Positions 1 through 64,000 of a stretch of 64,000 nt of DNA are shown here, piece by piece. Source of the stretch: Rivularia sp. PCC 7116 (lineage in GTDB: Bacteria > Cyanobacteriota > Cyanobacteriia > Cyanobacteriales > Nostocaceae). The translations under genes were made by a program, and so were the position numbers. Every line of letters begins with the position of its first letter. Position 1 is the stretch's first letter. Location of the stretch: assembly GCF_000316665.1 (NCBI RefSeq), contig NC_019678.1:868001-932000 (forward strand), in the 5' to 3' direction. The notes beneath the pieces were generated by a model, which was not told where the DNA came from, ran no database searches, and saw nothing but the letters and a program-made list of their open reading frames with translations.

Positions 1-1558
1 CTAGTGGATTTCCTATAGAAGCATCTGCTGATGGTCTGTTACCACTTTGTGGGTTAAAAAAGCCATCACCAAGAAATACACTCTCTCCTTCAATTGGATT
101 AGTAATTACAGGTGCGCCAGTCACACTATTAGCGACCTCACCACTAGTTGGTGGTCTGGAGGCACCAAAATTAGCAGTTGCCGTACCACCATCAACACTA
201 AAGAAGTTATCGGCAACTCCGAAAGAAAAGCTACTGTTAAAGTTCTTGGTTCCCAACAAGTTAACGTCGATAATCTTAACGTTAACTGCTACTTGACGAC
301 GACGAACATCAAGCTGAGTTAGCTGAGCCATACCCATTTCAACTTGCTTGGGTGTTCCGACTAAAGTTACGGAGTTAGTACGCTCATCTCCTAAAACTTG
401 TAATCCTCTGAGCAAAGGGTTTGAATCTTGGTAGTCAACACGTTGAGTTTCAATTCTGACTTCTGTAGTACTTTGGGTTTGAGTAATCGAACCTTCAGCA
501 CCACCACCTACAGGTACGGCATTAACGCTAGTAACAAGACGTTCCCGGCTAATTGCACTTTCTGCACCCAAGCCGACCAAAAAATTAAGAGCAACATCAA
601 CCGTTACCTGATTGAGTCGCATATTCCGCATTACCGTATCGCGGGTAGAATTAGGCAAATTAGAGCCGACAAAAATAGTTCTGCCGCTGCGATTTGCTTC
701 TAAACCACTCAACCGCAAGACGTAATTAAACACATCTTGCACTGGTTCGTTTTCAATATCTAAAGAAATAGTTGGACCATCAACCCCACCATTCTCATCC
801 TCTCCACCTTCACCAGCTTGTCCGCTTGTATAAGCCAAGTTTAAATTTGCAGCCCGTGCTAAAAGTGACAATACTTCTCGTACAGGTGCATCTCTCAATA
901 CCAATCGAGGTACGCGCTGTTGTGTTCCTAAATCAATCACACTCGGTGAAGCATCGGTATTAGAAATAGCTATATCTCCTACTGGGGGAGCTACTGCTCT
1001 GGGTAAGAAAGGGGGAGCCTGATTCATGGATTGTCCGGGACCTGCGGGAGGTGCGGGGGTGCCTTCAGGATTAACTTCAGGTGCGGGGGCAGATTGAGCA
1101 ATTTGGTTGTTTTGGGTCGGTTGCGAAGGAGCAGCTGCACTGCTGCCTGTAGAAGGCACCACAGCAAAGGTTAACCCGTTTTGTTTGCGCTCCACAGGTT
1201 GGCTCTCTGGAGCATTACCCGTACCTTTGATTATGACTCGAACGCTATTTGCATCAAGTTGACCGATGGAAACCGAAGCAATTCCATCTGTAGGATTATC
1301 CTGACGAAAACTATTTCCTTGTGGTAAACGTAACTGAGTATTGATAATATCTGCGACTAAAGCATTACCTCTTTTGGTAGTAAAAACTTGCGGACGAGAG
1401 CCATCAGAAGTTTTTAATACAAGATTTACTTTCCCGTCAGCTTCGTTTAATTTGACTTCAGTAATTTTTGTAGTTGCTTGCGCCCAAACCGGTTGAGATA
1501 CCAACAATACAGAAACAGCGGTTCCAAATATAAAACTACTACCGTGAAGTTGTTTCAC
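1..1558 (-). CDS. pilQ: Type IV pilus secretin PilQ (3' part beyond window)
   Basis: Outer-membrane secretin through which the type IV pilus leaves the cell. About 519 codons are visible and the C-terminal secretin domain lies before base 1. I start it at the GTG at 1558, which follows GAGGA at a suitable distance; there is no in-frame ATG just upstream. The N-terminus reads as a signal peptide ending in VWAQA near residue 26. An AMIN-like domain (cell-wall binding) follows over roughly residues 30-125, then a Pro/Gln-rich linker, then the start of the secretin N-domains, where motifs such as RDAPVREVLSLLARAANLNL are typical of PilQ short domains. It is the last gene of pilM-N-O-Q; a 185-bp gap full of heptamer repeats separates it from pilO. 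Family assignment is firm because motif and operon context agree. Confidence 0.93.
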   Translation of the reverse strand, partial: MKQLHGSSFIFGTAVSVLLVSQPVWAQATTKITEVKLNEADGKVNLVLKTSDGSRPQVFTTKRGNALVADIINTQLRLPQGNSFRQDNPTDGIASVSIGQLDANSVRVIIKGTGNAPESQPVERKQNGLTFAVVPSTGSSAAAPSQPTQNNQIAQSAPAPEVNPEGTPAPPAGPGQSMNQAPPFLPRAVAPPVGDIAISNTDASPSVIDLGTQQRVPRLVLRDAPVREVLSLLARAANLNLAYTSGQAGEGGEDENGGVDGPTISLDIENEPVQDVFNYVLRLSGLEANRSGRTIFVGSNLPNSTRDTVMRNMRLNQVTVDVALNFLVGLGAESAISRERLVTSVNAVPVGGGAEGSITQTQSTTEVRIETQRVDYQDSNPLLRGLQVLGDERTNSVTLVGTPKQVEMGMAQLTQLDVRRRQVAVNVKIIDVNLLGTKNFNSSFSFGVADNFFSVDGGTATANFGASRPPTSGEVANSVTGAPVITNPIEGESVFLGDGFFNPQSGNRPSADASIGNPL

Positions 1559-1589
1559 AGTCCATTCCTCACTTTAAATAATTATTAGT

Positions 1590-1742
1590 TATTAATTGTT
1601 ATTTGATAGTTGATGATCCACACCCTCCGGGTGAAAGTTGATAGTTGTTATTGGATAATTGATAGTTGATAGTTGATATATCTCATATTCTTAACTACTA
1701 ACCACTAACTACTAACCACTAACTACTAACTACTAACCACTA
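1590..1742. repeat. Heptameric short tandem repeats between pilO and pilQ
   Basis: Two sets of short repeats lie here: copies of TTGATAG (about 1607-1678) and then a run of CTAACTA/CTAACCA heptamers (about 1693-1742). They resemble the STRR repeats described in heterocystous cyanobacteria. They separate two genes of an otherwise tightly packed operon. Confidence 0.8.
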
Positions 1743-1743
1743 A

Positions 1744-2496
1744 CTATTGTTGAGCTTCTTCTTTTTGAGCAGCAGCAACTTCTTCTGGATTCATCGGAAC
1801 CAACGCTTCTAACTTGAATGTTGTAGTTATTGGTGTTGGCCCGGTTCGTCGCGGTTTACCTTCTTCTATGTTTTCAGGCTCCAATTCTGATTCATAGTCT
1901 TTAACAATCAATAGTGGCTGCAAACGTTCTATATTTCGGATGATAGATTGAGTTTGTTCGTAGGTTCCTCTAATTACAACTTCGGTGCTATTACGCTTGA
2001 GCTTTCCATCAACTTCTGCACCTAAAGAACCATCAACTACTGGTTGTGTCCCTTCAGAATCTGGAGCGAATTTTTGTAATTTTGCTTTGACTGCATTACT
2101 ACCTAATTGAGCATTACCTGCCTCTATTAAGCGATTTAAATCTATCAACAAGGTATCTAAAGTTTTCTCGTTAGCGAATACACCTAATACTTGAGATTGT
2201 TGTCTTTTAGACTTTGCTAATTTTGCATTAAGCTCGTCGATGCTTTGTAGCTTAGCTTCTTTGCCTTGAATGTCTATTTCAAGTTGTTCTTTGGTACCTT
2301 TTTTCTCAGTAAAAGTTTCCCAAGCTGGCATGACAATATTTAAGAGCATGTAGCCTGCTCCTGCAAGCCCTAATACCCCAATCAAGATACCGCTAACAAT
2401 AGGAGTAAAAGTTATACCAAATACAACCGGATAAGCTGAAGATGATTCTTCTTCAAACTCCGAGCCTTCAAAATTCATTTCATCGCTAAATGTCAT
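1744..2496 (-). CDS. pilO: Type IV pilus inner-membrane alignment protein PilO
   Basis: 250 residues. PilO forms the inner-membrane alignment complex with PilN, linking cytoplasmic PilM to the outer-membrane secretin. The sequence shows an acidic cytoplasmic N-tail (residues 1-22), one hydrophobic transmembrane segment (about 34-56), a coiled-coil stretch (about 60-105) and a periplasmic domain ending in a Glu/Ala/Gln-rich tail. This is the usual PilO layout, with a longer cytoplasmic tail than the proteobacterial proteins. Its ATG overlaps the pilN stop by four bases (ATGA), which implies translational coupling. Assignment rests on topology, length and position between pilN and pilQ. Confidence 0.9.
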   Translation of the reverse strand: MTFSDEMNFEGSEFEEESSSAYPVVFGITFTPIVSGILIGVLGLAGAGYMLLNIVMPAWETFTEKKGTKEQLEIDIQGKEAKLQSIDELNAKLAKSKRQQSQVLGVFANEKTLDTLLIDLNRLIEAGNAQLGSNAVKAKLQKFAPDSEGTQPVVDGSLGAEVDGKLKRNSTEVVIRGTYEQTQSIIRNIERLQPLLIVKDYESELEPENIEEGKPRRTGPTPITTTFKLEALVPMNPEEVAAAQKEEAQQ

Positions 2497-3257
2497 TTTT
2501 GAAAGACTCCCGTTTTTTGCAAACTACGAATTCTATTTACTAATCCTCTTGCGCCTTTTTGATCCAGTTCCCGCATTAATTCAGAAGCAGGAACGTCAGT
2601 AAGTTGAGAAACAATAGTGTATTTAACTACCTTTGGAGGAACATAGTTTACTCCCTCTGGAATTCCTTGTGGCAATTCACCATCAACTAGTTCTGCTGAA
2701 ACTATTTTTCCTTCCGAAGATTTGAAAAATGGAGATTGCTGTAAGGAAAGTAAGAAATCATTAACATCATTAAAAGAGCGAGCAGAACCGCTAATTTCTA
2801 TTCCTCCGGCAGGATTTGGTATTGAGCCAGCTTCCGCCGCAGCTTCGGGTGCAATTTGCTTAACGGTTTCAATTCGCACTCTTACGGGAATGCGATCGCG
2901 CAAAACTTGCAGCATTGCCGACCAAGGTTTAATTTGGTCAAAAACGCTAACCAAAGCTTGATTTTCAGCCTGAATAGCCGCTATTTCTTGCTCTTTTTGG
3001 TTAATGTCGCCTAATTTAGCTTCTAATTCTTGATTTTTACTCTCTAATTCTGCAATTTCTTCGTCAATGTTGGCGTTTTGGCTGTTGACGTATAATAAAC
3101 CGGCTCCTAATAAACCAGGAAGAATTACAGCTATCGCTACACCAATATAAATCGGTGTCATACCTCCAGCTGGAATTGCAATAGATTTCTTTTGAGCAGG
3201 TTGGTTTCCCTGATGAGTGGGACGGTCTTTCAGGAAGTTGACATCTAAGCTGTACAT
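2493..3257 (-). CDS. pilN: Type IV pilus assembly protein PilN
   Basis: 254 residues. It begins with the conserved PilN cytoplasmic motif (MYSLDVNFLKDRP, equivalent to the INLLP motif that docks into PilM). A transmembrane segment lies at about residues 35-57, a Glu/Gln-rich coiled coil at about 58-105, and a periplasmic fold follows. PilN partners PilO in the inner membrane and binds PilM through its N-terminus. The start overlaps the pilM stop by one base (TAATG), so pilM, pilN and pilO are translationally linked. A GCGATCGC (HIP1) octamer occurs inside the gene near 2889. Confidence 0.92.
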   Translation of the reverse strand: MYSLDVNFLKDRPTHQGNQPAQKKSIAIPAGGMTPIYIGVAIAVILPGLLGAGLLYVNSQNANIDEEIAELESKNQELEAKLGDINQKEQEIAAIQAENQALVSVFDQIKPWSAMLQVLRDRIPVRVRIETVKQIAPEAAAEAGSIPNPAGGIEISGSARSFNDVNDFLLSLQQSPFFKSSEGKIVSAELVDGELPQGIPEGVNYVPPKVVKYTIVSQLTDVPASELMRELDQKGARGLVNRIRSLQKTGVFQK

Positions 3258-4366
3258 TATGGAGCACCTCGCATTCCTAACCCAAGTACCGTACCCAAAC
3301 CAGGACGCTGTACAAAGGGGTAATCTTCATCATCTACTTGTAGGGATAGAGCTTGTACGGGGTCTATCTGAGTAGTAGGTAAACTCAAGCGTTGAGTAAA
3401 AAACTCATCTAGCTGTATAAGTCCACCTCCAGAACCTGCAAGTAATATCTGCGCGATCTCTAAGTTCTCAGCCTGATTCAAATAGAAATCGACCGAACGA
3501 CGCAGCTCATCGGTAAGTTCTCCTAACACTCTCAACATGGCAGCCATACCGGGATTTACCTCAGTTACACCTGTTTTGCCGCCTTCCATACTTGAAGCTG
3601 GAATAGTCATTCCTTCTAATAGTTCCATGTCTCTAGATGTAGGTAAATTCATGGCTCTAGATAAGGCTGCTTGCATTTGCTCTGTTCCAATAGGAACGGT
3701 ACGAGAAAACTGTGGAACTCCATTAACAACGATTGCAATTTCAGTGCTGTCGTACTCAATATTTACTAGGACTGCGGCTTCCTGCGGTCCAAACTGGCGT
3801 AGTTGGTCGCGGATTGTCCGAATCAGAGAAAAACTACTAATTTCTAAAACATCAACCTGCAATCCTGCCTGTTCAAAAGTACTTATGTAGGTATCTGTAA
3901 CATCTTTACGGGTTGCGACTAAAAGCACTTGTACCTTTTCGATGCCATCCTCATCTACAAAGTATCCCAACTTTTGATAATCCACATCCGCCTCTTCACG
4001 GGGATAAGGCAGATACAAACCTGCTTCATGATTTAGAACCATTTCCCGTAACTCTTTATCGTCTAATTCTGCAGGTACGGGAATAAGACGCACGATAGAC
4101 TCGCGTCCGGGTACCGCAGTTACAACACGACTCGCTTTGATTTTGCTTTCCAAAAGCGCCTCTTGGATGATTTGTGCCATAGTAGGCGGATCTGCTATTT
4201 GACCATCAATGAAGATGCCTTCTGGAACCGGCACTGAAGTTAAAACATCCAATTTCAAACCTTGGCGCTGCTTGCGTAACTGAGCTACATTCACTCGTTG
4301 TGGTGCAAGCTCGATGCCAACCCCGCTTTTGGATTTCCCAAACAGACTGCTTAAGCCTTTCACCAC
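3257..4366 (-). CDS. pilM: Type IV pilus assembly protein PilM (actin-like ATPase fold)
   Basis: 369 residues. PilM is a cytoplasmic actin-like protein that binds the PilN N-terminus. The phosphate-binding signature is visible near the start (GVGIELAPQRVNVAQL, about residues 16-31), and a second nucleotide-binding glycine stretch (LAGSGGG) appears near residue 310. The start is GTG at 4366; a second GTG follows at once at 4363, so either may be used. It is the first gene of the pil operon. A 966-bp AT-rich intergenic region lies upstream and must hold the operon promoter unless there is a distant one. Confidence 0.93.
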   Translation of the reverse strand: MVKGLSSLFGKSKSGVGIELAPQRVNVAQLRKQRQGLKLDVLTSVPVPEGIFIDGQIADPPTMAQIIQEALLESKIKASRVVTAVPGRESIVRLIPVPAELDDKELREMVLNHEAGLYLPYPREEADVDYQKLGYFVDEDGIEKVQVLLVATRKDVTDTYISTFEQAGLQVDVLEISSFSLIRTIRDQLRQFGPQEAAVLVNIEYDSTEIAIVVNGVPQFSRTVPIGTEQMQAALSRAMNLPTSRDMELLEGMTIPASSMEGGKTGVTEVNPGMAAMLRVLGELTDELRRSVDFYLNQAENLEIAQILLAGSGGGLIQLDEFFTQRLSLPTTQIDPVQALSLQVDDEDYPFVQRPGLGTVLGLGMRGAP

Positions 4367-5332
4367 TGTTTTACTCGTAGGAATACTAAAAGATTAAAAT
4401 CCAAATCTGACTAAAAACTGCTCTTGATATTAGGTAGTAGATTGAGTTATTGATTTTACAAGTTGTTTTAAAAATTTCGCATAGTGTCTTTCACCCCGAT
4501 TGCTGATAAAGATTTTTACTATGGTTATTCAAATTAATTTGTTCAAACAAATAGCTGGCTGTATGCCATAGCTAGTTTTTGATAAATTATGTTGCTTACA
4601 GTCCTTTTATGGATTTGATTGGGGTGTAAAAGTAATTGACTGGCAATTGTATATCAACTCAACCTCAATTAAACGCTTAGTTATTAAGTCTAATTACAAC
4701 TAAGTAAGCAGTTAAAAAAGCATAAAGAAAAACTTTATAAACTATATTTTAATCAAACTGAGAACAAAATATTAACAGAGATTTTGATATAGATGCCACT
4801 ATGAGTTATGGGCATCATCATCAAAGTTTGTTTTTGGTTTCAGAGTGCAAAACGCTTACCTAGTGAATATTTAACTCAATGAAGGCTATTCTTACTCTCA
4901 CAAAAAAGACGTTAAGAAAATTATGCTTTTGTCAGCGATAAATATGGCATATCCCAATATCTCAATGATGCAGTTAATTAGTTATAACATCGATTAATTA
5001 AAGCAATTATGTATCATAAATGTACTCAGTGCTTACACTAGATTAATAAATATCGTGCAAAGTATAAACAAATTTTTTAGTCAGTATGTTTGACTATTGA
5101 ATTTTCTATTCGATAAAGATTTAAAATATATATAGTAAACATACTAGTATTTACTCCGACTTTTTACGGATAATTAAACCCTAATTTATTGTCAGTAATT
5201 AAATAAAACAAAAATATTCAACTAATTTATTTACAATTTGTTATCAATTGATGGGATAATCAGTAATTTTACGAGTGAAATAGAATATTATTTTTTTGCA
5301 TCAGTGATTTTAATGAATTCAGCAAGCCCTAT
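4367..5332. other. AT-rich intergenic region between pilM and folC
   Basis: 966 bp with no reading frame that looks coding on either strand and no GC-rich hairpin. It should contain the pilM promoter at its left end and the folC 3' end region at its right end. I could not identify a convincing small RNA or terminator by eye. Confidence 0.5.
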
Positions 5333-6628
5333 TTATTTTTTTAAAAAACTTCCTACCAAATAAAGCGAGCCACATAAAACAAGCAAATGTGGATTTGAGC
5401 TAAAAGCCTTAGAAAAAGCTGATGTCAAGTCAGAATCTGTTTGGCATAAACTTAATCCCGGACAAATATTCTGCGCTAATTTTGCTAATTCACCCTCGTC
5501 AGCAGAACTATGGTCTGGTACGGGTACCAAATACAATTCATCATTTGGTCGCAATAAAGTTTTCAAAACTTCATCATGTTCTTTTGTGGAAAGCATCCCC
5601 ATTACCCAAGCAACCCTAACTTGAGGTTGATTTGATTGAGCAACTACCCTATCAACGTAACTCCTTAATGCTTCTGCTGCGGCTTTATTGTGGGCACCAT
5701 CAATTAGTAATTCGTGTCCGTTCCAAGTACTCCACTGCATTCTTCCGGGCCACTTAGTTTTTGCAATACCTTGAATAATTGCTTCTTCAGATATTTCCCA
5801 GCCTTGCTGTTGCATTATTTCTAAAGCGGTTATAGCTAAAGCAGAATTAATTAGCTGTACTTCTCCTTGAAGCGGTAAAGAATATTTGATCGATTTGCTA
5901 ATTGTTAACTGGGGGTTATTTTTATCTTCTGTCTCTATTAGAGCCAAACCATCGCCAATTTCTCTTGCTGGGGATGGTTTAATTACCGGACATTGCAATT
6001 TATTTGCATATTGCCGTACTACCGATTCAGCTTCTTCTGGTAATTGTCCGATAATGGCAGGGCATCCAGCCTTAAGAATACCTGCTTTTTCTTTGGCGAT
6101 CGCACTGATTGTAGAACCTAATTGTTGCATATGGTCGCGGCTGATAGAGCTAATAATAGTTACTAAAGGTTTTTTACAAACATTAGTAGCATCCAAGCGT
6201 CCTCCCAATCCAACTTCTACCACTGCCACATCAACCTTCTGCTCAGCAAAATACAACCAAGCTGCGGCAGTAAATACTTCAAACTGAGTCGGTGATTCTT
6301 CTTGAGAATCAATCGCTTCTTGTACCTGTATTAGTAAATTAGCAAGTTCGGATGAAGAAATTTGCTGTTCGTTTAAGCAAATCCGCTCCGTCCAATCAAC
6401 TAAGTGAGGTGAAGTATAGCGTCCCGTTTTATATCCAGCCTCGGTTAAAACTGAAGATAAATAAGCGCAAACAGAACCTTTGCCATTTGTTCCTGCAACG
6501 TGAATTACCCGAACTTGATTCTGTGGATTACCAAGATTTCTCAGAAGCTTCTCAATGCGCTCCAATCCTAGATGAACCCCAAACCGTTTGCGAGGCTGTA
6601 GTAAAGAATCTATATCCATTTTCATCAA
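5333..6628 (-). CDS. folC: Folylpolyglutamate synthase / dihydrofolate synthase FolC
   Basis: 431 residues. This Mur-ligase-family enzyme adds glutamate to dihydropteroate and to folates, using ATP. The P-loop GTNGKGS stands at residues 47-53. The SRDHMQQLG stretch and the later KEKAGI motif are typical of FolC, and the C-terminal domain carries LLIDGAHN near residue 312. Length is normal for a bacterial FolC. The first codons are Met-Met-Lys-Met, so the exact start may be a few codons further in. It stands alone on the minus strand, with psbY and a gamma-CA gene upstream in the same direction. Confidence 0.95.
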   Translation of the reverse strand: MMKMDIDSLLQPRKRFGVHLGLERIEKLLRNLGNPQNQVRVIHVAGTNGKGSVCAYLSSVLTEAGYKTGRYTSPHLVDWTERICLNEQQISSSELANLLIQVQEAIDSQEESPTQFEVFTAAAWLYFAEQKVDVAVVEVGLGGRLDATNVCKKPLVTIISSISRDHMQQLGSTISAIAKEKAGILKAGCPAIIGQLPEEAESVVRQYANKLQCPVIKPSPAREIGDGLALIETEDKNNPQLTISKSIKYSLPLQGEVQLINSALAITALEIMQQQGWEISEEAIIQGIAKTKWPGRMQWSTWNGHELLIDGAHNKAAAEALRSYVDRVVAQSNQPQVRVAWVMGMLSTKEHDEVLKTLLRPNDELYLVPVPDHSSADEGELAKLAQNICPGLSLCQTDSDLTSAFSKAFSSNPHLLVLCGSLYLVGSFLKK

Positions 6629-6761
6629 ATCTAAAAGTTAAAGGTTAGGGGTTAGAAACTAAGATTTAAGAGCCAGCAAAAACTAGCAAGTCATGAAGCC
6701 GGTTTCGTATCCTACCTCTTCTCAATAACAAGTCCCTAATTTCTAAATTTCTAAATAAATT

Positions 6762-6796
6762 AAACCGACTGTTTTATGAAAGAAAACAGCCGGTTT
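6762..6796 (-). terminator. Rho-independent terminator of psbY
   Basis: Inverted repeat AAACCG-A-CTGTTTT / AAAACAG-C-CGGTTT with a 6-7-nt loop. On the minus strand it is followed by a T-rich stretch. It lies just behind the psbY stop at 6818 and before folC, so psbY is probably a separate transcript. Confidence 0.75.
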
Positions 6797-6817
6797 CTGG
6801 CGAAAATTATGAAATAA

Positions 6818-6943
6818 TTACGCTTCTTTATTTAAAAAAGTTTGCAGTTGTCTTAATGCAGCAGCCCCGATATTAAACAACGCCCAACCAGCAGCAATAG
6901 CTAAAGGTGCTACAACAATCAATATACGAGTATCAATGTTCAT
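6818..6943 (-). CDS. psbY: Photosystem II protein Y (PsbY)
   Basis: A 41-residue protein. One transmembrane helix occupies about residues 7-25, followed by the strongly conserved PsbY tail motif [11 protein letters not shown] (residues 24-34) and a basic/polar end. PsbY is a small peripheral thylakoid subunit of photosystem II near cytochrome b559. ATG at 6943 is preceded by an AG-rich stretch (AAGAGGGG) about 8 nt upstream that can serve as a ribosome binding site. A hairpin terminator follows the stop codon. Recognition rests on the tail motif, length and membrane segment. Confidence 0.92.
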
Positions 6944-7121
6944 ATGTACAACCCCTCTTTTAGGTGAAATTTTAAGTTTTATCAACTGGTCTCATTTTTA
7001 TTTTTAGCTGAATTGGCAAATTTTTCTACCCCTGCATGTAAAGAATGTTTACAGATTCTGCTAAAACTTAGCAGCCAACAGCGATTGCTTAGGAGTTTGA
7101 ATTATGAGAATTCTTCATGAC

Positions 7122-7649
7122 TCATTCTTTAACAAAGCCTAAATCCGTACCTTTGCCAGCATGAACTAAAGCCAATTTTTGATAGCGCTTAGCATGTTCG
7201 ATTAATTCTGCTGCTTCTTGAGGAGAATTTTGACGTATTACTTTGCCTGGAACTCCAACGACGAGAGACGAGGGAGGTACATTCTTAGTTACTACTGAAC
7301 CTGCACCAATAATACTGCCGCTTCCTACACGTACTCCATCAAGGATTACTGCACCAATACCGATTAAAGTTCCAGTTTCGATGTATGCAGAATGTACTAC
7401 GGCTCGATGTCCAATGGTAACGTAGTCTTCTAAAATAGTAGGTTTACCTGGATCGCCGTGGAGAATTGCTCCGTCTTGGATATTAGTGTATTTACCAATT
7501 TCAATCCGCTCTACATCAGCTCTAACAACCGCACCGTACCAAATGCTTGCTCCTTCTCCAATGCTAACCGAACCCATCACAACAGCATTTACCGCAATAA
7601 AAGCTGCTGCTGAAATATCGGGAGAAGACCAGTAGGAAGTGGTAGACAC
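7122..7649 (-). CDS. Gamma-carbonic-anhydrase-like hexapeptide-repeat protein
   Basis: 175 residues made almost wholly of left-handed beta-helix hexapeptide repeats ([LIV]-G-x-x-x-x). The three zinc-ligand histidines of gamma-class carbonic anhydrases appear to be present: His64 (LHGD), His81 and His86 (GHRAVVHS). The 81/86 spacing matches that of the archaeal enzyme Cam. The protein is of the short YrdA/PaaY/CaiE type and not the long CcmM type, since it lacks the RbcS-like repeats. Activity cannot be judged by eye, because many family members are inactive as carbonic anhydrases. It is transcribed towards psbY; a small perfect hairpin (7058-7074, CTGCTAA stem) lies just behind its stop. Confidence 0.85.
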   Translation of the reverse strand: MSTTSYWSSPDISAAAFIAVNAVVMGSVSIGEGASIWYGAVVRADVERIEIGKYTNIQDGAILHGDPGKPTILEDYVTIGHRAVVHSAYIETGTLIGIGAVILDGVRVGSGSIIGAGSVVTKNVPPSSLVVGVPGKVIRQNSPQEAAELIEHAKRYQKLALVHAGKGTDLGFVKE

Positions 7650-7982
7650 GATAGAATATAAATATATTGGAGGAACACGCTTTTGTACCCCAACCTTGTA
7701 ATGCTTGGAGTACGACTAGAATACCATGATGTAATTTTGGTAAGTGTTAACGGTTGTTAATACATTTGACAAAACGGATATATCGACCAATTTTTTATGT
7801 CCACAAAAAACTGTAGATTTATCTAGGTCATGCTCTACTAGTAAGATACTTTTTAAGTCAAACCAATTTTAATCGTTTATTAAGTCTAAACCTTGCGCGA
7901 TCGCCTACTTAGAGTAATTGTATTGCAAGTGTAAAATTAAACAAAAAAAGGTGATAAAAATAAAGATGTTTATATACACTTC
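7650..7982. promoter_or_regulatory. Divergent intergenic region between gamma-CA-like gene and TIGR02652-like gene
   Basis: 333 bp between two genes that point away from each other, so promoters for both should lie here. A TTGACA-like hexamer occurs near 7766 and a HIP1-type GCGATCGC near 7898. No riboswitch or RNA gene was recognised. Confidence 0.4.
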
Positions 7983-8498
7983 ATGATGAATCCAGGCTTG
8001 CAGTACCCGATATTTGGTCCCGAGATTCAGTGCCCCCACTGTCGTCAAACTATTCCGGCACTGACATTAACTGATACATATTTATGCCCCCGACACGGGG
8101 CTTTTGAAGCTAATCCGAAAACAAGTGAATTAATTCATCTCCAATCCGGGCGACATTGGCGAAGATGGAAGGATGAATGGTATCGTCAGCATACTCATCC
8201 CGACGGAATTAGATTTGAAATTCACGAAGCCCTCGATAAGCTATATACTCAAGGCTATCGAGCAACTAAGGTGATTATTGCTCGCCGGTATCAGGAATTA
8301 ATGGGCGGTTATTTAGAGCGTAGTTCGCCATGGCGCGGCGGACAAAATTCAGAAGTAACTTCTGCGCGATTGTACGGTTTACCAGTGGATTTTAGCCCCG
8401 AAACTAGTAACGATTCTTGCTGGGAAGTTATAAATTTTGATTTGGAAAAAGAACCTGGCGTTCCGGTACGCTACCCTTACTTCAGATTGTTTGAATAA
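7983..8498 (+). CDS. Conserved cyanobacterial protein (TIGR02652-like), zinc-ribbon-like N-terminus
   Basis: 171 residues. The N-terminal part has CPHC (Cys17, Cys20) and CPRHG (Cys35, His37), which look like a small metal-binding ribbon. The rest is soluble, rich in Trp/Arg/Tyr (for example HWRRWKDEWYRQH) and has no membrane segment. I recall this as the TIGR02652 family of cyanobacterial proteins with unknown function, but could not check it. Translation can begin at the first or second Met of the MMNPG start. It is monocistronic: 92 bp separate it from the next gene on the same strand. Confidence 0.8.
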   Translation: MMNPGLQYPIFGPEIQCPHCRQTIPALTLTDTYLCPRHGAFEANPKTSELIHLQSGRHWRRWKDEWYRQHTHPDGIRFEIHEALDKLYTQGYRATKVIIARRYQELMGGYLERSSPWRGGQNSEVTSARLYGLPVDFSPETSNDSCWEVINFDLEKEPGVPVRYPYFRLFE

Positions 8499-8590
8499 GA
8501 AAGGAATGTTAGGAGTCTTCTTTGCTATAACTCCTAACCTCTGTTTCTAAGCATTTTAGAAATATTGGTCGGAAATTAACAAGATAAAAC

Positions 8591-9031
8591 ATGCATCACG
8601 CTTCTATTAGGACTGCGGATATCCACCAGGCAATCACCTTCTACGAACAATTAGGCTTTACAGTATGCGAACGCTTTACGACAGGTTATACTTTGGCTTG
8701 TTGGATGGAAGGATTGGGGGGAAGGATCGAACTAATTCAAATCCCCGAACCGAAGCCTGCTGCGGATGCATTTGCTGACGAACATTATGTGGGATATTAC
8801 CATTTGTCATTCGATATTACCGAACTTGCATCCGACTTGCCCAGCTGGTTAAATAATGTCAAAGAAAAATTTGCCGCAGCATCTCTCAAGCAGCCAAAAG
8901 TAATACAGCCTTTGAAGGTACTCTTAGAACCAACTCAGCAGCAAATCGGCAGTTGTATCTACGAAGTTGCTTTCATTGCCGATACAGATAACTTACCCCT
9001 AGAATTTATTCGCAATTTAACCACTAAATGA
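8591..9031 (+). CDS. VOC-superfamily (glyoxalase/dioxygenase-like) metalloprotein
   Basis: 146 residues in one vicinal-oxygen-chelate fold. It starts with the family motif HHASIRTADIHQAITFYEQLGF. Candidate metal ligands sit where glyoxalase-type proteins have them: His3, Glu47, His71 and Glu138. The substrate cannot be inferred from sequence; a lactoylglutathione-lyase-like reaction is only one option. No neighbour suggests a pathway. Confidence 0.8.
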   Translation: MHHASIRTADIHQAITFYEQLGFTVCERFTTGYTLACWMEGLGGRIELIQIPEPKPAADAFADEHYVGYYHLSFDITELASDLPSWLNNVKEKFAAASLKQPKVIQPLKVLLEPTQQQIGSCIYEVAFIADTDNLPLEFIRNLTTK

Positions 9032-9169
9032 ATACTTGAAATTAATTACTTTTGTCTGTAGAATAAACACTCTCTGTAGTGTTGCCGAGGCGACAGTTTC
9101 ATCGGGCAGATTAGACTATATTCATGGGAAAAATCTGTAGTCAATTTTACAGATAAATCAAGCAAATAA

Positions 9170-12031
9170 ATGTCTGTATATTTTACGTTTTTACGTATTT
9201 GTCGTTTTCAGTCTTTAGTTTTAGGGCTAGTACCGTTCCTAGTTCTATTTCTTAGCAGTAAATCGAATGACAGCAAATTATTAGCTGCTTCAAAATGCGT
9301 AAATAATCGCAAGGAATTAGTGACGAGAGAAAATACAACACTAACTGTTGCAGAAAATGCTCGTAAAACCACGCTAGAAAATGGGCTGACGGTTATTACC
9401 AAGGAAGTACATACCGCACCAGTGGTGACTGTACAAGTATGGTATAAAGTCGGAACTCGGAATGAGACACTAGGTGTAAACGGCATTGCTCACCAGTTAG
9501 AGCATATGATGTTCAAGGGCACAAAAAGCCGTCCCGTACAGTTCGGAAAACTTTTTAGTGCTTTAGGTAGCGATTCAAATGCTTTTACAAGTCACGACCA
9601 AACAGTATATTACGGTACTGCCGAACGCAATAAATTAAAAGCACTTCTGACTTTAGAAGCAGATAGAATGCAGAATGCGGTTATCGATGCGAGGCAGTTA
9701 GCTAGTGAAAAGCAGGTAGTAATTTCTGAATTGAAGGGTTACGAAAACAGCCCCGAATATCGCTTAAATAGAGCGCTTATGCGGGCTACTTTTCCCAATC
9801 ACCCTTATGGTTTACCTGTAGGTGGAACTGAGAAAGACGTAGAAAATTTTACTTTAGAAAAAGTAAAGCAGTATTACAAAAATTTTTACAGCCCTGATAA
9901 TGCAGTGTTAGTAATCGTAGGTGATTTTGACACAAGTAAAACTATTGGATCTGTGAAACAAATATTTGCAAAAATACCGAAAAATCAAAATATCGACTCA
10001 ATCGACTCGAAAACTGAAGTTAATAATAAACATTCTTTAGATAATTATTCTGAAATTTCTCATGCTTCCCAGCCGATTGTATTAAAACAGCCTGGATCTG
10101 CACCATTATTTCAAGCAATATATCCCCTACCTTCAGCAAAACATCAAGATGTACCAGCTTTAGATGTAATGGATTATATTTTGGCAGAGGGAAGAAATTC
10201 GCGTCTTTATCAAGCTTTAGTAAATTCAGGAAAAGCTAGTGATGTATCGGCAAGTGTTATTAGCTTACAAGATGCAGGCTGGTACGAATTATTAGTAACG
10301 GCAAATTCTACTTCTAAGTTATCTCAAGTTAAGTTGATAGTCGAACGTGAGATTAGTAATTTAGCAAATAAAAAAGTAACATTAGAAGAATTAAATAGAG
10401 CAAAAGCTCAATTAGAAGCTTCAATAATTTTGAGCAATCGCGATATTACCTCTTTGGCGATGCAGTTAGGTAACGATGAAGCGACTACAGGAGATTATAC
10501 TTATACAGATCGTTATTTAGCTGCCATCAAAAAAGTAACAGTTGAAGATATACAACGAGTAGCTCAAAAATATTTGCAACAGCAGAGACAAACAGTTGGA
10601 TTCTTTAAGCCGAATAATACAGCAGCTAAAGAAAACAGTGAAAATAAAGAAATACCCACACACAGAAGCGAACATTTTTCTAAAAGTACTCTGAGAAACA
10701 GCGATGTAACTAAGTACTTGCCACCAGTAGATTCGACTATCGCTTCAACAAGTAGGTTTATACCTGAAAAGTTTACTTTGCCTAATGGTTTAGAAATTCT
10801 ACTTTTGCCAGATAAAAGTACTTCTACGCTAACTTTAGGTGGTTATATCAAAGCTGGTTCAGAATTCGATCCCGAAAACAAAGCGGGTTTAGCAGCTTTG
10901 GTTGCAGATAATTTGGTGAACGGAACTAAAAGTAAAGATGCCCTAAGTATTGCTAAATCTTTGGGAGATTGCGGCGCAAGTTTAGACTTTAAGACTTATC
11001 GCGAAGGTGTTTATCTTGAAGGAAATAGCTTGTCAGACGATTTATCAGTGTTAGTTAAAACTTTAGGAGATGTAATTAAAAATCCAACTTTTCCTCGGGG
11101 GCAACTGCAATTAGCGCGCAAACAAGCTTTAGTATCTCTCAAACAGGATTTAGACAATCCAGAACAAGTAGCTCAACGAACTTTTTTACAAGCAGTTTTT
11201 CCCAAAACACATCCTGCTTATAGCTTTCCTTCAGAAGAAAGTTTGCAGCAAATTACTCATAAGGATGTAGTTGACTTTCAGAAAAAACATTATCGTCCCG
11301 ATACTACAGTACTGGCTTTAGTTGGTGATTTTGAACCAGCCCGAGTAAAAAAACTCTTAGAAAGAGAATTTGGAGGTTGGCAAGTTTCAGGTAAAACACC
11401 ATTAGCTGAGTATCCACCAGTCGATTTACCCAAATCAATTGTCCGATTTAATCCAGTTGTTCCCGGTAAAGCTCAGGCAATTACTTTTATGGGTAACAAA
11501 GCAATTAAACGTCAAGACCCCAGATATTATGCAGCGAAAGTTTTAAATCATATTTTGGGTGGCGATACCTTATCGAGCAGGCTTGGTTCTCAAATACGCG
11601 ATCGCCTGGGTTTAACTTATGGTATATATAGTAACTTTTTAGCCGGTAAGAATTCTGGAACATTTTTGATTGAAATGCAAACCAGTCCGGAAGACACTTC
11701 AAAGGCGATCGCCAGTACGCGGCAATTACTAGAGGATTTGCACAAAAAGGGTGTAACGCCTGCGGAGGTTGAAACTGCAAAGCATAATTTAACAGGCAAC
11801 TATAATGTTTCTCTGGCTTCTCCGAATGAATTAACCTATAGAATTATCAAGAATAATGTACTAGGTTTAGATGCAGAAGAATTACGTAGTTATACAGAAA
11901 AAATCAAAGCAGTAACTGCCGCCCAAGTAAATCAAGCAGCACGCGAATTACTTCATCCAGATAAAATTGTAGTGGTAACCGCAGGTCCTCCGGTATTAGC
12001 CAATCAAGGTAAACCAAATAATAGTCAATAG
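9170..12031 (+). CDS. M16 zinc peptidase with two fused peptidase-like halves
   Basis: 953 residues. A hydrophobic N-terminal segment (about residues 14-30) looks like a signal peptide or anchor, so the enzyme is probably periplasmic. The first M16 unit (about 65-500) has the inverted zinc motif HQLEH at 108-112 and a downstream Glu-rich helix (SEKQVVISELKGYE) giving the third ligand. The second unit starts near residue 540 (FTLPNGLEILLLP), keeps the fold but lacks HxxEH, as in the inactive partner of two-unit M16 proteins. Cyanobacteria often encode the two units as separate genes; here both lie in one chain. Substrates are unknown (peptides or signal peptides). Confidence 0.9.
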   Translation: MSVYFTFLRICRFQSLVLGLVPFLVLFLSSKSNDSKLLAASKCVNNRKELVTRENTTLTVAENARKTTLENGLTVITKEVHTAPVVTVQVWYKVGTRNETLGVNGIAHQLEHMMFKGTKSRPVQFGKLFSALGSDSNAFTSHDQTVYYGTAERNKLKALLTLEADRMQNAVIDARQLASEKQVVISELKGYENSPEYRLNRALMRATFPNHPYGLPVGGTEKDVENFTLEKVKQYYKNFYSPDNAVLVIVGDFDTSKTIGSVKQIFAKIPKNQNIDSIDSKTEVNNKHSLDNYSEISHASQPIVLKQPGSAPLFQAIYPLPSAKHQDVPALDVMDYILAEGRNSRLYQALVNSGKASDVSASVISLQDAGWYELLVTANSTSKLSQVKLIVEREISNLANKKVTLEELNRAKAQLEASIILSNRDITSLAMQLGNDEATTGDYTYTDRYLAAIKKVTVEDIQRVAQKYLQQQRQTVGFFKPNNTAAKENSENKEIPTHRSEHFSKSTLRNSDVTKYLPPVDSTIASTSRFIPEKFTLPNGLEILLLPDKSTSTLTLGGYIKAGSEFDPENKAGLAALVADNLVNGTKSKDALSIAKSLGDCGASLDFKTYREGVYLEGNSLSDDLSVLVKTLGDVIKNPTFPRGQLQLARKQALVSLKQDLDNPEQVAQRTFLQAVFPKTHPAYSFPSEESLQQITHKDVVDFQKKHYRPDTTVLALVGDFEPARVKKLLEREFGGWQVSGKTPLAEYPPVDLPKSIVRFNPVVPGKAQAITFMGNKAIKRQDPRYYAAKVLNHILGGDTLSSRLGSQIRDRLGLTYGIYSNFLAGKNSGTFLIEMQTSPEDTSKAIASTRQLLEDLHKKGVTPAEVETAKHNLTGNYNVSLASPNELTYRIIKNNVLGLDAEELRSYTEKIKAVTAAQVNQAARELLHPDKIVVVTAGPPVLANQGKPNNSQ

Positions 12032-12400
12032 CGAACAGTAACCAGTAACCAGTAACCATTTAGAAGTTACTTTCTCCCCGGCTTTATAATTACCTATATT
12101 TGAGAGAGGGGGGAAGAGGGTTGACAATTTCCGTAGAAAAATAAATTCGTATCGGTAATTTTACAGCAGGTTGGAAGTAAGAGTTATGAGTAGCAAGTAG
12201 TAAGTAAACTCGCGATTTTTTCTTATTGTCTGCTCCTTAAGCATCCATTTGGATGCATTATTACTCGTTACCTGCTACCTTAAGAATCTCCTCATAAAGC
12301 AATAGGCACAAAATAAGTTAACTTAAGATATAGTATTGTTCTCAATTAAGCCAGTAAATCAATTTACGTTTAAGCGGCAGCACGCAATAATTTTTATCTT
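12032..12400. other. Intergenic region with short CCAGTAA repeats
   Basis: 369 bp upstream of map. Starts with three copies of an (A)CCAGTAA repeat (about 12038-12058), followed by AT-rich sequence. The map promoter should lie near the right end. Nothing else recognised. Confidence 0.5.
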
Positions 12401-13228
12401 ATGAACATCTTAAGTAACCTGCTTTCTCAACCACGATCGGAAAGTCGTCCTAAAAGACAGCGTAGGGGAATTGAAATCAAATCAGCACGTGAAATAGAAA
12501 TTATGCGGCAATCATCAAAAATTGTCGCTACTGTATTAAAAGAAATTTCTGAGTTGGTGAAGCCAGGAATGACTACGGCTGACTTGGATGCTTATGCTGA
12601 AAAACGCATCCGGGAAATGGGTGCAACACCCAGTTTTAAGGGATATCATGGTTTTCCAGGTTCTATTTGTTCTAGCATTAACAATGAAGTGGTACATGGT
12701 ATTCCCAGTTCCAAGAAAGTTATTTGCTCTGGAGATGTTTTAAAAGTTGATACAGGTGCTTTTTATCAGGGATTTCATGGTGATTCCTGTATTACAATTG
12801 CCGTTGAAGAAGTCAAAACTGAAGATGCCAAATTGATTCGTGTTGCTGAAGAATCTCTTTATAAAGGAATTGAGCAGGTAAAAGCTGGTAACTATTTAAT
12901 GGATATTGCTGGTGCAATTGAAGACCATGTAAAAGCTAATGGTTTTAGTGTAGTTGAAGACTTTACCGGACACGGTGTTGGCAGAAACCTGCATGAAGAA
13001 CCTTCCGTTTTTAACTTCCGCACCCGTGAAATGCCTAATGTCAAATTGCGTAAGGGAATGACTTTGGCAATAGAACCAATTTTAAATGCTGGCTCTAAAT
13101 TCTGTAAAACTTTATCAGATCGCTGGACTGCGGTAACTGTAGATAATTCTTATTCAGCACAGTTTGAGCATACCGTATTAGTAACAGAAACCGGATATGA
13201 AATTTTGACTGATAGAACAAAAATTTAA
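12401..13228 (+). CDS. map: Methionine aminopeptidase, type I
   Basis: 275 residues. Removes the N-terminal Met from new proteins. All five metal ligands of the pita-bread fold are in place: Asp117 (KVDTG), Asp128 (HGDSC), His191 (TGHGVG), Glu225 (IEPI) and Glu256 (QFEHT); the substrate-binding His99 is present too. There is a basic N-terminal extension of about 25 residues (RPKRQRRG) before the standard start of the domain. A hairpin terminator follows about 85 bp downstream. Confidence 0.95.
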
Positions 13229-13313
13229 AAAGGTTTATTGATTTTTTGTTTAGGGTGAGCAGTGTCCACCTTTTTGTTGCAAATCTATTGATTGATAATT
13301 GATTTATAAACTT

Positions 13314-13348
13314 AGAGACGTTGCTATATAACGTCTCTATTTTGTTTT
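13314..13348 (+). terminator. Rho-independent terminator between map and a convergent UDG gene
   Basis: Perfect 9-bp stem AGAGACGTT / AACGTCTCT with a 7-nt loop, followed by ATTTTGTTTT on the plus strand. It sits between two convergent genes, so it may act in both directions. Confidence 0.8.
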
Positions 13349-13359
13349 GACAATGCAAT

Positions 13360-14037
13360 TTAGTTTTTCTGAAATTCATCAAACTTTGCACGTACAGCTT
13401 GAATATCTTGCCACATCAACCATTTAGGACCACCTATTTCACGGGAAGAATTACGTAATAAATAAGCGGGATGAAAAATAGGCATACATAAACGCCCTTC
13501 CCACTCTATCCATTGTCCGCGAATTTTAGTTATTCCTCGTTTTTCAGAAAGCAAACCTTTGAGGGCTGTCGCACCTGTCAAAAGGATAATATTTGGATTA
13601 ACTAGACGAATTTGCTCTAAAAGGTAGGGTTTACAAGCCTTGATTTCTTCAGTAGTCGGATTGCGATTACCGGGAGGACGACATTTATTAATGTTGGCTA
13701 TATATACATCTTTCTCGCTATCCAATTTTACGGATGCCAGAATTTTCTCAAGTAGTTGCCCTGCACGTCCAACAAAAGGTAGACCAGTTTCATCTTCATT
13801 CTGTCCGGGTGCTTCTCCAATAATCATAATGGATGCTTGAATATTTCCTCTTCCAACCACGGCATTTTGACGAGTATCTCCAAGCTGGCAACGATGACAA
13901 TTATTACAGTGTTGTGCCAACTCGATCATGGTTTCGTAAGTCCCCGAAGGAATGGAAACTTTCACATCTGTTGGGATAAGTTCTTTCTGATTAAAGGTTG
14001 AGTCCTCGAAAAGACTTAACTGATTTTCGCTGCTCAT
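13360..14037 (-). CDS. Uracil-DNA glycosylase, family 4 ([4Fe-4S] type)
   Basis: 225 residues. Removes uracil from DNA at the start of base-excision repair. The four cysteines expected to hold the iron-sulfur cluster are Cys47, Cys50, Cys119 (INKCRPPGNRNP) and Cys135 (KACKPYL). The catalytic loop GEAPGQNE is at 74-81 and the second active-site motif HPAYLLRN at 189-196. These match family 4 UDGs, which are common in thermophiles and cyanobacteria. It ends convergently with map. Confidence 0.92.
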   Translation of the reverse strand: MSSENQLSLFEDSTFNQKELIPTDVKVSIPSGTYETMIELAQHCNNCHRCQLGDTRQNAVVGRGNIQASIMIIGEAPGQNEDETGLPFVGRAGQLLEKILASVKLDSEKDVYIANINKCRPPGNRNPTTEEIKACKPYLLEQIRLVNPNIILLTGATALKGLLSEKRGITKIRGQWIEWEGRLCMPIFHPAYLLRNSSREIGGPKWLMWQDIQAVRAKFDEFQKN

Positions 14038-14296
14038 TAGAAATTAAAATTGCGTTTGGGAAAATAATAATCTTTAAAAACAAAAAAGATAGGTTCGGCT
14101 ACGCTTTTTTTGCGTAATACTTATATCTATAAACCCTTAATTATATCAGCTATTTCGAGTAGGCGACAGCAAGATTCAAGCAAATTTCCCGAGATAGAGC
14201 CTTAATACAAGAGCAGGCTTAGCTATTGCTAGATAAAGATTAAGCCCGATTGTTTTTCAACGAAAATTGCAACCATTGTAAAGTGCTTGAGTTATC

Positions 14297-14980
14297 ATGT
14301 TATACAACCCACTTTTTCAAAACCGCGAAGCTGCTGGTGAGGAGTTAGCGCAAGTAATTCGCAGTCAGTTGAACAAACAAGCAATTGAATCTGGATTAAA
14401 GCCAATACCAATTATTTATGCTTTACCTAGAGGAGGATTACCAGTTGCTTTGCCAGTAGCCCGTTTGCTGAATTGTCCTTTAAAAATAGAAGTGGCAAAA
14501 AAAATCAGTCATCCACAAAATGAGGAATTAGCAATTGGTGCAGTAACTGCTTCAGGAAGTGTTATTTGGGCAGATAATCGGATATTTCGCTTCAACTTTA
14601 ATTCGCGAGAAAAACGTCAAGCCAGTTTAGCTGTAGCGATGGAATGTGCCAAATCTTTAGAGGCACAATTAAGCCCTGCTTGTTCTCAAGCAAATGCTCA
14701 AGGAGCAACTATTATTTTAATTGATGATGGTATTGCAACAGGCATGACTATAGCAGCAGCAGCAACAGCCCTCAAAAAGTTAAAACCCGCGCAAATTTGG
14801 CTCTGTACTCCGGTTGCTCCTCAAACATTAATTCCTTGGCTACACAGATGGGGAGAAAAAGTAATAGTTTTAGCAACGCCAAAATCTTTTTTAAGTGTAA
14901 GTAATTTCTATGCAGAATTCCCTCAAGTCGAAACTCAAGAAGCTTTGGAATGTTTACAGCAGCAATCTGTAAAAAAATAG
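14297..14980 (+). CDS. Phosphoribosyltransferase-family protein
   Basis: 227 residues. The PRPP-binding loop is clear at about 141-153 (LIDDGIATGMTI), and the preceding YALPRGGLPVA (41-51) is the usual second element of type I PRTases such as ComF-like and predicted xanthine/hypoxanthine enzymes. The base specificity is not evident. It stands alone. Some related proteins lack known activity and are annotated only by fold. Confidence 0.85.
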   Translation: MLYNPLFQNREAAGEELAQVIRSQLNKQAIESGLKPIPIIYALPRGGLPVALPVARLLNCPLKIEVAKKISHPQNEELAIGAVTASGSVIWADNRIFRFNFNSREKRQASLAVAMECAKSLEAQLSPACSQANAQGATIILIDDGIATGMTIAAAATALKKLKPAQIWLCTPVAPQTLIPWLHRWGEKVIVLATPKSFLSVSNFYAEFPQVETQEALECLQQQSVKK

Positions 14981-15350
14981 AGCTTATTTCACGAAGGAAG
15001 AGGGAACAGGGAAGAAGAACCCACGTTTTAAAACGTGGGATGATCTACACCCTGAGCCGCACCTAGCGGTGAACGGGTAAATGCTTTGCTAAGGCTTCAT
15101 TTCATTCTGCTGGCAATGAAATAGTTATGTATTGTCTCACCTAGTTAAGCTTGAATAAGTAATAAAACAAGCCGTTATTTTATCAAGGATAAATTATGAA
15201 TTGCGAACAGAATATTTTTGAATTCACCAGAATTAGAACTTTAAGTAAATTGTATGGTGAATTGTGTAATTATCAGCGAGAAACAAGAATCTTGATTTTA
15301 TGATCTCTGATTCAGAATTCAGACTTTATACTTAGAAAGACTTAGAAAAA
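14981..15350. other. Intergenic region with a 20-bp perfect palindrome
   Basis: 370 bp between a plus gene and a convergent minus gene. It contains a perfect palindrome at 15020-15039 (CCCACGTTTT/AAAACGTGGG), followed by GC-richer sequence with small inverted repeats and then AT-rich sequence. The palindrome could terminate the phosphoribosyltransferase transcript but also resembles dispersed repeats of cyanobacterial genomes. Confidence 0.6.
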
Positions 15351-16448
15351 TTAATCGTATTTTATTGCTCTAGCGTAGTCGCCAATAGCATAACAGGCAG
15401 TTTTCAGACTAGCACGAGCTTGGTCTTGACTGCGACGGTCTTTAATTGCTTTAGCTATTCGCAAACGTTCTTCATAATAAGACATTGCGCTTTCGTAATC
15501 TCCTAAAGCTTCAGAAGCAACTCCCAAACTACCTAAAGATTGTTCTTGAGCGCGTGTATCTTGAGTAATATGCGCTAATTCTAAGCGCTCTTCATAGTAA
15601 ATAATTGTTTTTTTATAATCACCCAAAGCGTAATAAGCATTACCAAGATTTTTCAATACTTGGATACTAGTACGACGATTTTTAAGCAAGCGAGATACTT
15701 CTATACACTCTTCGTAATATTTAGTAGCTTTGGGATAATTCATCAAAGCATACCAAGCATTACCTAAATTCTTTAATATTTGCTCTTCTCCCCAGTTATC
15801 CTTAATTTCCCGCACTAATTCTAAACTTTTTTCTTGGTACTCGATTGCTTTAGAAAGATTATTTGAGGCTTTATAAACTAATCCTAAATTATTAAGTGCT
15901 GCTATCTGAGAGCGGCTATCTTGTATTTCTTCGGCTTTTTTCAAGCAATCCTGTAAATACTCAATAGCTTCAGAGTGTTGCTTTAAGTGACGATAAGCAT
16001 TACCCAAATGTGAGAGTGCTTGTATCTGTAAACGTTTTTCCTGATTGTCTTGAGCTAGAGACAAACATTGTTGGGCGTAAGATATAACGCTTTTATAGTC
16101 TCCAGAACAATAAGCTACCAGCGCTAAGCAAGAAAGCGCTTGAGCCTGTTTTGGCAAATTACCATAGGCTTGAAATAGGGCACTCGAATGCTGTAAAGCT
16201 TTGATTGCAGCATTGAAGTCTCCGGCTTGTTGCTGTTGAATTCCTTGCTGTAACAACTGAGATGCTTCAAATGATTCTTCTTCGTCTTTGAAGGATACCT
16301 GTGATTCTAAAGCTTTATCGAACTGTTTAACATTGCTATCTTTTGTATTATTTTTCAGAAATTCTGTAGGTATATTTAGAGGAAGAGTATTTTTTAAACT
16401 AGAATTCCATTTGCTTGTTTTCATCGACCGTTTGCTCCCTGTAAACAA
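15351..16448 (-). CDS. Tetratricopeptide-repeat protein (kinesin-light-chain-like TPRs)
   Basis: 365 residues. After a polar N-tail of about 65 residues there are about seven 40-residue TPR units, each with the pattern LGNAYxALGDYxKAIxYYEExLxLA. The 40-residue spacing is that of LGN/kinesin-light-chain repeats and not the 34-residue classical TPR. No signal peptide, membrane segment or enzyme domain is visible. Such repeats bind partner proteins; the partner is unknown. The gene is isolated, with 850 bp of non-coding DNA upstream. The last repeat ends abruptly at YARAIKYD, so the C-terminus may be truncated. Confidence 0.85.
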   Translation of the reverse strand: MFTGSKRSMKTSKWNSSLKNTLPLNIPTEFLKNNTKDSNVKQFDKALESQVSFKDEEESFEASQLLQQGIQQQQAGDFNAAIKALQHSSALFQAYGNLPKQAQALSCLALVAYCSGDYKSVISYAQQCLSLAQDNQEKRLQIQALSHLGNAYRHLKQHSEAIEYLQDCLKKAEEIQDSRSQIAALNNLGLVYKASNNLSKAIEYQEKSLELVREIKDNWGEEQILKNLGNAWYALMNYPKATKYYEECIEVSRLLKNRRTSIQVLKNLGNAYYALGDYKKTIIYYEERLELAHITQDTRAQEQSLGSLGVASEALGDYESAMSYYEERLRIAKAIKDRRSQDQARASLKTACYAIGDYARAIKYD

Positions 16449-17298
16449 TGGTTGGTAAAGTTAGTATTCCCAAAATATCTGCCTAAATTTCATTTTTAAA
16501 CATAAATTTCAACAAATATTGAGCGAAATAAACCCAAAAGTTAAGATACTAGCCGATTCGCTGCTTAAAACTATCTTTCTTATATAGTTAAGAACTTTTT
16601 ATTTAAATATAAAAATAAGTATTTAAGCTGATTATAGGAAAAAATAGATTTAGCAAACACAAATAATAAGGATTTATGAATTATTTAGGTGAAGCTAATT
16701 ATTATAATTAAACTACAGCTAGTTTAATCAAATTGTATTTTTCGATTTTGGTTTTAAAATATTACACTTATATTCTAAACACAAAATAATAAAAATTTAG
16801 TAAGTATTCTATAAAAAATCCTAGAAGTAATAGCTAATATCTAATTTGAAGCTATGCAATATTCACTGATAGTACAAGTACGTATTTAATAGCTGAAGTC
16901 GTATTCCTCTTCAGTTTAATTATTGAAAGAATCAGTTATTTTCTACTAGGGAAAAATTCAAATCATCACCTAGCTAAGCTTTTTGTGATGCTATAGCAGT
17001 CCTATCTGCAAACAGCACCCAGCGCTAATGCGAAAAAATTATATTCAATAGAATAGATGTGGCGAAACTGACCTCAAGTTATAGCTTGCATTTGCGATGC
17101 TTTCGAGAAAAAGCAGTACTCAATACTGCTCGGTTAAGGAATCCCACTTCTTTTTTAGATCCCCCAAACCCCGTTAAAAAGGGGGCTTATTTCCCTCCAA
17201 TAAACAGGAGGGTTAGGGAGGATATCGTCTTAACCGACAAGTATTGGAGGTTTATCAACGTATATCCCACTCAACTCAGAACGAATCTTTGCTGTTTG
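16449..17298. other. Long intergenic region with hairpin repeat block at right end
   Basis: 850 bp. The first 600 bp are AT-rich and hold the promoter side of the TPR gene. The last part (17112-17220) holds three small hairpins in a row: AGCAGTA/TACTGCT (17112-17130), CCCCC/GGGGG (17161-17185) and CCCTCC/GGAGGG (17193-17212). I judge the block to be a dispersed intergenic repeat that may also end transcription of the pentapeptide gene. No protein gene is supported. Confidence 0.55.
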
Positions 17299-18075
17299 CT
17301 AAGTATCAACTATTGCTTTATCCAAATTAGCACCGATCAAATTAGCCCCATAAAGTTTCACGGCTCTAAGATTTGCACCTGCAAAGTTAGCACCTTTCAA
17401 ATTAGCCCATCTTAAATCAGCACCTCTTAAATCGGCTTCGCTCATATCAGCTTGCATCAAATATGCACCACCAAGGTGAGCTTTGGCTAAATTCGCTTTA
17501 TTTAAATTAGCTTTATAGAGATAAGCATTTGTTGCTTCTACTTCATACAAATTAGCGTTTCTAAGTTCGGCACCAATTAAATTAGCATTATTTAAGGTTG
17601 CTTTCCAAAGATTAGCGCGGTTAAGCTTGGCTCCACCTAAATCTACACCTTTAAGGTTGGCATCCTTGAGATTAGCGCCAATTAGGTTTGCTTCATCCAT
17701 AAAAGCATCTTGTAGATTCGCCAAACTTAAATCAACTCCAATTAAATTGGCAAGACTTAAATAGGCTTTGTTTAAATTAGCTCCAGTTAGTTTAGCCAGA
17801 CTAAAGTTAGCTTTGATTAAATTAGCTTCTTGAAAATTTGTGTTGCTTAGATTAGCATTATTAAAATCTGCATTGGTTAAATTTGCCTGTATTAATAAAG
17901 CATTTTCTAAATTTACGTGGCTTAAATTAACTCCTTCAAGATTTGCGCCTGCAAGATTGTAACCATATAAATTTGCTGCGCTCAAATCTAATTTAGTTTG
18001 AGGATTATTCTTTCTCCACTCATCCCGCATGAAAGTACCAGTTTTGAGTAAAGTTAGGTGTTCTAAATTTGCCAT
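17299..18075 (-). CDS. Pentapeptide-repeat protein
   Basis: 258 residues, almost all A(N/D)LxX pentapeptides from about residue 30 to 250, which fold into a right-handed quadrilateral beta-helix. The first 25 residues are a non-repeat cap. There is no signal peptide. The start lies 9 bp behind the ccmP stop, so the two are probably one transcript. Function is unknown for most cyanobacterial proteins of this kind; nothing in the sequence points to gyrase mimicry. Confidence 0.9.
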   Translation of the reverse strand: MANLEHLTLLKTGTFMRDEWRKNNPQTKLDLSAANLYGYNLAGANLEGVNLSHVNLENALLIQANLTNADFNNANLSNTNFQEANLIKANFSLAKLTGANLNKAYLSLANLIGVDLSLANLQDAFMDEANLIGANLKDANLKGVDLGGAKLNRANLWKATLNNANLIGAELRNANLYEVEATNAYLYKANLNKANLAKAHLGGAYLMQADMSEADLRGADLRWANLKGANFAGANLRAVKLYGANLIGANLDKAIVDT

Positions 18076-18084
18076 GATTAACCT

Positions 18085-18726
18085 TTACTCCTGACGCTTA
18101 CCTTGAGAACGTACCCTACCAGATACGTTTTCAATCGCCGCTAATGCTCCATCTGCACCTGCAAGTATATCCTGTTCTTGTCCTCCTAAATAAAGTCTGC
18201 CAAAACTACCTACAGCATTTACAGCCAGGATATTTATCGCGGCAGCCTTCTCGGCTTCGTTTGCCGCTAGTGCAGCAAAAGCAGCAGGTTCAACTTCCAA
18301 TACATACAAAGTTTGTCCCGCTAATAACATTTGTCCTCGTCGGGTGCGATTGATCAGCTGTGTTTGATAAGCATCAACATTACGAATAATTTGACTCGAA
18401 ACCACGCGGGGTTTAAGCCCTTCATCTCTTTTAACTCCTAAAGCCGCTAAAATAGCTTGTCCTGCGGTTCTAGTTTCACCTTGGGAGCTAGAATGCACTT
18501 CTAGCAAGCCATACAGCCTTTCTACCATCTGTACACCAGGACGTACCGAGGCTGATTTTAAGGCGACATCGGTAATTCGATTAATTTCTATACCGGGAGA
18601 GATTTCAATCCATAAGGAAGTATCTCCAGGCAGTGGTAAAAAACCTTGGGCTACCGTTCCCATATATGCTGCATGTTGAGGTTGCAAATTATCGAGATAT
18701 ACATAACTGCGTAGTTCTACACCCAA
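18085..18726 (-). CDS. ccmP: Carboxysome shell protein CcmP (tandem BMC domain)
   Basis: 213 residues, formed by two BMC-type domains. It matches what I remember of CcmP closely: start [17 protein letters not shown], then [13 protein letters not shown], the [14 protein letters not shown] stretch, and [22 protein letters not shown] in the second half. CcmP forms stacked trimers in the beta-carboxysome facet, with a large gated pore thought to pass metabolites such as ribulose bisphosphate or 3-phosphoglycerate. As in many cyanobacteria it lies away from the main ccm operon. A near-perfect inverted repeat lies 166-223 bp upstream of its start. Confidence 0.93.
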
Positions 18727-18784
18727 GATTCCGCTCCAGCCATAAGGATAAGAAATATTTATTATTTAGATTTAAACTACCATA

Positions 18785-18860
18785 ATGCGGTTAACAGTGA
18801 ACAGTTAGCAGTTATCAGTTATCAGTTAAGAATGAGTAGCGGGTAGCAAGTAGCAAGGAA
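18785..18860. repeat. Short AGTTATC/AGTAGC-type repeats upstream of ccmP
   Basis: Several near-copies of AACAGTT, AGTTATC and GTAGCAA in a row. They look like heptameric STRR repeats and lie between ccmP and the inverted repeat at 18892-18949. Confidence 0.6.
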
Positions 18861-18891
18861 TAAGATTTAGTTGTAATTTTTCATAAATAAT

Positions 18892-18949
18892 ATCGGTCTG
18901 GTAAATTCATTCAAGTTTCCCTAGAGAAAATCTTTATTACCAAACCGAT
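18892..18949. other. Long inverted repeat upstream of ccmP
   Basis: ATCGGT-C-TGGTAA pairs with TTACCA-A-ACCGAT; 12 of 13 positions are paired and the loop is 32 nt. It could be an operator, a leader RNA hairpin for ccmP, or a terminator for the small minus-strand gene at 19087. No T-tract of note follows on either side. Confidence 0.45.
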
Positions 18950-19086
18950 GATAGTATTGTCTGAATTTTATGATGACTAGTTAAGAACGGTGTGTTACTT
19001 AATGTTAGGAATAAAAACGCAAGAAACACAATATGATTTTCTTTACTTGAAATTAGGAATTAGTAATTATCCCTTTTATGAGACGA

Positions 19087-19290
19087 TTAATTATGCATTA
19101 ATAGTCCCGATTCGTTTTGGCTATTATTACGATTAATATCTGTAAAAACTACATCTGAAGTTTCGCTCGGACGTAGAATTTCTACATCAGACGAACTTTT
19201 AATATTCTCCGCTACAGCTGTGGAAATAGCAAAAAAGATATCGAAAGTGAAGAAGATAGCTAGTAAAACAATAAAGAAAGTTCTTTTCAT
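19087..19290 (-). CDS. Small secreted or anchored hypothetical protein
   Basis: 67 residues. The first 28 form a clear signal-peptide pattern: basic start (MKR), a hydrophobic core rich in Phe/Leu/Ile and a possible AVA-E cleavage site. The remaining 40 residues are polar with many Ser/Asn. The start lies 10 bp behind the frameshifted exporter at 19301, so it probably belonged to the same operon. I do not recognise a family. Confidence 0.5.
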   Translation of the reverse strand: MKRTFFIVLLAIFFTFDIFFAISTAVAENIKSSSDVEILRPSETSDVVFTDINRNNSQNESGLLMHN

Positions 19291-19300
19291 GAATTTAACC

Positions 19301-19983
19301 TCAATTTACAGCAGATGCACTTAGCAAAAAACCAGTTGCAATAATTAGTATTGCGCTGATAACACTAAGTTTTTTTTGTAGTTTTCCAATGAAAGAAAAA
19401 CGCTTTAGCCATTGATAGGCATAGATTGCTAAAAGCCCTAAACTCACCAGTACCAAAGCCAATCCCAAACTAAAAGCAATTATCAACAGCATTCCGTAGA
19501 CTGCTTGATGCAAAGCGACGGCACTGAGCAGTAAAACAAGCGCTGATGGACATGGTTGTAATTCCTCCGGCAATACCAATCGCGATTAGAGAGCGTAGAG
19601 TAATAGATTCCTCTAAAGAATGGTGATTATGCTTGGACTGATTTTTAAGTCGGCTTGCTAATAGCCAAAAACCTACACCACAAATAGTAAAGCCGCTTAA
19701 AAAACTGAGAACGGGATACAGTTGTTCGGTGACTATATATTGAGAAGCTAGTAGTGCTAAAAGCCCTAATGTAAAGATACTAGCGGTATGAGCAATAGTT
19801 GTAACTGAACTCAATATATTGCCTGTTACGATTGTTTTGCCATGCCCAGGTGCTGTCTTTATGCGCTGCTCCAAACAAAAATGCGATTCCCAATCCTGCG
19901 ATTACTAAGTTTGGTGTCAAGTTTTCGCGAACAATTCCCTGAACTAATTCACTTCCATATGCAGTTGGGAGCAAAAGCAGGTT
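19301..19983 (-). pseudogene. Nickel/cobalt exporter (NicO/RcnA-like), frameshifted remnant
   Basis: Three overlapping reading frames together give one membrane protein. From the 5' end they read: GLGIAFLFGAAH, then the family hallmark APGHGKTIV after a one-base shift near 19851-19860, then GIAGG, then LQPCPSALVLLLSAVAL after a second one-base shift near 19558-19568. Hydrophobic helices between these motifs are well kept, with a His-rich cytoplasmic loop (SKHNHHSLEES) in the middle. Both shifts are consistent with single-base insertions. The normal N-terminus seems missing, because an in-frame stop lies just upstream of 19983. NicO proteins export Ni2+/Co2+. Decay or two sequencing errors are both possible. 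Confidence 0.75.
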
Positions 19984-20662
19984 TTATGTTCCACAAAACC
20001 ATTATTGACAGTAAAACAGAAAGCGGTAAATACTTGTTTGTAGAACTTACACACTCGTAACAAAATTTCATATATAACTGCTGTCAGTCTTATCAAATCT
20101 TCTTTAACCTGTTGCCAGCAAAAAGCTGGATAAATAGAAGATAAGAGATGCATCGATTTATTGATTATTCGTAATAATAATTCAATTACAGAAATATGCT
20201 TCTTAACCGCACCACTTTGTCATAAATAATTTAAATATTCATTGTGAAATCATTTCGGATGAATTGCTTGCAGCAACTCCGGTGCGATGGAGCCAATCAG
20301 CAAGTATTCCTAATACAATGCAGATAATAGGGGAGCATCCCAATTTTGAACAAATATTTTACCCGATACCCGCTTATGGGTGCGGCTATACTAACAAAGC
20401 CCACCTATGTCCTGTGGGACACGCTTCGCTAACGTGGGCTTCGTAATATTAGCCCTAGACTTACAGTCTGAGGGCTTTTTGCTAAAGGTTGTGCGTACTT
20501 TGGTAAATCATTTCAGAAACGGCATAGCAAATGAACATCTTTTTGATAAAGATTTAAATTGCTTAACAATACTAAATTTTTTTCAATATTATGAATGCAA
20601 AATTTGCTTTAGTAATAAATAGTTTTAATTAAGGAGAAAAACAATTACCCATGCCCAATGTC
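19984..20662. other. Intergenic region with nested palindromes and a terminator-like hairpin
   Basis: About 680 bp without a credible gene; weak open frames here have no family features. 20399-20439 is a nested palindrome: outer GCCCAC/GTGGGC, inner GTCC/GGAC. Immediately after it 20451-20480 forms AGCCCTAGAC/GTCT-G-AGGGCT followed by TTTT, which is a terminator-like hairpin pointing right although no plus-strand gene precedes it. I take the block as a dispersed cyanobacterial repeat. Confidence 0.55.
20451..20480 (+). terminator. Orphan terminator-like hairpin
   Basis: 10-bp stem with one bulged G and a 5-nt loop, followed by TTTTT. No plus-strand gene lies upstream within 5 kb, so it may be part of a repeat or end an unrecognised RNA. 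Confidence 0.45.
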
Positions 20663-23600
20663 CTATTCCCGAGTTGCCGGAACTTGACTGTTTTCTTCCA
20701 CAAATTCCATTTCTTTTTCTCTTTTAGAAGGTAACAATTGCTCTCGTAAGGACACAATTACAATATATAAAACAGGTACCACAAACAAACTTAGAAACGT
20801 CGCAACAAACATTCCTCCAAATACAGCAGTACCTAAAGATTGACGGCTGCCAGCACCCGCACCCTTTGCAATTAATAAAGGAAAAATTCCCAATAAAGTT
20901 GACAATGCTGTCATTAAAATTGGTCGCAATCTTTCTTGCGCTGCTCTAACTGCTGCTTTGTTGATTGAAAGCCCTTCTTCTCTCAATTGATTGGCAAATT
21001 CTACAATTAAAATCGCATTTTTAGAAGCCAAACCAATCAACATTACCAAACCAACTTGACAGAATACATCATTTTCTAAACCTCTTAAATACTGTGCCGA
21101 TAGCGCTCCCAAAATAGCTAAGGGAACTGAAAGCATAATAATTAAAGGGTCAATATAGTTTTCGTATTGCGCTGCTAATACTAAGAATACAAAAACAAGT
21201 CCCAAACCAAAAATTAACGGAGCTTGCCCTCCCGATTCCTTTTCTTCGGCTGATATTCCAGCCCATTCGTAACCAAAACTTCTCGGTAAAACTTCTTGTG
21301 CAACTTCTTCCATTGCCTCTAAAGCTTCTCCGGAACTGTAACCGGGTGCTGTTTGTCCGTTGATTTCAATTGAACGATACAGGTTGTAATGGTTAATAGT
21401 TTGCGCTCCGGTAGTCGAGGTAACTTTCACTAAGTTACTCATGGGAATCATTTGATTATTCTGAGAGCGGACGTACAATTGACCGATATCTTCAGGATTG
21501 GAACGATATTGAGCATCCGCTTGTACGTAAACTCGATAAGTCCGCTGTTCCAAATTAAAATCGTTGACGTATCTAGAACCGATATAAGTCTGTAAAGTAC
21601 TAAAAATATCGTCGATATCTACCTGCAAAGCTTTGGCTCTATTACGATTAACTTCAATTAACAATTGCGGCATGTTCGCCGAAAAAGTACTGAAAGCTCC
21701 TGCTATTTCTTCTCTTTGACTTGCTGCTCCGATTAATTCTCCCATTTCTTGCAGCATTACATCCAAGCTGCTGTTTCCTCTTCTATCCTGCAACTGAAAC
21801 TGAAAACCGCTAAAACTACCTAATCCTTGAATTGATGGAGGATTAACGGCTAAAACTCTGGCATCGGTAATGCCACCAAACTGTTGCATTAATCTACCAA
21901 TAATTTCTTGAGACGACTGCCCTTCTCCAGTTCTTTCTCCCCAAGGTTTCAAAGTGGTAAAAATTACGCCGCTATTAGCAGTGCTACCGCTAAAACCAAA
22001 ACCCCCAATAGCAAAAGTACCTACCACTTCCGGTAATTCTAAGATTTGCTGTTCTACCTTTTGCATCACCTGACTCGTGTAGTTAAGCGAAACTCCTTCT
22101 GGTCCCTGAATAATCGTAATAAAATAACCTTGGTCTTCTTCTGGTAAAAAAGCTTGAGGAACTATAGTATAAAGCCAACCAGTAGTTACTAATAAGGCGG
22201 CAAATACAACTAATACTAAAAATTTGAGGTGTGTCAAACGTTGTAATAGAAATGAATAGCCATCCCGCAACGAATCCAGAAACCAGTTAACAGCATCAAA
22301 AATCTTATTGAGAAAACCACCACTGCTAGTTTTTCTTCTGAATAATAATCCTGATAAAGCAGGAGTCAAAGTTAAGGCTAAGAAAGTCGAAATTACTACA
22401 GCAAAGGCAATTGTCAGTGCAAACTGTCGGTAAATTTTGCCGGTGGAACCGGGAAAGAATGCTACGGGGACAAATACCGCCATCAAAACCAAAGAAGTTG
22501 CAATTACGGCTCCAGTCAGTTCGCGCATTGCAGCCGAAGCAGCTTTTTTGGGCGACATTTCCTTTTGATTAATCAAGCGAGAAATATCTTCTACAACAAC
22601 AATCGCATCATCAACTACCATCCCCGTTGCTAAGGTTAAACCGAATAAAGTTAAAGTGTTAATCGAAAACCCGAAAAGCTTAACAAAACCAAAAGTACCA
22701 ATTAATGCTAAAGGAATAGTCACAACTGGAACTACCGTTGTTCGCCAATCCTGCAAGAAAATAAAGATTACTAAAACAACTAAACCAATAGCTAATAAAA
22801 GCGTTTTGATAACTTCCGAAAGCGATTCTTCGACAAAAGCAGTGGTGTCAAACGCAACTTGGTACTGCATTCCGGGAGGAAAATCTTTTGCTAAATTAGC
22901 CATTTCTGCTTTCACAGCAGCAGCGACTTCCAAAGCATTACTTCCAGGAGTGGGGAATATGCCAATACCTACCCCTTCATTGCCTTTAAATCTTAAAAAC
23001 GAATTATAATTTTCTGCTCCTAACTCCGCCCTTCCTACATCCTTCAATTTGATTAAAACGCCATTTTCCCCAGCGCTGACGATAATATCTTCAAACTCCT
23101 CAACCTTTTGCAGTCTACTCACAGCGCGCAAATCAATTTGATACATTTGATTTGGTGGTGTCGGCTGCTGTCCGAGTTGTCCGGCACCCACTTGCACGTT
23201 TTGCTCATTGAGAGCATTAATTACATCTTGAGCAGTTAAATTACGACTTGCCAGACGATTTGGATCGAGCCACAAGCGCATTGCATAACGGCGTTCCCCG
23301 AAGATTTGCGCTCGACTGACACCATCGATTTTCTGTAAATTATCTCTTATATAAAGGTCAGCGTAATTACTTAAAAATACGTTATTAAATTCTTGGTTTT
23401 GACTATAAAGCCCCATTGCCAAGAGAATATTGCTCGACTCTTTACTAACAACAACCCCCGTCCTTTGTACGGCTTCGGGTAACTGAGGTTCGGCTAGAGA
23501 AACCCGATTTTGTACGTCAACCGCAGCAATATCTTTATTTCGCGAAGCATCAAAAGTAACTCGAATAGAACTGGTACCGCTGTTACTACTGCTCGAAGAC

Positions 23601-23836
23601 ATATACTTCAAGCCTTCCACACCATTTAACTGCTGCTCTAAAACCGTAGTTACAGTTTTTTCGACTACTTCGGCGTTAGCACCAACATAGTTAGCAGTAA
23701 CATTAATTTGAGTTGGACTAATCTGCGGATACCTTGCCGTAGGTAGTGTGGGAATACTGATTGCTCCTACCAACAGAACAATAATCGCGCAAACGCTAGT
23801 AAAAACAGGTCGCTTAATAAAAAAGTCAGCAAACAT
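20663..23836 (-). CDS. RND efflux transporter, inner-membrane pump (AcrB/HAE1 type)
   Basis: 1057 residues, the length expected for AcrB-type pumps. It begins MFADFFIKRPVFTSV, with the usual first helix. Twelve membrane helices in two sets of six can be traced, with two large periplasmic loops. The proton-relay aspartates are in GMVVDDAIVVVED near residue 405, and the partner Lys is in GLASKNAILIVEF near residue 940. The pump takes drugs or lipophilic compounds from the periplasm with proton antiport. The adaptor gene lies 380 bp upstream in the same direction. No TolC-like channel gene is adjacent, so it must share one from elsewhere. Confidence 0.95.
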   Translation of the reverse strand: MFADFFIKRPVFTSVCAIIVLLVGAISIPTLPTARYPQISPTQINVTANYVGANAEVVEKTVTTVLEQQLNGVEGLKYMSSSSSNSGTSSIRVTFDASRNKDIAAVDVQNRVSLAEPQLPEAVQRTGVVVSKESSNILLAMGLYSQNQEFNNVFLSNYADLYIRDNLQKIDGVSRAQIFGERRYAMRLWLDPNRLASRNLTAQDVINALNEQNVQVGAGQLGQQPTPPNQMYQIDLRAVSRLQKVEEFEDIIVSAGENGVLIKLKDVGRAELGAENYNSFLRFKGNEGVGIGIFPTPGSNALEVAAAVKAEMANLAKDFPPGMQYQVAFDTTAFVEESLSEVIKTLLLAIGLVVLVIFIFLQDWRTTVVPVVTIPLALIGTFGFVKLFGFSINTLTLFGLTLATGMVVDDAIVVVEDISRLINQKEMSPKKAASAAMRELTGAVIATSLVLMAVFVPVAFFPGSTGKIYRQFALTIAFAVVISTFLALTLTPALSGLLFRRKTSSGGFLNKIFDAVNWFLDSLRDGYSFLLQRLTHLKFLVLVVFAALLVTTGWLYTIVPQAFLPEEDQGYFITIIQGPEGVSLNYTSQVMQKVEQQILELPEVVGTFAIGGFGFSGSTANSGVIFTTLKPWGERTGEGQSSQEIIGRLMQQFGGITDARVLAVNPPSIQGLGSFSGFQFQLQDRRGNSSLDVMLQEMGELIGAASQREEIAGAFSTFSANMPQLLIEVNRNRAKALQVDIDDIFSTLQTYIGSRYVNDFNLEQRTYRVYVQADAQYRSNPEDIGQLYVRSQNNQMIPMSNLVKVTSTTGAQTINHYNLYRSIEINGQTAPGYSSGEALEAMEEVAQEVLPRSFGYEWAGISAEEKESGGQAPLIFGLGLVFVFLVLAAQYENYIDPLIIMLSVPLAILGALSAQYLRGLENDVFCQVGLVMLIGLASKNAILIVEFANQLREEGLSINKAAVRAAQERLRPILMTALSTLLGIFPLLIAKGAGAGSRQSLGTAVFGGMFVATFLSLFVVPVLYIVIVSLREQLLPSKREKEMEFVEENSQVPATRE

Positions 23837-23852
23837 GATAAATAGTTAGGAG

Positions 23853-23880
23853 TTGGTAATTGGTAATTGGTAATTGGTAA
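23853..23880. repeat. TTGGTAA heptamer, four tandem copies
   Basis: Four perfect head-to-tail copies of TTGGTAA, just upstream of the RND pump start. The same heptamer recurs at 59067-59093. Confidence 0.85.
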
Positions 23881-23914
23881 TTGGGCATTATGTATAGTTA
23901 AAAGCTGGAGGTAA

Positions 23915-24121
23915 CTAATTAGTTATGTCTTGATTTTTATAGATAATTACTGATTTTAATTTTTCAGAGTGCGATTTAATTTCAATACTTAATCTCAATT
24001 TAGTGATGCTATTAGGTTTGATATTGCAGTTATAGACATATTCAAAAAAAGTCTCATAATTAACAGTTTTTGATTGTGCTGGATAAGAATACAAGTAAAA
24101 AGCGAAGATTAATAATATCAA
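23915..24121 (-). CDS. Doubtful small ORF between adaptor and pump
   Basis: 68 codons in the RND operon gap. The first 18 residues are hydrophobic and end like a signal peptide (YSYPAQSK); the rest is polar with no recognised motif. Base composition is as AT-rich as the surrounding spacer, so it may be chance. Confidence 0.2.
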   Translation of the reverse strand: MILLIFAFYLYSYPAQSKTVNYETFFEYVYNCNIKPNSITKLRLSIEIKSHSEKLKSVIIYKNQDITN

Positions 24122-24216
24122 ACATCAATATTGAATAGTTTAAAAACTAGCATCAATAATTAATAACTCATTACTTCCAAATCCCAATGCCAAATGTCCA
24201 CTTTTCCATGCCCAAA

Positions 24217-25542
24217 TCATTTAGAATCTGGAATTATCTGCGCTCCATCTCTTAAATTCAAAATGCCGGAAACAATAATTCTTTCTCCCTGCATTAAGCC
24301 TTCTAAAACTTGATAATTATTACCCCGGATATTACCTAATTTAACGCGCTTCTGTTTTGCGATGAAATCTGGATTTTCTAATGATGAATCGGGCTTTTTG
24401 GCAACATATACAAAAGTTTCTCCAGCTAAACGCACCACTGCGGTTGCTGGAATTAATACACCAGGGCGGCGCTGCCAAATTACTCTGGCGCGAACGTATT
24501 CGTCTGCTCTTAATTGATTATTTTGGTTCTCAAACAATGCTTTAACCAGTATTGATTGAGTATTTTGATTAACGTTAGGAGAGATGAAAAAGACTTGACT
24601 CCTGCCCAAAATTTTCCCTTGATTATCAACTAACTCTATAGGCATTCCTTTACGTAATTCTGCCGCACGCTCTTGGGGTACCGATATTTCAACTTGCAAA
24701 GGATTATTTTGAGTAATAGTAGTTAGCTGCGAAGATGTATTAACGACATCGCCAAGCTTGACTAGCAAGTCGCCAACTTGTCCGGCAATTGGAGCGGAAA
24801 CTGTATAGTATTGAAGCTGGACTTGTTGCTGTTTGGTATTTGCTTGAGCTTGTTTTAATGCTTTTTCGGCTCGATTAATGGAAGCTTGTTGCGCTTGAAT
24901 TTGAGCATCAATTGCATTCAACCTCGCTTTTGCTGTAGCAAGCCTATTCACATACTGCTGCCTAGTTTGTTGCGATACTGCTCCTTGGGCTGCCAAACTC
25001 GTATATCTTTCATATTCCTGCTGATTCAAATTTACATCGGCAACATTAGACAATTTCTCAGCTTGCAAAGATTTTAAAGTCGCGATCGCGTTTTGTAATT
25101 CAGAGCGAGCGGCTTGTGCTGCTGCATCTACACTGTTAACTGCTGCTTGTTGTTGCCTCGAATCAATCTGCATTATCGGATTGCCAGCTTGTACTTTATC
25201 TCCAGAATTAACCAAAATCTTATTGATTCTCCCTTGTGTTTGAGGCTGGAGAGTAACCGAACGTCGCGATTCCAATCTGGCGATGTATTCATCTCTATCT
25301 TCAATTATCCCTTCTGCTACCGTAGCTAGTTTTACCGGTATTTTTCTAGCTTCAGGGTTTTGTGCTGCTGGTTTTTGCTCTCCTCCAGATATCATACGAA
25401 ACGCCGCAAAACCACCACCTCCTAACAGAAGCAGGGCAAGCAATAACCAAAACCACCATCGTTTTTTACGAGGTGGTTCGGGAGGTTTTTCTAGTTGATT
25501 TTCGTCTTCTGCAATTACATTTTCTGGTGGTAGAGATGTCAT
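24217..25542 (-). CDS. RND efflux periplasmic adaptor subunit (HlyD/MFP family)
   Basis: 441 residues. A short cytoplasmic Pro/Lys-rich tail (PPEPPRKKRWW) is followed by a membrane anchor at about residues 29-50 and an extracytoplasmic part with lipoyl halves and a long Gln/Ala-rich coiled-coil hairpin (about 135-235, with QAAVNSVDAAAQA and KARLNAIDAQIQAQQ). A beta-barrel and membrane-proximal domain follow (AGQVGDLLVKLGDVV, then ISVPQERAAELRKG). The protein bridges the RND pump and an outer-membrane channel. It is the first gene of the pump operon. Confidence 0.93.
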   Translation of the reverse strand: MTSLPPENVIAEDENQLEKPPEPPRKKRWWFWLLLALLLLGGGGFAAFRMISGGEQKPAAQNPEARKIPVKLATVAEGIIEDRDEYIARLESRRSVTLQPQTQGRINKILVNSGDKVQAGNPIMQIDSRQQQAAVNSVDAAAQAARSELQNAIATLKSLQAEKLSNVADVNLNQQEYERYTSLAAQGAVSQQTRQQYVNRLATAKARLNAIDAQIQAQQASINRAEKALKQAQANTKQQQVQLQYYTVSAPIAGQVGDLLVKLGDVVNTSSQLTTITQNNPLQVEISVPQERAAELRKGMPIELVDNQGKILGRSQVFFISPNVNQNTQSILVKALFENQNNQLRADEYVRARVIWQRRPGVLIPATAVVRLAGETFVYVAKKPDSSLENPDFIAKQKRVKLGNIRGNNYQVLEGLMQGERIIVSGILNLRDGAQIIPDSK

Positions 25543-26193
25543 GATTTACTACGGAATTACACAAAGAAATCAATCCGTAAATGAAGCTTAAAGTATATTC
25601 TTTATAGTTAAATTCTTGATTTTTGTTTTTAAACGAAAAGAATATTTACTAATTTACAGATTTTTTACCTTCCACAAGGGATCGCCTTACTCAGATTCAA
25701 TACAAATTATATTAATTCGTTATTTCACAAAGCCAATAGCATAAATCACCTAACTTACAATATAGGCTTAGCACTTATGCGTATTTTTATATAGCTCAAT
25801 CCAATATACACCCAGAATCTAAAATGCTTACTCTACCCAAAGGTGAATAATACTAATAATTTACAATACACTTTTATAGATGTCTTTTTTTATTGTTGCA
25901 GAAAATATTCTTATTTTGCTTACATTTTGTAGAATATTTTCAGAGTCAAGGATTATACATAAGTGCATTCTTCAGATAGTTGTAATATTTGAATATTTAT
26001 GATATGTAAAAAGTTCGTGAATTTGAGATATTCGATTAAGTCAAGTTTGAGGGTAATACACGAAGAATGTCTTGAGTTATTAAATTAAATAGCTTTATTA
26101 GATAAAAAAGGTGCATCAACCTGAGTTCATGCACCATACAATTTATTTGAATGATTGATTTGACTTGAATTTTGACCTTAGTCTAAATTCTAA
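25543..26193. other. AT-rich intergenic region upstream of the efflux operon
   Basis: 651 bp. Should contain the promoter of the efflux operon (left end) and the 3' end region of the pirin gene (right end). No repressor gene, recognisable operator or RNA gene was seen. Confidence 0.45.
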
Positions 26194-26910
26194 TTAACCC
26201 AAATCAAACAGTAAGATTTCTCCTCCTACATCTGTTGTCATCTCTAATTGTGTTTCGCCACTCATTTGCACTCCATCACCGGCTCTTAATTCTTCACCAT
26301 TTAGATTTACAACGCCTTTCGCAATTTGCAACCAAGTGTGACGATTGGGTTGAGCGTGATAACTAATATTGTCTCCGGGCTGCAAAATTGAAGTATATAA
26401 ATCTACATCTTGATATACTTTTACAGCACCATCTCTAGCATCATGTGCGGCAATTAAACGTAATTTACCGGTTCTTTCTTCAATAGAAAAAGCTTTTTGT
26501 TCGTATCGAGGTTTTAGATTTTTCTTATCTGGAAGAATCCAAATTTGCAGAAAGTGAACTGGTTCTGATTGAGAATGATTAAACTCGCTGTGCATGATAC
26601 CAGTTCCAGCACTCATAATTTGTGCTTCACCGGGACGAATCACCGAACCCGTTCCCAAACTATCTTTATGTTCTAAGGCTCCATCCAAAACGTAGGTAAG
26701 GATTTCCATATCACGATGCCCGTGAGTCGGAAAGCCAGCCCCTCCGATAACACTATCGTCATTTATGACTCGTAAAGAGCGAAATCCTAAACGATTTGGG
26801 TCATAAAAACCACCGAAAGAAAAGCTATGAAAACTATCGAGCCAGCCCATTTGAGTTCTGCCGCGAGCATTTCTGTCATGAATAAGATGGGTTTTAGTAG
26901 CTTGAGCCAT
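26194..26910 (-). CDS. Pirin-family cupin protein
   Basis: 238 residues, two cupin domains. The metal site of pirins and YhhW-type quercetinases is intact: His63 and His65 (FPTHGHRDMEILTYVLDG), His107 and Glu109 (GIMHSEFNHS). The C-terminal cupin (RLIAAHDARDGAVKVYQD onward) lacks these ligands, as usual. Bacterial members oxidise flavonols in vitro or act as redox-sensitive regulators; which applies here is unknown. It is monocistronic. Confidence 0.92.
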   Translation of the reverse strand: MAQATKTHLIHDRNARGRTQMGWLDSFHSFSFGGFYDPNRLGFRSLRVINDDSVIGGAGFPTHGHRDMEILTYVLDGALEHKDSLGTGSVIRPGEAQIMSAGTGIMHSEFNHSQSEPVHFLQIWILPDKKNLKPRYEQKAFSIEERTGKLRLIAAHDARDGAVKVYQDVDLYTSILQPGDNISYHAQPNRHTWLQIAKGVVNLNGEELRAGDGVQMSGETQLEMTTDVGGEILLFDLG

Positions 26911-27346
26911 TGATTTGCCTCACTTTAATTTTGGATTTTATATTTTGCGGAAAATTGTAAATATAGATTTTCTTCCTCTCAAACTTTTCAAGCTAGATTC
27001 TGAATTACAAATTGTAGATATATATCAGTTTTACGTCTCTACAAGAGTTAAAAATTAAAAGCTAGGAATTATTCACCCTACTTTCTCTTTTTTCTACTTG
27101 CTTTGAAAAATTTTAAAATTTAAGCTTATCTATTAAGTTGCTACTATTTAATGTTAGAGTATGTATCCATCAAATGAAAAGTAGGTACTTAAAAGTGGGG
27201 TACTCACCAAAAAGTTACTATGACAATTATCAATAATTTTGAATATATTAATATTTAAAAACCCGGTTTTTTATTAAACCGGGTTCGCTATTTATAAAAA
27301 TATTTTCAGAACGTTACAGCAAATCAAAATCAGCAATTAACAAAAA
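26911..27346. other. Intergenic region between pirin and dps
   Basis: 436 bp. Contains the dps terminator at its right end and should contain the pirin promoter at its left end. Nothing else recognised. Confidence 0.5.
27260..27285 (-). terminator. Rho-independent terminator of dps
   Basis: Perfect 10-bp stem AACCCGGTTT / AAACCGGGTT with a 6-nt loop, about 60 bp behind the dps stop. Confidence 0.75.
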
Positions 27347-27904
27347 TTAGTTAATGCTAACTTTTTCTTTGACCATACCATCTGTTTTGACTTCAGAAAC
27401 TTGAATATGAGCTTCTAAGAACCAAAGTCTCTTGTCAATGGTGCGAGAAATTTCAACGTAAAGGTCGTTGGTATCTTGATCGTTGAGTTCGTCAGTTTTG
27501 TCAATAGCTTCTCTCAAATGCTTAGCATATGCTGCAAAACGCTCAACCAAAGCAGTTACATGTTCCTTGCCATCCAAAATATCGGTAGGATATTCGGGCA
27601 ATATGGAATCAGCAGCAGCCATGCGGACTGTACCACAAGCATATCCAGCCAAAGCGGTAACACGTTCGGCTACCATATCAATATACTCTTCTACTTCAGC
27701 CGCAATTTCGTCAAACATTTCGTGAAGCTGATAAAAATCAGCTCCTTTTACGTTCCAGTGTGCTTGTTTGACTTGACTTTTCAAATCTGCTGTTGCTGCC
27801 AAGGTTTTATTTAGAAGTGTTACAACTTGGCTTCTTACATCAGCAGGAATATCAATATGAGATGGATAAAGACGTGATGCGAGTTTTCCGTTTGTGTCGC
27901 TCAT
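27347..27904 (-). CDS. dps: Dps-family ferritin (DNA protection during starvation)
   Basis: 185 residues. Dps forms a 12-subunit shell that oxidises Fe2+ with peroxide and stores iron. The inter-subunit ferroxidase ligands are complete and spaced exactly as in Listeria Dps: His49, His61, Asp76, Glu80 (within HWNVKGADFYQLHE and EYIDMVAERV). A roughly 20-residue N-terminal extension precedes the four-helix core. Cyanobacteria carry several Dps paralogues; which one this is cannot be told. It is divergent from the DCC gene at 28123, with 218 bp between them for two promoters. Confidence 0.93.
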   Translation of the reverse strand: MSDTNGKLASRLYPSHIDIPADVRSQVVTLLNKTLAATADLKSQVKQAHWNVKGADFYQLHEMFDEIAAEVEEYIDMVAERVTALAGYACGTVRMAAADSILPEYPTDILDGKEHVTALVERFAAYAKHLREAIDKTDELNDQDTNDLYVEISRTIDKRLWFLEAHIQVSEVKTDGMVKEKVSIN

Positions 27905-28122
27905 TATTGTGTATCTCTCTTCGGACAGGCATATACATACTTTACAAGCACATATTTATTTCTCAACACTCTCTATCGGCTGAGTTATTCAACAAGCAAT
28001 ACTTTCTACCGATAGATAGAATAAATACTTATAAAAGTTATGAGGCAAGGTATTTTGCTGCACAACGCATTTTAAAATTAGAACAGCATTTAATATTTAT
28101 TTACAACTATCTGTTTAATCCT

Positions 28123-28527
28123 ATGAACTATCAAGTTATCTACGACGGCAACTGCAATCTTTGCGTCACCTTAGTACAAGTTTTAGAAAATTTAGATAAA
28201 GGTAAAATGTTTAGCTATATCCCCATGCAAGATGGGCAGACGCTGCAAAAGTGGAATATTACATCAACTGATTGTGAATTAGGGATGATTTTAATAGATT
28301 CAGATCAACCAAAAAAACGCTGGCAGGGTAGTGCAGCAGCAGAAGAAATCGGGCGTTTACTACCTGCGGGCAGTATTTTTGTTGATGCCTATCGCGCTCT
28401 ACCAGGATTAAAATGGGCTGGGGATAGATTCTACGAACAAATCCGCGACAACCGCTACACAATTTTTGGCAAGCGCGACAGTACATATAAGTCAAACTAT
28501 TGTAGCGATGGTAATTGCAAAGCCTGA
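28123..28527 (+). CDS. DCC-family (DUF393) thiol-disulfide protein
   Basis: 134 residues from the ATG at 28123. The open frame runs much further upstream but would cross into dps, and the family always starts a few residues before the YDGNCNLC motif, which fixes this start. Cys11 and Cys14 form the CxxC of a thioredoxin-like redox site, and DGNC is the DxxC of the family name. The segment GSAAAEEIGRLLP is also typical. The C-terminus has an extra CSDGNC motif. Function: predicted thiol oxidoreductase, partner unknown. Confidence 0.88.
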   Translation: MNYQVIYDGNCNLCVTLVQVLENLDKGKMFSYIPMQDGQTLQKWNITSTDCELGMILIDSDQPKKRWQGSAAAEEIGRLLPAGSIFVDAYRALPGLKWAGDRFYEQIRDNRYTIFGKRDSTYKSNYCSDGNCKA

Positions 28528-28574
28528 ATTGAAAGGGGGAAGATTGGGCAGAGCGGCTAGAGGGGCTAGAAAAG

Positions 28575-28652
28575 ATTTATCTTACCCATTACCCATTACC
28601 TATTACCAATTTTCCCATGCCCAATGCCCAATTCCCAATTCCCAATTCCCTA
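28575..28652. repeat. CCCATTA / CCCAATT heptamer repeats
   Basis: Tandem degenerate heptamers, first CCCATTA type then CCCAATT type, between two convergent genes. Confidence 0.75.
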
Positions 28653-29090
28653 ATCGTTTTTAATTTCTGATTTGCTGTTAAAAACTTCCAAAATTTGCCG
28701 ACAAAAGTCCTTTAATTTGTTTTGTTTTTCTTCAGAAGGTTCAAGATTACCAACAATACGCCAGTTGTCTACCGTAGAAAGTCGCCATTGCTCTCCCCGA
28801 TGATCGAACCCAGCGACTTCTACACCAATTGCACGACGTAAACCGTTAATGGGATCTTCATAAAAACGTATTTGAGTCAAGATACTACGACTTTGCCAAG
28901 ATTTACTGACACCGGGAAAGTGAAAACCAATATCAATGGAGTCTGGATCGACTAATTCCATTGTTTGTTCGTCACTTCTCCAAGGTTTAAGATCGGACTT
29001 GGCATCGGGAAACTCAAATTTGAACAAATTAACCACCGCAGCAATCTTGCTAGCAAATTCCAGATTTGTTGCCATCTCAGATGCGTTCAC
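28650..29090 (-). CDS. Conserved hypothetical soluble protein
   Basis: 146 residues with no membrane segment, signal peptide or cysteine cluster. It reads as a compact alpha/beta protein with several Trp (LKPWRSDEQT, SKSWQSRS, RLSTVDNW), an acidic region (VDPDSIDIGFHFPG) and a helical C-terminus (KQNKLKDFCRQILEVF). I do not recognise the family; coding quality is good and the frame is the only long one here. It ends convergently with the DCC gene. Confidence 0.75.
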   Translation of the reverse strand: MNASEMATNLEFASKIAAVVNLFKFEFPDAKSDLKPWRSDEQTMELVDPDSIDIGFHFPGVSKSWQSRSILTQIRFYEDPINGLRRAIGVEVAGFDHRGEQWRLSTVDNWRIVGNLEPSEEKQNKLKDFCRQILEVFNSKSEIKND

Positions 29091-29238
29091 GAAAATACTC
29101 CCCTTTGTAATCTAGAGGCTAATGTAAAGAAGGTTACGATTATTTTGTAAACGCCAAAACGCTTACCTTATTAGTGTTTCAGCTTATCAAGCCTCTTTAG
29201 ATTAAAGCAACGATAAAATCCTACTTTTTATTTTGATA

Positions 29239-29367
29239 TTAATGAGCTAAAAGGAAAATCCACCTGGGAATAATTCTGTTAAATCGTAGATAGTAAAAAT
29301 TAGCAAATCCTGCGATCGCTAAAATCTGTACAATTTGAGCCCATAAAGATAAACTATTGAGGCTCAT
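29239..29367 (-). CDS. Candidate 42-residue single-span membrane protein
   Basis: Starts at ATG 29367 and ends at TAA 29239. Residues 6-28 are hydrophobic (LSLWAQIVQILAIAGFANFYY), followed by a basic stretch with NRIIPRW and a short hydrophobic end. A HIP1 octamer lies within it. The layout resembles small photosynthetic or NDH subunits, but I match it to none, and no strong ribosome binding site is visible. It lies 170 bp downstream of hisC's neighbour region on the same strand as hisC. Confidence 0.35.
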   Translation of the reverse strand: MSLNSLSLWAQIVQILAIAGFANFYYLRFNRIIPRWIFLLAH

Positions 29368-29412
29368 GATACTTATTATGCAAAATTAATCACAAAATTT
29401 TAAATTTAAATT

Positions 29413-30465
29413 TTATTGTATCAATTCACTCAAAGCTTTAACTAAAATTGTATTCTCTTCATCGGTACCTACAGCAATTCGCAACTTATCTTCTAACCCT
29501 TCCTGTTTAAAATATCGAATCAAAATACCTTGTTCTTTGAGCTTGAAATATAAATGTTCGGCATTTCCTTTTGTAGGCTGCACTAATAAAAAATTAGTCT
29601 GAGAATCCCAAACTTTAAAACCTAACTTTTCCAAATCTACCGATAGTTTGTTCCTCGATATTCTAACTTTTTCGGCACAACTATTTTTATAATCTTGGTC
29701 GCGCATGACAGCAGCACCGATAGCGCAGGCAATAGCATCAATATTGTAGCTATCTTTAATTTTATATAAACCCTGTAATAATTTTGGATTGGCAACTCCG
29801 AAACCTAATCTTATACCGGCAAGAGAATATCCCTTCGATAGAGTACGAATAGAAATGACATTATCAAACTCTTTAACTACAGATAAAGCATCACTAGAAG
29901 CAAAATCACAATAAGCTTCATCAATTACCAATACACCAGATAGTCTTGTTGCTAATTCTCGTAAATCTTCTACTGGTACAACATGTCCGGATGGGCTGTT
30001 AGGAGTAGCTATAAATGTTACCGCGCCATCCACTTGAACTAATTCTTCTATCGGTAATTTGTAGTCTGCGGGATAATCAATTTCTACTGTCTGGGCTGGC
30101 TGCATTTCGACTAAGGTGCGGTAAAGCACGTAAGTAGGCATAGGATAAACTACTTTTCTATCAGCATCAGTACAAGCTCGAATGACTAGATTCAGCACTT
30201 CATCGCTACCATTACCAACAATAATCCAGTCGGCAGGAACATTTAAAACTTCGCTAACAGCATTGCGAAAATTGGTAGCAGATGAATCTGGATATCGTCG
30301 CAACCATTCCCAATCAAAGTCTTGCAATACATCTTTCACCTTTGGGGAAGGAGGATAAGGATTTTCGTTGCTGTTAAGCTTAATAATTTTACTATCCGAT
30401 TTCGGCTGTTCCCCAGGAATATAGCCAGTCATTGCATCAACTTCAGCACGGAAAAAGCTAGTCAT
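29413..30465 (-). CDS. hisC: Histidinol-phosphate aminotransferase
   Basis: 350 residues, normal HisC length. It is a fold-type-I PLP enzyme that converts imidazole-acetol phosphate and glutamate to histidinol phosphate. The PLP lysine is Lys211 in TLSKGYSLAGIRLGFG. Upstream are NSNENPYPPSP (31-41), GNGSDEVLNL (84-93) and the Asp-x-x-Tyr pair in VIDEAYCDF. Several bacteria have a second hisC-like gene for aromatic amino acids or biosynthetic clusters, so the in vivo substrate is not fixed by sequence. It is not next to other his genes. Confidence 0.93.
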   Translation of the reverse strand: MTSFFRAEVDAMTGYIPGEQPKSDSKIIKLNSNENPYPPSPKVKDVLQDFDWEWLRRYPDSSATNFRNAVSEVLNVPADWIIVGNGSDEVLNLVIRACTDADRKVVYPMPTYVLYRTLVEMQPAQTVEIDYPADYKLPIEELVQVDGAVTFIATPNSPSGHVVPVEDLRELATRLSGVLVIDEAYCDFASSDALSVVKEFDNVISIRTLSKGYSLAGIRLGFGVANPKLLQGLYKIKDSYNIDAIACAIGAAVMRDQDYKNSCAEKVRISRNKLSVDLEKLGFKVWDSQTNFLLVQPTKGNAEHLYFKLKEQGILIRYFKQEGLEDKLRIAVGTDEENTILVKALSELIQ

Positions 30466-30633
30466 TTCAGTTATCAGTTATCAGTAAAATGAAAATTGCC
30501 GATAAATAAATTATGCATGAATACAGTCCCCAATGGACTGCCAATTTATTTGATGATTACAGTGGAAAAGAATGGCAACGTTTGGTTAAAAAATTAACTC
30601 AATAAGTTTAGCTGTTTGTTCGTGCTGATTAGT

Positions 30634-31302
30634 TTAAACAAGTAAATATTCTCGAATAAACTCAACCACACCCTCACCTTCTTCTTTAGTCGCTATCCAA
30701 TCAGCTTTTGCTTTGACTGCATCTTCAGCATTTGCTACGGCTACTTTAAACCCGCAATAATCTAAAAAATCTAAATCATTTGATGCATCACCAACAGCAA
30801 TCACTTGATTACTTTGAATATTTAAATGAAATAATGATTTTTCTAAACCTTTGGCTTTGTTTGTTCCTGTAGGCAAGATTAAACCATAATCTTTATGACA
30901 TATTACATGTAGGGGAAATTTGAATTCATCAATTAAAGCATTAACTCTTTCAACAAACTTAAGACGAACCGTAGCCATAATTATATTTTGATGAAATGGT
31001 ATATCATGCCGCATCAATTGAGCAATAAATTCTATTGGTGGCTTATTAGCTAATGGCTCGATTTTATCTTGAAATGGTAAATATAAAACTGCGCCATTTT
31101 CTACAATTATCAAATCGAATATTTTAATCTGGGGACATATTCGCAATAAATCATGGAATCCTCTTCCCGTCACGATACTGATTAAAAATCCTGCTTGCTT
31201 TGCTTCTAATAACGCATTTTCAACATTATTTGTTATTCTACCTTTTGTTGCGATTGTCCCATCATAGTCAGTCGCTAACATTTTGAATTGATAATTCAGC
31301 AT
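30634..31302 (-). CDS. HAD-superfamily phosphatase (Cof/IIB type)
   Basis: About 222 residues from the ATG at 31302; the open frame extends 30 codons further up, but those residues precede the domain, and a second ATG at 31281 is also possible. HAD motif I is DYDGTIA, motif II lies in ISIVTGRG, and motif IV is GDASNDLDFL. The cap domain between II and IV is of the Cof/sucrose-phosphatase type. The substrate is presumably a small phosphorylated metabolite. Confidence 0.85.
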   Translation of the reverse strand: MLNYQFKMLATDYDGTIATKGRITNNVENALLEAKQAGFLISIVTGRGFHDLLRICPQIKIFDLIIVENGAVLYLPFQDKIEPLANKPPIEFIAQLMRHDIPFHQNIIMATVRLKFVERVNALIDEFKFPLHVICHKDYGLILPTGTNKAKGLEKSLFHLNIQSNQVIAVGDASNDLDFLDYCGFKVAVANAEDAVKAKADWIATKEEGEGVVEFIREYLLV

Positions 31303-31409
31303 TCGGTGATTGATATCTAATGACAGATAAAAAATATCATATTTTTCAAGAATTAAATTAAAGTAAATTTGATTCTTAGGGTGACGCGACATCAGAGATT
31401 ATTATCAAA

Positions 31410-32582
31410 TCAATTTTCTTTTTTATTTGCTATACGATTAAAAACCAATTTTGAAATCTGAGGAAATATGTGCCAATCATATGCATAGGCTCTGTCTTCC
31501 CCAAAAATGACTAAAATATAAGCAGCTTTTCCATCCGGTGTCGCAATAATTGCCGCATCATTTCTACTACCAGAAGTCCAACCTGCTTTTCCCATAAACT
31601 GAGCATCATTTGGTAAAGATGCACTTAAAAAACCTCTTACGGGGTTAAACTCATTTGGGTTTTTATCGTTTTTTTTGATATTCCTTGTTTGAGAACTAAT
31701 GGTTAACCATTGCGCCATTTTTGGGCTATAAATTGCGGATACAGACTGATTCTCGTAAATTTCATATAGCAGTCTAGCAACTTGTTTTGTTGATACTTGA
31801 TTGCTAATTGGGTTTTGAAGATTTGTTCGTAATTTAAAATCGGAACCTTTTGGTTTAGAAAGCTTTAAAGATGGAATTGGAAATGTTTTCTGACTGACAT
31901 TTATATTTTCATATCCTCCATCTTGAAAATACTGGTTAACTTGCAATCTTTTTGTTCGCCAATTTTTATACTCATCTCCTTTAATACTGTCTCTATATTC
32001 GGTTTTAGACAATCTATCAACAATGTAGCTCGCAGCTTCGTTATCAGATTTTTGTATCATAGAATCTAGATATTGAGAAAATTCTGCTTCTGATAAAATA
32101 CCTTTTTCAATTTGAGCATAAAGGTAAACCATCCAGAATAACTTGGCTACGCTAGCTGGATATCTCAGTTTTTCTTGCTGATATCCTGCATACTCGTTAG
32201 CTTTTATATCGATTAACGTAATTGACAGTGACTTGGTGGGAAGTTTTTTATTTTTAATGGAATTAATTGCTTCGTTCACAATGCTCTGCAATTTATCGCT
32301 TTTAGTAAACTTTGGAGAGCTTGTAATGTTGTATGCTAATTCCGAACTCTTTGTCTCTTCAGATATCTGAGATAATTTAACAGATGAAGCTGATGCTATT
32401 GGAGATGATAGTCTTCTTAAAGCAGATTTATTTACTTGTGTAGCAATTTTTTCGGTATTATTAGCATTCTGTTTTAATATAATTAAACCTATTGAAGTTA
32501 TAGTTAGCGCAACTCCAGTTACTATACCCAAAACCTGTAAGCTAAATAATTTAATAGAGCGTTTTTTATCGCTTATTCTCAT
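31410..32582 (-). CDS. Membrane-anchored serine hydrolase, class A beta-lactamase fold
   Basis: 390 residues. A basic start and one hydrophobic helix (about residues 13-36) anchor it. A polar linker of about 75 residues follows. The catalytic domain has the SxxK motif (SVAK, 144-147), SDN (179-181) and KAG in place of KTG (GKAGWTSGSRND). This is the active-site pattern of class A beta-lactamases and of penicillin-binding-like hydrolases. Cyanobacterial proteins of this sort may act on peptidoglycan; lactamase activity is not shown. It lies directly downstream of the kinase remnant on the same strand. Confidence 0.85.
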   Translation of the reverse strand: MRISDKKRSIKLFSLQVLGIVTGVALTITSIGLIILKQNANNTEKIATQVNKSALRRLSSPIASASSVKLSQISEETKSSELAYNITSSPKFTKSDKLQSIVNEAINSIKNKKLPTKSLSITLIDIKANEYAGYQQEKLRYPASVAKLFWMVYLYAQIEKGILSEAEFSQYLDSMIQKSDNEAASYIVDRLSKTEYRDSIKGDEYKNWRTKRLQVNQYFQDGGYENINVSQKTFPIPSLKLSKPKGSDFKLRTNLQNPISNQVSTKQVARLLYEIYENQSVSAIYSPKMAQWLTISSQTRNIKKNDKNPNEFNPVRGFLSASLPNDAQFMGKAGWTSGSRNDAAIIATPDGKAAYILVIFGEDRAYAYDWHIFPQISKLVFNRIANKKEN

Positions 32583-32636
32583 TATATATATTGATACTAT
32601 TTTTTTATTTTCTACTGGTTATTAATATTAAAAAAA

Positions 32637-32978
32637 TCATATTACATTATCTAAAACTGCGGTAAAGTTTGAAGTAATATTTGGTGAGTATTTTTGCCAG
32701 ATAATTTCACCTGTAGATGGATTATTGGGAAGCTCTTGGGGGATTTTTCCCGTAAGTAAGTATATCGCAGTCAGTCCCAAACTATACAAATCACTAGAAT
32801 ATACCAGTCTTCCTGCTGATTGTTCTCTGGGCATAAACCCTGGTGTCCCAATTACAATCGACTTAGTAGAATTTTCGGACACTGCCACTAGCGTTTGCAT
32901 TGTTTCCTTAACTGCACCAAAATCGATTAAAACAGCTTGTTCATCTGATGAGCGGATAATAATATTTTTCTGAAAACT
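32637..32978 (-). pseudogene. Truncated Ser/Thr kinase C-lobe, partial copy of the upstream kinase
   Basis: 113 codons, starting right behind the TAA of the kinase at 32979 and in the same reading frame. The sequence runs from KNIIIRSSDEQAVLIDFGA through GTPGFM and SDLYSLGLTAIYLLTGKIPQEL to VLDNVI, then a stop. It aligns throughout with residues 140-250 of the neighbouring kinase. It lacks the N-lobe and the HRD motif and ends before the last helices, so it cannot be a working kinase by itself. A later ATG at 32900 would encode only 87 residues. Confidence 0.85.
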
Positions 32979-34667
32979 TTAATTTAGCTTGCTTGAATCA
33001 TCGAAGTTCCAATTCTGCTGCGTTGAATTCCACACTAGTTTGAAGCGTTGAGCGTCGGTAATTACTCTGCCAGATTTGAGATAATATTTCATTTGCGTTT
33101 CTACAGTCGCAGTATTTGAAGTAGTTGATAAATTCTTCGCTTGCTCAACTTCTACTCTTTGAACCTTATTCCACCAATTTGTATATTCGGAGTACCTATT
33201 ATTCGATTTTTCCCTTTTAAATTTTGGAGTAAGTTGATTCCAACTAGCTGTATAATTTCGATTATTAATAGTTTGATAGTAATCTCTTACCGCTTGAGAA
33301 GGTGATGGCTGAGAATCTGTTTTAGGAATTTTTACTTGAGAGCCGTAAAAATAATTTGGAGATGCATTTGCATTTTCACTTGCTAAGGCACAATAAGCAT
33401 TTTGATTGCGACGAACGTAATCTTTTAGTGAATCGATACAGTTTGCTCGACTGTTAAACTTTGCCACATAGACTTGATGGTATGGGTTATTAGATAAATT
33501 CGGATAATCCGGCAACCAAAATTTTCCCGTTTGGTTGTAGCCAGCGTTTTTTAATTCTCTGATTTGATTGTTAGCGTTATTAATTTGTCTAAATGCCGAA
33601 TCTGCCAGAAAATAAAACGAATCTACTTGTTTTACAGGAGGAATCGTAGCTGTTTTACTTGGTGTTACCGTAGGTTGCTGTGTTTCAGTTGTTTTTTCTG
33701 GCTGTCGTCGTGGCTGCTCTCGGAAATAAGCAAAAGCTAATAACGCGCATCCACCCATCAAACCACCTATTAGTGCTGACTTAAACCAATTTCCGCTGGT
33801 ACTGGATTTTGCCATTTTTGCTGGTGGAGATGGCACAATTGGTACTGTTGGCTGTATTAATTGGGATTGTAGCGCCTCGATCATTTCTCTCGCAGAAGAA
33901 AAACGTTCTCTAATATGGGAACGAATTGCTTTATCTAAAACTAGGGCAAAATTATTACTTATACCGTTTGTCTGCCAAATAATTTCACCACTGTAGCTAT
34001 CTGTTTCTAATTCCTGGGGCATTTTAGCCGTCAATAAATAAATAGCTACTAATCCCAAACTATACAAGTCACTTGCAAAAACAGCTCTACCCGCAGCTTG
34101 TTCAACTGCCATAAATCCCGGCGTACCAATCACAATCGAACTGGTAACATTGCCGCTAGCATTAACTTGTGCAGCCATTGTTTCTCGCACCGCACCAAAA
34201 TCGATTAAAACTGGCTGATTATCTGATGAGCGAACGATAATATTTTCTGGTTTGATGTCGCGATGAACAATACCTTTACTATGAACGTATTCGAGTACAT
34301 TTAACAAACCGATTAGTATTTCCCGTACCCTAGATTCGTTCAAACGCCCTCGATTGGCAATTATCTCGCTCAAAGTCTGCCCTTGAATGTATTCCTGAGC
34401 TAAATAAAATCGCTGTCCCTCGCTAAAATAGGCATATAGTCTGGGAATCTGGGAACTACCATCACCTAATTCTTCTAAAATCGCCGCTTCTCGCGCAAAT
34501 CTCTGCTGCACGATTTCATAGGTTTGAGGATTATCTTGAATTATTCTTAATTGTTTGATGACACACCGGCGAGTCGAAGGTATCTGGGTATCTTCAGCTA
34601 AAAAAGTTTCTCCAAATCCACCGCTTCCTAAAGTTTGAATTATTCGATAGCGGTTGTTAAGCAGCAT
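32979..34667 (-). CDS. Ser/Thr protein kinase with transmembrane helix and C-terminal sensor-like regions
   Basis: 562 residues. The kinase domain (about 1-270) is complete: Gly-rich loop GSGGFGETF (14-22), ATP lysine Lys39 (VIKQL), HRDIKPEN (135-142), DFG (156-158) and GTPGFM (181-186). A membrane helix lies at about 293-314, so what follows is outside the cytoplasm. This part has a SPOR-like stretch (about 350-450, with YHQVYVAKFNSRANC) and an NTF2-like C-terminal region (VRDYYQTINNRNYTASWNQL to the end). Cyanobacterial kinases of this kind are thought to sense envelope conditions. A remnant copy follows its stop. Confidence 0.9.
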   Translation of the reverse strand: MLLNNRYRIIQTLGSGGFGETFLAEDTQIPSTRRCVIKQLRIIQDNPQTYEIVQQRFAREAAILEELGDGSSQIPRLYAYFSEGQRFYLAQEYIQGQTLSEIIANRGRLNESRVREILIGLLNVLEYVHSKGIVHRDIKPENIIVRSSDNQPVLIDFGAVRETMAAQVNASGNVTSSIVIGTPGFMAVEQAAGRAVFASDLYSLGLVAIYLLTAKMPQELETDSYSGEIIWQTNGISNNFALVLDKAIRSHIRERFSSAREMIEALQSQLIQPTVPIVPSPPAKMAKSSTSGNWFKSALIGGLMGGCALLAFAYFREQPRRQPEKTTETQQPTVTPSKTATIPPVKQVDSFYFLADSAFRQINNANNQIRELKNAGYNQTGKFWLPDYPNLSNNPYHQVYVAKFNSRANCIDSLKDYVRRNQNAYCALASENANASPNYFYGSQVKIPKTDSQPSPSQAVRDYYQTINNRNYTASWNQLTPKFKREKSNNRYSEYTNWWNKVQRVEVEQAKNLSTTSNTATVETQMKYYLKSGRVITDAQRFKLVWNSTQQNWNFDDSSKLN

Positions 34668-34754
34668 CTATATAAGTTAATCGGCTAATAAGCAACAAGA
34701 AATACTGTCATATATTTTACTAGCAAATACTAGACAAAGAGGTTACATAATTAA

Positions 34755-34775
34755 AACCCGCTACTAGAGCGGGTT
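34755..34775 (-). terminator. Rho-independent terminator behind the acyltransferase gene
   Basis: Stem AACCCGCT / AGCGGGTT with a 5-nt loop; on the minus strand it is followed by TTAATTA. It lies 180 bp behind the acyltransferase stop and upstream of the kinase gene. Confidence 0.65.
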
Positions 34776-34954
34776 AAGAATTAACAAATCAATATAGGTT
34801 TAATTCCCCATCCCTATTCCAACCTTCTTCTTTCTTCCTTAGTTTTAAGCTGATGTGCAGCTAAATTGGATAATGTGAAAAAATGAAAAGCTTCTAGTCT
34901 GAGTCTCTTGCTCACTATTGCTATACAAATTCAATACGTAGTAGCTTATTTACT

Positions 34955-36700
34955 TTAACTACCAAATTTACTCATTAACTCACCCAATTCGGAAAAACTT
35001 TGTTTCAAGCAGTCAAGATATTCTTGTGTCTGCTGATACTTACTAGTGACGCTGACAGTAATACTATCTGGCTTGATAATGTAGCCAATTCCATAGCCAT
35101 TATCTACTACTTGCCCAAAACAAAATAACTCCATACCCATCCCCGCAGCTAAACTGCTAGTACAGATGGTGGAATCACCAAGAACTTTATAAGCTTTGTC
35201 TTGATAGATTTTGGGAACGATTCCCTGGGCACGCCCTAACCTTAATAATGACTGTAAATGACGATCGACACCATATCCTTGCTGACAATCTTTTTGACGA
35301 GAAACATGAGCGGCAACAGCTTCATTTAGAGCCGCGTATTTTTCCTCATCCGCAGATTTTTCAGTAAAAGTGCGAATTAACTCTACAGACTCAGGAGTCA
35401 CCGAACGCATTGCTTCTGTACGTCCGTAGGCAAATCTTCTAGTATGTACAGATTCATACACACAATCAATTCTGCCGCGCAACTTCACATAAGCAAGTTG
35501 AATTGCCAATTGAACTACAGCATCAGGACTTAAACGATAGTTTTTAATTAAATTTCGCCCAAATTCTTGGTAGTCAAAAACCTTTGTTTCGTGTTCGGAG
35601 ATAAAATTCTCAACTTCTAATTCTGCTTGCTTAATTTCCGCTAAAATTTCGTCGCTGAATTTCCACTGTAATTTTGTGGGTGTTTCTAGCTCAAAAGCTG
35701 CATTTGTATTTTGTGCCGATTCTTGTTGTTGCTGTCGCTCTTTATTGACTTCATACAGGTAACGCATGATGACAAAACCATCAATGCCCACATGCTCGAC
35801 ATTTACACCAGAGTAGCCATTAGATGTAAAAATTAATTGTAGGGGTTTATCAAAGCAACGATTTTTTCCATCTCCGTGCAATACGCTTCCGCCAGCAGCT
35901 TCTAGATTTGCTGGTGCTGTATCATCCAAGCAAACTACAAATAAAGCGCTATCTAATAAATCAAAACTACGAGCATTTCCTGGATCTAAAGCTGTCATAC
36001 CCTGACGAACTACAGCCCAAGCTGCCCTATTCATCGCTGTTAATGCTCCTAAAGCTGGTTCGTTTGCTGAAGCATTTTCTAAAATCCAATTAATTTGCCC
36101 TTCAACTTCTGCTAGCGATGCAATTTTTTCATCTTTGAGCGGTTGTAGCGAGTAAAATGCATTGCGATAAACAACTACAATATTTTCTTGTTCTGGAATA
36201 TGACGCATTTCATCGCGTTTAACACCAGGAATGCGATTCCAGGCAAATAAATTATCGTACTGAATCATACACATCGGCTGATTACCGTTACGCGGTGAAT
36301 CCCTATCTGGTTCTAATTCCCGTCGTTTGATTTTTAAATAAAATTTCAAAGTATCCACAATCCAGGTTGCAGCAAGTTGAGCTTGAGGTAATTCTGGCTG
36401 GGAAATTGGCGCAAGTACCCCTCCAAAGTTTTTGTGAATAGCCAAAGCTCCCCGATATTCCGAAAAACTTTCTTCCCGGTAATCGTGAACGTAACTGGTT
36501 TTAGTTGCACGATTAATTATTTCTAATTGCTGCTGTAGTTTTTTACCGCTTGTTTGCTGAAATTCTTCCACCGCGACTTGTGTTTCTTTTAATTCTTGTT
36601 GACTTAGCAACGGTGCAACTATCTGAAGATATAGTTTGCAAGTTTGTTCTAATGTTGGTAAAGGTAGCTTGGGTAGAGAATTTTGAAATTCGTACATCAT
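34955..36700 (-). CDS. Choline/carnitine O-acyltransferase
   Basis: 581 residues, the size of animal and fungal carnitine acetyltransferases. The enzyme moves an acyl group between CoA and a quaternary-ammonium alcohol. The N-terminal family signature LPKLPLPTLEQTCKLYL is at 9-25. The second signature covers about 281-308 and ends in NVEHVGIDG with catalytic His303. The substrate-binding segments RRFAYGRTEAMRS (421-432) and STICTSSL (510-517) also align with the eukaryotic enzymes, and GYGIGY (535-540) follows. No mitochondrial or signal peptide is present. Carnitine versus choline cannot be told apart by eye. Such enzymes are uncommon in bacteria. It is divergent from a 2OG oxygenase. Confidence 0.92.
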   Translation of the reverse strand: MMYEFQNSLPKLPLPTLEQTCKLYLQIVAPLLSQQELKETQVAVEEFQQTSGKKLQQQLEIINRATKTSYVHDYREESFSEYRGALAIHKNFGGVLAPISQPELPQAQLAATWIVDTLKFYLKIKRRELEPDRDSPRNGNQPMCMIQYDNLFAWNRIPGVKRDEMRHIPEQENIVVVYRNAFYSLQPLKDEKIASLAEVEGQINWILENASANEPALGALTAMNRAAWAVVRQGMTALDPGNARSFDLLDSALFVVCLDDTAPANLEAAGGSVLHGDGKNRCFDKPLQLIFTSNGYSGVNVEHVGIDGFVIMRYLYEVNKERQQQQESAQNTNAAFELETPTKLQWKFSDEILAEIKQAELEVENFISEHETKVFDYQEFGRNLIKNYRLSPDAVVQLAIQLAYVKLRGRIDCVYESVHTRRFAYGRTEAMRSVTPESVELIRTFTEKSADEEKYAALNEAVAAHVSRQKDCQQGYGVDRHLQSLLRLGRAQGIVPKIYQDKAYKVLGDSTICTSSLAAGMGMELFCFGQVVDNGYGIGYIIKPDSITVSVTSKYQQTQEYLDCLKQSFSELGELMSKFGS

Positions 36701-36973
36701 CGATGATTTGATTAATACTTTTAGAAATTAACAATCTTGTGCTTTTAAATTATAATTTGATACCATCCTACAGATAGTATTTAGGTCACTATTTAGGCGA
36801 TTGTGAGTATGAATTGAGCATAACTTGACTAGGCTGTTCGCTTTAATAGTCCACAGAAAGTTATCTAAATAACACTTTTTTAAGTTTGTTACACTCCGCT
36901 ATGATATTCGCTGTTTTAACAGTTTTTATACTGTATTGTACATAATAGATTCAAGTAAAACAGTAGGTATGCA
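36701..36973. promoter_or_regulatory. Divergent promoter region between acyltransferase and 2OG oxygenase
   Basis: 273 bp, AT-rich, shared by two genes that start away from each other. Promoters for both are expected here. No clear operator was recognised. Confidence 0.5.
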
Positions 36974-37843
36974 ATGGTTAGCAAACAACTTACAAAAGTG
37001 CCGTTAAAAATCGAACAAATAATCAATTTGGACCAATATCCGATTGCAGATCTATCTAACCAAGAATCTTTAGATTTAATTGCTAATTGTCGCCAACAAC
37101 TAGAGTCACGGGGATGCTGCGTATTCAAAAACTTTTTAACCAAAAAGGCGCTTTTTCTAGCTCAACAAGAATCTTTATTGCTAGAAAATGAAGCATATTA
37201 TGCAACCAGAAAAACAAATATATTTAAAACAGATGATGACCCAACATTACCACCGGAACATCCGGCAAGATATTTTATGGAAAGAACAAACGGTTTTGTT
37301 CCATTAAATAAATTTCATCCGCAATCGCTTTTCTTAACTCTTTACCGCGCCAAAATTTTTCAGAATTTAATTGCTGCTTGCTTGGCAACTGAACTTATAT
37401 ATGAATATAGCGACCCTTTAGCCGGATTAGTATTAAATATTTTACGACAAGGCGCGCAACATCCCTGGCATTACGATGAAAATGATTTCAGCGTTGTTTT
37501 AATGATTCAAGCAGCAAGTGCAGGAGGAATTTTTGAATATGCTCCTAATATTAGAACACCCTCAAGTGAAAACTTTGAATCAGTGAATCAAGTTTTACAT
37601 GGCGATTATCAAGGTGTGGAACAAAATAATTTACAACCGGGAGATTTACAAATTTTTCAGGGTAAATCATCTTTGCACCGCGTAACAAAAGTCGCAGGAA
37701 ATCAAAAACGTTACACGGCTATTTTTTCTTACACTAAAGAAAATAATGCGATCGCAAAAGCCGAATATAGCGAAGCGTTATTTGGCAAAGCAATATCTCT
37801 AGCTGTCAGACAAACAAAAATCTTAGTTGATAAAGAGATGTAA
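36974..37843 (+). CDS. 2-oxoglutarate/Fe(II)-dependent oxygenase-like protein
   Basis: 289 residues. The iron-binding triad is His166-x-Asp168 (HPWHYDEND) and His235 (SSLHRVTKV); Arg246 (QKRYTAIFSY) is placed to hold the 2-oxoglutarate carboxylate. The jelly-roll strands around these motifs (NILRQGAQHPWHYD, LQPGDLQIFQG) fit the family. The substrate is unknown. I notice that it is divergent from an acyltransferase that handles quaternary amines; carnitine is made by two enzymes of the 2OG superfamily in eukaryotes, but this protein is not visibly close to those. It may equally act on amino acids or natural products. Confidence 0.82.
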   Translation: MVSKQLTKVPLKIEQIINLDQYPIADLSNQESLDLIANCRQQLESRGCCVFKNFLTKKALFLAQQESLLLENEAYYATRKTNIFKTDDDPTLPPEHPARYFMERTNGFVPLNKFHPQSLFLTLYRAKIFQNLIAACLATELIYEYSDPLAGLVLNILRQGAQHPWHYDENDFSVVLMIQAASAGGIFEYAPNIRTPSSENFESVNQVLHGDYQGVEQNNLQPGDLQIFQGKSSLHRVTKVAGNQKRYTAIFSYTKENNAIAKAEYSEALFGKAISLAVRQTKILVDKEM

Positions 37844-38477
<634 letters not shown>

Positions 38478-38540
38478 TCAATTTCATAAAGTCAGCGACA
38501 TTTGACCTTGATTGCTGACTTTTAATAAAGGATATTCTCA

Positions 38541-39326
38541 ATGCAGCTGATTGACACCCACGTTCATCTTAATTTCGACCAATTCCAACCGGACTTGGAA
38601 GCGGTTCGCTCTCGATGGCAGGAAGCGGGTGTAGTGCGCCTAGTCCATTCATGCGTTGAGCCATCAGAGTTTGCGGGCATCCAAGCATTAGCTAATCGAT
38701 TTCCCGAAATTAGTTTTGCAGTAGGATTACATCCTTTAGATGCCCAAAAATGGACATCTCAAACAGCATATGAAATTGAATCCCTGGCTGATTCCGGGGA
38801 TAAAATTGTTGCGATTGGGGAAATGGGATTGGATTTTTACAAGGCTGACGATCGCGAGCAACAGCTTTTGGTGTTAAAAAAGCAGCTAGAAATAGCCGTA
38901 AAGCTTAACTTGCCAGTGATTATCCACTGTAGAGATGCTGCATTAGAAATGAAGCAAGTGTTTGAAAGTTTCAAACAGCAGTATGGAGAAAATTTTAGGG
39001 GAGTAATGCACTGCTGGGGTGGAACACCAGAAGAAACCCAATGGTTTTTGGACTTGGGGTTTTACGTTAGCTTCAGTGGAACCGTTACTTTCAAAAAAGC
39101 CCATGCAATTAAAGAGTCAGCCACTATGGTAAGAGGCGATCGCCTTTTAATTGAAACTGACTGTCCTTTCCTAGCCCCAGTTCCAAAACGAGGGCAAAAA
39201 CGCAACGAACCGTCCTATGTCCGTTTCGTAGCCGAACAAGTAGCGAATTTACGAGGAGAAACTTTAGAGTCAATTGCTGCAACTACTACCAAAAATGCCT
39301 GCGATCTGTTTGGCTTAAAGCTATAA
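38541..39326 (+). CDS. TatD-family metal-dependent hydrolase
   Basis: 261 residues. Metal ligands of the TIM-barrel fold: His7 and His9 (DTHVHL), Glu in GEMGLDFY near 94, His in IHCRDA near 130, His in HCWGG near 156, and Asp in ETDCPFLAP near 207. TatD proteins are DNases acting on 3' ends or small RNAs; cyanobacterial members are largely untested. The gene is 63 bp behind rpsT, likely cotranscribed. Confidence 0.93.
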
Positions 39327-40094
39327 AAACTATTTGATTAGCAATGCATTTGGGCTAGAAAAGAAAATCCTACTTTAGGAGGAGGGAAAATATGATATAA
39401 TTCTGTCCTCCGATTATATTTGCTTGGGTCATAATAGTTGAATGACGCTCGCAATATAATTATTTAGCTCAATTATCGAAGAACTATCAAATAGAAGCTA
39501 TTTTACGATTTGCCTCGTATCCCATTCGCGGATATCCACGAACGACAACTACCGCTTCGAGAACTTATACACAAGACTGATACATGAGTTATAACTAGCT
39601 TACTCAATCGGCTAAATTATTCCATTTATAGAAAACTGTTTAAGGTTCTGAGCTTGGGACAATAAAATTCGGTGAAGGGATGCGAAGTAATTCAAGAAAA
39701 ACTAGTTATTAATGCAAGAATTAATTCTTTTAGTAACAGGATACCACCACTACGAAGTTAGAAAGGCTGTTGGAATAGCAACAAGCATCCATTAGGAGAC
39801 GGCATTGCTTGTTAATTAAAGCGCACCTTGGAGGGGGGAATAAGCAAAGTGAAACAGTTTCTTCTAAATTACAAACCGAGCTTATCTTTTAGCAAACTCA
39901 AGCAAATAATTGCGATGCAGGTAAAATTACTTTCTGGGAAAGGGAGGATTGATTATTTGATGCAGATGCTATTTAGAGGCTATTATCCTCCATTAAATCC
40001 ATGCAAAGGTTTCACTACGACAGCGGCATGATGAGAATTTCCTAAACGAAAGACAACTTTCTTTAATCCCTTTAACCCCTTTATAGATTTTAAT
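39327..40094. promoter_or_regulatory. Long leader region upstream of rpoB
   Basis: 768 bp between tatD and rpoB. A weak open frame at 39828-40031 shows no family features. The region should hold the rpo operon promoter and a long 5' leader. It contains a few purine-rich GGAGG-type stretches (near 39379 and 39831) but no recognisable RNA structure. No L10 or L12 genes are present here, as expected in cyanobacteria. Confidence 0.45.
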
Positions 40095-43000
40095 ATGGGC
40101 ATGAATTACGACTCAATGACAGAACCGGGCTTCATGTTGCCCGATTTAATTGAAATTCAACGTTCTAGCTTTCGCTGGTTTTTAGAAGAAGGGTTAATAG
40201 AAGAGCTTAATTCCTTTAGTCCCATTACTGATTACACCGGCAAATTAGAACTGCACTTCTTAGGACAAAACTACAAGCTTAAAGAGCCTAAATATGGTGT
40301 AGATGAATCAAAGCGTCGGGACAGTACCTATGCGGTGCAAATGTACGTACCCACACGCTTGATAAATAAAGAAACTGGTGAAATTAAAGAGCAAGAAGTA
40401 TTTATCGGTGACTTGCCTTTGATGACCGAACGCGGCACTTTTATTATTAACGGTGCAGAGCGGGTAATTGTCAACCAAATAGTTAGATCCCCAGGAGTTT
40501 ACTACAAATCCGAAATCGATAAAAACGGTCGCCGTACCTATTCTGCTAGTTTAATTCCCAACCGGGGCGCATGGCTGAAGTTTGAAACAGACCGTAACGA
40601 TCTAGTGTGGGTCAGAATTGATAAGACTCGTAAGCTGTCGGCTCAAGTATTGCTAAAAGCATTAGGGCTTACCAACAACGAAATTTTCGACGCTATGCGT
40701 CACCCAGAATACTTCCAGAAAACCATTGAAAAAGAAGGGGAGTTTTCTGAAGAAGAAGCCTTAATGGAACTGTATCGTAAGCTGCGTCCCGGTGAACCGC
40801 CTACAGTCTTAGGCGGACAACAGCTTTTAGACTCGCGCTTTTTCGATGCGAAACGGTACGATTTAGGTCGCGTCGGACGCTACAAACTCAACAAGAAATT
40901 ACGCCTGCAAATTCCAGATACAGTTAGGGTGTTGACGGCTCCAGATATTTTGGCAGCAGTCGATTACCTAATGAACTTAGAATTTGATATCGGTAATATT
41001 GATGACATCGATCACCTTGGTAATCGCCGAGTTAGAAGTGTCGGTGAATTGCTGCAAAACCAGGTAAGGGTAGGTTTGAATCGTTTGGAGCGAATTATCC
41101 GCGAACGTATGACCGTATCCGATTCCGAGTCCTTGACTCCTGCTTCTTTGGTGAACCCCAAACCTTTGGTAGCAGCAATCAAAGAATTTTTTGGTTCCTC
41201 ACAGCTATCTCAGTTCATGGACCAAACTAATCCTTTGGCAGAACTGACCCATAAACGAAGACTCTCAGCATTAGGTCCTGGCGGTTTAACTAGGGAACGT
41301 GCCGGTTTTGCAGTTCGAGATATTCACCCGTCTCACTACGGACGTATATGCCCGATTGAAACTCCAGAAGGTCCCAACGCCGGACTGATAGGTTCCTTAG
41401 CTACTCACGCCAAAGTAAATCTATACGGCTTCTTAGAAACTCCTTTCCGTCCGGTAGAAAACGGAAAAGTCATGTTTGAGAAGCAAGCGCTTTACATGAC
41501 TGCTGACGAGGAAGATGATTTACGGGTGGCTCCTGGTGATACTCCCCTTGATGAAAATGGATACATTATTGGTTCCCAGGTACCAGTACGCTATCGCCAA
41601 GATTGGGCAACTACCACACCAGAGCAGGTGGATTATGTAGCGGTTTCTCCGGTGCAGATTGTTTCAGTAGCAACAAGTTTGATTCCCTTCTTGGAGCATG
41701 ACGACGCTAACCGTGCTTTGATGGGGTCGAACATGCAACGGCAAGCAGTACCGTTACTCAAGCCAGAGCGTCCTTTAGTCGGAACTGGTTTAGAAGCCCA
41801 AGCAGCGAGAGACTCCGGGATGGTAATCGTATCCCGTACCGACGGTGACGTAACTTTTGTAGACGCTACAGAAATTCGCGTTCGCCCCGCACCAGACCAG
41901 CGCGAAGAAGTTTACATAATTTCTAAATACCAGCGTTCCAACCAAGATACCTGTTTAAACCAAAGACCGTTGGTAAGAATTGGTGAAAGAGTTGTTGCCG
42001 GACAAGTACTTGCTGATGGTTCTTCCACAGAAGGTGGGGAATTAGCATTGGGACAAAACATCGTAGTAGCCTATATGCCTTGGGAAGGTTACAACTACGA
42101 AGATGCAATTCTGATCAGCGAACGCTTGGTACAAGATGATGTTTATACCTCAATTCACATTGAGAAATACGAAATTGAGGCAAGGCAAACCAAGTTGGGA
42201 CCAGAAGAAATCACCAGAGAAATTCCCAACGTTGGTGAAGACGCGCTGCGAAATTTAGACGAGCAGGGAATTATCCGCGTTGGTGCCTGGGTAGAAGCTG
42301 GAGATATCTTGGTAGGTAAAGTAACGCCTAAAGGTGAATCCGACCAGCCACCGGAAGAGAAATTATTACGAGCAATATTTGGTGAAAAAGCCAGAGACGT
42401 AAGGGATAACTCTTTGAGAGTACCCAACGGTGAAAAGGGAAGAGTCGTAGATGTGCGGATATTTACCCGCGAGCAAGGTGACGAACTTCCACCAGGAGCA
42501 AACATGGTGGTGCGAGTTTATGTAGCTCAAAAGCGGAAAATCCAAGTCGGCGACAAAATGGCCGGAAGACACGGTAATAAAGGAATTATTTCCAAGATAT
42601 TACCTTTGGAAGATATGCCTTATTTACCCGATGGTTCTTGTGTAGATATCGTACTCAATCCCTTGGGTGTACCGAGCCGGATGAACGTAGGACAGGTATT
42701 CGAGTGCTTGCTTGGTTGGGCAGGTCATACCTTGGGGGTAAGATTTAAGATTACGCCTTTCGATGAAATGTATGGTGAAGAATCATCCCGACAAATCGTC
42801 CACGGCAAGCTGCAAGAAGGAAGAGACGAAACCGGCAAAGACTGGGTATATAATCCCGACAACCCAGGAAAAATTCAAGTTTATGACGGTCGTACTGGAG
42901 AACCTTTTGACCGAGCGGTGACTATTGGTGTAGCTTACATGCTCAAATTGGTTCACTTGGTAGACGATAAAATCCACGCTCGTTCTACAGGTCCTTACTC

Positions 43001-43400
43001 CTTGGTTACCCAACAGCCATTGGGTGGAAAAGCACAGCAAGGCGGTCAGCGTTTCGGAGAAATGGAAGTATGGGCATTGGAAGCATTCGGTGCAGCTTAT
43101 ACCTTACAGGAATTGTTGACAGTTAAATCCGACGATATGCAAGGACGTAACGAAGCTCTTAACGCCATTGTCAAAGGAAAAGCAATTCCTCGTCCGGGAA
43201 CGCCAGAATCCTTCAAAGTATTGATGCGAGAATTGCAATCCTTGGGATTAGATATCGCCGTTCATAAAGTCGAAACTCAAAACGACGGTAGTTCCTTGGA
43301 TGTAGAAGTTGACCTTATGGCAGACCAAAACTCTCGTCGTACACCACCCCGTCCGACCTATGAATCATTGACACGCGAGTCGATTGAAGAAGAGCAGTAA
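40095..43400 (+). CDS. rpoB: RNA polymerase beta subunit
   Basis: 1101 residues, the short cyanobacterial form without some proteobacterial insertions. Landmarks: [22 protein letters not shown] at the start, the rifampicin region ([33 protein letters not shown]), [18 protein letters not shown], and the C-terminal [25 protein letters not shown]. Translation starts at [10 protein letters not shown], where Met1 and Met3 are both possible. First gene of rpoB-rpoC1-rpoC2. Confidence 0.97.
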
Positions 43401-43590
43401 AGGTTAAAGGTTAAAGGTTATAGGTTAAAGGTTATAAGAGGTAATAGGTACTACGCAAAATGTAGGTAACTACGAGCGCAAAAATTGTGGTTCCCGCCAT
43501 TAATACCTTTAACCTGTTCCAACCTTTAACCTATTCCAACCTTTGACCTTTGACCTTTGACCTTTGACCTATAACCTTTGACCTCTAAAA
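43401..43590. repeat. Inverted pair of heptamer-repeat arrays between rpoB and rpoC1
   Basis: 43401-43438 holds tandem AGGTTAA/AGGTTAT units; 43503-43585 holds tandem units of the opposite sense (CCTTTAA, CCTTTGA, CCTATAA). The two arrays are roughly reverse complements, so the mRNA can fold into a long interrupted hairpin. The 190-bp gap lies within an essential operon. Confidence 0.8.
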
Positions 43591-45468
43591 ATGAGAAATT
43601 CTCAAAATAATCAATTTGATTACGTAAAAATTGGTCTGGCTTCACCCGAACGTATTCGCCAGTGGGGAGAAAGAACTTTACCTAATTCTCAGGTGGTTGG
43701 AGAAGTAACCAAGCCGGAAACTATCAACTACCGGACTTTGAAGCCAGAAATGGATGGGCTGTTCTGCGAAAGAATTTTTGGTCCTGCTAAAGACTGGGAA
43801 TGTCATTGCGGTAAATATAAGAGAGTACGTCATAGAGGTATTGTTTGCGAGCGCTGCGGTGTGGAAGTCACCGAATCAAGAGTGCGCCGTCACCGCATGG
43901 GCTATATAAAGCTAGCTGCTCCTGTAGCTCACGTTTGGTATCTCAAAGGTATTCCCAGCTATATTTCCATTCTGCTGGATATGCCTTTAAGGGATGTAGA
44001 ACAAATAGTTTACTTTAATTCTTATGTAGTTCTAGCTCCAGGAAATGCGGAATCCTTAAGTTATAAGCAGTTACTCACAGAAGACCAATGGCTGGAAATT
44101 GAAGACCAGATTTACAGCGAGGATTCCACTTTAGAAGGTGTAGAAGTTGGTATTGGTGCGGAAGCCTTGCTGCGTTTGTTAGCGGATATCGTCTTAGAGC
44201 CAGAGGCTGAAAAATTACGTGAGGAAATAACTAACGCCAAAGGTCAAAAAAGAGCCAAGTTGATTAAGCGGTTGCGGGTAATAGATAACTTTATCGCGAC
44301 TGGCTCGAAGCCGGAATGGATGGTAATGACAGTGATTCCGGTAATTCCTCCAGACTTACGTCCGATGGTACAGCTTGACGGTGGTCGTTTTGCGACTAGC
44401 GATTTAAACGATTTGTATCGACGGGTGATCAACCGGAACAATCGTTTGGCAAGATTGCAGGAAATTCTGGCACCAGAAATTATTGTTCGTAACGAAAAAC
44501 GAATGCTGCAAGAAGCAGTAGACGCTCTTATTGATAACGGTCGTCGGGGGCGTACTGTAGTTGGTGCAAACAATCGTCCGCTGAAATCTTTATCCGACAT
44601 TATTGAAGGTAAACAAGGACGTTTTCGTCAGAACTTGTTGGGTAAACGGGTAGACTATTCCGGAAGAAGCGTAATTGTAGTTGGTCCGAAGCTAAATATT
44701 CACCAGTGCGGTTTGCCTCGGGAAATGGCAATTGAATTATTCCAGCCTTTTGTAATCAATCGATTAATTAGGGGCGGTATGGTGAATAACATCAAAGCGG
44801 CGAAGAAATTAATTGCTCGTTCGGACCCCCAAGTTTGGGATGTTCTGGAAGAAGTGATTGAAGGACACCCAGTTATGCTTAACCGTGCCCCAACTTTACA
44901 CCGTTTGGGTATTCAAGCATTTGAGCCAATTTTAGTAGAAGGACGAGCAATTCAACTGCATCCTTTGGTATGTCCGGCATTTAACGCCGACTTTGACGGC
45001 GACCAAATGGCAGTACACGTACCTTTATCTTTGGAATCGCAATCGGAAGCCAGATTGTTGATGCTCGCTTCTAACAATATACTTTCACCAGCTACCGGTA
45101 AGCCGATTATTACACCCAGCCAAGACATGGTACTGGGAGCATATTATTTAACAGCAGAAAATCCCGGAGCAAGCAAGGGTGCTGGGGGATATTATGCATC
45201 TTTAAATGACGTAGTCATGGCTTACGAACAAGAACAAGTAGATTTGCACGCTTATGTTTACGTCCGCTACGACGGCGAAGTAGAACAAGATGCGGATGAT
45301 AAAAAGCCTGTAGAAGTTACAGACAACGAAGATGGTACTCGTACCTTACGCTATAAATTCCGTCGCGTTAGAGAAGATGAAGCAGGTAATTTACTATCTC
45401 AGTATATATATACAACGCCGGGTCGCGTAATTTATAACATGGCTATTCAAGAAGCTTTAGCAAGTTAG
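43591..45468 (+). CDS. rpoC1: RNA polymerase gamma subunit (N-terminal part of beta')
   Basis: 625 residues. In cyanobacteria the beta' subunit is split; this part carries the zinc-binding Cys cluster ([20 protein letters not shown], residues about 71-90), the lid/clamp region and the catalytic NADFDGDQM motif (about 467-475) that binds the active-site magnesium. Landmarks [10 protein letters not shown] and [10 protein letters not shown] are also present. Length is as expected. Confidence 0.97.
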
Positions 45469-45663
45469 TTATTAGTTATTAGTATGGGTAACTAATAACT
45501 AATAACTAATAACTAACTGCCAACAACTAACAACTAACCCTTCGGGTATCTCCTTCCGGGAGACGCTGCGCTAACAGCAGTCGCACTCTGCGAGAAAGCC
45601 TCCGGCTTACATGGGGGAAATCTCCTTTCTGCGCGCTGCTTCACTTCTAACAACTAACTACTA
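45469..45663. repeat. Repeat-filled spacer between rpoC1 and rpoC2
   Basis: 45470-45535 holds heptamer repeats of the TAATAAC/CAACTAA kind. 45538-45640 is GC-richer with several small inverted repeats (for example CTCCTTCCGGGAG and GCGCTAACAGC), which resembles the dispersed palindromic elements of Nostocales. The rpoC2 start follows CAACTAACTACTA without a clear ribosome binding site. Confidence 0.8.
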
Positions 45664-48600
45664 ATGAACGAAAAAATGATTTTCCGCAACCGCGTGGTTG
45701 ATAAGAAGCAACTAAGAAAGCTGATTGCGTGGGGTTTCACTCATTACGGTACGGCTCGAACTGCTGTAATGGCGGATAAGTTAAAAGATTTGGGTTTTCG
45801 TTATGCTACCAAGGCTGGTGTTTCTATTAGCGTTGATGACCTAATGGTTCCACCGTCGAAACGTTCTTTGCTAGACGCTGCCGAAGAAGAAATTCGCGCT
45901 ACTGAAAAGCGGTACCAGCGTGGAGAGATTACTGAGGTAGAACGTTTTCAGAAGGTAATTGATACTTGGAACGGTACTTCTGAAGCTCTTAAAGATGAGG
46001 TGGTAAGTCACTTTAAAAGCAATAATCCCCTTAACTCGGTATACATGATGGCATTTAGTGGTGCTAGGGGTAATATTTCCCAGGTACGTCAGTTGGTGGG
46101 AATGCGGGGATTAATGGCAGATCCACAAGGGGAAATTATTGACTTACCAATTAAAACTAATTTCCGCGAAGGACTGACGGTAACTGAATACATCATCTCT
46201 TCTTACGGTGCCCGTAAAGGATTGGTGGATACTGCACTGCGAACTGCTGATAGTGGTTATCTTACCAGACGTTTGGTGGATGTATCCCAAGATGTGATTA
46301 TCCGCGAAACTGACTGCGGTACTTCTCGCGGTATTCCTGTTGTGGCGATGATGGAAGGGAATAAAACTTTAATTCCTCTTTCCAGTCGTCTTTTAGGAAG
46401 AGCAGTTAACGAAGATGTGGTGCATCCCAAAACTGGTGAAGTACTTGCAACTCGCAATACCCCGATTACTGAAGAACTTGCAGACGAGATTGAAGCCTCC
46501 GGTGTTACAAAGGTAGAAGTTCGTTCTCCCCTAACTTGTGAAGCCGCACGTAGTGTCTGCCAGCATTGTTACGGCTGGAGTTTAGCACATGCCAAGATGG
46601 TGGATTTGGGTGAAGCAGTAGGTATTATTGCCGCTCAAAGTATTGGGGAACCAGGTACTCAGCTAACCATGCGTACCTTCCACACTGGGGGTGTATTTAC
46701 CGGGGAAGTCGCGCAACAAGTACGAGCTAAAGCCGATGGTACGGTTCGTTTTAAAGGCAAATTCCGCACCAGACCTTTCCGTACCCGTCACGGTGAAGAT
46801 GCTTTGTTTGTAGAAACCAATGGAACTTTAGTTCTGGAACCGAGCGGCAGTCCCAAGTCATCTGGGATGGAAATTGGGGTAACTAAAGGTTCAACTTTAT
46901 ATGTAAATAATGGCTCGAAGATTAAGCAGGGTCAATTATTAGCAGAAGTCGCCTTGGGTGCAAGAACTACAAGAATTAACACTGAAAAGGCTGTAAAAGA
47001 TGTAGCTTCTGATATTGCCGGACAAGTCCGGTTTGCCGATGTCGTTGCAGAACAAAAAACTGACCGTCAAGGGAATACTACTACTACGGCAGTAAGAGGC
47101 GGTTTGATTTGGATTTTGTCGGGAGAAGTATATAATTTACCTCCTGGAGCCGAATTGGTAGTTGAAAACGGCGACAAAATTCAAACTAACGGTGTAATTG
47201 CCGAAACCAAGTTGACCTCTCAACATGGCGGTGGCGTGCGCTTACCAGAAGCAACTCCTGGTAAAAGTACTCGGGAAATCGAAATAATGACAGCTTCGAT
47301 TGTTTTGGATAGAGCCGCCGTTACCGTCCAAAGTTCTCAAGGGCGGAATAACTATTTAATTACTACTGCAAACAATCAAGTCTTTAATTTGAGAGCCACT
47401 CCCGGCACAAAAGTACAAAACTCTCAAGTTGTAGCAGAATTAATAGACGATCGCTATCGTACCAATACTGGAGGATTGCTGAAATTCTCCGGAGTTGAAG
47501 TACAGAAGAAAGGTAAGGCAAAACAAGGTTATGAAGTGGTGCAGGGAGGTACCTTATTATGGATACCCGAAGAAACCCACGAAGTTAATAAAGATATCTC
47601 CTTGTTAATCGTCGAAGACGGTCAATTTGTGAATGCTGGTGATGAAGTTGTTAAAGACATCTTCTGTCAAAATAGCGGTGTTGTTGAAGTCACTCAGAAA
47701 AACGATATTTTACGAGAAGTCGTAGTTAAACCGGGCGAACTGCTAATGGTTGACGATCCAGAAGCAGTGATGAGTAAAGACGGGACTTTTGTGCAAGCCG
47801 GTGAAGAATTTTTGGGTACAACCTTTACAGAGCTACGCTATATCGAATACGTAGAGACACCAGAAGGTCCAGCAGTATTAAGTCGTCCTGTAGTTGAATT
47901 TCCCATACCAACCGACCCAGAAGTACCATCTACTACTTCGGGTACTGATGAAAATGGGCGTTCCATCCAGTTAAAAGCAGTACAAAAAATATCTTATAAA
48001 GACTCAGAGCGCATCAAGTCTGTAGAAGGTGTAGAACTGCTGCGAACCCAGTTGGTGTTAGAAATTGAGCAAGAAGGTGATGAACATACTACTTCTCCCC
48101 TTGCAGCAGATATCGAATTGGTCGCTGATGAAAACGACCCAGAAATTCAACGCTTGCAATTGGTAATTTTAGAATCTTTGGTGATTCGTCGCGATATTGC
48201 TGCTGATGCGACTCAGGGAAGTACCAATACCAATCTGGAAGTCGTTGACGGACAAACCATAGAACCTGGTGCTGTAGTATCCCGTACCCAAATCTTGTGT
48301 AAAGAAGGAGGTACAATTCAAGGCGTGAAGGTGGGAACTGATGCACCTCGTCGCTGCTTGATATTAAGAACCGGCGATACCTTTACTATTAATTTGAATC
48401 AAGCTCCTACCTGTAAAGTTGGCGACTTGTTAGTTGAAGGTGCTGAAATTGCTCCTGGAATATTCGCAGAACTTTCCGGACAAGTAGTTGATGCAGGTAC
48501 CGGTAGTAGGGCAATTAACGCCAGTAATAGTGAGGAAGAGGGAAGTATAGTACCAGCAGGAGAATCTTCTCACTATCTTACCTTGCGGATGGGTCGCCCC

Positions 48601-49818
48601 TATCGAGTCAGCCCTGGTGCCATACTGCAAGTAGATGATACCGATTTGGTACAGCGTGGTGACAACTTAGTATTGTTAGTATTTGAACGCGCCAAAACCG
48701 GTGATATCATTCAAGGTTTGCCTCGAATTGAAGAACTGCTTGAAGCTCGTAAACCCAAAGAAGGCTGTATTTTGGCTCGCAGAACTGGAGAAGTTAAACC
48801 AGTTTATGGCGACGGTGACGAGGCGATCGCCATTAAAATTCTGGAAGCAGGGGGTGTAGTCACCGATTATTCTCTCGGCCCAGGACAAAATATGGTAGTT
48901 TCTGAAGGGCAAACGGTAGAAACCGGACAACCGCTAACAGATGGGCCATCTAACCCTCATGAAATATTGGAAGTATTCTTTAACCAAGGTTCCGATGAAG
49001 GGGTTTACGCTTGTGCCAGCCACGCTTTGCAAAAAGTACAGAGCTTCTTGGTGAATGAAGTACAGTCGGTATACCAATCTCAGGGAATTGACATTGCGGA
49101 CAAGCATATTGAAGTAATTGTACGTCAGATGACCTCCAAAGTCCGAGTAGATGACGGCGGCGATACGACAATGCTACCTGGAGAATTGGTGGAACTGCGT
49201 CAAATCGAACAGGTAAATGAAGCGATGTCCATTACTGGTGGTGCCAAGGCTCAGTATACGCCAGTATTATTAGGGATAACTAAAGCATCATTGAATACAG
49301 ATAGTTTCATCTCAGCCGCATCCTTCCAGGAAACAACTCGCGTTCTTACCGAAGCAGCAATCGAAGGAAAGTCCGACTGGTTGCGTGGTTTGAAAGAAAA
49401 TGTGATTATTGGACGATTAATTCCTGCGGGTACTGGATTCAATGCTTATGAAGAGATGGGTATAGTTGATGACTATGCTGGCGACATGAGCAACAGCGTC
49501 TTGGATGAAGTCGATGACCCATTAGATATGGTCTTAGACGATCGTACAGCCCGCAGTTATAATTTGGATTCTCCAACAATGACTCCAGATTTTGGAAACA
49601 GAACTGCTTCACCATCAATATTAGATGATACTAATGAATTGATGGGCAGTAGCTTACCAGTAACTGCCGACAGCGAAGCTATTAAGGATTTAAATCCAAT
49701 ACAAGACGATAATGATTTAAATCAAGTCAGCAACGATAGTGTCTTGGAAGACTTAAAAGAATTTGGATTAGACACCAACTTCTCACCCGATACCGATTTC
49801 TCATCAGATGACGAATAA
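45664..49818 (+). CDS. rpoC2: RNA polymerase beta' subunit (C-terminal part)
   Basis: 1384 residues. The N-terminal part has the bridge-helix/trigger-loop sequence ([20 protein letters not shown], then [38 protein letters not shown]) and the cysteines of the second zinc site ([17 protein letters not shown]). The large middle region (about 330-990) is the cyanobacterial insertion in the trigger loop, made of repeated SBHM-type beta modules. A Ser/Asp-rich acidic tail of about 110 residues ends the protein ([15 protein letters not shown] to SSDDE). The start MNEKMIF leaves two possible Met codons. Confidence 0.96.
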
Positions 49819-49856
49819 AACCTAATTCATCTTGATAAGAATAAGATTAATCAGTA

Positions 49857-49883
49857 AATCCCAGCTAATCTGGGATTTTTTTT
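49857..49883 (+). terminator. Rho-independent terminator of the rpo operon
   Basis: 8-bp stem AATCCCAG / CTGGGATT with a 5-nt loop and a run of eight T. It lies 39 bp behind the rpoC2 stop and just before the 3' end of the convergent cellulase gene. Confidence 0.9.
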
Positions 49884-49886
49884 GAT

Positions 49887-51581
49887 TTAATTTGTTGCTA
49901 AAACTTGTAATTCAACTTGTTGAGGAGAATAATCGGAACCGAGCTTTTGGGCACAAAAACCGACATCCCGTACCTTTTGGGGCTGTATAGTTTTTCCCCA
50001 ATCCAAAGGAGTTGCGGTATATATACCTTTGAATTCTTTGAAATTAGCATTCCAAGAATTTTTTATTTTAGCTTGGTTCATATTGAATTTAAGCTGCCAA
50101 TTTTGAACTGATTGGTTGGTATTATTAATTATTTTCATGCTAGTACAAAAACCCGTTTGCCAATCGGAATAAACTTCAGTAGTAACTCGTAATCCTGCTT
50201 CGGCTACAATTGCGGCATTAGTATCTGGAATTCGCGCTTGCGGTTTTTGTGGTTGTGCAACTGTTGCCGGAGCCATGCGAGGTAATTTAACTGGAAGTAG
50301 TTGAGAAATTAATTGTTGTTTGGGTATATCAACACTTTTCCAATCATCCAAGAGAACACCTCCCGTATCTTCACTATTGGGATTCCAACTCCAAACAGCG
50401 AAACTTAGTTTTTTCTTCTTAATATATTTAATTAACTTACTAAACCAAATAGCTTCTTTCTCATCAATTAAACGCCCGCCAAATTCTCCGATCAAAATAG
50501 GAGCGCGATTTTGACTGGAAATATAATGAAAGCCTATTTGCCAGCGATCGAGGAGATTTTGGGGAAATTTCTTGTCAGAGAAATAAGGCATGTCATACAC
50601 CCCAGTTCCGTACTCATGAGGAGAATAAACTAGCTTATTTCGCTGTGATAAACGTACCGGATAGCGCAATACACCTTCTAAATTACCTCCTTGCCAATGG
50701 TGAGCTAATTTTTGTCCCGGAACATTATTTTCTACTCCTTCAACAACAATTAACCAATTAGGATTTATCTTACCAATGGCATTACCTGCGCGTTCTGCGG
50801 CTAACCTCCAATCGGTAGCTAAATCGTTGGTACCCCAACTAGCTTTACCATGAGGTTCATTTTTTAAATCTGCACCGATGATGTTGGTTTGATTTTTATA
50901 TCTTTGAGCTAACTGCAACCAGGTATTTATCCAATCTGCTTCGGAATAGCCATCTCCATACCATAATTCTGGAATCCGCTTATTATTGAGACGATGGGAG
51001 TCCAACAAAATCAATAATCCTTGACGTTGTGCTTCCTCAACGACTGCATCCATTACTTCTATAGGGGTTTTACCTTCGAGTTCTCGATTGCTACCAATAG
51101 TGAAATCAACGCCACTAATTTCAGATGAGCGCAGTGTTTCTACAGAATATGGCAGACGAATCATGTTGTAACCCAAGCTCCTGATTTGGGCGAGCATCTC
51201 CTTATAATCTCGCTTCCATAAACCGTGGGGAGTATGGGTTTCTGTTTCCATACCAAACCAGTTGACTCCTTGGAGTAATACCCTAGCTCCTTTGGCATCA
51301 ATAATTTTTGCTCCACGAGTTGAAAGTGGTAACTGCATAGTCGTTGCTGCTCTAGCCAGATTGACTTGTCCAGATAACGTGTTAATAAAATTACTATTCA
51401 AGCAAAATAATAAGCTGATAAGAAATATCAGTATTTTCTTGTAGGATTTGATTTGTGAAAATTTATTTTTTTTAAATCTTTTTTTCTTTTTATAAAAATA
51501 TTTTCGATAAAACATTTCAAGGAAGATTATCCGCCATTGTTGAAAGATATTATCTAAAAATAAAAAATTATAATTACGCAT
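49887..51581 (-). CDS. GH5-family endoglucanase with C-terminal CBM2 domain
   Basis: 564 residues in the longest frame. The first 48 residues are Lys-rich and may not be translated; Met23 (51515) is an alternative start. A signal sequence follows (about 49-78, ending LARA). The GH5 catalytic domain (about 82-420) has the acid/base Glu242 in LKNEPHG and the nucleophile Glu366 in LIGEFGG, together with SPHEYG (320-325). A Pro-rich linker leads to a CBM2-like cellulose-binding domain (about 465-564; VYSDWQTGFCTSMKIINNT, NSWNA). The enzyme is secreted and cuts beta-1,4-glucans. It is near, though not in, the cellulose-synthesis cluster that starts 5 kb downstream. Confidence 0.9.
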   Translation of the reverse strand: MRNYNFLFLDNIFQQWRIIFLEMFYRKYFYKKKKRFKKNKFSQIKSYKKILIFLISLLFCLNSNFINTLSGQVNLARAATTMQLPLSTRGAKIIDAKGARVLLQGVNWFGMETETHTPHGLWKRDYKEMLAQIRSLGYNMIRLPYSVETLRSSEISGVDFTIGSNRELEGKTPIEVMDAVVEEAQRQGLLILLDSHRLNNKRIPELWYGDGYSEADWINTWLQLAQRYKNQTNIIGADLKNEPHGKASWGTNDLATDWRLAAERAGNAIGKINPNWLIVVEGVENNVPGQKLAHHWQGGNLEGVLRYPVRLSQRNKLVYSPHEYGTGVYDMPYFSDKKFPQNLLDRWQIGFHYISSQNRAPILIGEFGGRLIDEKEAIWFSKLIKYIKKKKLSFAVWSWNPNSEDTGGVLLDDWKSVDIPKQQLISQLLPVKLPRMAPATVAQPQKPQARIPDTNAAIVAEAGLRVTTEVYSDWQTGFCTSMKIINNTNQSVQNWQLKFNMNQAKIKNSWNANFKEFKGIYTATPLDWGKTIQPQKVRDVGFCAQKLGSDYSPQQVELQVLATN

Positions 51582-52031
51582 AATTACTGATGCCTATTTT
51601 AGTCTAAATGCTGTATTGCTTTGATAATCAATGATATTGACTGAGATATTGTTTAGCATACTGATGCTAGAAACAACGAAACAAGTCTCTATTTTATGAA
51701 ACCAAAAATTTTATAAAAATCAATCCCAAAAGGTGATTAAGAAAACAAATAAGCTAACACTTTAGATAGATATTTGTCATATTCAAATTATTACTTAAGT
51801 ATAAGAGAAATTTAACAATATTTTTTGAGGATAGGCCAAAACATAGGATTGATAAGAATAAATGTGCTTTTGTATCGCGAACTCAGAATATCTAGTTTAT
51901 TAAAAATTTATTAAAACAGACAATTTCTTTATCTTTAAAGCCTTGTGACCTAGGTATTTAACGAATAAATTAGAAATGAATAAAGCAAACAATCAACTGC
52001 TGCCTTAATTGCTTTAAAGCGAAACAAATAA
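51582..52031. other. Divergent AT-rich intergenic region
   Basis: 450 bp between the cellulase (minus) and the membrane/coiled-coil gene (plus), which point away from each other. Promoters for both are expected. Nothing else was recognised. Confidence 0.45.
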
Positions 52032-52916
52032 ATGCAGCAAGTGAATCCATCTGCCGTTTTTGATTCAATAACTGAACTTTTAAATATGTCTCTATCTGCT
52101 TTAACCAAATTTATTTTGCCTCCAGTTTTAGCTTCTGCGGCTGTTTTTTCGGCTATGACAGTACCGCTAGCTTTAATAGGGGATAAACAAATTAATATAA
52201 ACTTTCAAGAAGAAACACTTTTCTTCGGTAAACTAAGAGATGTTGCTTTGCCTTATGTAGTAGTGGCGACTGGACTGAGTTTAGGGGCTGGAATTTCAGC
52301 TATTGCTATTAGTGGATGGCGTAAATCTTCTCGTAAATCAACAGAGATCGAAGGGCAAATATCGCAATTAGAACAGCAATTACAGCAGAAAGAGGAATTA
52401 CTTAAAGAATTTAAACTTTCAGAAACTCGACTGCAAGTTTCTGGATTGAATAATTTCTTGGATGAACAAGCGTCATCGACCGCAAGCAAAGGTTATCCGA
52501 CTTTAAACCCTAGAAGCCTATCTCAACAATTTACAGAGCAAACTGTATCCCCAACATATCAAAAACCAGTAGAAAATTATTCGCAACAGCAGCCTGAAGC
52601 TAACATCAAAGATACAACTTCAGCAAATGCAGCATCTGCATTTGCTTCTGCCCAAAACTTTCTTGGATACGCTCAATCAAATAATAATATCAAGAAGGAA
52701 ATTGCTCACATATCTCAAAAAAATCAAACCAGTATAAAGCCAGCAGAATTTGAGCAATTACAAGCACAACTTAGAGATATGATGCTACAAATGCAAGCAA
52801 TGCAGAATAACCTTGCGCCAACTTCTGAACCTATAAATACTGTTAGCAAGCAAGAAGAGGAAAAGATTAGTATTCATTACGATACTTACAAACCTCAGCA
52901 AGTTCAATTGGGTTAA
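52032..52916 (+). CDS. Membrane protein with coiled coil, unknown function
   Basis: 294 residues. Two hydrophobic segments are visible (about 25-48 and 72-95), followed by a Gln/Glu-rich coiled coil (about 100-130; QISQLEQQLQQKEELLKEF), a Ser/Gln-rich low-complexity region and a second Gln/Met-rich helix (QLQAQLRDMMLQMQAMQ, about 245-265). It lacks a recognised enzyme domain. The plan, two short helices with a long cytoplasmic or periplasmic tail, would suit a scaffold. A later Met at residue 19 could also be the start. I do not recognise the family. Confidence 0.75.
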   Translation: MQQVNPSAVFDSITELLNMSLSALTKFILPPVLASAAVFSAMTVPLALIGDKQININFQEETLFFGKLRDVALPYVVVATGLSLGAGISAIAISGWRKSSRKSTEIEGQISQLEQQLQQKEELLKEFKLSETRLQVSGLNNFLDEQASSTASKGYPTLNPRSLSQQFTEQTVSPTYQKPVENYSQQQPEANIKDTTSANAASAFASAQNFLGYAQSNNNIKKEIAHISQKNQTSIKPAEFEQLQAQLRDMMLQMQAMQNNLAPTSEPINTVSKQEEEKISIHYDTYKPQQVQLG

Positions 52917-53160
52917 AAAGTACTAACTTAAGCGCTCGATAGAGTAATTTTTCCATTAGGTGAGGTGCAGATGAATTTAACACACTCCCCATGAATGGAA
53001 CATGCTGTAATAAAGGTTTAGATACTTTTCACCCCAAATAACTTATTAAAAGTATCTAAATCCTAAAATAATAAAATATTTTTTCGTAGCAGTAATTTAT
53101 GAATCACTGCTACTTTTAACTTTTTTAATAAGTAAGTGCTTTTTTTATCGAGTGCAATAG

Positions 53161-53303
53161 ACATCTTGCAGCATTCTCAAGACTGCCTGGGAATAAATTA
53201 TTAGCCTAAAAATAAAGTCAGATAAATTTCACATCTTGCACCCCAAGCTCAACAAGCGCCTTGGAATAAATTCCCAGGCTCACAAACAAAGTCTGATAAA
53301 TCT
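53161..53303. repeat. Tandem pair of imperfect 70-nt repeats
   Basis: Each copy begins ACATCTTGCA, continues with a CAAG stretch, then G(C)CT-GGAATAAATT, a GGCT/GCCT block and ends AAAGTCAGATAAAT or a close variant. Divergent but clearly related; probably dispersed repeat units. Confidence 0.65.
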
Positions 53304-53399
53304 GACCGGGAAAACATTTATGGTTTGAAGCCCCCGGATTCATCCGTGGATGTCAACTACGCGAAGTTGAAGCCCTTAAATTTCATTTATGGGGCATTA

Positions 53400-53427
53400 A
53401 TTACGAATTACGAATTACGAATTACGA
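53400..53427. repeat. ATTACGA heptamer, four tandem copies
   Basis: Four perfect head-to-tail copies of ATTACGA in non-coding DNA. Confidence 0.85.
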
Positions 53428-53632
53428 ATTATGCTCACTGGGCAAGGTTTATAGTGCGTTTTAACGTACTTTGTATATTAGCCTTGAAATCAATTTCAAG
53501 GCGGATTTCTAGTTGTGAAAGTATCATTACTTCGTTTTACAATCTGAAAGAAACCCTTTTTCTGATAATGGTGCAAGATTTGAGATGAGTGTTAATCTCA
53601 TCGAGTACTCAAGCGCGGCAATATCAAAAAAT

Positions 53633-53653
53633 AGCCCGCTACCAAGGCGGGCT
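53633..53653 (-). terminator. Rho-independent terminator of the lipoprotein gene
   Basis: Perfect 7-bp GC-rich stem AGCCCGC / GCGGGCT with a 7-nt loop. On the minus strand it is followed by ATTTTTTG. It lies 140 bp behind the stop of the gene at 53793. Confidence 0.75.
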
Positions 53654-53792
53654 TTCTAAGCTTGTGCTAATTCACCTGAGTTCGGGATAAGCTCAAACTT
53701 TGTTATATGGTGACTTGAGTCTAATATATATAGACGTAATTACTTTGTTTGAGCCATTAATCAGCTGCTAAAAGTAGAACTAACTCCGTTAA

Positions 53793-54566
53793 TTACCTTA
53801 AAAACTCCGAACTTGAAATAGGAATGTTAGTTTGGTGAGATTTGGCTAATGGAGGTAAAGTGACTGTGGAATCTTCCGATTGTGCTTTGAGTTGGTATCT
53901 AATCCCCCAGCCATCATTAAAATCTTCGGGTTCTGGACGAGGTGATGCTGTTTTGCCTATAGGTAAGCCTATAGAGCGATACTGGCTTGTTTGTACGTAT
54001 TTTTCACCTTCATTCGTAAATCGAAGGGATTTTCCTTCCAGGTTTTGTTGAAAATTTTGGTTGTCTGAAGATGGTAGTTGAGCTACAGGATTGAAAGTCG
54101 CAATAAAAGTAACTTCATTTTCAGGGAGCAAATTTTTGTAATCTTTATTTAGCTGCCATACTTCTTGAAAATTACCGTTAGAAGCTACCTGCCAAAGATT
54201 TAAGTCAGCTTCCCATTTTCCCTGTTTGACTTCTACGATTTGGCGAGCCAAAATTGAACGGTTTATATTTTCATTATTATCATCAACGATCTGTTCTGCA
54301 TTTGTAGTCGTAGTAGGTCGCAAATAGCGAACTGCTGTAATCGCAATGCGGCTAGATTCGGGTAAGTTTGTACTGCCGACAACCTTGTATAGTCCTTTGC
54401 CATCTTCTCTCTGTATGCCTTGTATTTCTAGCTGTACATTATTTTGCGATTTATTTGAGCAGCCAGAACCGGCTAATAAAACAATACTAGAAGCGATTAC
54501 AGCCTGGATTGCTAAAGGTTTTTTAGTTAAAGGGCGAATTAAAAATCTTAAATGTTGCTGTTTCAT
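53793..54566 (-). CDS. Predicted lipoprotein of unknown function
   Basis: 257 residues. A basic N-tail (KQQHLRFLIRPLTKKP), a hydrophobic core and VLLAGSGC with Cys36 give a lipoprotein-type signal, although the residue three before Cys is Gly and not Leu. The mature part is beta-rich and polar (VQLEIQGIQREDGKGLYKVVGSTNLPESSRI, an Ig-like start, then Trp-rich strands WEADLNLWQV). I do not recognise a family. It is divergent from the outer-membrane barrel gene at 54782, so a link to the exopolysaccharide cluster is possible but not shown. Confidence 0.75.
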   Translation of the reverse strand: MKQQHLRFLIRPLTKKPLAIQAVIASSIVLLAGSGCSNKSQNNVQLEIQGIQREDGKGLYKVVGSTNLPESSRIAITAVRYLRPTTTTNAEQIVDDNNENINRSILARQIVEVKQGKWEADLNLWQVASNGNFQEVWQLNKDYKNLLPENEVTFIATFNPVAQLPSSDNQNFQQNLEGKSLRFTNEGEKYVQTSQYRSIGLPIGKTASPRPEPEDFNDGWGIRYQLKAQSEDSTVTLPPLAKSHQTNIPISSSEFLR

Positions 54567-54781
54567 AAAATTGGTGTTAATAAAAGCAGATTAAATCTGT
54601 AATTTCCGCATTTTTATTTATTTTGCCCAAAATTATGCTCAATTTGAGTAACTTTACGAACTCTTATTGTAATTTTACTGGCTTTGCAAAGTACGTATTA
54701 TCCCGTCGATGATATGAATTTTTTTTGTTAAAGTGGCGACATTATACAACGCAAATATTTACTTATACATTAACTGGGGTA
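54567..54781. promoter_or_regulatory. Divergent promoter region of the exopolysaccharide cluster
   Basis: 215 bp between the lipoprotein (minus) and barrel (plus) genes. Promoters in both directions are expected. Sequence is AT-rich; no operator recognised. Confidence 0.45.
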
Positions 54782-56677
54782 ATGAAACCTAAAATACTAA
54801 AGGGTGAAAAACATATTTTGATCAAAGAATTCCACAAGTATAAACCTTGTAAGCTGTTCTGTGCCGCTTCGATCTCAATCTTAGGTACTTTTGGTGTCAG
54901 CAATAGTTCGCAAGCTCAAACAACATATCTTCAGCCACAAATTAATCGGACTTCGCATTCGCAAAAGTTGTTGAGAGTACCGGAATCTTCCATACCTAAA
55001 GGAAGAACAAAACTTCGATTGCAAGCAGTTCCGCCACCACCCAACATTTCTAATATTGGTGCTACTTTACCTACTCAAAAAATAGAACAGTATTTACCCC
55101 TAGATAATATAAAGCAGTTAGAGAATAATTTTATCCAGGAACAGATAAGTGGTAAAACTAAACGTTCGATTGAGCAATCCATAGCGATAAAGAGGGAAGA
55201 AAAAGCTATAGGTGGTCCGCGAACAGGGATTTACGAAGGTAGGTTAAGGAGCGCTCAAGCTGTTCCATTGCCAGCACCACCGGGCAGCAGTTTGGAATTT
55301 ACTTCCCCTAACTTTAATTCCCAAACCACTGTGACTCCTTTGCCACCACTTCCGGGAACAAGTCCACAGCAAAAATTGGATGCAAATAATGCACCAACAT
55401 TTAATCAATTACTAAATTCTAGAACTAGAAACTCTGGAATATACCCTAAATCTGTTGCGACTAATAATGCACCAACATTTGAACAAATGCTTGATGCTTA
55501 CCGGATGAAACAACCGTCAGTTTCTGCAACTTCAACACCTACTTTTAATACGCTGCTTAACTCTCAAGGAGGAATGCGTCCGTCTACTCCTCTGACTCCA
55601 CAGCAATATTCACCACCAGCACCGTTAAAAAGATCGCAGGCACCGCTTGTTCCCCAAAATGATAATCAATTGAACCCCTTGAGAACTAGTGCGGCTTTAA
55701 GAGAGCCATCTTTAAGGGTGGAAGGTGTTTATGTCACTCAAGGAGACGATACTTCCGCAAGAGCTAGACTTACCGGAGTTTATCCCCTTACTCCTCAAGT
55801 GTTGTTTGGTGGAACTTTAGATTTGACTAGTGAGGGTAGTTCATTTGATGATTCCCGACGAGAAGGTTTGAATATCAACGAACTGTATTTAGCAACATCT
55901 TTAACGGGATTACCTAATTTACGGTTTGCAGTTGGTCAGTTAGATTTAACCTCTTATTTTGACCGCAACAGTTTTGCTAAAGATGGAGCCAGCCAATTTT
56001 TTAATCCAGTCTTTCAAACGAATCCAGCCCTGGCATCGACAGGAATCGGTTCAAAGCCTGGACTATTAGTTAATTGGAGCGTGACCGATAATATAGATGC
56101 TAAAGCTGCTGTTTTCTCATCCTCTGATGCTTTGAGCGAATTTAGTTTGGATGCGTTCGCTGGTGAAATCGGAGTTCGTTACGGTAATGCGATTATTCGC
56201 GGTACTTACAGTACTGCAAGAGATGCCGGAAACCGCGATACTTTTCCTCAAAGCTTTCAAATTGATCGCGGGAATGGTGAGTTTGGAGTTTTGGAAGACG
56301 ATCGCGAAGAAGCATACGGTATAAATGCTGAAGTTTTTATTCCTGAAATGAAATTAGGTCTATTCGGACGTTATGGTCGTTATGAAAATAGAGATTTAGG
56401 AGAAGGCGCGGATACGTATGTTTTCGGAGCTAGTTTCTTAGATTTATTTACCCCTGACGATAGATTGGGATTAGCTTATGGGCGGGCTTTATCAAACGAA
56501 GATGAGCGTGAAGGAAAGCAATTAGATGTATTAGAGCTTTACTACGATTTTCAGTTTCTTCCTAACTTAAGATTAGGTTTTTCCGTTCAGGGAAGAGACG
56601 ACTTTAACGAAACAGTTCTTGGTGTGAGAGTTAAATCAGACTTTGATGTAACTCCAAGGGGGAGATTTGGTAGATGA
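54782..56677 (+). CDS. Outer-membrane beta-barrel protein, possible BcsC-barrel counterpart
   Basis: 631 residues from the ATG at 54782; the frame opens 19 codons earlier only through a TTG. A signal peptide ends near SQAQ (about residue 47). Residues about 50-310 are a Pro/Ser/Asn-rich stalk with three copies of an APTFxQLL-type repeat (APTFNQLLNS, APTFEQMLDA, TPTFNTLLNS). The last 300 residues are alternating beta strands that look like an OprB/carbohydrate-porin barrel (LELYYDFQFLPNLRLGFSVQG near the end), without an SLH domain. Its stop overlaps the next gene by four bases (ATGA). Next to a BcsC-like TPR gene, it may be the export pore of a split BcsC. This is inference. Confidence 0.75.
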   Translation: MKPKILKGEKHILIKEFHKYKPCKLFCAASISILGTFGVSNSSQAQTTYLQPQINRTSHSQKLLRVPESSIPKGRTKLRLQAVPPPPNISNIGATLPTQKIEQYLPLDNIKQLENNFIQEQISGKTKRSIEQSIAIKREEKAIGGPRTGIYEGRLRSAQAVPLPAPPGSSLEFTSPNFNSQTTVTPLPPLPGTSPQQKLDANNAPTFNQLLNSRTRNSGIYPKSVATNNAPTFEQMLDAYRMKQPSVSATSTPTFNTLLNSQGGMRPSTPLTPQQYSPPAPLKRSQAPLVPQNDNQLNPLRTSAALREPSLRVEGVYVTQGDDTSARARLTGVYPLTPQVLFGGTLDLTSEGSSFDDSRREGLNINELYLATSLTGLPNLRFAVGQLDLTSYFDRNSFAKDGASQFFNPVFQTNPALASTGIGSKPGLLVNWSVTDNIDAKAAVFSSSDALSEFSLDAFAGEIGVRYGNAIIRGTYSTARDAGNRDTFPQSFQIDRGNGEFGVLEDDREEAYGINAEVFIPEMKLGLFGRYGRYENRDLGEGADTYVFGASFLDLFTPDDRLGLAYGRALSNEDEREGKQLDVLELYYDFQFLPNLRLGFSVQGRDDFNETVLGVRVKSDFDVTPRGRFGR

Positions 56678-59070
56678 ATCACAAATCAAAATTTGACTGG
56701 TATTTGAACCTATTCTATAAAGCAAATTTATGGCAGGAAAAACGCAAAACACAAAGTAACATCATTGTCGGAATTACTTTATTACCTTTTCACTTATTTG
56801 TTTTTACTTGCCCCATAGTACTGGCAACTTTGAATAACATAGAACCAGTACAAGCTCAAAGTGCATCTGGAGCGACCAAACGGGGTTACAGTCTGCTGAA
56901 AAAAGGGTGGGTTGATGATGCCATTAAAGCCTTTAAACAAGCTTTGAGAAGAAATCCACAATCTTTGCAAGCCAAGCTGGGTTTAGCTATTGCTTATAAC
57001 CGCGCCGGACAAATTGAAGAGGCATTTCAAGCTTATCAAGAAGTATTAGCGCAAGATCCTAAAAATCAAGCAGCCTTAAGAATTGTGGGGATGATGGGTA
57101 CTTACCGTCCTGAATGGAATCAACCCGGTATAAAAGCTCTTAACACTTTGCTTGAATTGAATCCTGATGATTTACAAAGTCGTTATTATCGCGCTTTACT
57201 TTATTCCTATCAAGGTCAATTCAGTAAATCTATCGCCGACTTTCAAATAGTTTTGGCGAACAATCCCACCCCAGAAGCAGTAATTGGAGCGGCTCAAACC
57301 TATAGTTACAGCGGCGATTATCAAAAAGCCAAAGAACTATTTAATCGTTATAAAGCCAGTGGAAAACAAATAACAGATTATGCCGCTGTTGCTTATGCTC
57401 TTACCTTACGCAAAACTGGGAATGCTCAAGAAGCCATCGGAATTCTACAAAGACAGCTACAGCGCTCCGACAATTTAGACCAGTTATCTATCAATACTCG
57501 TGCCGAACTCTCACAAGCCTATATTGCCAATAAACAAGAAGCCGAAGCTTTAGCAGTATTAGAACCTTTAGAAAATAGAGAAGAGGCGATTTTACCTTTA
57601 GCTAGGGCGCTGAATGAAATTCGCAAAAATACAGATAATCCTTCCTTGGTAGAAAAAGTAGCTAATCTCTACCGTCAAGCTCTTGCGAACAATCCTAATC
57701 CTTCTAGCAGTTTGCTGCGGGAAATTGCTAATGTCTTTACTGGTTTACCCCAAGGAGAGGAAACAGCATTACAAATTTATAGACGTTTGGCTGCCACTTT
57801 ACCAAACGATAAAAGTTTGATAGCGCGCCAAGTCGCTTTAGAATACAAACTCGGAATGGTTTCTAAGAGCGATTTAAATCGACGGTTAGCGACAACCTTG
57901 CAAAACTTACCTACTGATTCAGCGCAACTACAAAATTTAGCATTAGCATTAGCTGATATAGATGCTCCCTCTCCTCAACTTCTAAGTGCATATCAAAATA
58001 TTCTGCAAACAGGAGTCAACGCACCGTTTTTGAACTTTCGCTTAGCCCAGATGTATTTGCAACTCGAAAATACAATTCAAGCCAGACAGGCTTTAGCTAA
58101 TTATACGGCAACATCTCAAGGTGCCAGTGATATGGCTACACAGTTGCTTGCAGCGGAAATCGAAAGACGCGAAGGGAACTTGGAAGCCAGCGCCGAACGC
58201 TACTTTGCTATCCTTAATAACAATCCCAAGAACGATATAATTGATGGTGCTTTGCGCGGATTAGTAGGGGTAAGAGTCCAGCAGAAACGTTTTGACGAAG
58301 CTTTAGTAGTTTACGAGCAAGTTCTCAAACGTAATCCTCAAGATATTACCGCTCAGTTAGGACGTACCAGCGTTGCCTATCAAGCCAAACGCATTTCTAA
58401 AAACGAAGCTGAATCTGTTTTAGATAATTGGTTAGCAACTCAAAAAGCTACCAATACACCACCAGAACTATATAGCTTAGTAACACAGCTACCTACCGAT
58501 CCCAACCGAGAAGCACTGTATAATTACTTAGTAGAAGTTGACCCTAGTAGTATAAGATTGCAGCAGCGCTTGCTTGAGTCAATAGCTCAACGAAATCGCG
58601 GTGAAGCCCGCTTGCGAATGAAACAATTGATTGCTAGCGCTCCAAATAACGCTAACTCACAACAGAGAGTAGCTTTGCTAGCTAAAGCAGTTGGAGATTT
58701 AGACATGGCTAGTAAAGCTTATGAGAATATTCTCAAACAGGAACCAGACGATATAGACGCTTTAGCTGCTTTGGGAGGAATTCGTTTCGAGCAAAGACGA
58801 TTTGAATCCGCAGAACAAATTTATTCCACAGTGTTGGAACAAAATCCTCAAGATAAAGAAGCACGTCGCGCTTTAGCAGGTTTGAATGCGATTCTTGACA
58901 AACCATTAGCAGCGATGAAAGCCCTAGAACAGCTGCAAATCGAGCAAATTGCCAGCGGTGAAAGAAATCCCGAAATATCCAACCAGATGCAGCAAATACA
59001 AGAAGACTTCCTGCAAAGACGGGGTTTTCAACCACCTTGGGAAAGTTATGAGCGTCGGGGGAAAAGGTAA
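56674..59070 (+). CDS. BcsC-like TPR scaffold protein (periplasmic)
   Basis: 798 residues. A hydrophobic segment at about 26-50 acts as signal or anchor (ending PVQAQS). From about residue 62 onward there are roughly 18-20 TPR units of 34-36 residues, with motifs such as LGLAIAYNRAGQIEEAFQAYQEVLAQDPKN and LGGIRFEQRRFESAEQIYSTVLEQNP. The spacing and length fit the periplasmic TPR superhelix of BcsC, but the C-terminal 16-strand barrel is missing and the protein ends in basic residues (ESYERRGKR). The barrel gene lies directly upstream and overlaps it. The protein could bind the polysaccharide chain and guide it to the pore. Confidence 0.8.
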   Translation: MNHKSKFDWYLNLFYKANLWQEKRKTQSNIIVGITLLPFHLFVFTCPIVLATLNNIEPVQAQSASGATKRGYSLLKKGWVDDAIKAFKQALRRNPQSLQAKLGLAIAYNRAGQIEEAFQAYQEVLAQDPKNQAALRIVGMMGTYRPEWNQPGIKALNTLLELNPDDLQSRYYRALLYSYQGQFSKSIADFQIVLANNPTPEAVIGAAQTYSYSGDYQKAKELFNRYKASGKQITDYAAVAYALTLRKTGNAQEAIGILQRQLQRSDNLDQLSINTRAELSQAYIANKQEAEALAVLEPLENREEAILPLARALNEIRKNTDNPSLVEKVANLYRQALANNPNPSSSLLREIANVFTGLPQGEETALQIYRRLAATLPNDKSLIARQVALEYKLGMVSKSDLNRRLATTLQNLPTDSAQLQNLALALADIDAPSPQLLSAYQNILQTGVNAPFLNFRLAQMYLQLENTIQARQALANYTATSQGASDMATQLLAAEIERREGNLEASAERYFAILNNNPKNDIIDGALRGLVGVRVQQKRFDEALVVYEQVLKRNPQDITAQLGRTSVAYQAKRISKNEAESVLDNWLATQKATNTPPELYSLVTQLPTDPNREALYNYLVEVDPSSIRLQQRLLESIAQRNRGEARLRMKQLIASAPNNANSQQRVALLAKAVGDLDMASKAYENILKQEPDDIDALAALGGIRFEQRRFESAEQIYSTVLEQNPQDKEARRALAGLNAILDKPLAAMKALEQLQIEQIASGERNPEISNQMQQIQEDFLQRRGFQPPWESYERRGKR

Positions 59071-59135
59071 TTGGTAATTGGTAATTGGTAATTTTGATTT
59101 AAACCGCTTGTGCTTTTGGTGTGAGTGGTTTTTTT
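59067..59135 (+). terminator. TTGGTAA repeats and terminator-like hairpin
   Basis: 59067-59093 carries three copies of the GGTAATT heptamer also found at 23853. 59101-59131 forms a 9-bp stem AAACCGCTT / GAGTGGTTT, with two G-U pairs and a 13-nt loop, followed by TTTT. It probably ends the barrel-TPR transcript. Confidence 0.55.
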
Positions 59136-59328
59136 ATGGGGATGGGTAATTGTAATGGGTAATAAACAAGTTTATGTAATTAGTATTTTATTGTAGGGTG
59201 CTGTGACGCTATGAAAAGATTTGAACGTAGCGATAAGATTTATCCGCGTCACGCACCAACCAGTAATTGTGACAATAAAAACTCTTGCTATCGATAATAA
59301 AATCATTCTAAGGATAAAGTAAGAAAAT

Positions 59329-59898
59329 ATGACATTATCACCTCAGTTATCCTCCAACCTTAGTTTAGAAGAATTTTTAAAACTGCCTGAAACTAAGCCT
59401 CATAACGAATATATTGACGGTAAAATCTATCAAAAACCAATGCCACAGGGAGAACACAGTACCTTACAAAGTTTTTTGGTAACTAACATTAATAAAATTG
59501 GTCAACCACAAAAGTTGGCTTACGCATTTCCAGAATTACGCTGCACATTTTCTGGAAGGTCATTAGTCCCAGACATTGCTGTTTTTAAATGGTCGCGTAT
59601 TCCTTTGCTTCCTAATGGGAGAATTGCCAATCAATTTGAAATTCCTCCCGATTGGACAATTGAAATTCTTTCTCCTAAACAATCTCCCAACCGAGTTATT
59701 CGTAACATCATATTTTCGATGCAAAATGGTACTAAATTAGGTTGGTTTCTTGACTCTGAAGATGAATCTATAATGGTTTTTCAACCCAATCAAGTACCGG
59801 AAATAAAACAAGGAAAAGATGTTTTCCCTGTATTGGATGTATTGGAAGGTTGGAATTTGTCGGTAGCGGATATTTTTGATTGTTTGAATTTTGGTTGA
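59329..59898 (+). CDS. Uma2-family (DUF820) endonuclease-like protein
   Basis: 189 residues with the PD-(D/E)xK-type fold common in cyanobacteria. Family motifs: LSLEEFLKLPETKPHNEYIDGKI at the start, LVPDIAVFKW in the middle, and WTIEILSPKQSPNRV, with Asp and Glu-x-Lys forming the predicted metal site. These genes occur in tens of copies per genome, and their function is unknown; they are often next to mobile or decayed DNA. Here it interrupts the cellulose cluster. Confidence 0.88.
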   Translation: MTLSPQLSSNLSLEEFLKLPETKPHNEYIDGKIYQKPMPQGEHSTLQSFLVTNINKIGQPQKLAYAFPELRCTFSGRSLVPDIAVFKWSRIPLLPNGRIANQFEIPPDWTIEILSPKQSPNRVIRNIIFSMQNGTKLGWFLDSEDESIMVFQPNQVPEIKQGKDVFPVLDVLEGWNLSVADIFDCLNFG

Positions 59899-59905
59899 GA
59901 ATTAA

Positions 59906-60286
59906 ATACACTATGTACAAATCTTGTGGTATTTACACTTACGCGCTTTAGCTTACAAAGCACTCAATCAACCAGATAAAGCAAAAACTGACCTTGCTAA
60001 TGCAGTTAAATTAGCGAAACCAAAATATGAAGAAAATCCTCAAGACTGGCAAAATACTTTAAATTTAGCTGTTTATTACTTAGCCTTTGATGATATTTCC
60101 ACTGCAAAACAATTGTATGAATTCGCGATATCTCAAGATGTTTTACAAGGATATATCGACATGGCTATGCGCGATTTAGATGATTTTTTAACAGTTTTTC
60201 CCAATCATACAGAAGCACAAGCTATGCGAATGTTATTAGATGAACCTATCCCACTAATAACATTCTTTGAACCCAGATATGAATAG
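59906..60286 (+). pseudogene. TPR-protein remnant lacking its 5' part
   Basis: About 126 codons open from 59906, just after a stop codon in the same frame; the only early start is a TTG at 59924 without a ribosome binding site. Content is TPR-like (RALAYKALNQPDKAKTDLANAVKLA, LNLAVYYLAFDDISTAKQLYEFA, DLDDFLTVFPNHTEAQAMRML). It reads as the end of a larger TPR gene, cut when the Uma2 gene or flanking DNA arrived. Expression as a small protein cannot be excluded. Confidence 0.6.
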
Positions 60287-60350
60287 TAGCAATTGTTAAT
60301 AGCACTCTCCGTCCTTACCTCCACTCTCCCTTTCATAGGGAGATCCAAGA

Positions 60351-60445
60351 AATAAAATGTCCCACCGTTTTACAAATATTCCGGTCAAAACCTAGATATA
60401 CTGGGGTGTCGCCTTTCAGGCGACACCGACGGGGGACATTTTATT
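60351..60445. mobile_element. 95-bp MITE-like element with perfect 13-bp terminal inverted repeats
   Basis: The ends AATAAAATGTCCC (60351-60363) and GGGACATTTTATT (60433-60445) are perfect inverted repeats. Inside is a second perfect hairpin, GGTGTCGCC / GGCGACACC (60405-60413 and 60419-60427), with a 5-nt loop. No coding capacity. It could be a miniature transposable element or a structured RNA. I see no clear target-site duplication. Confidence 0.6.
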
Positions 60446-60615
60446 ATCTGTAAGTGCCATAAAGAACACCTAGCGAAATCCTCATCCAAACAAATTTTCG
60501 ATAAAGAATCAGTCATTTAGTTAAATATACGGACTACAAAGGGAATATTAATCAGAAGAAGTTTCTCAAATACAACAAAAGAGAATTTCTCCTAATTGGC
60601 AACAATTGATGCAAA

Positions 60616-61890
60616 ATGTTCTCAAATATGAACTATCTGACAAAAATAGCCGCTATATGTATAATTTTGGCTTTAAATGGCTGTAGTTGGGGTGATTCAG
60701 CTAATAGTGTTGAAAAACCTGTGAAAAAATCTTGGCAATCATCAACTACGATATCGGTTGTTAATAACGATAGCGTTCGTTTTGTCTCGTCTCTCCCGGA
60801 ATCGACTCCTAACCGAGAGTTATTAGTCGAAAGTTGGGACAGCTATCGTCGTCGGTTTATCCAAAGAGATGGAAGAGTAATCGATTACGAAGCTAGCGAT
60901 CGCTCTACTAGTGAAGGGCAGGCTTATGCAATGCTAAGAGCGGTACTTATCGATGACTCTGCAACTTTTGCTCTAACTTTAAACTGGGGAGAAAATAATT
61001 TACGAAGACTTGAAGACGGTAAACCTGTAGATAATTTATGGGCTTGGAAGTGGGGGCGTAAATCTGATGGTAGCTGGGGTTCTATAGATAATAATTTTGC
61101 TAGCGACGGCGATATAGATGCGATTACTGCTTTGATATTGGCTTCAAGACGGTGGAATCGTCCGGAATACCTAGAATTAGCAAAAACAAAACTGCAAGAT
61201 TTGTGGAAGTATTCAACTGTAGTCGGACAAGACAAACGCTATCTGCTACCTGGCCCCAAAGCTGCATTTGTTAAAGACTCATCGTCCATTATTCTTAATC
61301 CTTCATACTTTGCTCCTTACGCTTTCCGCTTGTTTGCTCAAGTTGACTCCGAACGAGATTGGTTGAGCTTGGTAGATAGTAGCTATGAAGTATTGGAAGA
61401 TTCCAGACATATTAGTGCTGTAAATTTACCTAGTGATTGGGTTGTTCTAGATGCAAAAACGGGAAAATATCGACCTTTGCCTAACGATAGTCTGTTAAGC
61501 AGCGCATATAGCTTTGACGCATATCGGGTTTGGTGGAGAATCGCGCTTGATGCTAGTTGGTTTAATTCAACTCGGGCACGAAATTATCTGGAATCGTCTA
61601 TCGGTCATCCACTCAAATTATGGTCAGAAAAATCAAGTATTCCAGCACGAATAAACCTCGAAGGTGAAGCTTTGGTAAACTACGAAGCTACTTCTCAATA
61701 CGCCATGCTTTATGCAGCAAGTAGGCTGATACAACCATCATTGGCTGAAGAATTATTGGAGAAAAAGCTGCTACCCCGATACCAGCAAGAAGTCTGGGAT
61801 GATAATGAAGCTTATTACACTCAGAATCTAGCTTGGTTAGGGCTGCTATCTCCATCAGCAATCTCTCCAAAACTTTTGCAAAGTAATTAA
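60616..61890 (+). CDS. bcsZ: GH8-family endoglucanase, BcsZ-like, predicted lipoprotein
   Basis: 424 residues. The lipobox LNGC (Cys23) follows a short hydrophobic signal, so the protein should be membrane-anchored. A roughly 45-residue linker leads to the GH8 (alpha/alpha)6 domain. The catalytic acid is Glu100 in TSEGQAYAMLRA and the GH8 Asp is in DGDIDA (about 165-169); the family pattern WAWKWG also appears. BcsZ trims beta-1,4-glucan during cellulose secretion. E. coli BcsZ is about 370 residues and soluble in the periplasm; this one is longer and anchored. It is 153 bp upstream of bcsB on the same strand. A second Met (60628) may be the start. Confidence 0.88.
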   Translation: MFSNMNYLTKIAAICIILALNGCSWGDSANSVEKPVKKSWQSSTTISVVNNDSVRFVSSLPESTPNRELLVESWDSYRRRFIQRDGRVIDYEASDRSTSEGQAYAMLRAVLIDDSATFALTLNWGENNLRRLEDGKPVDNLWAWKWGRKSDGSWGSIDNNFASDGDIDAITALILASRRWNRPEYLELAKTKLQDLWKYSTVVGQDKRYLLPGPKAAFVKDSSSIILNPSYFAPYAFRLFAQVDSERDWLSLVDSSYEVLEDSRHISAVNLPSDWVVLDAKTGKYRPLPNDSLLSSAYSFDAYRVWWRIALDASWFNSTRARNYLESSIGHPLKLWSEKSSIPARINLEGEALVNYEATSQYAMLYAASRLIQPSLAEELLEKKLLPRYQQEVWDDNEAYYTQNLAWLGLLSPSAISPKLLQSN

Positions 61891-62043
61891 GAAGTTGTGG
61901 CATTTTTCTCCAATAAGCGAATAAAATAAATCAGCAATACTTAAGTAGCGAACAAATACTTAAATCCAGTTTTTTCAGTTACAAAATAAACATTTTTAAA
62001 ACATTTTCATACTCGACTTACCTAATAATAAAAAAACTGTGTT

Positions 62044-64000
62044 ATGAAGCATCTATTTAATTTCAAAGTCATTAATAAAGCATTTCTTATCTCTTTTTGT
62101 TTGCTATCGGCTTTGCCAACTGCACAAGCAGCTAGTCAAAATCAACTATCTAATTCTGAAGGGATTTTGGTAGCACGAGCTAGTAGAAGCTCCAAAACTG
62201 CTCAAACTAAATACAATGATAAATACATTTTAGAATTCAATCGCAGTCCGATAGTAGGCAATCGGATGCGTTTAAGAGGAGTCTATTCGGAAGGTCGTTT
62301 GGGTTTCACTCGCCCTCGTGGCTGGGATATAGGTACACTAAAAGCTGAGATTCGCTTTCAACATTCGCCAGCCTTGTTTGCTAATCGCTCTAATTTAACG
62401 GTGCTAGTCAACGATACAGCTGTAGGTAGTATTCCTTTAAATCGCAAACAGTCCCAAGTTGGTCGAGTACTGATAAACATCCCTCCAAAGCTGCTGCAAG
62501 AATATAACGAACTTAAAATTGTAGCTCAACAAAATAATACTTCTGGATGTAGCGACCCCAGCGACCCAACTTTATGGACGGAAATTTTACCAGACTCAAA
62601 ATTAACTTTTAATTACAACCGCAAACCAATTCCCCTCAACTTCAGCAATTACCCCTATCCGTTCTTCGATAACCTGGATTTAGACACCAACCGTATCGTT
62701 TACTTGAAACCCCAAACTACTAATAAATCTTGGTTGGAGGGAGCAGCCCGTTTGCAAGCTTCGTTGGGGAGACAAGCAGAGTTCCGTCCGATAGAAACAG
62801 ATTTAATTTCGGATATCTCTGATGTGTCAGACAATGAAAAATTAGTCATTATCGGTACTCCCGGCGAGCAACCTGCTTTAAAAGATTTGGATCTACCTCG
62901 TAAAATTGCAGGTTCTCAAATCTTAGATTCCAATCAGAACGTAATACCAGAAGACACGGGAGTATTAATCCTAACTACTACTAAAAAAGGTAAAGTCCCT
63001 GTCTTGGTTGCCACTGGAAATGGGCCAAAAGGAGTAGCTAAAGCTGCACAATTTTTAGCACAGCCTTCTTCGCGGAGAATGGGCACGGATCGAATTGTTT
63101 TTGTCAAAAAAATAGAAGAAGCTACTACACCAGGGAAAAGAGAATGGCCCCGTTATTTACCAGAGTCAAGTAACTTTGAACTGAGCGAGATTAAAACTCA
63201 ATTTAACGGTGATGCTTTTAAAGATGTCAGCGTTCGTGGCTCTGCGGCTCCCCCAATTGAAATAGACTTCCGTGCTTTACCGGATGACAGATTTCTACGC
63301 GGTAGTTCGATGAATCTGGTTTACAGCTACGGACCACAAATGAATCCTAGAACCTCTGCTGTAGAAGTATTGCTGGATGGGGTTTTCATTGGTGGAGCGC
63401 GCCTAGATTCAGACCAAGGGGCAATGCGTAAAAACCTCAAAGTAGATTTACCGGCAAAATTGGTCAAGCCTGACTCTAAACTTCAAGTCTTTTTCCGGAT
63501 GAATCCCAAAGAGCCGTTTGATAAAACTAACTGTATCAGCCCACCAGACCAACAGCTTACAGGTACCGTTCATTCCGACACCAGTTTTGATTTAAAACGG
63601 GAAAATTCCGTAGAGCTACCGAATCTTAAATTAATGCAGTATGGCTTCCCCTTTGCTGCACCTCAAGATTTATCTGAAACAGCAATTGTACTTCCACAAA
63701 AGCCTAGCAGTACGGATATATTGACAATGCTTGCTTTCAGCGAACGTTTGGGAAGATTGAGTCGTGCTGATGCGGTCAAGTTAGATGTATATACTCCGAA
63801 TACCTTAACTCCCGAAGTACGTAAAAACGAACACTTAGTCGGGATTGGAACGCGAGATGAGTTCCCCTTACCCAATGTATTTAAATCTCCAGGCTTTAAC
63901 TTAGCAAAATCATTCGGACGGGGTTCAGCCCAAGCAAGCGTTACAGTTCCCCAAGATACTCAGGGGATGATTAAACAGGTACTCAATGAGAATGGCGATC
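62044..64000 (+). CDS. bcsB: Cellulose synthase regulatory subunit BcsB (3' part beyond window)
   Basis: 652 codons are visible with no stop. A signal peptide covers about residues 1-31 (ends TAQAAS). The two carbohydrate-binding/flavodoxin-like pairs of BcsB follow. The hallmark SGCSDPSDPTLWTEI lies at about 176-190, and LVIIGTPGEQPALKDLDLP marks the flavodoxin-like part. BcsB is periplasmic with a C-terminal anchor (outside the window) and completes the catalytic BcsA-BcsB complex in the inner membrane. bcsA is not in this window; it should lie downstream. Confidence 0.9.
   Translation, partial: MKHLFNFKVINKAFLISFCLLSALPTAQAASQNQLSNSEGILVARASRSSKTAQTKYNDKYILEFNRSPIVGNRMRLRGVYSEGRLGFTRPRGWDIGTLKAEIRFQHSPALFANRSNLTVLVNDTAVGSIPLNRKQSQVGRVLINIPPKLLQEYNELKIVAQQNNTSGCSDPSDPTLWTEILPDSKLTFNYNRKPIPLNFSNYPYPFFDNLDLDTNRIVYLKPQTTNKSWLEGAARLQASLGRQAEFRPIETDLISDISDVSDNEKLVIIGTPGEQPALKDLDLPRKIAGSQILDSNQNVIPEDTGVLILTTTKKGKVPVLVATGNGPKGVAKAAQFLAQPSSRRMGTDRIVFVKKIEEATTPGKREWPRYLPESSNFELSEIKTQFNGDAFKDVSVRGSAAPPIEIDFRALPDDRFLRGSSMNLVYSYGPQMNPRTSAVEVLLDGVFIGGARLDSDQGAMRKNLKVDLPAKLVKPDSKLQVFFRMNPKEPFDKTNCISPPDQQLTGTVHSDTSFDLKRENSVELPNLKLMQYGFPFAAPQDLSETAIVLPQKPSSTDILTMLAFSERLGRLSRADAVKLDVYTPNTLTPEVRKNEHLVGIGTRDEFPLPNVFKSPGFNLAKSFGRGSAQASVTVPQDTQGMIKQVLNENGD

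Follow-up and report, generated by a model that had tools for sequence, protein, structure and literature searches.

The right-hand end of the window, as the analysed stretch of 64,000 nucleotides from Rivularia sp. PCC 7116 is called here, carries a cluster in which a β-barrel gene is followed by genes for a TPR protein, a GH8 endoglucanase and BcsB (Table 1), in agreement with the preliminary description. The bcsA gene, anticipated to the right, was found to start 462 bases beyond the window (L004:12463-15099) and encodes a PilZ domain; its product passes the TIGR03030 cellulose synthase model with 715.2 bits (cut-off 699.1), and 70 of 71 aligned BcsA sequences retain the QxxRW motif, the remaining row being a gap. 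The GH8 protein scores above the cut-off of its family (145.8 versus 24 bits) and below that of the NCBIfam BcsZ equivalog (165.8 versus 299 bits), and BcsB likewise exceeds the PF03170 cut-off (363 versus 21 bits) and does not reach the narrower NCBIfam BcsB cut-offs. A second, paralogous cluster in the same genome has the same gene order. A Uma2 gene and a short TPR fragment lie between the TPR and GH8 genes in the window and are absent from the paralogous cluster, and a GH5-CBM2 cellulase gene adjoins the cluster in the copy described here.

Table 1. Features of the cluster, in window coordinates.
Feature	Position	Strand	Basis and remarks
Membrane and coiled-coil protein	52032..52916	+	By eye; no named family; tracks the cellulose system less tightly
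Small secreted protein, probable lipoprotein	53793..54566	-	No named family; tracks the cellulose system
Barrel gene	54782..56677	+	ORF scan, Pfam, AlphaFold2; 631 aa, signal peptide (by eye), Pro-rich stalk, predicted 16-strand barrel
Modelled barrel domain	55625..56674	+	AlphaFold2, 350 aa; 16 long strands, model residues 29-341
Long loop, strands 5-6	55946..56050	+	Invariant alignment columns placed on the model; DRNSFAKDG..FNPVFQTNPAL, highly conserved
ATGA overlap	56674..56677	+	Barrel stop and TPR start, read from the sequence
TPR scaffold	56674..59070	+	Pfam, structure model; 798 aa, signal peptide (by eye), about 20 helix pairs
RGFQPxWE-like motif near TPR C-terminus	59020..59043	+	Conserved; candidate docking peptide
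GH8 endoglucanase, BcsZ-like	60616..61890	+	Pfam E 2.2e-42; predicted lipoprotein (crude rule)
BcsB	62044..64000, runs past the window edge	+	Pfam E 3.4e-108; 766 aa in full

The barrel reading frame opens with ATG, and an alternative in-frame TTG start at position 54725 is possible. As had been proposed, the protein is OprB-like: it matches the Pfam OprB family (PF04966) at E 5.8e-8, with 33 bits against a cut-off of 22.9, as do 34 of 60 barrel relatives at E 0.01 when their domains are searched. Structure prediction yielded the 16 long strands together with one of three residues (pLDDT 88.2, pTM 0.84), and a Foldseek search with this model listed porins among the best 50 matches, OprB included (4gey; TMq 0.63, rmsd 6.8), the modelled barrel being only moderately close to solved porins; a sequence search of solved structures with the barrel gave no match. 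The long, highly conserved loop between strands 5 and 6 lies where the constriction loop of porins is located and, in the model, could narrow the pore, which was counted against the export reading developed below. There are 19 OprB matches in the genome, and the two barrel copies are the faintest of them (E 4e-10 and 6e-7), one fragment row aside, the others ranging from E 1.1e-63 to 1.5e-17. The fold and the weak profile match are shared with OprB porins, whereas the barrel lacks the N-terminal part seen in the five ordinary porins compared and its gene is coupled to that of the TPR protein.

This coupling takes the form of the four-base overlap claimed from the outset, which recurs in the paralogous cluster, in 27 of 70 loci and in 50 of 77 named loci; an overlap, or a gap of at most 20 bases, is found in 49 of the 70 and 66 of the 77. 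The TPR protein is predicted to be an all-helix solenoid without a barrel (AlphaFold2, pLDDT 90.6), and no barrel family was seen among the 25 of its 28 Pfam matches listed. A fold search with the TPR protein returned general TPR solenoids with low TM-scores among the best 50 matches. Near the C-terminus, the motif RG[FIYL]xxxW[EDQ] was detected in all 68 barrel-linked TPR proteins of a first set and at all 77 named loci, where the last 45-60 residues were searched and W was allowed to be followed by D or Q; its R, G, W and E are invariant in 56 of 56 TPR proteins. The divergence of the barrel follows that of the TPR protein when BcsA and BcsB are removed (partial r 0.505, with none of 2000 permutations as high) and hardly that of BcsB (0.16) or BcsA (-0.01).

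The proteobacterial cellulose exporter BcsC likewise combines a 16-strand barrel with about 20 TPR units and is clustered with bcsA, bcsB and a GH8 gene, but does so in one chain with the TPR region first, whereas here there are two chains and the barrel gene comes first. The locus had accordingly been described as a split BcsC, which holds for the layout of separate reading frames but is not supported for the descent of the barrel. The barrel could not be related by sequence to its E. coli BcsC counterpart (hhalign probability 0.4%), none of 60 barrel domains matched PF05420 (BCSC_C) at E 0.01, and BcsC was absent from the best 50 Foldseek matches of the barrel. Nor was a complete bcsC-like gene found in this genome, which gave no BCSC_C match with E. 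coli positive as the control; across 194 genomes PF05420 gave three weak partial matches, one of them barely above the cut-off. The TPR protein aligns with the TPR region of BcsC (hhalign 94.7%, E 6.1e-8, 271 columns), although TPR proteins align generally, and the cellulose synthase operon protein C (9b8a; E 9.4e-19) appears among many TPR proteins in the search of solved structures with this family; against the NCBIfam BcsC model, the TPR protein scores 33.4 of 858 bits. According to the available text of a phylum-wide survey, the BcsC_C domain was present in none of the cyanobacteria analysed and BcsC was set aside (PMC4594306), while a contrary report, in the portion available, assigns barrels of the BcsC type to five cyanobacteria, with alr3754 of Anabaena PCC 7120 among them (PMC4365693).

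In a survey of 194 genomes of the class (barrel threshold E 1e-20), the barrel family and a strong BcsB were detected in the same 54 genomes with no discordant case, although these genomes are related and hence not independent samples. Genomes with weak BcsB matches only (best 9.6e-18), 16 of the 70 with any BcsB match, were excluded from the 54 by a line drawn after the gap had been seen. The other 140 genomes contain neither a barrel nor a strong BcsB, and include those 16, none of which has the barrel. Ten of the weak-BcsB regions were read: four hold a faint BcsA-like reading frame, five yielded nothing and one, in the barrel-less genome G005, is a relic in which only remnants of the TPR, GH8, BcsB and coiled-coil genes are left. 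A second sample of 195 genomes of the order placed barrel and strong BcsB in the same 19 genomes, 15 of these new. The barrel/TPR pair was therefore not found to recur mostly away from cellulose genes, the outcome that would have spoken against the original proposal. Of the 194 genomes, 52 encode the small probable-lipoprotein family, every one of them among the 54, and 48 encode the coiled-coil family, 47 of these being among the 54, although the profiles for these two families and for the TPR protein were built from the same genomes as were surveyed. Beyond cyanobacteria, the view covers the best 80 of 205 relatives.

The gene order is barrel-TPR-(GH8)-BcsB-BcsA, complete in 62 of 80 fetched stretches (44 with GH8 and 18 without). 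No fused barrel-TPR reading frame was found in 170 loci scanned, and no reversed pair was seen among the loci surveyed. Where clusters are broken up, barrel and TPR genes mostly stay paired: a barrel-TPR-lipoprotein trio stands apart from bcsB-bcsA in G335 and G264, and barrel-TPR-GH8 lies about 27 kb away in G162 and G169. Two exceptions have a barrel gene without a TPR gene and no contig end to explain it, one running straight into BcsB (L169) and the other read for about 10 kb downstream (L256). Several BcsB copies (L139-L142, L145, L146, L248, L253 and L260) have no barrel within the sequence read around them, although all belong to genomes with a barrel elsewhere.

The Pro-rich stalk of the barrel protein, with its APTFxQLL repeats, exists as described, and varies in length from 71 to 726 aa across 68 proteins. 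Repeats of the PTFNQLL type were found in four of 69 stalks, namely the two copies of this genome, one member of the same family and one weak match; being confined to three closely related loci and that weak match, they are lineage-specific and unlikely to form the docking region that had been suggested. A short, helix-like motif of the ExxLIxQM type is present in 17 of the 69 stalks, where 200 shuffles gave 0.8 on average and 3 at most, and is of interest as a sequence pattern, though not universal.

Together, co-occurrence, gene order and the lack of a BCSC_C match support the distinct outer-membrane cellulose export module that had been proposed, export itself being what we infer. Quite probably, barrel and TPR protein form the outer-membrane half of synthase-dependent cellulose secretion, the two jobs of BcsC being divided between two proteins. 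BcsA-BcsB would make the glucan and thread the chain into the periplasm, where the TPR protein would serve as a helical guide spanning this compartment; its RGFQPxWE-like motif may dock where the barrel opens to the periplasm, and the 16-strand OprB-like barrel would be the exit pore for the chain. Chains that are misplaced may be trimmed by GH8, and a probable role of the small lipoprotein is to help hold or assemble the outer-membrane part. The balance tips slightly towards a further proposal, that cyanobacteria possess a glucan exporter of their own in which an OprB-type sugar-porin barrel has been recruited as the pore, is opened or aligned by the TPR tail and has the lipoprotein as a third subunit, and which is convergent with BcsC rather than derived from it.

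Alternatively, what this BcsA-BcsB makes and the barrel and TPR protein export might be a different or modified glucan rather than plain cellulose, since GH8 alone does not fix the product; the TIGR03030 score of BcsA and its QxxRW motif make this improbable. Slightly less probable still is that the barrel is an uptake porin for cellodextrins freed by GH8 and the neighbouring GH5-CBM2 cellulase, with the TPR protein as a general scaffold. The match to OprB, a family named for carbohydrate-selective porins, and the cellulase beside the cluster are consistent with uptake, but a GH5 gene is near in just 11 of 80 and 32 of 80 loci, and the GH8 gene is missing from 20 of 65 loci with barrel, TPR and BcsB genes, so that barrel and TPR persist there with no GH8 gene beside them. 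The barrel moreover co-diverges with the TPR protein, and uptake would leave the system without a known outer-membrane exporter. That the two are a porin and scaffold of other function, for instance in envelope stability, placed beside cellulose genes by chance is very improbable, for although these genomes are rich in TPR proteins and OprB porins, barrel and BcsB match genome for genome (54 of 54 and 19 of 19) and the barrel-less G005 retains only relics of the cluster.

Among systems for other polymers, that for alginate has a porin, AlgE, with 18 strands. Scaffold and porin are likewise separate proteins there (PMC9384988, PMC9734138), and AlgK is a lipoprotein whose Sel1-like repeats number 9.5, as opposed to about 20 TPR-type helix pairs and a lipobox (crude rule) in just two of 71 TPR proteins here; the polymer differs as well, and the resemblance is one of layout only. 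BcsK of type III bcs clusters, compared by description, is a barrel-less TPR scaffold beside bcsA-bcsB for which the available portions of the sources name no dedicated barrel partner (PMC11470070, PMC6559018, PMC9012009), whereas the present cluster encodes such a partner, in a coupled gene. In Acidisarcina polymorpha, BcsC likewise appears as two neighbouring genes, which the accessible part of the report treats as fragments of one BcsC and a pseudogene (PMC9693552); in contrast, the cyanobacterial genes are both intact and conserved, have an unrelated barrel type and place the barrel first. Cellulose export in other cyanobacteria has been modelled as XcsA-HlyD-TolC, and the available text of a 2025 review gives the TolC model, as unconfirmed, for strains in which an HlyD-like protein replaces BcsB (PMC12430437); that system, as outlined there, has an HlyD adaptor and no BcsB, and the one described here has BcsB, a TPR protein and a porin-type barrel.

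For cyanobacteria with BcsA-BcsB, these genes supply a candidate where the export step previously lacked one, and a testable pore, guide and lipoprotein for BcsB-type strains would fill this exporter gap. As a naturally two-part exporter, the system would allow the docking of scaffold and pore to be studied in trans, and it may possibly help cellulose secretion from engineered cyanobacteria.

The preliminary description had read the cellulose cluster of Rivularia sp. PCC 7116 as encoding an apparently split BcsC, in which the gene for a signal-peptide beta-barrel protein (the barrel) overlaps by four bases that for a barrel-less TPR protein and is followed by GH8 and BcsB genes. This layout, including the ATGA overlap, is seen in both cellulose clusters of the 8.73-Mb genome, in which the window spans C1:868001-932000. 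The second cluster (C1:6.82 Mb) carries barrel, TPR, GH8, BcsB and BcsA genes in the order found in the window and likewise a TPR protein of 798 aa, without the Uma2 insert or the short TPR fragment; identity between the two copies is 65% for the barrel and 55% for the TPR protein. Inspection of the sequence to the right of the window located bcsA, which starts 462 bases beyond the edge and encodes an 878-aa product scoring over the cut-off of TIGR03030 (cellulose synthase). A third cellulose-synthase-like gene in the genome is isolated. Among the matches listed on GTDB contigs, the best named relative is a Rivularia MAG (99%).

Features of the window at and beside the cellulose cluster
Feature	Position	Strand	Basis or remark
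GH5 cellulase with CBM2	49887-51581	-	adjoins cellulose cluster
Membrane/coiled-coil protein, unnamed	52032-52916	+	
Secreted 257-aa protein, probable lipoprotein	53793-54566	-	divergent to barrel gene
Barrel	54782-56677	+	ORF, Pfam; first gene of cellulose cluster
TPR protein	56674-59070	+	ORF, Pfam; directly after barrel
Uma2 gene and short TPR fragment	59329-60286		between TPR and GH8
GH8	60616-61890	+	Pfam
BcsB	62044 on	+	Pfam; window end falls within cellulose cluster

Gene order was compared in 80 stretches (set 1, L068-L147), 71 around barrels and nine around BcsB copies without a near barrel. The order barrel-TPR-GH8-BcsB-BcsA was found in 44/80 and the same order without GH8 in 18/80, the remainder being cut by contig ends or having parts absent. 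The barrel gene lies 5′ of the TPR gene in all 68 stretches having both, none of which contains a fused ORF, upholding the proposal of separate genes with the barrel first. Among 70 pairs counted for spacing (68 under a stricter TPR score), the two genes are -4 bases apart in 27, -1 in two and at most 20 in 49. In set 2, the best 80 of 205 relatives in GTDB, all cyanobacterial by title and partly overlapping set 1 (hence not independent), the exact string occurs in 62/80 and a TPR gene follows the barrel in 77/80, at -4 in 50/77, -1 in 7/77 and at most 20 bases in 66/77. Two of the three others end at a contig edge (L216 and L220); in L169, genuinely without TPR and GH8 in the available sequence, the barrel leads directly into BcsB. 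One locus, L117, has tandem GH8 genes within one cellulose cluster. Relatives of the GH5-CBM2 cellulase were found at 11/80 set 1 and 32/80 set 2 loci.

The barrel also tracks cellulose genes across genomes. Among 194 genomes sampled from the class, a model built from the two Rivularia barrels alone (A1; E 1e-20 or better) matches 54, and these are exactly the genomes with a strong match to PF03170 (BcsB), which matches 70 in all, 16 of them weakly. The 54 span 11 families and 38/110 genera; among the 10 genomes listed for the window's own family, two have both and eight neither. A further sample covered 195 genomes of the order; the barrel (model A3) and BcsB were each detected in the same 19 of them (E 1e-20 for both), 15 of which were absent from the first sample. 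The expectation that the barrel would accompany cellulose genes in cyanobacteria holds in 54/54 and 19/19 barrel genomes. At E 1e-90 the TPR family returns the identical 54 genomes, from which its model was itself made. BCSC_C (PF05420), the barrel domain of BcsC, gave three weak partial matches in the 194 genomes, one barely above the cut-off.

Some BcsB copies count against full coupling: L139, L140 and L141 have TPR but no barrel, and L142, L145, L146, L248, L253 and L260 have neither in the stretches read, although the genomes of all barrel-less BcsB copies carry a barrel elsewhere. No TPR gene was found in the 10 kb downstream of one G280 barrel (L256), another barrel of that genome (L255) having one; the TPR-less barrels of L169 and L256 may reflect deletion, assembly fault or free barrels. 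Clusters may also be broken up: barrel-TPR-GH8 lies ~27 kb from a bcsB-bcsA pair in G162 and G169, barrel-TPR is divergent to lipoprotein-bcsB-bcsA in G246 and G323, and G335 and G264 hold a free-standing barrel-TPR-lipoprotein trio, the closest bcsB-bcsA without a partner being ~0.73 Mb away in G335. The barrel-less G005 retains TPR, GH8 and BcsB fragments in order within ~0.8 kb (L235:7829-8542) and a broken coiled-coil gene copy, as expected for loss of the whole system. Very long stalks at the N-terminus mark the barrel proteins of L249 and L254, which exceed 1200 aa. In some small genomes of cyanobacteria (loci L229, L231, L232, L234), faint BcsB-like proteins of ~650 aa lie close to an ORF with faint resemblance to BcsA and possibly belong to another polymer system.

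AlphaFold2 modeling of the barrel with 60 sequences gave 16 long strands (mean pLDDT 88.2, pTM 0.84), the strand 5-6 loop being a stretch of strongest conservation. The Foldseek matches listed are trimeric-type porins, the top TMq among them being 0.63 for OprB 4gey, where an rmsd of 6.8 indicates likeness at fold level, not a close one. The OprB domain matches 34/60 barrels and BCSC_C 0/60; the suggested OprB-like character is sustained. Comparison with E. coli BcsC revealed no relationship of the barrel at the sequence level. Of the 19 OprB matches in the Rivularia genome, those of the cluster barrels rank lowest apart from one fragment. Aligned with five ordinary OprB porins of that genome, they share little and are missing the porins' N-terminal part, which we take to be an SLH domain. 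The TPR model is a helical solenoid (pLDDT 90.6, pTM 0.79) with ~43 helices past the N-terminus.

Protein distances compared over 61 loci with all four proteins gave a barrel-TPR correlation of 0.82, and of 0.505 once BcsA and BcsB were removed (0/2000 permutations equally high). Partial correlations were 0.16 for barrel-BcsB, -0.01 for barrel-BcsA, 0.47 for TPR-BcsA and 0.33 for TPR-BcsB. This pattern fits a barrel-TPR partnership in which the TPR protein connects to the synthase; unevenness of rates may also contribute. Near the TPR C-terminus, RG[FIYL]xxxW[EDQ], mostly RGFQPxWE, is present at 68/68 set 1 and 77/77 set 2 barrel-linked loci; in all, 147/1379 complete ORFs >200 aa there have it. 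Its R, G, W and E residues do not vary among the 56 aligned members, and in most it forms the extreme C-terminus (WERY), relatives of the window's protein having ~10 further residues. It is broken up in the barrel-less L140 and L141 and intact in the barrel-less L139. Because BcsC would run on into its barrel at this position, the tail is the best candidate for the part that would dock on the barrel.

Two neighboring genes are likely accessory parts. Relatives of the 257-aa protein occur at 54/80 set 1 and 66/80 set 2 loci, and its family, modeled from the genomes concerned, in 52/194 genomes, all within the 54 (absent from G093 and G173), even where not beside the cluster. The alignment has an invariant cysteine (C36), whereas a crude rule found a lipobox in 10/31 members; there was no convincing Pfam match and no solved structure related by sequence. 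The membrane/coiled-coil gene occurs in 48/194 genomes, 47 within the 54, G005 being the other. A crude rule also found a lipobox in 30/51 GH8 relatives, and the window's GH8 looks lipoprotein-like. The textbook c-di-GMP motif of PilZ is RxxxR; that of the Rivularia BcsA (L004:12463-15099) is RLQRQ, many relatives having RLxRK or RLxRQ, and c-di-GMP binding may depart from the textbook motif.

According to the papers cited, the repeat scaffold is built into the porin in cellulose, Pel and PNAG systems and separate in alginate (PMC9384988), type III clusters frequently have BcsK, a scaffold only (PMC11470070), an acidobacterial BcsC in two fragments is regarded as a pseudogene (PMC9693552), and BcsC is missing from some alphaproteobacteria (PMC7112194). 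For cyanobacteria, the literature describes a survey in which the BcsC_C domain was not found and BcsC was set aside (PMC4594306), clusters without BcsB (a review, PMC12430437) and, to the contrary, BcsC-type barrels reported for five strains (PMC4365693). No description of the barrel-TPR pair was found in the titles and abstract openings of the open literature, subscription journals lying mostly outside this coverage. The conserved two-protein arrangement standing in place of BcsC is real, and barrel and TPR protein would most likely form the cellulose export channel of BcsB-type cyanobacteria.
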